Shown in pieces: positions 1-27,241 of a stretch of DNA of 27,241 nt; position 1 is the stretch's first letter; each line of letters begins with the position of its first letter. The notes beneath the pieces were generated by a model. That model was not told the DNA's origin and searched no databases. It saw only the letters and a list, made by a program, of their open reading frames with translations. Location: positions 1 to 27,241 of the IMG/VR virus record IMGVR_UViG_3300046535_000568; one strand, 5' to 3'. Source of the stretch: a virus. The position numbers and the translations under genes are program-made.

Positions 1-25
1 GCCGGTCAGGATCAGGAAGGCGATT

Positions 26-1468
26 GTGCCGCCGCCGCTACCGGTGCAACCCGCTTCACCCGTGCAGGCTACTGCACCAGTGCAGCCTTCTGCACCCGTT
101 GTCACTGAAATTTCCGGCAACCGCCATGAGCGGCGCAGGCTGGAGCGGGCGCGGCGCAAGTACGACAAGTTCGTTACGCCTGCGGGCGCGCTGCCCGAGA
201 AAGAAGAGAAGCCAGCGCGCGAACCGAAGCCACGAACCAAGAAGGTCGAGGTGATCGGGCCTGACGATCCGTTCGATGATCCCAAGAGCAACGAAGTCCT
301 GATCGTTGACAGCCATCATGAGAACCGCACCGACCTGGTTGCCTATAAGGAAGCCGAAGTTCAGGGCGAGTTCAATTTCCGCGACACCATCCTCCAGCAG
401 CTGGAGCGCTACTTCGTCTATCTGGAGCGGATGAAGAAGCACGATGCCGACAGCTACGGCTTCTACAAGGAGGTCGGTGCGACGTTGCTGCCCTACATTG
501 CGACGGGGGCGTGGAACAGGAGATACATCGACGACAAGTGCGCGGCCAAGCACAACACGCCGCTGGCTCCTTGGTTTCACAAGGAGCGCCCCGCGTTCGG
601 ATGCTACGCCTACGGCACCGACCCGGAGACCGAACGCTACGAGCACACCGCCAAGGACAAAACCGGCAAAGACCTCTGGGTGCCCAAGTTCATGTATTTT
701 CTCAAGCTCAAGCACCCGCCGCCGGAAATTCAACTCATCAGCGGCGGCGACATCTACAAGATGACGGTGTGGTGGGATCGCACCGACAAGAAGAAAATGA
801 AGTACGGCAGGCCGCAGGAGTTCGGCATCTTCGTCTCAGCCGACGGCAAGGAAGTGATCGCGCTGCGCTGCTGCGATACCAAGTATGTGCCGATCCGCGC
901 CAAGACCAACGGCGCGGGCCACAAGCGAGGCAAGGTGTTCACCATTCCGAAGCGGGCGTGGCACATCCCCGGCGAACTGGAGGAGTGGGCGAAGGAGAAC
1001 GGCGACACCGTCCAGCACTACCTGACCGAAGTGTTCAAGGAGACGATCCACCGCAACGAGGTGTCGCAGTATTCGATGACGCGGATCACCGCGACCAACA
1101 GCGACGGCTTGGCGGCGGTGTTCTCGGTCAACATCCACCGCACCGCCTACTTCTTTCAGGACCGCGACATCCACCTCAACGAGGAGGGATCGCGCAAGCG
1201 CATCTTCCACTTCGTGCGACCGCATGTCCGCTCTGACGGCAGCGTGGTGAAGGCGCACTTCCGGGGCGAGAACGAGTTCGAGTGGGCGGGCTATCGCATC
1301 AGGATCACGATCCCCGGCAAGGACCACTTCCTGCTTGGCGAGTTCAACGTCGGCACCACCGACGAGTACTGGCGAGACCCCGACGACAAGGACGAATGGC
1401 TGCACCAGCCCGAACTCGGCAAGAAGCTGAAGGGCTGGATGGATCAGGGACTGGGGAAAACCGGATGA
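26..1468 (+). CDS. Large phage protein of unknown function
   Basis: An open frame of 480 residues. I chose the GTG at 26 because AGGAAGG lies at 14-20, five bases upstream. The frame stays open to the window edge, so an upstream start is possible. The N-terminus is Pro/Ala/Gln-rich (about residues 1-28), followed by a very basic segment (RHERRRLERARRKY) and a charged linker. From about residue 110 the protein looks globular, with many aromatic and charged residues. I do not recognise a family. The stop overlaps the ATG of a Rad52-like annealing protein by an ATGA, so the two are probably translationally coupled. A role in recombination or DNA metabolism is inferred from that neighbour only. 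Confidence 0.75.
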   Translation: MPPPLPVQPASPVQATAPVQPSAPVVTEISGNRHERRRLERARRKYDKFVTPAGALPEKEEKPAREPKPRTKKVEVIGPDDPFDDPKSNEVLIVDSHHENRTDLVAYKEAEVQGEFNFRDTILQQLERYFVYLERMKKHDADSYGFYKEVGATLLPYIATGAWNRRYIDDKCAAKHNTPLAPWFHKERPAFGCYAYGTDPETERYEHTAKDKTGKDLWVPKFMYFLKLKHPPPEIQLISGGDIYKMTVWWDRTDKKKMKYGRPQEFGIFVSADGKEVIALRCCDTKYVPIRAKTNGAGHKRGKVFTIPKRAWHIPGELEEWAKENGDTVQHYLTEVFKETIHRNEVSQYSMTRITATNSDGLAAVFSVNIHRTAYFFQDRDIHLNEEGSRKRIFHFVRPHVRSDGSVVKAHFRGENEFEWAGYRIRITIPGKDHFLLGEFNVGTTDEYWRDPDDKDEWLHQPELGKKLKGWMDQGLGKTG

Positions 1469-2115
1469 GCAAGACAGACCTTTGGGATCGTCTCGGCAAG
1501 ACCGATCCGGCCCACACCAAACCTTTCAAGCGGGCCGGTGGCTTCAGCGGCACCGCGATCAAGCCGATGTGGTCCTTCCGTCGCGTGACGGAAGAGTTCG
1601 GACCCTGCGGCGTAGGCTGGGGCGTCAACCAGCCATCGTTTCAGGTGGTGCATACGCCCGACGAGGTGTTGGTGTTCTGCACCGTCAGCATCTGGCACGG
1701 CGTGCATGAGAATGTTGTATTCGGCGTCGGCGGCGACAAGGTGCTGGGCAGGTTCAAGTCCGGTCCCCACACCGACGACGAGGCATTCAAGAAAGCCTAC
1801 ACCGACGCCATCACCAACGCGCTGAAGCTGATCGGCGTCGGGGCCGACGTTCACATGGGCATGTTCGATGACAGCAAGTACGTCAACGAACTCAAGGCGG
1901 AGTTTGAGGCCGAGGAAGAGATCGACACGCGGCAACGCTACATCGATGCATGCAATGCCAAGATCGATGCGTTCGATCCGGCCAAGGACGATCCGAAGCC
2001 GATGCTGATCTGGTGGGCCGATCAGCACAAGGCGCGCGACGACTTCCTCAACCCGGCGCAACGCATCGAAATGCGGGCACGCCTCACCGCCAAACTGCCA
2101 GCGAGGACAGCGTGA
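1465..2115 (+). CDS. Rad52-like single-strand annealing protein
   Basis: A 216-residue protein that I read as a phage single-strand annealing recombinase of the Rad52-like (Sak/Sak3/Erf-type) group. Such proteins bind ssDNA and pair complementary strands during phage recombination and replication. Visible features are FSGTAIKPMW (about residues 27-36), FGPCGVGWG (45-53), and a helix-rich stretch with DDEAFKKAYTDAITNALK followed by GADVHMGMFDD near residues 113-145. These match the layout I know from phage proteins annotated this way (a C/GPCGxGWG segment, then a DDDAxKKAxTDA segment). The rest of the C-terminus is charged. ATG at 1465 overlaps the upstream stop, with GGGG about 8 bases before it. 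The exact subfamily is unsure; the annealing role is inferred from family resemblance. Confidence 0.7.
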   Translation: MSKTDLWDRLGKTDPAHTKPFKRAGGFSGTAIKPMWSFRRVTEEFGPCGVGWGVNQPSFQVVHTPDEVLVFCTVSIWHGVHENVVFGVGGDKVLGRFKSGPHTDDEAFKKAYTDAITNALKLIGVGADVHMGMFDDSKYVNELKAEFEAEEEIDTRQRYIDACNAKIDAFDPAKDDPKPMLIWWADQHKARDDFLNPAQRIEMRARLTAKLPARTA

Positions 2116-2585
2116 CCGATCCCAAGGAAATTACCGGTGTGCTGTGGTTCTCCGATCATGAGCCGCGCGTATTCGGTCACTTGCAGATCGGGACAGCGCA
2201 TTACGAGATCGCGGGCATCCGGCGTTCTGACCGCAAGACCGATCTCACCGGGCGGAAGGTGCCGCGCAAGACCCCGATCCCGCAGACCCCGGTAGAGCCA
2301 TCGGTCGATCAGGAGACGAACGATCATGACAAGTGGCGCGCACTGGGGCCTGTCAAGCAGGCGGGCATCCGGTGCAAGGACCCGGTGTTCTGGGCGTGGC
2401 TGGCAGAGGACGGCCCCGGCCATAGTGGTCCCTACGATGAGGGAGAAGCGGCTGCTTTTGTCCGCACATATTGCAACGTGCTGACGCGCGGCGACCTTGG
2501 CAAGCCCGGCTTCTCCGATCAGCGCATCCTGTGGTTCAACCTCGATCAAAAGTTTCAGGCGTGGCGGGCAAAGGAGAATGCATGA
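2112..2585 (+). CDS. Conserved phage-type hypothetical, recombination operon
   Basis: A 157-residue protein starting at GTG 2112, where GTGA overlaps the stop of the annealing protein; the open frame further upstream is only a shadow of that gene. The N-terminal 45 residues (ITGVLWFSDHEPRVFG onwards) look like a small beta-rich domain. The C-terminal half contains KDPVFWAWLAE and a Cys/Tyr segment (VRTYCNVLTRGDLG), then a Trp-rich end. The pattern resembles phage proteins of unknown function found beside single-strand annealing genes. A DNA-binding role is possible but unproven. Its stop overlaps the methyltransferase ATG. Confidence 0.65.
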   Translation: MTDPKEITGVLWFSDHEPRVFGHLQIGTAHYEIAGIRRSDRKTDLTGRKVPRKTPIPQTPVEPSVDQETNDHDKWRALGPVKQAGIRCKDPVFWAWLAEDGPGHSGPYDEGEAAAFVRTYCNVLTRGDLGKPGFSDQRILWFNLDQKFQAWRAKENA

Positions 2586-3319
2586 ATGCGCTCGATCTCT
2601 TTTCGGGAATTGGTGGCATCAGTCTCGGCCTTGAGCGAGCCGGGCTGCGCACCGTCGCCTTCTGCGAACTCGATCCCTTCTGCCGCGCCGTCCTCAAAAA
2701 GCACTGGCCGGATATCCCCTGTCACGACGACATCCGCAGCCTTCACACAGATGGAATTGCCATTGATGTCATCTGTGGCGGCTTCCCCTGTCAGGACGTC
2801 AGTCTCGGCAACGCGGTGTGGGGCGAGCGCACCGGCACTGCCGGATTGCGTACGGGACTGTACCGGTATGTCATTGGAGCCATTCGCTTGGTACGACCGC
2901 GCTTCGCGGTCTTGGAGAACGTGGCAAACCTGCTTGATCGAGGGCTGGGCGACGTTCTCGGAGACTTGGCCGAGATCGGCTACGACGCGGAGTGGCATTG
3001 CGTTCGCGCCTGCGACAGCGGCGCTCCCCATGAGCGCGACCGCATCTGGATTATTGCCTACCCCGTCGGCTCGCGAACACAAAGACTGGTCGAGAGCGCG
3101 GATTTTGGCCGCGCTGGAGCGTGGCGATGGCGTGGCGAAAAAGATTTGCAAGCTATCGCCGACGCTCCGTTCCAGCGAGGAGATCGTTGGCCTCAACCCC
3201 TCCTTCGCGGAGTGGATGATGGGCTTCACGGAAGGCTGGACCGTCTTGGAGCCATCGGCAACGCCGTCGTCCCGGCGTTCGCGGAAGCGATCGGCAAAGC
3301 CATCATGAGGCGAGCATGA
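2582..3319 (+). CDS. dcm: C5 cytosine DNA methyltransferase
   Basis: A 245-residue cytosine-C5 methyltransferase, which transfers a methyl group from S-adenosylmethionine to C5 of cytosine. Motif I DLFSGIGG is at residues 5-12, motif IV GGFPCQDVS carries the catalytic Cys70, motif VI is ENV 112-114, a motif VIII-like GAPHERDR is at 147-154, and motif X GNAVVP is at 226-231. ATG 2582 follows AAGGAG (2571-2576) and overlaps the previous stop. Phages use such enzymes to evade restriction or mark their DNA. Oddity: only about 65 residues separate motifs VIII and IX/X, short for a target-recognition domain, and this stretch (about 3062-3250) has poor G/C-ending codon use in this frame, while the +1 frame has gene-like codon use. 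The core enzyme call is firm; the exact product is not. Confidence 0.88.
   Translation: MNALDLFSGIGGISLGLERAGLRTVAFCELDPFCRAVLKKHWPDIPCHDDIRSLHTDGIAIDVICGGFPCQDVSLGNAVWGERTGTAGLRTGLYRYVIGAIRLVRPRFAVLENVANLLDRGLGDVLGDLAEIGYDAEWHCVRACDSGAPHERDRIWIIAYPVGSRTQRLVESADFGRAGAWRWRGEKDLQAIADAPFQRGDRWPQPLLRGVDDGLHGRLDRLGAIGNAVVPAFAEAIGKAIMRRA
2586..3308 (+). other. Fully open +1 frame inside the methyltransferase gene
   Basis: The frame one base ahead of the methyltransferase is open for 240 codons, almost the whole gene. Its first half is Ser/Ala/Pro-rich and looks like a shadow. From about codon 95 it becomes protein-like: SWRTWQ, FSETWPRS, SGLLPTPSAREHKDWSRA, then GLNPSFAEWMMGF and EGWT. I associate motifs of this kind (xPTPxA, NPxFxEWxMGFPxGWT) with ORFs linked to phage C5 methyltransferases. 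By hand count of 63 codons from 3063, about 50 end in G/C in this frame against about 32 in the methyltransferase frame. It could be translated separately, be joined to the methyltransferase by frameshifting, or be a conserved shadow. Confidence 0.4.
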
Positions 3320-3519
3320 AAAAACGCTTCTCGATCTGGGGCCGCGAGTACGGGGCCAACCGGGACACCGAACTGGCGCAGGTGGACAACGATCCGCAGG
3401 CGATGGTCAAGGCCTTCAGCGGCAAGACGCTCAAGGTCAGGCACAGCATACTGGATGGCAAGTTCACGCGCGTGAACCGGTACGAGTATGTGAGGTTCGT
3501 GGACAATGCCCAAGGCTGA
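3316..3519 (+). CDS. Small basic hypothetical protein
   Basis: A 67-residue basic protein (MKKRFSIWGREYGANRD start). Its ATG overlaps the methyltransferase stop as ATGA, and its own end overlaps the next gene by 14 bases, so it sits in the coupled operon. No transmembrane segment, Cys motif or known fold is visible. It carries a GKTLKVRHSI segment and an aromatic C-terminus (RYEYVRFVDN). I do not recognise it. It could be a small DNA-binding or inhibitor protein, but that is a guess from size and charge. Confidence 0.6.
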   Translation: MKKRFSIWGREYGANRDTELAQVDNDPQAMVKAFSGKTLKVRHSILDGKFTRVNRYEYVRFVDNAQG

Positions 3520-3961
3520 AAAAGAAGAAGACCTTTTAGCCGAGGCCGAGATCGTTGCCGTCGTGCTGTCGAAATATCCCGACAGGTACGACGGCTACAT
3601 GAAGATCGACAGCCTTGGCTACCGGCTCGACGGCCTGCTGACCAAGAGGCACGACTACGGCTACGCGGTGCCGCAGATGTTCTACGAGTGCAAGAACCTG
3701 AAGCAGCGGTTCAGGCAGCATCCCGACTACTTCATCTCGCACAGCAAGGTCGCCGAGGGGATGCGGCTGACGCAGATGACACATCTGCGCAGCCTGATCT
3801 TGGCGCGCTTCGAAGGCGGCCTGATCGCGAGTTGCGACATGGCGAGGTTCAGGGGCCAGTGCCGCTTCGGTGCCAAGCAGATGTTCGTCCACGACGACGA
3901 GACGCTGGCGATCTTTCAGTGGGAAGATTTCGTGATCCTCCACGAACCAGGTATCGCATGA
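3506..3961 (+). CDS. Putative PD-(D/E)XK-type nuclease-like protein
   Basis: A 151-residue protein with a candidate PD-(D/E)XK signature. Asp42 is in YRLDGLL, followed 19 residues later by Glu61 and Lys63 in FYECKNLKQRF. The order (early acidic helix, LDG turn, strand with ExK) fits restriction-enzyme or resolvase-like folds that cut DNA using divalent metal. The C-terminal half has alternating hydrophobic strands (LRSLILARFEGG, FGAKQMFVHDD). It lies two genes after a DNA methyltransferase and directly before a replication-type gene, which suits DNA processing. The family call comes from motif spacing alone and could be coincidence. ATG 3506 overlaps the previous gene by 14 bases. Confidence 0.5.
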   Translation: MPKAEKEEDLLAEAEIVAVVLSKYPDRYDGYMKIDSLGYRLDGLLTKRHDYGYAVPQMFYECKNLKQRFRQHPDYFISHSKVAEGMRLTQMTHLRSLILARFEGGLIASCDMARFRGQCRFGAKQMFVHDDETLAIFQWEDFVILHEPGIA

Positions 3962-4320
3962 TGCAGCGACCGTGGATGCCGATGTACTGGGCCAACTACT
4001 TCGGCGACACGAAGCACCTCAATCGCGGGCAACACGGCGCGTACCTGCTCCTGATCGGACACTACTGGGTTCACGGCTCGCTGCCTGACGACGACCGGCA
4101 ACTGGCCGCGATCACCGGTTCGACGCCCGATGAGTGGCGGATCGACAAGCCGGTGTTGCAGGCATTCTTTTTCGACGGCTGGCACCACAAGCGGGTCGAG
4201 GCCGAGATGCGGCGCACGATGGAACGGATTGCCAAGGCGCGGGAACATGGCCAGCGGGGCGGCCTGATGAGCGCCTTCAATCGTTCAAAAGAAGGCTGGG
4301 AAAAACAACGTCGTAAGTAG
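3958..4320 (+). CDS. DUF1376/YdaU-like replication protein
   Basis: A 120-residue protein whose first 90 residues fit DUF1376 (YdaU-like), a domain found at the N-terminus of many phage replication-initiation proteins. Matching parts are WMPMYWANYFGDTKHL, then HGAYLLLIGHYW, then GSLPDDDRQLAAI. Family members usually carry a longer, low-complexity C-terminus; this one stops soon after a basic EKQRRK end, so it may be a short form. The start is the ATGATG at 3958/3961, overlapping the preceding stop. It closes the tightly packed part of the operon. The domain call is good; the biochemical role in phage replication is inferred from context. Confidence 0.75.
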   Translation: MMQRPWMPMYWANYFGDTKHLNRGQHGAYLLLIGHYWVHGSLPDDDRQLAAITGSTPDEWRIDKPVLQAFFFDGWHHKRVEAEMRRTMERIAKAREHGQRGGLMSAFNRSKEGWEKQRRK

Positions 4321-4479
4321 CATCGGCTACAGCGGGCGCTATAGCGGGCGGGTACCCCGCCGCCCTACTATAAACAATAACAGTTCTTTTCTACTTACTT
4401 CTTTCTTTGCTGAGCCGCGAAGCAAGAGGCTTGCCAATAGGCGATTGACGCGAGGTCTCGAACCCCTCAAGCATCGCAG
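4321..4479. other. Intergenic stretch with a small GC hairpin
   Basis: About 160 bases with no convincing gene. At 4347-4361 a perfect 6-bp hairpin GGCGGG-TAC-CCCGCC occurs, preceded by a short direct repeat of AGCGGGCG. It is followed by A/T-rich, pyrimidine-rich sequence (about 4366-4410) but no clean T-run, so a terminator call is weak. The AT-rich part could hold a promoter for the next gene, but no clear -35/-10 pair was found. Confidence 0.4.
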
Positions 4480-4992
4480 ATGGCATCCACATCCGACGAC
4501 GCACCCACCGTCGAGAGCCTGAAGCACCGGCTCAAGCATGCCGACGGCTGCTACACCCAAAGCGGCAGGTCGAAATCGGAGCGCCGCTTTGTGCTGGCCG
4601 ACGACGCGCTGGGGCGGGCGTGGATGCGGCAAAAGGTTTCCGACGAGGAATACAGCGCGCTGCGGCGCTACGCCTCTCACTGGCTCGCCGGCGGTCTTGC
4701 AGGCACCCTCCACACCATCGACCTCGACCGGGTGGCGGGCATGATCCAAGGCGAGGCCGGTTTCGAGCGCAGGCAGGATCACCGCGACGCCTATGTGAAT
4801 GCCAAGCGCGAGATCGGGTTCCGGCCCGCGCTGCTGGCCGATCAGGTGGCGTGCTTCGACGTGGCCTTGGTTGTGGTCGGCACCGGCCTGTTGGGGTATC
4901 GATCGCCGTGGCATGGCTACGAGAAGGCGGCGGAGTTGCTCGCCGACGCCGGTTACCGGCTGGCGCGGCACTGGAAGGAACGCGACCATTGA
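4480..4992 (+). CDS. Hypothetical phage protein
   Basis: A 170-residue protein starting at ATG 4480; no strong Shine-Dalgarno sequence is visible and other starts are possible. The N-terminal third is charged (KHRLKHADG, RSKSERRF). The rest is helical: RRYASHWLAGGLAG, then DVALVVVGTGLLGY, then YEKAAELLADAGYRLARHW. The final helix pattern, a small hydrophobic core helix followed by a helix ending in LARHW, is reminiscent of DUF6456-type alphaproteobacterial/phage proteins, but I cannot confirm it. Function unknown. The last bases overlap a candidate TTG start of the following zinc-ribbon gene. Confidence 0.65.
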   Translation: MASTSDDAPTVESLKHRLKHADGCYTQSGRSKSERRFVLADDALGRAWMRQKVSDEEYSALRRYASHWLAGGLAGTLHTIDLDRVAGMIQGEAGFERRQDHRDAYVNAKREIGFRPALLADQVACFDVALVVVGTGLLGYRSPWHGYEKAAELLADAGYRLARHWKERDH

Positions 4993-5189
4993 GAAACTTT
5001 GGCGACAAGCCCGAGAAGCGCGAAATGTACTGCCATGATTGCGAGATGTGGGTCTCGCCGTGGGTGCCTTTCGGGATTGATAATTATGCGGGCCATACCG
5101 GCTATGTCTGCACCCGGTGCAACGCAGGCCTTGGTGCCGATCGCGTGCTGATCGTGCCACGCCAGCCCGTTGTCAAAACCCGCAATTGA
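4989..5189 (+). CDS. Small zinc-ribbon protein
   Basis: A 66-residue protein with two CxxC knuckles (MYCHDCEMW and YVCTRCNAG) about 27 residues apart, the pattern of a small zinc ribbon. I prefer the TTG at 4989, which overlaps the preceding stop and has AAGGAA at 4975-4980 upstream. The alternative ATG at 5025 (54 residues, GAGAAG upstream) keeps both knuckles. The aromatic-rich stretch between the knuckles is typical of nucleic-acid or protein-binding ribbons. Function unknown. It is the last gene before the terminator. Confidence 0.6.
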   Translation: MRNFGDKPEKREMYCHDCEMWVSPWVPFGIDNYAGHTGYVCTRCNAGLGADRVLIVPRQPVVKTRN

Positions 5190-5280
5190 CATCGGGGGGT
5201 TTTGGACGCATTTTCTGGCAGGTTCCTGTGGTTCGCCCCGAGGAACTCAGTTGGACAAGCCCCCTTGCACCAACAAACGC

Positions 5281-5310
5281 AAAAGGCCCCGCGTGATGCC
5301 GGGGCCTTTT
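5281..5310. terminator. Hairpin terminator between convergent operons
   Basis: A 10-bp perfect stem, AAAAGGCCCC and GGGGCCTTTT, encloses a 10-base loop. T-rich sequence follows on the plus strand, and the A-run gives a U-tract on the minus strand. It sits between the end of the plus-strand operon (5189) and the end of the minus-strand operon (5335), so it can act in both directions. Confidence 0.85.
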
Positions 5311-5334
5311 GTATTTTGCGGACAGGATGGATGG

Positions 5335-5424
5335 TCAGCGTTTAAAATCCTCAACGATCATCGCAACGATGAACATGAGGAAACAGCAACCGCCGACAAT
5401 GACGAATACCTCGACAACGTTCAT
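5335..5424 (-). CDS. 29-residue membrane peptide
   Basis: A tiny ORF starting [12 protein letters not shown] and ending in EDFKR. Nearly the whole length between residue 3 and 24 is hydrophobic (VFVIVGGCCFLMFIVAMIV), one transmembrane helix with two adjacent Cys. Its ATG overlaps the stop of the upstream HTH gene (ATGA), so coupling is likely. It is the last gene of the minus-strand operon, just before the bidirectional terminator. Small single-helix peptides of this type can be holin-like, toxin-like or regulatory; which applies cannot be told from sequence. Confidence 0.55.
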   Translation of the reverse strand: MNVVEVFVIVGGCCFLMFIVAMIVEDFKR

Positions 5425-5615
5425 GATCGCAAATCCTCCGCATCGGTCTTGGTGTCGAGCATCAGGTTGACAAGCAGCGCGATCTCGACCGGGACGTCGC
5501 GGCGTCCGCTGATCCAATCGCGGATGGTGCGTTCGTTGCGCGCGATCAGGCGCGCGAAACCCTGCTGGGTGAGGCCAAGGCGGGTCAGCGCGGTGGAGAA
5601 CTGTTTCGGGGTCAT
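5421..5615 (-). CDS. XRE-type helix-turn-helix regulator
   Basis: A 64-residue protein that is essentially one helix-turn-helix DNA-binding domain. It has [15 protein letters not shown], then [27 protein letters not shown], with the recognition helix at about [10 protein letters not shown]. This is the Cro/C1 (XRE) layout. I chose the internal ATG at 5615 because it overlaps the recombinase stop (ATGA); the open frame upstream is the recombinase shadow. Being co-transcribed with a serine recombinase, it could regulate that operon. The palindromes near 7354-7390 are candidate targets, which is inference. Confidence 0.75.
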
Positions 5616-6265
5616 GCCGTCACCCGAAAATCGAGCCGGGTCATCAGGCGGCGTGCGGTGTCCCGCGACCACTTGCCGCCTGTCGATGTCTTGATGTCGC
5701 GCCGGTTCAGTTCGGCGGCGATCTCGGTGAACGACAGATCGAGCAGCGGCGTCACGATGGCCTTCAGGCTCTCGGCGAAGGCGCTGGAGCGATCCTTCAG
5801 CACGGTGTTGGGGCGAGGCGCACCCAGCCTGACGCCGCGCGCCTTGGCGGCCTGCAACGCCACCTTGGTGCGCTGTGAGATCATCCGACGCTCCTGCTCC
5901 GCCAGCGCGGCGTAGATGTGCAGCATGAACGGATCGGCGTTGCTGCCGAGTTCGGCGACGATGAACGGCACCCGCTGCGCCATCAGGCCAGCGATGAAGG
6001 CGACATCGCGCGACAGCCGATCAAGTTTGGCGACGATGACGGGACAGCCAAGTTCCTTGGCTGCGGCGAGTGCGGCCTTCAACTGAGGCCGCTTGTCGAG
6101 GGCATCCGATCCCTTGCCGGTTTCGACTTCGGTGAAGATCTGGCTGATCAGAAAACCTTCGGCGTCGGCGAAGCGCAGCAGGGCAGCGCCCTGTGCCTCG
6201 ATGCCGAGACCGGACTTGCCCTGCTGCTGCGTCGAGACGCGGATGTAGGCGATGATGGGTTTCAT
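5612..6265 (-). CDS. Serine site-specific recombinase (resolvase/invertase family)
   Basis: A 217-residue serine recombinase. YIRVSTQQQ carries the nucleophile Ser11 and Arg9; LDRLSRD (81-87) and [12 protein letters not shown] (122-133) are the other conserved active-site and E-helix parts. The C-terminus ([14 protein letters not shown], then [13 protein letters not shown]) is a helix-turn-helix DNA-binding region. These enzymes cut both strands at short sites via phosphoserine links to integrate, resolve or invert DNA. The size fits small resolvase/invertases, not the large serine integrases. No obvious att or inversion site was found nearby. Start: ATG 6265, overlapping the upstream gene's stop. 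Confidence 0.88.
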
Positions 6266-6432
6266 GACAGTACCTCGATCTTGTTGAGCAGGGCGCGCGA
6301 TGCCGCAATCCGCTTCTGGTTGGCCTTGCTCTCGCGGACCCCGTCGAGGTCGGTCACCGACCAATAGTCGATGGCTTCGGCGAGGGCGACCTTCAGCAGT
6401 TCGTGTTCAGTCTTGGTGAGCGGCAGGGTCAT
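6262..6432 (-). CDS. Small helical hypothetical protein
   Basis: A 56-residue ORF ([16 protein letters not shown] start, NKIEVLS end). Its ATG overlaps the upstream stop (TGATG) and its stop overlaps the recombinase ATG (ATGA), so it fits exactly into the coupled minus-strand operon. Sequence between would otherwise be an unexplained gap. It looks like two helices ([15 protein letters not shown] and [18 protein letters not shown]). No family recognised. Confidence 0.6.
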
Positions 6433-6662
6433 CATTGGTCGTCGTCCTGTTCTTCGTCTTCATCTTCGTCTTCGGGTTGCTGTTCCATTTCGAGGGCATG
6501 CTGGGCGGCCTCGCGTTCCCAGCGTTCCTGATCGCGCTTGAGTTGCTCTTGGCCTTCCGGCGTTTCCCTGAAGGCCCGCTCGCGCTCAGTGCGCTCGCGA
6601 TGGCGGCGAGTGAGGATGCTCTCCTCCTCGCCGAACAGATCATCGAGTGATTTGGGTTTCAT
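6432..6662 (-). CDS. Small acidic-tailed coiled-coil protein
   Basis: A 76-residue highly charged protein. Start ATG 6662 has GGGAG about 8 bases upstream. The first part (MKPKSLDDLFGEEES) is followed by a long helix of alternating Arg/Glu (RHRERTERERAFRE, RDQERWEREAAQHALEME) likely to form a coiled coil, and an Asp/Glu-only tail. Overlaps neighbours on both sides. Function unknown; acidic tails of this sort can mimic DNA or bind basic proteins, a guess only. Confidence 0.6.
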   Translation of the reverse strand: MKPKSLDDLFGEEESILTRRHRERTERERAFRETPEGQEQLKRDQERWEREAAQHALEMEQQPEDEDEDEEQDDDQ

Positions 6663-6958
6663 CGGGTTGCTCCCGCCGCCCACTTGCAGGCGCTCTTCTG
6701 GGCGTAGGTGCGGAACTTGGGGTCGGTGCCGATCGCGGTGGCGACGTAGGTCTTCCAGTTGGTGAAGAAGTCGCGCTCCTCGCCGTTCATGGTGGTGCCG
6801 TCCTGATGGGTGAGGCCGATGAAGTTCGCGTTCCTGCCATGCCGATCGAACGCGATCAGGTAATGGCCGGTGCTGTCCTTGATGACGGTGTAGGCGGTGG
6901 ATGCCCAGTAGACGGTCTTGCCAGCGTCCACGGCTTTCTTGATCTGCGCGAGGGTCAT
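6659..6958 (-). CDS. Conserved hypothetical protein
   Basis: A 99-residue protein beginning MTLAQIKKAVDAGKTVYWA, then a beta-rich part (YTVIKDSTGHYLIAF), FIGLTHQDGTTMNGEERDFF, and a basic C-terminus. The N-terminal AVDAGKTVYW / IGLTHxDG / MNGEExDFF pattern is one I have seen in many small alphaproteobacterial and phage proteins without assigned function. ATG 6958 overlaps the upstream gene's stop. It probably folds as a single small alpha/beta domain. Role unknown. Confidence 0.65.
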   Translation of the reverse strand: MTLAQIKKAVDAGKTVYWASTAYTVIKDSTGHYLIAFDRHGRNANFIGLTHQDGTTMNGEERDFFTNWKTYVATAIGTDPKFRTYAQKSACKWAAGATR

Positions 6959-7308
6959 CACAGTTTCCCCTCGATGCGCTTGATGATGATCTGGCCTACC
7001 TTGTAGGTGACGGCGACGTGGGTGGCGGGCTGGAAGGTCTCGATCACGGCTTGGCCTACGACGTCGATGATCGGCTTGATGCCCTTGCCCGAGACGGTGC
7101 CGCGCTCCGCTGTCGGCAGTTTCTCGAACGCGGCGTCGGAGATCGTGGTGAGGACGAGGCGGCCATCGACGTAGGCCTTGACGAACTTCTGGCCGGGCAG
7201 GAAACCGGCGACGATGAGCCGGTTGCCCTCGATCCAGATGCGGGAGCATTCACCGGCTCTGGTGGTGCCCAGCTTGGAGACGAAGGTGGTGGGTGAGGTC
7301 TTCAGCAT
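6958..7308 (-). CDS. SymE/AbrB-like small protein
   Basis: A 116-residue protein. RIWIEGNRLIVAGFLPGQKF followed by VDGRLVLTT resembles the SymE-type swapped-hairpin (AbrB-like) unit, where RIWLxGxxLxxAGFxPG is typical. A second, weaker copy of the pattern follows near the C-terminus (VIETFQPATHVAVTYKVGQIIIKR), so it may have two beta-hairpin units. The family includes SymE toxins and DNA-binding AbrB/MazE-type proteins; which role applies here is open. I chose ATG 7308 because AAGGGG lies seven bases upstream; ATG 7329 is less likely. First gene of the minus-strand operon, next to palindromic control DNA. Confidence 0.6.
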   Translation of the reverse strand: MLKTSPTTFVSKLGTTRAGECSRIWIEGNRLIVAGFLPGQKFVKAYVDGRLVLTTISDAAFEKLPTAERGTVSGKGIKPIIDVVGQAVIETFQPATHVAVTYKVGQIIIKRIEGKL

Positions 7309-7344
7309 GGTAGTTCCCCTTGCGGCCATGATTGGCCTGTCTCT

Positions 7345-7373
7345 GTTATGGCATAGGGTTTAAAACCCTACAA
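7345..7373 (-). promoter_or_regulatory. Candidate promoter with 17-bp palindrome in its spacer
   Basis: On the minus strand TTGTAG (7373-7368) and CATAAC (7350-7345) are 17 bases apart, a weak -35/-10 pair for the minus-strand operon. Positions 7354-7370 are a near-perfect inverted repeat, TAGGGTTT-A-AAACCCTA, lying almost entirely between them, which is where a repressor dimer would block RNA polymerase. The palindrome is clear; promoter and operator roles are inferred. Confidence 0.45.
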
Positions 7374-7376
7374 GGG

Positions 7377-7390
7377 GTTTCATATGAAAC
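7377..7390. promoter_or_regulatory. 14-bp palindrome covering a start codon
   Basis: GTTTCATATGAAAC is a perfect palindrome whose centre contains the ATG (7384) of the zinc-ribbon gene; AAGGGG (7372-7377) is the ribosome site just before it. It could be an operator, or form RNA pairing that hides the start codon. Confidence 0.5.
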
Positions 7391-7641
7391 AGGCCAAAAT
7401 AATTGGGCCGGTGAAATGCCCCGGTTGCGGGGCAATTTACGAGGTTCCACAGCCCGAGCCGCTGATGTGTGGCTCCCGGCACCATGATGGCGAGCCGCTG
7501 GTCTACTGGCGCTGCGAGGCCTGCCGGGCGATCTTCAGCCGCCTCTCGCAGCCAAGGGGCGTCTACGGGCCGATGTGCCGCGACCCCGCCATCTGCGAGG
7601 GCAAGGGCTATTGCCCGCGCGAGATCGCCTGCAACGACTGA
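7384..7641 (+). CDS. Small Cys-rich zinc-binding protein
   Basis: An 85-residue protein with VKCPGCGAIYEV near the start, a single Cys in LMCGSRHH, WRCEACRAIF in the middle, and a Cys-rich end (MCRDPAICEGKGYCPREIACND). The first two CxxC pairs form a likely zinc ribbon; the terminal Cys pattern is one I have seen in small alphaproteobacterial proteins of unknown role. ATG 7384 follows AAGGGG by six bases. It is the first plus-strand gene after the divergent control region. Could be a regulator or modulator of host transcription; not shown by sequence. Confidence 0.65.
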   Translation: MKQAKIIGPVKCPGCGAIYEVPQPEPLMCGSRHHDGEPLVYWRCEACRAIFSRLSQPRGVYGPMCRDPAICEGKGYCPREIACND

Positions 7642-7666
7642 AACCTGGTTCCTTGGGAGCCGCCCC

Positions 7667-7861
7667 ATGAGCAACATGAAGATCGTGTCGATGGTTGCGA
7701 ACTCGGCCCGCCGGGTGCAGGCTGAAGACCAAGCCGCCCGATCGGCGCTGGCCGACGATCTCTACGCGGCGCTGGAGCCGATCAGGGCCGACCTTGCCGA
7801 GATGCGCGAGGTCGTGATCCAACTCACCCGCGACGTCGACAGGCTGTTGAGGCGACCATGA
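7667..7861 (+). CDS. Small coiled-coil protein
   Basis: A 64-residue, mostly helical protein (MSNMKIVSMVANSARR start, VIQLTRDVDRLLRRP end) with a heptad-like pattern of Leu/Ala/Val through LADDLYAALEPIRADLAEMREVV. GGGAG lies about 8 bases before ATG 7667. The stop overlaps the next ATG. No family recognised; probably a small oligomeric protein. Confidence 0.6.
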   Translation: MSNMKIVSMVANSARRVQAEDQAARSALADDLYAALEPIRADLAEMREVVIQLTRDVDRLLRRP

Positions 7862-7983
7862 AACGACAGGTCAAGGTGCCGAAAGAGGTGAAGGCCTTGC
7901 AGGCGAAGGGCAAGCAGTTCTTCCGCAAGACGCGTGGTGTGAAGGTTCCCTCGCTGCGGTCAGCAACGGCGAGACGACGGTGA
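7858..7983 (+). CDS. 41-residue basic peptide
   Basis: A short ORF (MKRQVKVPKEVKALQAKGKQ start, ATARRR end) with Lys/Arg at about one third of positions. It is held in place by ATGA overlap with the previous gene and GTGA overlap with the next, which is the main support. Likely nucleic-acid binding by charge; otherwise unknown. Confidence 0.5.
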   Translation: MKRQVKVPKEVKALQAKGKQFFRKTRGVKVPSLRSATARRR

Positions 7984-8228
7984 TCCGCGCCCGCATCAGA
8001 CAACGCCCGGTGCTGCCCGGCGCGTGCCTGATCAGCCTTCGCCAAGAGGCTACGGCTGGACAGGTCGCGGTGTGGGACGAGAGCAGCCCAAACAACCCGA
8101 GACAGCACAACGAGCATGTCTGGATGTGGCACACGGAAGGTGCTCGCAGGGTGTTTGGCAATGACTGCGACTGGGTGAAGGCAATGCGGAAACGGACACA
8201 GATCGCAGCAAAACGGACAGGGTTTTAA
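7980..8228 (+). CDS. Small hypothetical protein
   Basis: An 82-residue protein from GTG 7980, overlapping the preceding stop. Middle section is polar with His/Trp (HNEHVWMWHTEGARRVFG), the ends are basic. Not recognised. Its last codons and stop (GGG TTT TAA) lie within a 13-bp palindrome at 8220-8232. Confidence 0.5.
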   Translation: MIRARIRQRPVLPGACLISLRQEATAGQVAVWDESSPNNPRQHNEHVWMWHTEGARRVFGNDCDWVKAMRKRTQIAAKRTGF

Positions 8229-8232
8229 ACCC
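8220..8232. repeat. 13-bp palindrome, inverted copy of the one at 7356-7368
   Basis: GGGTTTTAAACCC here is the exact reverse complement of GGGTTTAAAACCC at 7356-7368. The two copies bracket the four small genes 7384-8228. A shared operator is plausible. Confidence 0.5.
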
Positions 8233-8260
8233 GGTGATCGGAAAGACCGAGACGACGTAA

Positions 8261-8560
8261 ATGGCTCGCACACAAGCGCTATCGCCGGAACAGGTCAGGT
8301 CTGTTGCCAGATCACATACGATGAAGATGCTCAACGTGCTCGTTGGGATCGCGCGGCAGAAGGATGCGCCGCCAGCGGCGAGGGTGAATGCGGCCAACTC
8401 AGTGCTCGATCGCGGCTGGGGCAGACCGGATCAGGTCCATGCCGGTCCCGATGGCGGTGCAATTCAGGTCATCATCCGCCAAGTCGTTGATGTCGTTGAC
8501 AGATCAGACCATGCCAAGGTCATCGAGCATGATGACTGCGACAAGTCAAACGTTCGTTGA
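8261..8560 (+). CDS. Possible small terminase subunit
   Basis: A 99-residue protein with a helical first half (SPEQVRSVARSHTMKMLNVL, APPAARVNAANSVLDRGWGRP) and a variable acidic tail. The ARxHTxxAL...APPAARVxAANxLLDRGWGKP pattern recurs in small phage/prophage proteins close to terminase genes, some taken as small terminase subunits that recognise packaging sites. Here it lies upstream of the large terminase, separated by the origin-like gap and two minus-strand genes. Size is small for a full TerS, so a different DNA-binding role is possible. ATG 8261; Shine-Dalgarno weak. Confidence 0.45.
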   Translation: MARTQALSPEQVRSVARSHTMKMLNVLVGIARQKDAPPAARVNAANSVLDRGWGRPDQVHAGPDGGAIQVIIRQVVDVVDRSDHAKVIEHDDCDKSNVR

Positions 8561-8733
8561 ACCTGTCGCGCTACCCTCGTAAGCCACTGATATCACTCAG
8601 CTTCCCCCTCAGTGCTGTGCCCTGCTGCCAGTAACCCCTTGATCCGGCAGGGAAAAGGAGGGGTGGGGCCTCTCCCCGGGGGTTGCCCGGGATTAACATC
8701 CACACCGATAGTACCGGTACCGGTTACTGTCAC

Positions 8734-8770
8734 TTGCCCGCGATCTGCTCTGGCCGTTTGCCCGCGATCT
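8734..8770. repeat. 13-bp direct repeat, 24-bp period
   Basis: TTGCCCGCGATCT occurs at 8734-8746 and again at 8758-8770, 24 bases apart from start to start. Two copies only, so iteron-like at best; it lies in the gene-free origin-like region. Confidence 0.6.
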
Positions 8771-8877
8771 CTGTCCGGCGATCGCTTCCGGGAAACCGGA
8801 ACAGCGGCTTGCTTCGCCTCTGTTGCGTGGCTGCGTGGCAGGTGTGGATGTGGAGGGAGAAGGGATGATCTCCCGAC

Positions 8878-8886
8878 TTATCCACA
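8878..8886 (+). promoter_or_regulatory. DnaA box
   Basis: TTATCCACA, an exact match to the strict bacterial DnaA-box consensus. Two related 9-mers (ACATCCACA, 7 of 9) lie in opposite orientation at 8696-8704 and 8843-8851. Confidence 0.6.
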
Positions 8887-8963
8887 TGTCAAGCAGGTGA
8901 ACTGACATAACATCGCAGATGCGGCTGCGGCGCAGTCAGGAATTATTTATCGGATGATGCTGA

Positions 8964-9254
8964 TCATTCAATCAGACCCAGTGCCTCGTCCAGCGTGGCG
9001 TAGTCACCGTCGATGTAGGCTTGGATGTGGCTGATCACCCAGTGCATCTGCGGGATCGGTTTTTTGGCGTTCATCCGTTTGAAGTCCTTGATCAGTTCGC
9101 GCAGGTCGTCCTTGTCCATGCCGAGCGTTTCCTGAAACGATTTCCGACGCGGCGGCACGATCACACGCGCGGCTTCCGAGCGGCTGTAGACGATGGCGCG
9201 GCGTTGCAGGCAGCGGCGCGGCTTCAGCAGCAGAAACTTCACATCCTCTGTCAC
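8964..9254 (-). CDS. Hypothetical protein opposite to the late operon
   Basis: A 96-residue protein. GTG 9254 is preferred over the longer frame because AAGGGAG lies six bases upstream. The first half is basic (LLLKPRRCLQRRAIVYSR, VPPRRKSF), the second half a helical domain (DKDDLRELIKDFKRMN, HWVISHIQAYIDGDYATLDEA). The basic half suggests nucleic-acid contact. Not recognised. Together with the 9315-9506 gene it forms a small minus-strand pair facing the origin-like region. Confidence 0.6.
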   Translation of the reverse strand: MTEDVKFLLLKPRRCLQRRAIVYSRSEAARVIVPPRRKSFQETLGMDKDDLRELIKDFKRMNAKKPIPQMHWVISHIQAYIDGDYATLDEALGLIE

Positions 9255-9314
9255 CTGCGTCTCCCTTGAAACGCACAAACTGAAGGCGAGGGCGCGAATG
9301 CCTCGCCTCACCCT

Positions 9315-9506
9315 TTATCGATACACCCGGTAGAGCGGCGGCTGTGTGGCGGTCTCAGGGTCGCCTTGGATCACCCAGCCGTGCTTCGCGGCCTCGTCAG
9401 CCTGCGCCTTGGTCAGCAACACACAACCACTCTTGACGAAGTCGGTGCCGAGTTCGCCGCGAAGAACGATGTCGCCGTCGTCGGTGAAGTTGACGGTGCG
9501 GATCAC
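9315..9506 (-). CDS. Small hypothetical protein with GTG start
   Basis: A 63-residue protein beginning (GTG) VIRTVNFTDDGDIVLRGEL and ending PPLYRVYR. It has a beta-rich N-terminus and a helix (TKAQADEAAKHGW). Just upstream on the minus strand, AAGGGG is followed at ideal spacing by an ATG that reads only four codons (MSVL), and its TGA overlaps the GTG start (GTGA). The four-codon leader may couple translation, or a one-base change may have separated the true ATG from the gene. The gene runs divergently from the large terminase, with only about 28 bases between starts. Confidence 0.5.
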   Translation of the reverse strand: MIRTVNFTDDGDIVLRGELGTDFVKSGCVLLTKAQADEAAKHGWVIQGDPETATQPPLYRVYR

Positions 9507-9534
9507 AATACACTCATTGGAAAGCCCCTTACTT

Positions 9535-10896
9535 TTGGCACAACAGGTTCCGCTTCCGCACAATAACTGGAAGGCGCGACCGCACCAAGCCAAGCTGTGG
9601 GAATATCTCGACGCTGGCGGCGAGCGGGCTTTTGCCGTGTGGCACCGCCGCGCGGGCAAGGACGAAGTTTGTTTGCACCATGCGGCTGTCAGCGCGATGC
9701 GCAGGCCCGGCAACCTGTGGCATTGCCTCCCCGAATACAATCAGGGCCGCAAGGCGATCTGGACCGCGATCAACCCGCACACCGGACGGCGGCGGATCGA
9801 TGAGGCGTTCCCCGACGTGCTCAGGGAGAACGTCAACGACAACGAGATGTTCATCCGCTTCAAGAACGGCTCTACCTGGCAGGTGATCGGCTCCGATCGC
9901 TACGACGCCACACTCGGCGCGGGCTGCACCGGCATCGTCTACTCCGAGTGGGCGCTCGCCAATCCCTCCGCGTGGGCCTACCACCGCCCGATCCTGCAAG
10001 AGAACAACGGCTGGGCCTGCTTCATCACCACGCCGCGCGGCCACAACCACGCCAAGGCGCTGTTCGACCACGCATCGACGTCGCCGAACTGGTTCTGCGA
10101 ACTCTTGACGGTGAAAGACACGCAGGCGCTCTCCGACGCCGATCTCGATGATGCTCTGAAGGAGTATCAGGCGCTGTATGGCGAAGACGTCGGGACAGCC
10201 CAATTCCAGCAGGAGTACCTGTGTAGCTGGAACGCCGCCATCTTGGGTGCATTCTTCGCACTCGAAATGGCGGCGGTCAGATCGGAGGGGCGCATTGCCG
10301 GGATCGAGGCGATCCCCGATCGCGCGGTGCATCGGGCGTGGGATTTGGGCGTGCGGGATGATACCGCGATTTTCTGGTTCCAGCATGTCGGCAGCCAACT
10401 CTTTATACTGGACCACTACGCGGCGTCGGGCGTCGGCCTCGAACACTACGCCGCGCAGATCGAGCAGCGGAAGCAGGCCTACGGCTGGCTCGACGGCAAC
10501 GACTACGTCCCGCACGACGCCAAGATCAAGGAGTGGGGCAGTGGTCGCACCCGCGTCGAGACCATGCAGGGCATGAACCTGCATCCGATGCTGGTGCCGC
10601 TCGCAAGCATCGGAGACGGCATCAACGCGGTCAGACGGACGCTGCCGCTGTGCGTGTTTCATCCGCGCTGCGAGGACGGCGTCAACGCGCTCGAACAATA
10701 CCGACGGGAGTGGGACGACGAGAAGAAGGCGTTCAGGGCGAGTGCGGTCCACGACTGGACCTCGCACCCGGCGGATGCGTTTCGATATTTGAGCATGTCG
10801 TGGCGACCGAGTGCGCCGCGACCGATCAGACTGCCCGAGCGCAGGGGCATCATCCTGCCGCCGCCGAAAGAATACCGGAGAGGAATGATTTTATAA
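9535..10896 (+). CDS. terL: Terminase large subunit
   Basis: The ATPase/nuclease motor that packages phage DNA into the prohead through the portal. About 453 residues from the TTG at 9535. N-terminal region NNWKARPHQAKLWEYL precedes a Walker A-like HRRAGKDE (37-44); a Walker B-like GIVYSEWA is near 133-140, with TTPRGHNHAKALF after it. The nuclease domain begins around DLGVRDDTAIFWF (about 270). The length is normal for the family. No ATG is available: TTG 9535 has GGAAAG about ten bases upstream and yields the expected short N-terminus; TTG 9517 or GTG 9496 are alternatives. The frame upstream to 9346 is a shadow of the opposite gene. Confidence 0.92.
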   Translation: MAQQVPLPHNNWKARPHQAKLWEYLDAGGERAFAVWHRRAGKDEVCLHHAAVSAMRRPGNLWHCLPEYNQGRKAIWTAINPHTGRRRIDEAFPDVLRENVNDNEMFIRFKNGSTWQVIGSDRYDATLGAGCTGIVYSEWALANPSAWAYHRPILQENNGWACFITTPRGHNHAKALFDHASTSPNWFCELLTVKDTQALSDADLDDALKEYQALYGEDVGTAQFQQEYLCSWNAAILGAFFALEMAAVRSEGRIAGIEAIPDRAVHRAWDLGVRDDTAIFWFQHVGSQLFILDHYAASGVGLEHYAAQIEQRKQAYGWLDGNDYVPHDAKIKEWGSGRTRVETMQGMNLHPMLVPLASIGDGINAVRRTLPLCVFHPRCEDGVNALEQYRREWDDEKKAFRASAVHDWTSHPADAFRYLSMSWRPSAPRPIRLPERRGIILPPPKEYRRGMIL

Positions 10897-10909
10897 AAGG
10901 AGAATGAAC

Positions 10910-11560
10910 ATGCGCGAATTATGCCTGAGCCTCTTTGCTTCTGCCGCACTGATCGGTGCGGCACATGCCGACGTCATCGTTCAGAACAATCTGAGCGGTA
11001 CCGGCGACAACGTGATCTTCAACTCGGTGAGCGGCGATCTGGCGACCGCACTTCTCAACGGTCAGCACACCAACATTGTCGACTTCCGCGACCTGAGCGG
11101 CTCTACGACCTTCGGCGCATCCGCCAATGGCAACGACATCAAGATCGTCGGCACCCAGAACCTGTTTATCCAGGTGATGGACGCACTCAACAGCAACGTG
11201 GTCGGCACCACGACGCAGGTGTTTTCCATCACCGGGACCGGCGACGTCACGGCCTTCGTGCAGGCCAACGACCAGTTCGGTAACGCCGAGGCGATCCAGA
11301 CCTTCAACCTTACCTCGCTGTTTGGCGCACTCGGGCCGGGGCAGAACGGCTTCACCTTCAACGCGATCAACGGCGAGGTCATGACCTCGCTGCGGCTGCT
11401 CGACGTCAATGGCACCATCACTGACTTCGAGCACTATCGCATCGACGTGGCGACGGCGGCTGTTCCCGGCCCGATAGTCGGTGCTGGCCTGCCCGGCCTG
11501 ATCGCGGCGGCGCTTGGACTGTTCGGGTTCAACTTCTTCCGGCGTCGTCGCCTCAACTGA
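10910..11560 (+). CDS. Secreted protein with C-terminal sorting-like tail
   Basis: A 216-residue protein with a clear signal peptide (MRELCLSLFASAALIGAAHA, then DVIV) and a C-terminal tail in three parts: VPGP, a hydrophobic helix (IVGAGLPGLIAAALGLFGF), then RRRR. This layout is that of PEP-CTERM-type sorting signals, and VPGPIVGAGLPG is a version I associate with Bradyrhizobium-group host proteins. The middle is Asn/Thr/Ser-rich and probably beta-structured. ATG 10910 is chosen: AAAGGAG (10896-10902) is seven bases upstream; ATG 10904 is too close. Such a cell-envelope protein is not a usual part of a head module and looks acquired from a host. Receptor masking or superinfection exclusion is conceivable. 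Confidence 0.75.
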   Translation: MRELCLSLFASAALIGAAHADVIVQNNLSGTGDNVIFNSVSGDLATALLNGQHTNIVDFRDLSGSTTFGASANGNDIKIVGTQNLFIQVMDALNSNVVGTTTQVFSITGTGDVTAFVQANDQFGNAEAIQTFNLTSLFGALGPGQNGFTFNAINGEVMTSLRLLDVNGTITDFEHYRIDVATAAVPGPIVGAGLPGLIAAALGLFGFNFFRRRRLN

Positions 11561-11561
11561 G

Positions 11562-11795
11562 ATGCAGATCAAGATCCCGCTTCGCCTCGCGAGGTGGGCC
11601 GACAGCTTCGCCGATATTCTCAATGTGGTTCTGATCCGGCGCGGGCGGTTGACCGTTCGCGTCGTTGACGTTGCCGTCGGCATCATCGGCACCGTCTCGA
11701 CGGTGTGGTGGTATGCGGCGTCGGGCTGGTGGGGTGCGCTGGAGAGCGTGCTGATGTTCGCGCTGGCGATGATGATGGCAGTCTGGTTCTTCTAA
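11562..11795 (+). CDS. Small membrane protein
   Basis: A 77-residue protein starting MQIKIPLRLARWADSF, with two hydrophobic segments (VVDVAVGIIGTVSTVWWYAA and ALESVLMFALAMMMAVWFF) separated by a short WW-containing loop. It begins one base after the stop of the sorting-tail protein and ends about 15 bases before the portal start, so the two membrane/envelope proteins form a unit within the head operon. No strong Shine-Dalgarno. Holin-like topology is possible, but the place between terminase and portal does not prove lysis. Confidence 0.6.
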   Translation: MQIKIPLRLARWADSFADILNVVLIRRGRLTVRVVDVAVGIIGTVSTVWWYAASGWWGALESVLMFALAMMMAVWFF

Positions 11796-11809
11796 GGAAG
11801 GATGATGTT

Positions 11810-14119
11810 GTGAGTGACACCGACGCGCCTGTGGAAGAAGACATCAGGCACGACGATCTCGAATTTAACCCGGCGCTCGAACCGCAAAGCGCCCTCGCGT
11901 GGCTGAACCTGCTTTCCGAGAGCGAGACCGCGTTCGAGGACTGGAACAGGCACTGCGACCGCATCGACAAGCGCTACGCCAACCTCGACCGCCTCGCCAA
12001 CATCGCCCGCATCAAGGAATATCAGATGTTCTGGGCCAACGCCGAGGTGATCAAGCCGAGCATTTATGCCAAGCCGCCGATCCCGGTGGTGGTGCCCAAG
12101 TTCCTCGACCGGCGACCGGTGTATCAGGCCGCAGCGGAAGTGATGGAACGCTGCGCGGTGGTCGCCTTCGACCTCGCGGGCATTGACGAGTTGATGAAGC
12201 TGGTCCGCGACGATCTGGCGCTGATCGATCGCGGCGTGGCGTGGTGCCGCTACGAGAGTGGCACCGACGCCGACGAATACTACGGCTTTGAAAAGGTCTG
12301 CATCGACTTCGTCAACCGCAGGGATTTCCTGCACTCGATCTCGCGCAACTGGCGCGAGGTGACGTGGGTTGCGGCGGCGAGCTACCTGACGCGGGCCGAG
12401 GCGCGCGAGCGGTTCTACAAATACTCTGGCGATGAGTATCAGGACGCCGAGTACAAGATCGACAAGGAGACACAGGAGATCGGCGGCACCGACCGCCGCG
12501 AGCGCGCCAAGTTCTGGGAAATCTGGAGCAAGGGCGACAGGCGGGTGATCTGGGTCTCGGAGGGCTGCGAGAACATCCTCGATGAAGACGACCCGCATCT
12601 GGAATTGCGCGAGTTCTACCCCTGCCCGAAACCCGCCTACGGCACCGTGCAGCGCGGCTCGCTGGTGCCGGTGCCCGACGTCCTCCAGTACAAGGACCAG
12701 CTGGACGAGATCGACACCCTGACCGGGCGCATCCACGCGCTCTCCGACGCCGTCAAGGTGCAGGGCTTCTATCCGGCGGGCGCATCTGAACTTGGGGACG
12801 CCATTCAGGCCGCCGTCGACACCGAGACGCCGGGGCGGGTGCTGGTGCCGGTCTCGAACTGGGCCGCGTTCGGCAACACCAAGGATGTCATCATCTGGCT
12901 GCCGATCGACACCATCGCCACCACCATCGTGCAACTGGTGACGCTGCGCAAACAGATCATCGATGACATCTACCAGATCATGGGTCTTTCCGACATCATG
13001 CGCGGCGCGACCGATCCAAGCGAGACACTCGGCGCGCAGCAGATGAAAAGCCAGTACGGATCGACCCGCATCCGCGACAAGCAGGAAGAAATCGTGCGGC
13101 TGGCGCGCGACCTGGTTGAGATCACGACCGAGATCATCACCGAGAAGTTCAAGAAGACCACCATCATCGAGATGTCGCAGACCCAATTGCCGACGATGGC
13201 GATGCAGAAGAAGCAGGTCGCTGATATTCAAAAGCAGATGGCCGCCAATCAGCAGGCCTTGCAGAAGGCGCAACAGCTTCCGCAGATCCAGCAAGACCCG
13301 CAAGGCCCGCAGAAACTGCAACAGGCGGGAGCCGCGCTCCAGCAGGCGATGCAGGAGGGCCAGACCGCGATCAACAAGATCATGTCGCAACCTACGCTCG
13401 ATCAGGTGCTCGAGCTTCTGAAAGACAGCCGGATGAAGGGCTTTGTGCTGGACATCGAGACCGACAGCACCATCATCCCGAACGAGCAGCAGGAGAAGCA
13501 GCAGCGCAGCGAGTTCATCGGCGTGCTCTCGCAACTGATGCCGCAACTGGCGCAGATGATCACAGCCGATTCGCACTCGGCTCCGTTGTGCGGGCAACTC
13601 CTGAAGTTCGCCACCGCGCCGTTCCGCGCCGGTCGGGCGCTGGACAGCGCGATTGACGAATACACCGCGCAACTGGAAGCCAAGGCCGATCAGCCGCGAC
13701 CCGACGATCCCACCACCGCGCAGAACAAGACCGCGCTCCAGATCGAGCAGATGAAGGATCAGACCAACAAGGAGCGGATCAAGGCCGACAGCGACGCCGA
13801 GATGGCGAAGCTGAAGATGCAGGACCAGCACAAGGCCGCCGAACTGCAAAATCAGAAAGACATCGAGGCGATGCGGCTCAACGCCAAGCAGGGCGACATG
13901 CAGGCGAAGAGCCAAGAGACCAATTTGAAGATGATGCAGTCGAGGGAGGAGCATCAGGCCGCGATGGTGGAAAGTCAGGCCGACATCGAGCAGGCGCGGG
14001 AGAAGATGGCGATGATGCAGCAGACCCACGCCATGAAGCAGGACGACATGGTGAAGCGGCAGCAGGAACGCGCCGCCGCGCAGCAGTTCAAGATGACGCA
14101 GACGCCGATGGTGCCGTGA
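11810..14119 (+). CDS. Portal protein
   Basis: The 12-subunit ring through which DNA enters and leaves the capsid. 769 residues from GTG 11810, with AAGGAAGG (11794-11801) eight bases upstream. The N-terminal core (ALAWLNLLSESETAFEDW, EYQMFWANAEVIKPSIYAKPP) resembles podovirus portal proteins. From about residue 470 there is a Gln-rich coiled coil (QKQMAANQQALQKAQQL), and from about 637 to the end a long charged Gln/Lys/Met-rich helix, like the barrel/crown extension seen in P22-type portals. Position directly after terminase and before head genes supports the call. The family is inferred from these features without a search. Confidence 0.8.
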   Translation: MSDTDAPVEEDIRHDDLEFNPALEPQSALAWLNLLSESETAFEDWNRHCDRIDKRYANLDRLANIARIKEYQMFWANAEVIKPSIYAKPPIPVVVPKFLDRRPVYQAAAEVMERCAVVAFDLAGIDELMKLVRDDLALIDRGVAWCRYESGTDADEYYGFEKVCIDFVNRRDFLHSISRNWREVTWVAAASYLTRAEARERFYKYSGDEYQDAEYKIDKETQEIGGTDRRERAKFWEIWSKGDRRVIWVSEGCENILDEDDPHLELREFYPCPKPAYGTVQRGSLVPVPDVLQYKDQLDEIDTLTGRIHALSDAVKVQGFYPAGASELGDAIQAAVDTETPGRVLVPVSNWAAFGNTKDVIIWLPIDTIATTIVQLVTLRKQIIDDIYQIMGLSDIMRGATDPSETLGAQQMKSQYGSTRIRDKQEEIVRLARDLVEITTEIITEKFKKTTIIEMSQTQLPTMAMQKKQVADIQKQMAANQQALQKAQQLPQIQQDPQGPQKLQQAGAALQQAMQEGQTAINKIMSQPTLDQVLELLKDSRMKGFVLDIETDSTIIPNEQQEKQQRSEFIGVLSQLMPQLAQMITADSHSAPLCGQLLKFATAPFRAGRALDSAIDEYTAQLEAKADQPRPDDPTTAQNKTALQIEQMKDQTNKERIKADSDAEMAKLKMQDQHKAAELQNQKDIEAMRLNAKQGDMQAKSQETNLKMMQSREEHQAAMVESQADIEQAREKMAMMQQTHAMKQDDMVKRQQERAAAQQFKMTQTPMVP

Positions 14120-14120
14120 C

Positions 14121-15155
14121 ATGGGCGCGCGCGAGGCCATCGCGAAGCTGTTGACCGGCATCAAGGCGTATCATTCAAGTCCGCACGACTTCGATGCGTT
14201 CGATCTGTCGAAGATCGGGACCGGCGAGGGGGCGCAGGCCTACGGCCACGGCATCTACTCAGCGGAAAGCCCCAAGGTGAGCGGTCAGGGTGGACAGTAT
14301 TGGAATAATTTTCTCAATCGGTTCACGGGCGATGAAGAAAAGGCAGCGTCGTTGTTGCGGGCACACAGTTTTGATCGGGACAAGGCCATCGCCGACAGCG
14401 CGTGGAATATCGGGCAGATCAAGGATAGCTTGGCGCGCGGCGAGTTTCCCGATGCCGCGAAATACGGCAGTACCCGCGCATACTACGAAGATTTGCTGCG
14501 GCAACGCGAATACCAGCATCAGCTACTGACCTCTGGCGCGCCCGTCGGTCCCCGCACCTACGAACTCAACATCCGCTCCGATCCCGCGACGATGCTGAAC
14601 TGGGACAAGACCATCGAGCAGCAACCGAATATCTGGGATCGCATTCCGACCAATACGCGCAGCCACATTGACGAACTCTACGATCAGCGCGGCTTCAACA
14701 GTATCAGCGATGCGCCGGAAGCCTACACCGGCAAAGATCTTTACAAGGCGCTGACGCACCACGATGTCAACGAGGGGTTTCCATCGTTCCCCGGCGAGAA
14801 CTGGGACAACGCGAAGGCCAATGCTTCCGCATTTCTCGATCAGGTCGCGGGCGTACCCGGCATAAAGTATTTGGATCAGGGTTCGCGCCAGCATGCGGCC
14901 AACATCACCAATGCCGAGAACGCCTATCGGCAGATGAGCAACATCGCTGGCAGCGCGCCCGAGTGGGAAGCCGAACTTGCCCGGCTGAAGCAGACGCCGG
15001 TCTCAAGCAACTATGTCTCGTTCAATCCCGCGCGCGACATCGACATCATGAAAAAGTACGGCGTGATCGGCGCGCCTGCCGGGGCGTTGGCGGCTGACCC
15101 GGCAATGATGGGATCGACCTACGATCAGAGCCAGTATCCTGCGGAGCCGCCATGA
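14121..15155 (+). CDS. ADP-ribosyltransferase-like polyvalent protein
   Basis: A 344-residue protein. IKAYHSSPHDFDAFDLSKIG (from about 14) and GAQAYGHGIYSAESP (38-51) match the start of the ART-PolyVal type, ADP-ribosyltransferase domains of phage polyvalent proteins. His/Ser at AYHSSPHDF and the YGHGIY segment would hold NAD; a C-terminal strand (NYVSFNPARDIDIMKKYG) also fits. Known family members are thought to be packaged in the head and injected to modify host proteins. Here the gene follows the portal by one base and overlaps the next polyvalent gene, consistent with virion delivery. The catalytic acid cannot be assigned with certainty, so activity is unproven. Confidence 0.7.
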   Translation: MGAREAIAKLLTGIKAYHSSPHDFDAFDLSKIGTGEGAQAYGHGIYSAESPKVSGQGGQYWNNFLNRFTGDEEKAASLLRAHSFDRDKAIADSAWNIGQIKDSLARGEFPDAAKYGSTRAYYEDLLRQREYQHQLLTSGAPVGPRTYELNIRSDPATMLNWDKTIEQQPNIWDRIPTNTRSHIDELYDQRGFNSISDAPEAYTGKDLYKALTHHDVNEGFPSFPGENWDNAKANASAFLDQVAGVPGIKYLDQGSRQHAANITNAENAYRQMSNIAGSAPEWEAELARLKQTPVSSNYVSFNPARDIDIMKKYGVIGAPAGALAADPAMMGSTYDQSQYPAEPP

Positions 15156-17536
15156 GTGACGAGTACGGCTATTCGGACCTTGGCATTCCGATAGGCGGCG
15201 CTGTCGAAGACCCGAAGGTGACCGACTACGGGCAGGCTGACCTGCGTCCGTTTGCGATGAGCGCGCTGGCGCAGCAGCGCAACTACCAGCCGACCGATGC
15301 CACCGGCACCGATCTGTGGGGCTACCAGACGGCGGGCGGCATGATCACGCCGCAGGATGTCGAGAAGGCGTCGGCGATGGCGCTGTCGTTTTCCGGGGGC
15401 GGGCTGGTCACCAAGGCCCCGCCCAGAATACCCCCGATGGGGTCACTGGCGGATCAGTCCGGTTACGGCTATAAGGCACCCTATGAACCCGGTCGAGAAA
15501 CGTATCCCGCCGCCCCTGTTGAAAAAGCCCCACTGGATGTCCCACGACAGTTGGGAGGACCATCTGGAGGAGCAGAGGGCTTTCGCGAGGCGTATCTACA
15601 AGCAGAGCGGCGGGCGGGTGGTGTTAGACCACTTGAAGGTCTCCCAAGACCCGAACAAACCCTAAGTACTGGCGAGGCCTACGTCCCCGGCCCTTACGGC
15701 AAGGCGCAGGAAGTCGCCCAGCAGTATATGGCCGACAAGAATTACGGCATCGCCCATCCGACCAAGTTCCACCCCGTAGACGTAGAACACGCAAGGGCCA
15801 TCGCAAAGGCCTACGACGCGCTGCCGGATTTCGACCCGGCGGCGCTGCCGTCCTATCAGGCGATGGCGAAGGAGACGCTCGATCAGTACAGGGCGATTGA
15901 GAAGACCGGGCTGAAGCTGACGCCGGTCAATGGCGCGGAGTATCCCTACGTCAATCCGAGGGAGGTCGCCAAGGACATCGCCGACAACAACCACATGGCC
16001 TACTTCCGCACCGACGCGGGTTTTGGTGCTGGCGAGATACCCGATCCGCGACACCCGATGTTGCAGCCATCCGGCGTGAAGATTGGCGACCACGATCTGC
16101 TCTACAACGACCTGTTCAGGATCGTTCACGACTACATGGGCCACGTCAAAAACGGCTACGGCTTCCGCGCTGCCGGTGAGGACAATGCGTGGCGCGCACA
16201 CGCTGCGATGTATTCCGATCTCGCCCGACCGGCGATGACGACCGAGACGCGAGGCCAGAATAGCTGGCTCAATCACGGGCCGCACGGCGAGGCCAACCGC
16301 ACCGCATCGACCGAGGACACGATCTTCGCGAAGCAGAAGGTGGCGCTGCTGCCGCACTGGGTGATGCGCGACCTCGAAGGCACGATGCCGGAATTTCCCC
16401 GGCCCAACGTCATCGAGAAGTACGTCACCGACCCACAGCGGTCTGCCTATCCCGGCATCTACGAAAACCCGAGGGTGATTGCGGAGAAGGCCGCCGCCAA
16501 CGTGGTGCCGGAACACCCTGCCTTGAAGGAACTGTTCGGCGTCACCCGCGACGATCTCTACGGCATCGGCCAGCAGGGCACACGCCAAGGCAACATCGAC
16601 CCCAACGTCTGGATGCCGAAGAACCCGAAGGGGTCGTATTCCGCCGACGCGATCATGAACCCCGCCAACGCGCAGCGGCAGATCGATGCGCTCTCGGAAG
16701 GCATGAAGCATCCCGATCTCGCGAAGGGCATGCTGTCTTGGTACGTCATGGACCCCGCCTTCCAGCACATGGTGAAGCTGGTCGGTGTCGAGCAGGCGAT
16801 CAAGGACTACACCCGGCTGAACGCGACGATGTCGCCGTTCTCCGCAGGCTCGAACGTCAACACCGAAATCAATCGCGGCACCGCCGCCAACATGATGGTG
16901 GCGCGCGGCGAGTATCCCAAGTTCCAGCGCTGGGCCGGGACGGCGGAAGAGGATCGTGGCAGAAACTTCCCGAAGGTGCTGCGCGATGTGCAGGGCCACG
17001 CCTATCACGGCGTGCAAGCCGATCCTGTCGCGCGATGGCTTGAGACCGGCGAGCACGGCTACGGCAAGGACGCCCAGAAAATCTTCCTCTATCACAGGGC
17101 CTCTGGCGTCCCAGAGACCGGCTTCCAGACCACTTGGCCGGTGCTGGATGCTCACCTCGCGCGGTCGAGCGGTGCCGCCGATGTCCGCACCATGCAGGAC
17201 TTCGCCGAGAACATGAAGGGGCCTGAGTATCGCTCGTTCGGTCCCTACTACCGCGAGAACATTGCAAAGCCGCTTGGGCTGCAAGCCGTCCCCGCGCAGG
17301 GCTTGCAGTGGGGCACATTCGCCCACGCAACCGGCGTCGATACGCCGATCGGCGCGACCAAGCTGGAATTGCTGGCGCAGCGCATCTGGGAGCGCGCGCA
17401 GAAACTCGGCATCGACCCGAAGAAACTCCGCGACGATGTCCTGACCGGCAAGGCGCACGCTACCTGGTTGACCGGCGCGATAGCGACGCCGCTCGCGATG
17501 GGCGCACTCGCACGACAGGATGAATATTCACAGTAG
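15152..17536 (+). CDS. Large multi-domain (polyvalent) virion protein
   Basis: A 794-residue protein whose ATG overlaps the ART gene stop. Residues 1-105 are Gly/Ala-rich. About 110-171 is Pro/Gly/Arg-rich with unusual codons and overlaps a +1-frame ORF. From about 175 a conserved globular part begins, including LLYNDLFRIVHDYMGH near 326, GEDNAWRAHAAMYSDLARPAMTTETRGQNSW and HGEANRTASTEDTIF. I recognise that combination from phage/prophage polyvalent proteins with no fixed function; the His/Glu/Asp content suggests metal binding. The last third (WETG, then FGPYYREN and AVPAQGLQWG) is a second domain. Probably co-packaged with the portal-proximal effectors. Confidence 0.65.
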   Translation: MSDEYGYSDLGIPIGGAVEDPKVTDYGQADLRPFAMSALAQQRNYQPTDATGTDLWGYQTAGGMITPQDVEKASAMALSFSGGGLVTKAPPRIPPMGSLADQSGYGYKAPYEPGRETYPAAPVEKAPLDVPRQLGGPSGGAEGFREAYLQAERRAGGVRPLEGLPRPEQTLSTGEAYVPGPYGKAQEVAQQYMADKNYGIAHPTKFHPVDVEHARAIAKAYDALPDFDPAALPSYQAMAKETLDQYRAIEKTGLKLTPVNGAEYPYVNPREVAKDIADNNHMAYFRTDAGFGAGEIPDPRHPMLQPSGVKIGDHDLLYNDLFRIVHDYMGHVKNGYGFRAAGEDNAWRAHAAMYSDLARPAMTTETRGQNSWLNHGPHGEANRTASTEDTIFAKQKVALLPHWVMRDLEGTMPEFPRPNVIEKYVTDPQRSAYPGIYENPRVIAEKAAANVVPEHPALKELFGVTRDDLYGIGQQGTRQGNIDPNVWMPKNPKGSYSADAIMNPANAQRQIDALSEGMKHPDLAKGMLSWYVMDPAFQHMVKLVGVEQAIKDYTRLNATMSPFSAGSNVNTEINRGTAANMMVARGEYPKFQRWAGTAEEDRGRNFPKVLRDVQGHAYHGVQADPVARWLETGEHGYGKDAQKIFLYHRASGVPETGFQTTWPVLDAHLARSSGAADVRTMQDFAENMKGPEYRSFGPYYRENIAKPLGLQAVPAQGLQWGTFAHATGVDTPIGATKLELLAQRIWERAQKLGIDPKKLRDDVLTGKAHATWLTGAIATPLAMGALARQDEYSQ
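15483..15665 (+). CDS. Nested +1-frame ORF with gene-like codon usage
   Basis: Within the polyvalent gene, frame +1 encodes 60 residues (MNPVEKRIPPPLLKKPHWMS start; QDPNKP end, TAA). The middle (SWEDHLEEQRAFARRIYK) looks like a real helix. By hand count about 50 of 61 codons end in G/C here, whereas the enclosing frame has only about 22 of 61 across the same bases, the reverse of the rest of that gene. AAGG lies about seven bases before the ATG. It may be an overlapping gene, or mark a frame-shifted patch in the large gene. Function unknown. Confidence 0.45.
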   Translation: MNPVEKRIPPPLLKKPHWMSHDSWEDHLEEQRAFARRIYKQSGGRVVLDHLKVSQDPNKP

Positions 17537-17548
17537 AGGAGACGACCA

Positions 17549-18250
17549 ATGGCTCAATCCGCGCTGACCGTGACCCCCGAAAGCCCGACGCCGCCGACCA
17601 ATATGTCGGCCATCGGCATGTGGCCGCCGAACCCGCAGAACTGGAACCCGTCGGTGCTTGGCCCGCCCTATACGCCGTCCAACGCGCCGTACTTCGATGA
17701 CGGCATCGCGCTGACAACCCCGAACGCGACCTCCAGTGCCGCCGCCAACAACACCACGTTGAACGAGCCTGCTGGCACCAATACGGTGTTCGCCGCAGCA
17801 CATGCCTTGGTGGCGGATAGCCCGAGCGGCACCACGGTCGCGCCGGAAGGCGCGGGCACCGAGACGGTGGTCACCGCGACCTCGCCCAACCCCTCTGCCT
17901 TCGGCCAGTTGAAGTCGTTCTCGTCTGGCCCGGCTCTCACGGTTGGCGTGCTGCCGACGCCGAACGCCTCGCATGCGTCGAGCCTTTCGGGTGCTTCGAC
18001 GGCGACCCTGACCGGCGCATCCGGTGCCAGCAACGTCTCCGGTGTCGGCACCACGCTGCTGACGGCGACCGGCACCAACTTCAACCGCTCCAGCGTCATC
18101 TACATCAGTGGCGTTCCGCAGACCACCAACTACGTCAGCGCCACCTCGCTGACCTGTGTCGCCATGAAGAGAACCACGGCGGGCACGTTGCCCGTGACTG
18201 TCTCCACCAACGGAACGCAGACCGCGTCCGTCAACTGGACCTTGACCTGA
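17549..18250 (+). CDS. Virion protein with IPT/TIG-like C-terminal domain
   Basis: A 233-residue Ser/Thr/Ala/Asn-rich protein. The first 150 residues are low-complexity (SSAAANNTTLNEPAG). The last 80 residues (TLLTATGTNFNRSSVIYISG, then SLTCVAMKRT and LPVTVSTNGTQT) resemble an IPT/TIG immunoglobulin-like fold (GxxFxxxSxVxxxG). GAGGAG precedes ATG 17549. Such proteins often decorate capsids or fibres and bind host surface sugars. Its stop overlaps the start of a second IPT/TIG-like protein, so the two may work together. Domain call by pattern only. Confidence 0.6.
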   Translation: MAQSALTVTPESPTPPTNMSAIGMWPPNPQNWNPSVLGPPYTPSNAPYFDDGIALTTPNATSSAAANNTTLNEPAGTNTVFAAAHALVADSPSGTTVAPEGAGTETVVTATSPNPSAFGQLKSFSSGPALTVGVLPTPNASHASSLSGASTATLTGASGASNVSGVGTTLLTATGTNFNRSSVIYISGVPQTTNYVSATSLTCVAMKRTTAGTLPVTVSTNGTQTASVNWTLT

Positions 18251-18738
18251 TGGGCATCGACAGCATCAACGAGCCGGGTCAGCGCACCACGATGCTGACC
18301 CCTCGCTCGATCAACGAAGGCCCGCAATTCCCCGCCGACGCCGAACCTCCGGTGATCGCGGGGATCGCGCCCGAGACCTGTGTGATCGGGGACGCGGATT
18401 TCCCGCTGGTGATCACCGGCACCGGCTTCTACCCCGGCAGCGTCATCAACTTTGCCGGTCACGACGAACCGACCACGTTCGAGGACGGCACGCTCTCGAC
18501 CGGCGTCAAGCCATCGCTGTGGGGATCACCTGCCACGGTGCAGGTGTCGGTACATAACGGTGCGGTGGTGTCCAACGAGATGGACTTCACGTTCGATGCC
18601 CCCGCCTCCGCTGACGCTACGGCGAGGCATGCCCGCCATGAAGCGGACCCCGACGACCTCGATGAGGAGATCGAGGAAGCCGAGGAAGAGGGCGACTTCA
18701 AGCCGATGCACAAGGCGAAGCCGAAGAGGAAGAAGTAG
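18250..18738 (+). CDS. IPT/TIG-domain protein with charged tail
   Basis: A 162-residue protein. The IPT/TIG-like domain spans about 34-115: PVIAGIAPETCVIGDADFPL, TGTGFYPGSVINFAG, TVQVSVHNGAVVSNEMDF. A highly charged tail follows, with an acidic stretch (DDLDEEIEEAEEEGDF) and a Lys-rich end (KAKPKRKK). ATG overlaps the previous stop. Charged tails on head proteins may aid assembly contacts. A decoration or fibre role is inferred from the tandem placement before the scaffold and capsid. Confidence 0.65.
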   Translation: MGIDSINEPGQRTTMLTPRSINEGPQFPADAEPPVIAGIAPETCVIGDADFPLVITGTGFYPGSVINFAGHDEPTTFEDGTLSTGVKPSLWGSPATVQVSVHNGAVVSNEMDFTFDAPASADATARHARHEADPDDLDEEIEEAEEEGDFKPMHKAKPKRKK

Positions 18739-18932
18739 TGGCGGTCGCTGTCGTCACCGTGGCATCCGGCGGCAGGCCGGTGGTCGACGTCACCGCGAGC
18801 AGCCCGACGCTGGGGCTTGCGGTGACCGAGGCTCTGAACGGCAAGGGCATGCCGGTCACCAAGGTCGCCACCTACGGCATGCCGGTGAATTACCTGGTCG
18901 TCGCCACCAACGGCAATCCACACCCAAAATGA
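18738..18932 (+). CDS. Small conserved phage protein
   Basis: A 64-residue protein starting at GTG 18738, overlapping the previous TAG. It has a repetitive beta-like pattern: AVVTVASGGRPVVDVTA, TEALNGKGMPVTKVATYGMP, VNYLVVATNG. This looks like a small beta-sandwich or adhesive unit of the kind found in phage structural operons. Overlaps the next ATG. No defined function. Confidence 0.6.
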   Translation: MAVAVVTVASGGRPVVDVTASSPTLGLAVTEALNGKGMPVTKVATYGMPVNYLVVATNGNPHPK

Positions 18933-19234
18933 GCGTTCGTCTGATCGAAGTCGAACCCGGCAAGTGGCGGGTCGAGAAGCCGCGCCTTCGGCCCGCGCAA
19001 AGCGATCTGCCGCTGCCCTATGTCATCAGCGACATCATGCCAGAGACCGAACAGGTCGATGGCAAGTTCTACACCTCCAAGCGAGCGTTCCGCGCCGTCG
19101 GCAGGGCACTCGGTCTCACCGAGGTCGGCAATGAAAAGCCGAAGCCGAAAAAGCGCATGACGGAAGACCGCGCCTTCAAGGAAGGCCGCCGCGCCTCGAT
19201 CAAGAAGGCGGTCGAGAAGTTTCAATCCCGATAA
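18929..19234 (+). CDS. Hypothetical phage protein, head region
   Basis: A 101-residue protein from ATG 18929 (overlapping ATGA). LIEVEPGKWRVEKPR, then PYVISDIMPETEQVDGKFYTSKRAFRA and LGLTEVGNEK, with a strongly basic C-terminus (KPKPKKRMTEDR). I have seen the DIMPETEQVDGKxYTSKxxFRxxxRxxGLxEVG pattern next to scaffold/capsid genes of podovirus-like phages. Possibly involved in head assembly; role unproven. Confidence 0.65.
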   Translation: MSVRLIEVEPGKWRVEKPRLRPAQSDLPLPYVISDIMPETEQVDGKFYTSKRAFRAVGRALGLTEVGNEKPKPKKRMTEDRAFKEGRRASIKKAVEKFQSR

Positions 19235-19251
19235 AATAACTGGAGATCGAT

Positions 19252-20457
19252 ATGAGTGACGTCACCGTCGCTGACAGCGGCGCGCAGTCGGCTGTCCATG
19301 AGGTACCCATCAACGAGGCCCCGGTCTCGACCCCGAACCCGATCTCGAACGAGGCCCCGGAGAAATCGACAGCGGAAGCCCGCCGGGAGAGCATCAACAA
19401 GGCGTTCGAGCGCGCCGACAAGCCGCAGCCGAAGACCGAGCGGCCCAAGGCCGAAGCCAAGCCTGCGGAAGCCAAGCCCGGCCACAACAATCCGCCGGAA
19501 GAAACCCCGAAGATCGACCTGAAGAAGCGGCCTGCCGATCAGCCGCGTGGCGATCGCGGCCAGTTCGCGCCGCGTGACCAATCTAACGGCCAAGTTGCGT
19601 CACATTCTGTCACAAACGCACAAGGCGAACCGCGTCAGCCCGCGAAACGGCTGCCCGAGGGCACGCCACACCGTGACCCGCCCGCGCGGTTCTCGGAAGC
19701 CGGGAAGGCCGACTGGGCGACGACGCCGGAAAACGTGCGCGGCGACATCCACCGCATGCATCAGGAGTACGCCAAGGCCTACGACTACTATCGCGCCGAC
19801 CACGAAGCGATGAAGCCGATCCGCCAATACCATCAGATGGCGCAACAGCACGGCACCACGCTCGACCGCGCGCTCAACAACTACGTCTCGATGGAACACA
19901 AACTCCGCGCCGACCCCATCGGCGGCTTGGACGTCATCGTCAACAATCTGAACCTCCGAACACCCGACGGCCAGAAGATCGGTCTGCGCGACATCGCCTA
20001 CCACGTCCTCTCGCAGTCGCCCGAGCAGTTGAAGGTGATGCAGCAGGGCAACGCGCAAAGCGCGGCGTCGCAGCAGATCGGCGCGCTGCATCAGGAAATT
20101 TCCACCTTGAAAACGCATCTTCAGCAGATGCATACTCAGCAGCAGTTCGTCTACACGCGGAGCGCGGTCGATCAGTTCGCCGATCAGCATCCGAGGTTTG
20201 ACGATCTCGGTGATCTGATCGAAGCCGAACTCAAGAGCGGCTACGATCTGCCCACCGCCTACCGGCGCGCGGAGTTGCTCCGTCCCGCCACGCACGCGGC
20301 TCAGACCCGCACCGCATCGGCTCAGACCCGACCCGCCGACAAGAGCATCCACGGTGCTCCCGACGTGGCTCCCTCAAACGGAGCGTCGAGACCCAAGAAG
20401 CCTGTCAGCCGCCGCGAAGCCCTCGAACGCGCGATGAGCGCCAATGGAGTGGCTTAG
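19252..20457 (+). CDS. Putative scaffolding protein
   Basis: A 401-residue protein, directly before the major capsid gene. The first 150 residues are Pro/Glu/Lys/Ala-rich and probably disordered. The central part is helical (PENVRGDIHRMHQEYAKAYD), with a coiled coil near residues 260-300 (QIGALHQEISTLKTHLQQMH). The end is basic (KKPVSRREALERAM). This disordered/helical/basic-tail plan is that of phage scaffolds, whose C-terminal basic helix binds coat protein. GGAG lies six bases before ATG 19252. Position strongly supports the call; there is no sequence motif that is specific for scaffolds. Confidence 0.75.
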   Translation: MSDVTVADSGAQSAVHEVPINEAPVSTPNPISNEAPEKSTAEARRESINKAFERADKPQPKTERPKAEAKPAEAKPGHNNPPEETPKIDLKKRPADQPRGDRGQFAPRDQSNGQVASHSVTNAQGEPRQPAKRLPEGTPHRDPPARFSEAGKADWATTPENVRGDIHRMHQEYAKAYDYYRADHEAMKPIRQYHQMAQQHGTTLDRALNNYVSMEHKLRADPIGGLDVIVNNLNLRTPDGQKIGLRDIAYHVLSQSPEQLKVMQQGNAQSAASQQIGALHQEISTLKTHLQQMHTQQQFVYTRSAVDQFADQHPRFDDLGDLIEAELKSGYDLPTAYRRAELLRPATHAAQTRTASAQTRPADKSIHGAPDVAPSNGASRPKKPVSRREALERAMSANGVA

Positions 20458-20483
20458 TCGTCCTCTGAACCCTTGGAGCAATT

Positions 20484-21509
20484 ATGCCCAACATTCAAAC
20501 CAATGCTGCCTATCAGCAGATACTGAGTATGGCGCTGGAGGACCGTTCCTCCAGCTACCAAGACCTTGTGAGCAACAACAACGCGATGCTCGCCGTGATG
20601 CGTCGCAAAGGCCTCTGGCAGACCTATAGCGGTCCCCGCATCCGCCAGACGCTGCAAGTCTCGAAGAACGTCGCGCAATGGTATTCCGGCTACGATCAAT
20701 TGCTGAACCCGGCGATCGATCTGTTCAACGACGCCTTCTTCGATCCGAAGATGGTGGTCGTGCCGGTGATCTTGAGCATGCAGGAAATTTTGAACAACGA
20801 GGGCCGCGCGCAACTGATGGACGTCTACGACAGCTACATCGATGCTGCCGAGCGTCTCTTGGAAGACACGATGGATGCCGGTATCTACGGCGACGGCACC
20901 GCCAACGGCGGCAAGCAGATCACGGGATTGGCGACCGCTGTCCCGATCCTGCCAGCCACCGGCACCTATGGCGGCATCGACCGCTCGCAGGCGGCGAATG
21001 CGATCTGGCGCACCTCGACCTTCGACGCCAATACGTTCCTCGCGGGCGCGACGCAGGTGTCATCGACCACGATCAGGCCGATGCTCAACTACGTCATGAC
21101 CAACCGTTCGCGTGGCCGTGACTACGCCGATCTCCTGGTGATGTCGCCGGAACACTACGCGGCCTACGACGCCGCGACAGTGGCGATCCAGCGCCAGACC
21201 AACGAGACCTCTCTCGGCAAACTCGGCTTCTCCGCACTCGAATATATCGGCGGGGGAAAACGCGCCGAGATTGTGCTCGACGGCGGCATCGGCTCCAACA
21301 TGCCGAGCAATACCACCTTCGGCCTGAACACCGACAGCTTCCGCATCCGGTATCACCCGCAGCGGAATTTCGACAAGGTGTTCGACGGCGAAGGCATGAT
21401 GCCGATCGACAAGGACGCCATCGCCCAGTTCATAGGCTGGATGGGCGAACTCACGCAAACAAATCCCCTCTTCAATTGGCGGCTCTACGACAGCAATCCC
21501 GCTGCCTGA
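20484..21509 (+). CDS. Major capsid protein
   Basis: A 341-residue protein, the shell subunit of the phage head. It begins MPNIQTNAAYQQILSMAL. The middle has a long helix-rich axis region (LLNPAIDLFNDAFFDPKMVV, ILSMQEILNNEGRAQLMDVY), followed by MDAGIYGDGTANGGKQITGL, a turn typical of HK97-fold coats, and SRGRDYADLLVMSPEHYAAY. The end, NPLFNWRLYDSNPAA, fits coat proteins of podovirus-like phages. TTGGAG lies just before ATG 20484. A strong terminator right after suggests it is expressed in excess. Size and location between scaffold and connector genes agree. Confidence 0.85.
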   Translation: MPNIQTNAAYQQILSMALEDRSSSYQDLVSNNNAMLAVMRRKGLWQTYSGPRIRQTLQVSKNVAQWYSGYDQLLNPAIDLFNDAFFDPKMVVVPVILSMQEILNNEGRAQLMDVYDSYIDAAERLLEDTMDAGIYGDGTANGGKQITGLATAVPILPATGTYGGIDRSQAANAIWRTSTFDANTFLAGATQVSSTTIRPMLNYVMTNRSRGRDYADLLVMSPEHYAAYDAATVAIQRQTNETSLGKLGFSALEYIGGGKRAEIVLDGGIGSNMPSNTTFGLNTDSFRIRYHPQRNFDKVFDGEGMMPIDKDAIAQFIGWMGELTQTNPLFNWRLYDSNPAA

Positions 21510-21517
21510 TCAAACAG

Positions 21518-21548
21518 GGGCCGCTTCCAAGCGGCCCTTTCCTTTTTT
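21518..21548 (+). terminator. Terminator after the capsid gene
   Basis: A 9-bp perfect stem, GGGCCGCTT and AAGCGGCCC (21518-21526 and 21529-21537), with a CC loop, followed by TTTCCTTTTTT. It ends immediately before the GGAG of the next gene, so it probably reduces, rather than ends, downstream transcription. Confidence 0.85.
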
Positions 21549-21558
21549 GGAGAACATC

Positions 21559-22257
21559 ATGCCTATCAGAGACCCCGACGCCGCAGCCGTGGCGCTGTTC
21601 AAGCACTATGCCAAGCCGAACGACATCAAGACCCGCGAGGCCGGTCGACCGATCTTCGATGACGTCGAGATCGTGGAAATCCGCTTCCCCGGCATGAAGG
21701 ACATCAAGGTCTATCCGGCAACGGAATTTTCGCACTGGGACACAGACGAAAACGGTGCGCAGGTCAAGGTCACCTATGCCGAGCGTTTCCAGCGGCAGTA
21801 TCAGCAGTTCAAGGCGAAGGCGCAGCAGACCAAGTCGGGCACGCCGCTGGAGCACGCGCGTTTCCTGACCGAAGCCAAGCGAAGCGAACTCCGCGCGCAG
21901 AACATCTACACGGTGGAAGCCTTGTCGCTGATCGACGGGCAGGAACTGAAAAACCTTGGTCCCGGTGGACGCGAACTGAAGAACCAGGCAACCGAGTATA
22001 TCGAGGAGGGGCTGAAGAGCGCGCCCAATCTTCAATTGCAGGCCGAACTGGAAGCGTTGAAGGCGAAGAACGCGGTGCTGATGGAAGACCTTGAGGCGTC
22101 AAGGGCCAACCGGGTCGATGGCGAGTTCAGGGACATGAGCAACGATCAACTCAGGGAATACATCACCGCCAACACCGGGCACGCGCCAGTCGGCAATCTG
22201 AACCGCAAGGCGCTTGAGCGGATGGCCTCTGAGGCCCGACCGGAGAAAGTCGCATGA
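21559..22257 (+). CDS. Phage protein with coiled coil and SAP/HeH-like end
   Basis: A 232-residue protein. ATG 21559 is preferred to the TTG at 21547, since GGAG (21549-21552) is six bases upstream. N-terminal part: FDDVEIVEIRFPGMKDIKVYPATEF, then a helix-rich stretch, a segment on helix-hairpin-like DGQELKNLGPGGRELK, a coiled coil (LQLQAELEALKAKNAVLMED), and a C-terminal SNDQLREYITANTGHAPVGN resembling SAP/HeH/LEM-type helix-extended-loop-helix domains. In comparable phages a protein of this type follows the coat gene; its structural role is not known. Overlaps the next gene's ATG. Confidence 0.65.
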   Translation: MPIRDPDAAAVALFKHYAKPNDIKTREAGRPIFDDVEIVEIRFPGMKDIKVYPATEFSHWDTDENGAQVKVTYAERFQRQYQQFKAKAQQTKSGTPLEHARFLTEAKRSELRAQNIYTVEALSLIDGQELKNLGPGGRELKNQATEYIEEGLKSAPNLQLQAELEALKAKNAVLMEDLEASRANRVDGEFRDMSNDQLREYITANTGHAPVGNLNRKALERMASEARPEKVA

Positions 22258-22958
22258 CCGTCCTGTCGGTGGTGAAGGATGTCTGCGCGGCCAACGGCAT
22301 TCTGCTGCCGACCTCGCTGTTCTCCAACATCACCGGCAACCGCACCGCGCAGGAACTGCTGTCGCTCGCCAACGAAATGGCGCAGCGCATCGCCTACGAC
22401 ACAAGAGGCTGGACCAAACTGAAGAAGATGGCGACGTTTACCGGCGACGGCGTGTCGATAGGCTTCAACCTTCCCGCCAACTACAAGCGCATGCTGCTGA
22501 CCGCGAATGTCTGGCGTTCGACGTCGGCGTTGCAGCCGATGATGTTCATCCCCGACACCGATCAGTGGATACAGCGCCGGGCACTGAACCGCATCAGCGC
22601 GTGGGGCGAGTGGACGATCATCGGTGGACAGATGCTGATCTGGCCGGTGATGGGTGTGGGCGTCACCGCGACCTTCGCCTATCTCGACAAGAACTGCATT
22701 GCGCTGGCAAGTGGCGGCTTCGGCGACAGCTTCATGGCCGACGGCGACAGCTTCGCGCTGGATGAGCGGCTGTTGAAACTCGGCATGATCTGGCAGTGGA
22801 AGGCGCAGAAGGGCGCGGCCTACGCCGAGGACATGGGCACCTACGGTGACGCGCTGACGATCGCGATGGGCGCGGACAGCCCCGCACCGATCCTCATCGG
22901 ACGTGGCCCGTCCTCGCGGGCGATCAAGACCGCCTATCCGTGGCCGGTCCCCACATGA
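22254..22958 (+). CDS. Head-tail adaptor (connector) protein
   Basis: A 234-residue protein. NGILLPTSLFSNITGN and TAQELLSLANEMAQRIAYDT begin a helical domain, followed by a beta-rich insertion (MATFTGDGVSIGFNLPANYKR region) and a helix-rich end with LLKLGMIWQWKAQKG. This pattern is what I know from phage adaptor proteins (SU10/P22 gp4-like) that extend the portal and attach the tail. Location after the capsid and before the large tail protein fits. The Shine-Dalgarno lies in the previous gene; ATGA overlap suggests coupling. Confidence 0.7.
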   Translation: MTVLSVVKDVCAANGILLPTSLFSNITGNRTAQELLSLANEMAQRIAYDTRGWTKLKKMATFTGDGVSIGFNLPANYKRMLLTANVWRSTSALQPMMFIPDTDQWIQRRALNRISAWGEWTIIGGQMLIWPVMGVGVTATFAYLDKNCIALASGGFGDSFMADGDSFALDERLLKLGMIWQWKAQKGAAYAEDMGTYGDALTIAMGADSPAPILIGRGPSSRAIKTAYPWPVPT

Positions 22959-24829
22959 GCCAGCACCAAGCCTTCAGACGTCAGGCAGTGCCGCAGCAGA
23001 TCGGACAACAACTACAGACCGTGACGCTCCCGGCTCCGACGCGCGGCCTCGTCATGAACGAAAACTTCTCCTACATGCAGCCGGGCGGGGCCATTGTCTG
23101 CGACAACTGGGTGCCGACGCTGCGGGGCGTGAAGCTGCGCGGCGGCTGCATCCGCTGGTGTACGCTGCCCGAGACCACGCCCGTGATCAGTGCGTTCGAG
23201 TATGCCTTCGGCAACGTGCAGCGAATGTATGCGGGCAACGCCGCCAAACTGTACGACGTGACCTCGACCACACCGACTTTGATCAAGAGCGGCCAGACAT
23301 CCGGCAACTACGTTGCCTCGCAATTGTCGAACCTGAGCGGCAACCACATGCTGGTCGCCAACGAGGGGGGCGATTATCTGCTGCACACCACCGACGGCAT
23401 CACGTTTGCGACCTTCAACGCCAGCCAGATCACCACCAACCCGATCAACACGCCGCCGCCGAGTTGCGCGACCGGGCACAACCTGACCTACGTCTGGAAG
23501 TACAGGAACCGGTTCTACTTCATTGAGGGCGGCACCATGAATGCATGGTATCTGCCGACCAATGCGTTTCAAGGGCAGTTGAACCTGATCCCGCTTGGCG
23601 GGGCCGCCAGCAGGGGCGGCAAGCTGCTTGCAGGCTTCAGTTGGTCAATCGACGCGGGCGACGGCATTGATGACAAATGTGTCTTCATGACCGATCTCGG
23701 TGAACTCCTGATCTTCACCGGCAGCGATCCGTCCGACGCCTCGAACTGGCGACAGGAGGGACGCTACAAGGTGCCCGCGCCGATGGGGATGAACGCCCAC
23801 ATGCCGATCGGCGGTGACGTGCTGATCGCAACCGTCGAGGGCATCATTCCGATCTCGGCTTCGATCACCAAGGACACCGCGCAACTCGATCTCTCGGCGA
23901 TCACGGTGGCGATCAAGCCGATGTGGCGCGACGAAGTGGCCGCCAAGCGGTCGTGGTCGTGGACCATGAAAAACTGGGAAGAGTTCGGCGGCATCTTCGT
24001 GACGTGGCCGGGCGGTAATCCAGGTAACCGCTATTGCGCCGCCGTCAACGCGGCTTCCGGCGCGTGGTGTCGGTTCGTCGGCTACGACGCCACCTGCTTC
24101 ATCCGGCTGCGCGGCGACATGTTCTTCGGGACGCAGGACGGCTACATCATGCAGGCCGATCGCACCGGCTACGACGACGGCAGGCCGTACACGGCTGTCC
24201 TCGTCGGCGGCTGGGAGATGTTCCAGTCGCCGTCGCAGACCGTGACGTGGCGGCAGGCACGCGCATCCTTCAGCGCCAGCAATGGCGAGCCGTTCCAGCC
24301 GCAACTGAGTGCGACCGTCGACTACGTCGTCAACATTCCGCCGCCGCCGCCAGCCGGTCCCGATCCCGGCCTTGCCGATGTCTGGGATCAGGGCCTGTGG
24401 GGTTTGGACCCGAGGGCAGCGGTCCCGCCACCGTGGCGAAACGCTACGCTGTATAATGTCATCGGAGCGCAGGTATACGATCCCGCCGCTCCTCCCAACA
24501 ACTCGCTCTGGAATGTTGCGGTCAGCCACACCAGCGCGGCGACCGGCCTGTTTGCCGATGATCGTGCCGCACACCCGACATACTGGACGGCAGCAGGAAC
24601 ATATCCGTCGATGCCGGTGCCGACCGCACCGGAGATCGCGCAATACGCGCAGTGGGATCAGCCGTCGGTCGGACAGCCGGTGGTGAGAAACACCGGCTGG
24701 GTGAGCATCGGCATCACCGGCTATTCGCACGCGCCGATCGTGCAGGTGACGGTGGCGCAGCAGGCCGACCCGAATGTTGAACTGATCTCGATTGCCGCGA
24801 CGTTTGAGCGTTGCGGCATCAACGTGTAG
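22955..24829 (+). CDS. Large tail hub/stabilisation protein with sugar-binding-like insert
   Basis: A 624-residue protein from ATG 22955 (overlapping the previous stop). TLPAPTRGLVMNENFSYMQPGGA, then CDNWVPTLRGVKLRGGC and repeating beta stretches (DDKCVFMTDLGELLIFTG) suggest a beta-propeller as in P22 gp10-type packaged-DNA stabilisation or tail-hub proteins. A Pro-rich hinge (PPPPPAGPDPG, near 470) leads into WDQGLWGLDP and an insert of about 65 residues (YNVIGAQVYDPAAPP, WNVAVSHTSAATG, HPTYWTAAG) resembling small carbohydrate-binding modules. The end returns to the core (IVQVTVAQQADPNVELISIA). The insert could help bind host surface sugars. Propeller and insert calls are by pattern only. 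Confidence 0.65.
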   Translation: MSQHQAFRRQAVPQQIGQQLQTVTLPAPTRGLVMNENFSYMQPGGAIVCDNWVPTLRGVKLRGGCIRWCTLPETTPVISAFEYAFGNVQRMYAGNAAKLYDVTSTTPTLIKSGQTSGNYVASQLSNLSGNHMLVANEGGDYLLHTTDGITFATFNASQITTNPINTPPPSCATGHNLTYVWKYRNRFYFIEGGTMNAWYLPTNAFQGQLNLIPLGGAASRGGKLLAGFSWSIDAGDGIDDKCVFMTDLGELLIFTGSDPSDASNWRQEGRYKVPAPMGMNAHMPIGGDVLIATVEGIIPISASITKDTAQLDLSAITVAIKPMWRDEVAAKRSWSWTMKNWEEFGGIFVTWPGGNPGNRYCAAVNAASGAWCRFVGYDATCFIRLRGDMFFGTQDGYIMQADRTGYDDGRPYTAVLVGGWEMFQSPSQTVTWRQARASFSASNGEPFQPQLSATVDYVVNIPPPPPAGPDPGLADVWDQGLWGLDPRAAVPPPWRNATLYNVIGAQVYDPAAPPNNSLWNVAVSHTSAATGLFADDRAAHPTYWTAAGTYPSMPVPTAPEIAQYAQWDQPSVGQPVVRNTGWVSIGITGYSHAPIVQVTVAQQADPNVELISIAATFERCGINV

Positions 24830-24839
24830 GAAAAGACAC

Positions 24840-25238
24840 ATGGCAGGTTTGGGAACATTGTTCGCGCCAGCCTACACAGCGGGCGACCAGTCATCGATGG
24901 ATGCCGTCAATCAATGGATGGCGCAGAACTACTCGATGACCAACCCGAAGGTCGAGGAGACCCGCTCGCCCGTTTCGTTCAATACCGGCAACCCTGCGGG
25001 CATGGTCGATCCCGAGGCGCTGAGAGCGCTGGCACAGGGCGGCCCCTACGACTTCGACGCGCGGCGCAACGCGATTGCGGCGCAGGTGGCGGCCAATCAG
25101 GCGGCGGCGGCGCAAAGTGCCGCAGCAGCACCAGCGGCGCAGTCGTCAGGGTTTGGTGGTTTCTCTCCGCAAAGTCTGGGGCCATTCTCCGGTTCGCCGG
25201 AAGACGGCCCGCACGTTCTGAACAATCTGACATCGTGA
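24840..25238 (+). CDS. Ala-rich tail-region protein
   Basis: A 132-residue protein; ATG 24840 with AGGAAAAG about eight bases upstream (the frame before it is shadow). Starts MAGLGTLFAPAYTAGDQSSM; the middle has a helix DARRNAIAAQVAANQAAAAQ, then an Ala/Ser/Gly-rich end. Probably a virion or tail-associated protein; not recognised. Confidence 0.6.
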   Translation: MAGLGTLFAPAYTAGDQSSMDAVNQWMAQNYSMTNPKVEETRSPVSFNTGNPAGMVDPEALRALAQGGPYDFDARRNAIAAQVAANQAAAAQSAAAAPAAQSSGFGGFSPQSLGPFSGSPEDGPHVLNNLTS

Positions 25239-25247
25239 GGCAGCGCC

Positions 25248-26222
25248 ATGAAAGTCTATGCAAGTTCAGGCGACGAGGCGGGCGGCGGCATCAACATTCC
25301 CGATCAGCCCGCCGATACCGGCGGTGGTGGCGCGGCGCCGGATATGTCCGGCTACATGGCTGCGCAACAGCAGCAGCGTGATGCAATTGCGCAGGCGATG
25401 ATGGCGCAGCAACAGCAGGCCATGCCGCAAGGTGGCGGCGGCGGTCAGTCGCAGGCTGATCTGATCGCGACCTACTACCGGCTGATGGGTGGCGGCGGCG
25501 GGCAGCAGGTACAGCAGGCACAGCAGGCTGATCCCTATGCACAGTATTTCCAGAACCCCGGACAACCTTCCGGCTCCGTCACCGACGTCGGATGGATGAA
25601 CGCGCTCCAGCCGTGGCAGGGCGGCGTCACCGTGGGCGGCCAGCCCGGCACGCCCGTCAACAACCCCTATATCGGCGGCGGCTCGATGGCCTACGCCAAT
25701 CCCGACTACTGGTCGCGGCAAGGTGGCGGCGGCGGAGGCGGAGGCGGAGGCGGAGGCGGCTATACTCCGGCCTATCTTCCCGGCGGCGGTCTGGACCCGA
25801 ACGATCCCAACAACATCGCGCAGTATTACAGGCTGATGGGCGGCGGCGGCTTCGGTGGTGGTGACGGCGGCGGCGGTGGCGGCGGTGGCGGTCAGTCCCC
25901 CGGCGGTGGTGGTGGTGGAGGCGGCGGCGGCGGTGGCCGTGGCGGTGCGCCCTCTGGTCCGCCCGGTGCAGAAACAGGATATGCCACCGTGGGCGCACCC
26001 GGTTCAGCCGCACCCGGATTTGCTGGCTACGGCGGCATCACCGGACCCTCCGACGTAGGCAACTTCGGCAACGTATCGGGGCCAAACATTGGCGGGTCTC
26101 CAGCCCCGTCATCCACCGGATGGGGCGGCACCGCCGATTACGGCGGCTATGGCCCGAATGTTGGCAGCCCCGGCTGGGGCGGGTTCGGAGTATCTGGCGG
26201 CGATGCTGAAAGTCCGTGGTGA
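25248..26222 (+). CDS. Gly-rich structural protein
   Basis: A 324-residue protein, roughly one third Gly. YYRLMGGGGG occurs twice (about residues 76 and 196), with Gln-rich stretches and runs of 10-13 Gly encoded by GGC/GGA/GGT repeats. N-terminus is not a signal peptide. Such proteins are common as flexible tail or head proteins in this phage type; the poly-Gly runs may act as hinges. The GGN repeats are prone to length changes. ATG 25248 follows GAGG. Confidence 0.6.
   Translation: MKVYASSGDEAGGGINIPDQPADTGGGGAAPDMSGYMAAQQQQRDAIAQAMMAQQQQAMPQGGGGGQSQADLIATYYRLMGGGGGQQVQQAQQADPYAQYFQNPGQPSGSVTDVGWMNALQPWQGGVTVGGQPGTPVNNPYIGGGSMAYANPDYWSRQGGGGGGGGGGGGGYTPAYLPGGGLDPNDPNNIAQYYRLMGGGGFGGGDGGGGGGGGGQSPGGGGGGGGGGGGRGGAPSGPPGAETGYATVGAPGSAAPGFAGYGGITGPSDVGNFGNVSGPNIGGSPAPSSTGWGGTADYGGYGPNVGSPGWGGFGVSGGDAESPW
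25728..25760 (+). repeat. GGC/GGA-rich triplet tract encoding poly-Gly
   Basis: A short tract of GGC/GGA codons giving about 13 consecutive glycines; a second tract lies near 25843-25945. Frame-preserving repeat expansions would change only glycine number. Confidence 0.6.
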
Positions 26223-26695
26223 TGCTCGACTACGTCTATGGACACGATCAGATCGTCGCGGAGTTCACCGCGTCACTGATCCCGCATTGCCGTAGAGGGT
26301 TTGGCCCCAACATCGTAGCGATGGGCGTGATCGAGGACGACAGACTGATCGCGGGCTTCGTCTATCACAATTATGATCCCGAGGCCGCGATCATGGAGAT
26401 CAGCGGCGCGGCGTTGCCCGGCAAATACTGGCTGACCCGAGAGACCTTGGCGCGCATCTATCAATACCCGTTCCTGCGCTGTGATTGTCAGATGATCGTG
26501 CAGCGCGTGCCTGCCGACAACGAGCGTCTACTCTATCAATTGTCTCGGCTGAACTACGCCTTTGTCACGATCGAGCGTCTGTTCGGTCGGGATCGCGACG
26601 GCGTCGTCGGCACCCTGACAAGAGAGCGGTGGGAGCAGAGCAAGTTCACCAAGCGGCTCAACTACCGCGAGCCATCACTGGAAGAGGCGGCGTGA
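26222..26695 (+). CDS. GNAT-like acetyltransferase-type protein
   Basis: A 157-residue protein from ATG 26222 (TGATG overlap). The layout fits a small GNAT N-acetyltransferase: a strand pair (VAMGVIEDDRLIAGFVYHNY), a following strand (AAIMEISGA), then a helix with ARIYQYPF and VPADNERLLYQLSRLNYAF. In GNATs this helix carries acetyl-CoA binding, though the classic Q/RxxGxG/A loop is not evident here. Such genes occur in tail regions of podovirus-like phages. Target unknown; possible modification of a virion or host protein. Confidence 0.6.
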   Translation: MLDYVYGHDQIVAEFTASLIPHCRRGFGPNIVAMGVIEDDRLIAGFVYHNYDPEAAIMEISGAALPGKYWLTRETLARIYQYPFLRCDCQMIVQRVPADNERLLYQLSRLNYAFVTIERLFGRDRDGVVGTLTRERWEQSKFTKRLNYREPSLEEAA

Positions 26696-27030
26696 TGTAT
26701 TCACAACAGGCTAACGGCCAGCGCAATGCGATCACGCAGGCGCTGATGAACATCGCCAACCCGCCGCCGCGCCCGGTGATGCCGCAGCAGCACATGCAGA
26801 TGCCGCAGCAGCCGGTGCCGGGCGCTCCGCCGCAGGGGCAACCGCTGCCACAGGCTCCGCCGACTTCGATGCCGCTATCACCCGGCATGCCGCCGCAGCA
26901 GCCGCAGCCGGGCATGCCGCCACCCGGCACAGCCGCGATGCCGCAGGGCATGCCGATGGGGTCGGCGATGGGGCAGTCGCCGATGCAACAGCAACCGATG
27001 CCACAGCAGCAAATGCCGCAAGGATACTGA
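26695..27030 (+). CDS. Pro/Gln/Met-rich hypothetical protein
   Basis: A 111-residue low-complexity protein: MYSQQANGQRNAITQALMNI, then a Pro/Gln/Met-rich body with repeats such as QMPQQP, GMPPQQPQPGMPP and MPQGMPMG. ATG 26695 overlaps the previous stop. The helix at the N-terminus is the only ordered part. Likely a virion-associated or internal protein; no function recognised. Confidence 0.55.
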   Translation: MYSQQANGQRNAITQALMNIANPPPRPVMPQQHMQMPQQPVPGAPPQGQPLPQAPPTSMPLSPGMPPQQPQPGMPPPGTAAMPQGMPMGSAMGQSPMQQQPMPQQQMPQGY

Positions 27031-27065
27031 GACACAACCAACGATTTAGCAAATAGGAGGCTACA

Positions 27066-27241
27066 ATCGGAAAACCTGACGCGCCCACACCTCCTAACCC
27101 ATTAACGACAGCGGCTGCTGCGACCGGCACCAATGTGCAGACGGCGGTTGCCAATTCGTTTCTGAACAATACCAATCAGATCAACCCCGACGGCTCGCTG
27201 CGCTACGACGTCACCGGCAATTATGGATGGACCGATCCCAC
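27066..27241 (+). CDS. Start of an internal virion/tail protein, ATC start
   Basis: A 3'-truncated gene. The frame reads (ATC) xGKPDAPTPPNPLTTAAAA, then AVANSFLNNTNQINPDGSLR and YDVTGNYGWTDP. In podovirus-like phages a large virion protein often begins MGKPxAPxxPDP, with TGxNVxTAxANxxLxxxxQxxPDGxLxYxxTGxYxWTDP after it. Perfect AGGAGG (27055-27060) lies five bases before ATC 27066. A TAG at 27054 blocks any upstream in-frame start. The first normal start is GTG 27135, which would remove 23 residues of the conserved-looking N-terminus. Initiation at ATC, or an ATG-to-ATC change, is therefore likely. Confidence 0.65.
   Translation, partial: MGKPDAPTPPNPLTTAAAATGTNVQTAVANSFLNNTNQINPDGSLRYDVTGNYGWTDP

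Follow-up and report, generated by a model that had tools for sequence, protein, structure and literature searches.

A locus in the IMG/VR virus record IMGVR_UViG_3300046535_000568 raises the question of how a C5-cytosine DNA methyltransferase gene with no motif IX in its own reading frame could specify a complete enzyme, and whether a long open frame lying +1 within that gene is a second gene. The window, that is, the whole stretch of DNA that was analysed, comprises 27,241 nt (a 27 kb virus record). The methyltransferase gene, referred to here as A, is preceded by an exonuclease-like gene and followed by a primosomal-protein-like gene, with terminase and portal genes further on, surroundings consistent with the early, DNA-metabolism part of a tailed-phage or prophage genome. 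The terminase large subunit and portal genes (9346-10896 and 11705-14119) mark the window as a tailed-phage or prophage fragment.

Four features define the catalytic frame:

2582..3319, plus strand: gene A, specifying a catalytic C5-cytosine DNA methyltransferase chain of 245 aa, counted from its ATG (PF00145, phrog_363 and profile alignment).
2570..2577, plus strand: Shine-Dalgarno-like AAAGGAGA upstream of the A ATG (2582) and 9 nt upstream of a frame-B ATG at 2586 (from the sequence).
2789..2791, plus strand: catalytic Cys codon of A, in GGFPCQD of motif IV (sequence and family knowledge).
3257..3274, plus strand: GNAVVP, motif X of A (read from the sequence and aligned by profile with canonical columns 310-343).

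The motifs FSGIGG, GGFPCQD, ENV, HERDRIW, and GNAVVP satisfy the criteria for a C5-cytosine methyltransferase (I, IV with PCQ, VI with ENV, VIII, and X), and the gene matches phrog_363 with an E-value of 2e-67 and PF00145 with an E-value of 1.2e-38, the latter over positions 1-165 only of a 324-position model. When the A profile was aligned to canonical enzymes, it covered only columns 2-171 (motifs I-VIII) and 310-343 (motif X), bearing out the assignment of these motifs to frame A in the initial annotation, which was made from the sequence alone. Motif IX is lacking in frame A. A single-chain enzyme would be expected to carry, ahead of motif X and in the same frame, both the recognition region and motif IX, and A does not.

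The second frame has the following extent:

2586..3308, plus strand: open frame B of 240 codons, offset +1 from A (open-frame check; match to phrog_1008, E 1.2e-16).

Both open frames had been reported previously and were reproduced, as were the counts of third-position G/C over 3062-3250, which proved identical on recomputation (32/63, or 0.51, in A and 50/63, or 0.79, in B). Frame B matched no Pfam family and no NCBIfam family; phrog_1008, a cluster named 'DNA methyltransferase', was matched by all 64 of the 64 aligned B sequences.

An open frame of this kind could be a mere out-of-frame shadow cast by the conserved motifs of A and by high GC content. Such shadows do occur: weak and short B-profile matches interrupted by stops arise over A motifs IV-VI in canonical methyltransferases (L337-L347), and matches of this type should not be counted as B genes. 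The issue was addressed by shuffling the synonymous codons of A within each gene across 67 non-redundant relatives, a procedure that keeps the A protein and its codon usage. From approximately 2738 to 3247, B is conserved above this null (z about 4 to 60), and B-frame stops are depleted throughout and absent over most of the stretch. Constraint on B is near the null over the first 50 codons of A, and after approximately 3247 stops in the B frame of relatives exceed the null expectation. Because stops in the relatives are as frequent there as under the null or commoner, the first ~50 codons of B (2586-2737) and the last ~20 (3248-3308) are regarded as unconstrained shadow. Low-GC relatives (e.g., L041) keep B open only across the conserved part, contrary to what a shadow of high GC would give. 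The selected portion of B can thus be delimited, and, together with the substitution patterns described below, the gene can be divided as follows:

2738..3247, plus strand: part of frame B under protein-level selection, constituting a second gene B (synonymous-shuffle test and phase-specific divergence).
2858..3061, plus strand: dual-coding stretch with motifs V-VIII in A and FAWYDRASRSWRTWQTCLIEGWATFSETWPRS...SGLLPTP in B; both frames are constrained, and A third-position divergence is 0.18 as against 0.41 in the A-only N-terminus.
3062..3187, plus strand: variable (target-recognition) region read mainly in B, an open linker in A; the B wobble site is fastest (0.51 vs 0.36 and 0.36) and A is weakly constrained.
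3189..3242, plus strand: motif IX-like segment in frame B, GLNPSFAEWMMGFTEGWT (profile-profile alignment to canonical motif IX with hhalign; in frame with A in L178 and in ShiLan gp70).

Divergence by codon phase was determined from 21 independent close pairs and is given here as differences at the first, second, and third codon positions of A (A1/A2/A3). In the A-only N-terminus it is 0.11/0.07/0.41, in motifs V-VIII 0.12/0.04/0.18, in the variable region 0.51/0.36/0.36, in the IX segment 0.19/0.09/0.10, and in motif X 0.12/0.06/0.38. Since A1 is the wobble site of B, the leading frame along the gene passes from A to both, then to B, and back to A. The criterion for an overlapping gene pair, that both frames be selected as proteins over the same DNA, is therefore met, and the shadow explanation is contradicted by the shuffles, whose B conservation falls many standard deviations below that observed, and by the B wobble site being the fastest in the recognition and IX segments; it is scarcely tenable. 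The check on synonymous-site constraint that had been proposed is hereby supplied, and the outcome that would have refuted dual coding, namely B homologs that are nothing but out-of-frame shadows, was looked for and was not borne out. The original placing of the dual signal at about 3062-3250 holds in that B is selected there; however, the constraint is not limited to this interval and extends across A motifs IV-VIII. That the locus is truly dual coding, as had been suggested, is strongly supported by B conservation above the shuffles, the scarcity of stops, the phase rates, the start signals, and the recurrent +1 overlap (the last two considered below), and it can be held with near certainty.

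The nature of the second protein is indicated chiefly by its most conserved segment. When the B profile was compared without guidance with 15 canonical C5 methyltransferases, a single place was aligned, motif IX, pairing GLNPSFAEWMMGFTEGWT with RRVTPEERLKLQGFPYYW. The hhalign probability is low (7-9%), as the match is short, with a score of 26.8 against 19.4 for the best shuffle, and none of 300 column shuffles reached it. B fills canonical columns 285-305, which lie between the A-aligned columns 2-171 and 310-343. A search of PDB sequences with hmmsearch and a 119-row B profile returned only two matches (E 1), both to DNA methyltransferases and both at 'LEPDEVEMLLGFPKNHT' within the motif IX segment; a 64-row profile returned none. 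AlphaFold2 models of B built from 64 and 119 sequences were of low confidence, with mean pLDDT values of 61 and 68; comparing them with the PDB in Foldseek gave no usable fold match.

Two natural cases place parts of B in the frame of A. ShiLan gp70 (L100) has a B-type, PTP-rich recognition region with 'LAPAFSEWMMGWPAGWVT' that is read in the frame of A and lies directly before motif X. In L178 the segment 'LNPDWVEWLMGFPIGWT', ahead of LGNAVVP, shares the frame of A, the remainder of B still being +1. Together they mark an apparent route between an overlapping two-chain enzyme and a single-chain enzyme, in either direction. The motif IX match and these in-frame cases support the conjecture of the initial annotation that B is a recognition-type module. 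Weighing against such a reading, the B of this window carries T at a position that is nearly always P in its relatives (GFT vs GFP). In three relatives (L009, L039, and L158), the variable part of frame B has several PTP-like segments in a row (WPTPxxxD and similar), as if recognition units had multiplied.

B might instead be a separate protein unrelated to methylation, such as a regulator or a counter-defence factor, whose overlap with A is fortuitous. Overprinted genes often encode unrelated products, and the absence of a Pfam family or a confident fold for B would be in keeping with this. Against it, the most conserved segment of B matches a motif that is absent from A, at the place where that motif belongs, and is found in frame with A in ShiLan gp70 and L178; moreover, the canonical methyltransferases sampled do not carry B, and B is hardly ever found without A. 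An unrelated function is accordingly considered unlikely. The analysis establishes B as a selected protein that accompanies A and supplies the motif that A lacks. That the variable region sets specificity is deduced from its position and the selection upon it, biochemical specificity being without data.

The manner in which B is translated bears upon a further explanation. A candidate start lies near the beginning of the selected part:

2751..2753, plus strand: ATG, candidate start of B (MELPLMSS); an ATG stands here in many relatives, and there is no clear Shine-Dalgarno sequence (inference).

An internal ATG with a Shine-Dalgarno match of at least 4 nt is present in 40% of relatives compared with 11% expected (z 7.9). 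In relatives whose B frame contains stops further upstream, a start follows those stops, with AAGGAGG then ATG in L010 and GGGGAGGG then GTG in L037, and the annotation of phage Lily gives B a start at its own ATG, under the name 'g62 internal gene'. Given these internal Shine-Dalgarno and start sites, B is most likely translated separately from an internal start rather than by frameshifting. Whether the start in this window is ATG 2751, or ATG 2586 sharing the ribosome-binding site of A, is undecided.

Under programmed frameshifting, ribosomes translating A would slip +1 into B, and perhaps back again, to yield one methyltransferase with the recognition region and motif IX of B. A product combining motifs I-VIII from A, the recognition region and IX from B, and X from A would have the order of a canonical enzyme, part of which is found in one frame in ShiLan gp70 and L178, and a CCCC run occurs at the proposed junction (3061-3064), where the initial annotation had noted that the frames meet. 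The run is indeed present, but it consists only of a Pro codon and a neighbouring base and is missing in 35 of 73 relatives (present in 38), so that the criterion for a conserved slippery site is not met at this junction, the only one tested. B is also constrained upstream of the junction, through A motifs V-VIII, independent starts with Shine-Dalgarno sequences are enriched in relatives, and reaching motif X would require two opposite shifts. Frameshifted joining, which had been offered previously as an alternative to dual coding, is consequently not favoured and is judged improbable, a little more so than an unrelated function for B. An earlier frameshift within 2738-2850 is not excluded, as slip sites were not systematically searched for there.

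Frame B is encountered together with A over a wide range of phages and genomes. Relatives were drawn by A and B searches from viral contigs, bacterial genomes, and phage and plasmid records, and both frames are present in nearly all of those found. Profile models of the two proteins gave 299 B matches, of which 295 overlapped A in the same +1 register; since the loci had been selected for their similarity to A or B, the figure speaks for the register and not for frequency among all methyltransferases. Carriers include phages or genomes of Proteobacteria, Actinobacteria, Firmicutes, Bacteroidetes, and Cyanobacteria, as well as a Leptospira plasmid, and the arrangement is conserved across very diverse phages. 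An independent B gene without A was sought among the matched loci and almost none was found; one candidate, LPPA33, was rejected as it has a divergent A frame. An exception is L316:1-1330, where an open frame of 443 codons closes with a B-like tail (SLNPEFVCWLMGFPKEWNDCA); an intact A is lacking there, and the tail resembles a remnant joined to another gene. Among 58 genomes sampled, B was found in none of approximately 20 unselected canonical methyltransferases that have motif IX in frame and whose PF00145 match reaches the C-terminus, and in both of the two truncated PF00145 matches in genomes not chosen for B. In Vibrio phage 1.233.A, motif IX is in frame and B is broken. In Mycobacterium phage Llama (L103, gp74/gp75), A itself occupies two ORFs, the reading frame changing by one base near motif VI; several phages are listed with this split piece, so the split is probably real, and it could represent a natural knockout or a frameshift case.

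From these observations a two-chain enzyme can be proposed. Frame A would provide the catalytic chain, with motif I for SAM binding, the nucleophile in PCQ, ENV, and motif X, whereas frame B, which lies +1 inside A between about motif IV and a point just short of motif X, would provide a second chain of approximately 165-185 residues with the target-recognition region and motif IX. The two products most likely assemble into one methyltransferase to which B supplies these elements in trans, and the enzyme would serve to protect phage DNA from host restriction. Escape from host restriction is probably the purpose of the methyltransferase, but its use in this way is inferred, as are the physical assembly of A and B, their enzymatic activity, and the standing of B as specificity subunit. 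We hold with good confidence that a single C5-cytosine methyltransferase is formed by A as its catalytic subunit and B as its recognition subunit, the enzymatic role of B being inferred in the absence of expression or activity data. Somewhat less firmly, though still favoured, A and B may represent a class of C5 methyltransferases, ancient and spread throughout phages, whose recognition chain is overprinted in +1 on the catalytic gene, with B acting in trans as a specificity subunit, in a role like that of HsdS in Type I systems.

The overlap explains the apparent absence of motif IX in such methyltransferases and leads to the prediction that enzyme specificity resides in the missed gene B. 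A large phage gene family annotated as a single methyltransferase, or as 'hypothetical protein' if the gene caller picks B, appears to encode two co-selected proteins, and as most annotations give only one of the two overlapping genes, correction on a large scale is called for. So long an overlap on the same strand also offers a clear case for studying the co-evolution of two protein frames.

No description of overlapping or embedded phage methyltransferase genes was found in the literature searched, coverage of which was partial and mostly of non-subscription sources. PHROGs places A in phrog_363 and B in phrog_1008, both 'DNA methyltransferase' clusters, treated as separate families whose names as shown do not convey two frames at one locus. 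Lily gp62/gp63 (Paenibacillus larvae phage, KP296792) has the same overlap, annotated without explanation, and a survey subsequent to that annotation lists both gp62 and gp63 as cytosine methyltransferases (PMC6070908). In phage ShiLan, a methylase contains an out-of-frame HNH endonuclease (PMC11855218), which is likewise a phage methylase gene with a second protein in another frame; that case, however, is a homing insertion in another gene (gp65), whereas B is no insertion and overlaps the methylase motifs themselves.

Naturally two-polypeptide C5 methyltransferases include M.EcoHK31I and M.EaeI, and the gene for the large chain of M.EcoHK31I also encodes the small chain, in an alternative frame. 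M.AquI (CYCGRG) consists of two polypeptides that form one C5 methyltransferase split around the variable region, and artificial fragments of other C5 methyltransferases also reassemble (PMC3404938). M.AquI differs in having both IX and X on its small chain, while here X remains with A, and the two coding regions share DNA in different frames. M.EcoHK31I (YGGCCR) has I-VIII and X on the large of its two chains and IX on the small one, with the predicted recognition domain placed on the large chain (PMC3404938). The present locus resembles it in that A has I-VIII and X without IX and B carries motif IX. It differs in being a phage gene with no restriction partner identified, and in that the variable region is under B selection, with B-type phases and A weakly constrained, so that a recognition domain on the large chain is not matched here. 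The kind of enzyme thus has a precedent, and it is the phage-wide spread and the placing of the recognition region in the overlapping frame that look new against the searchable literature.
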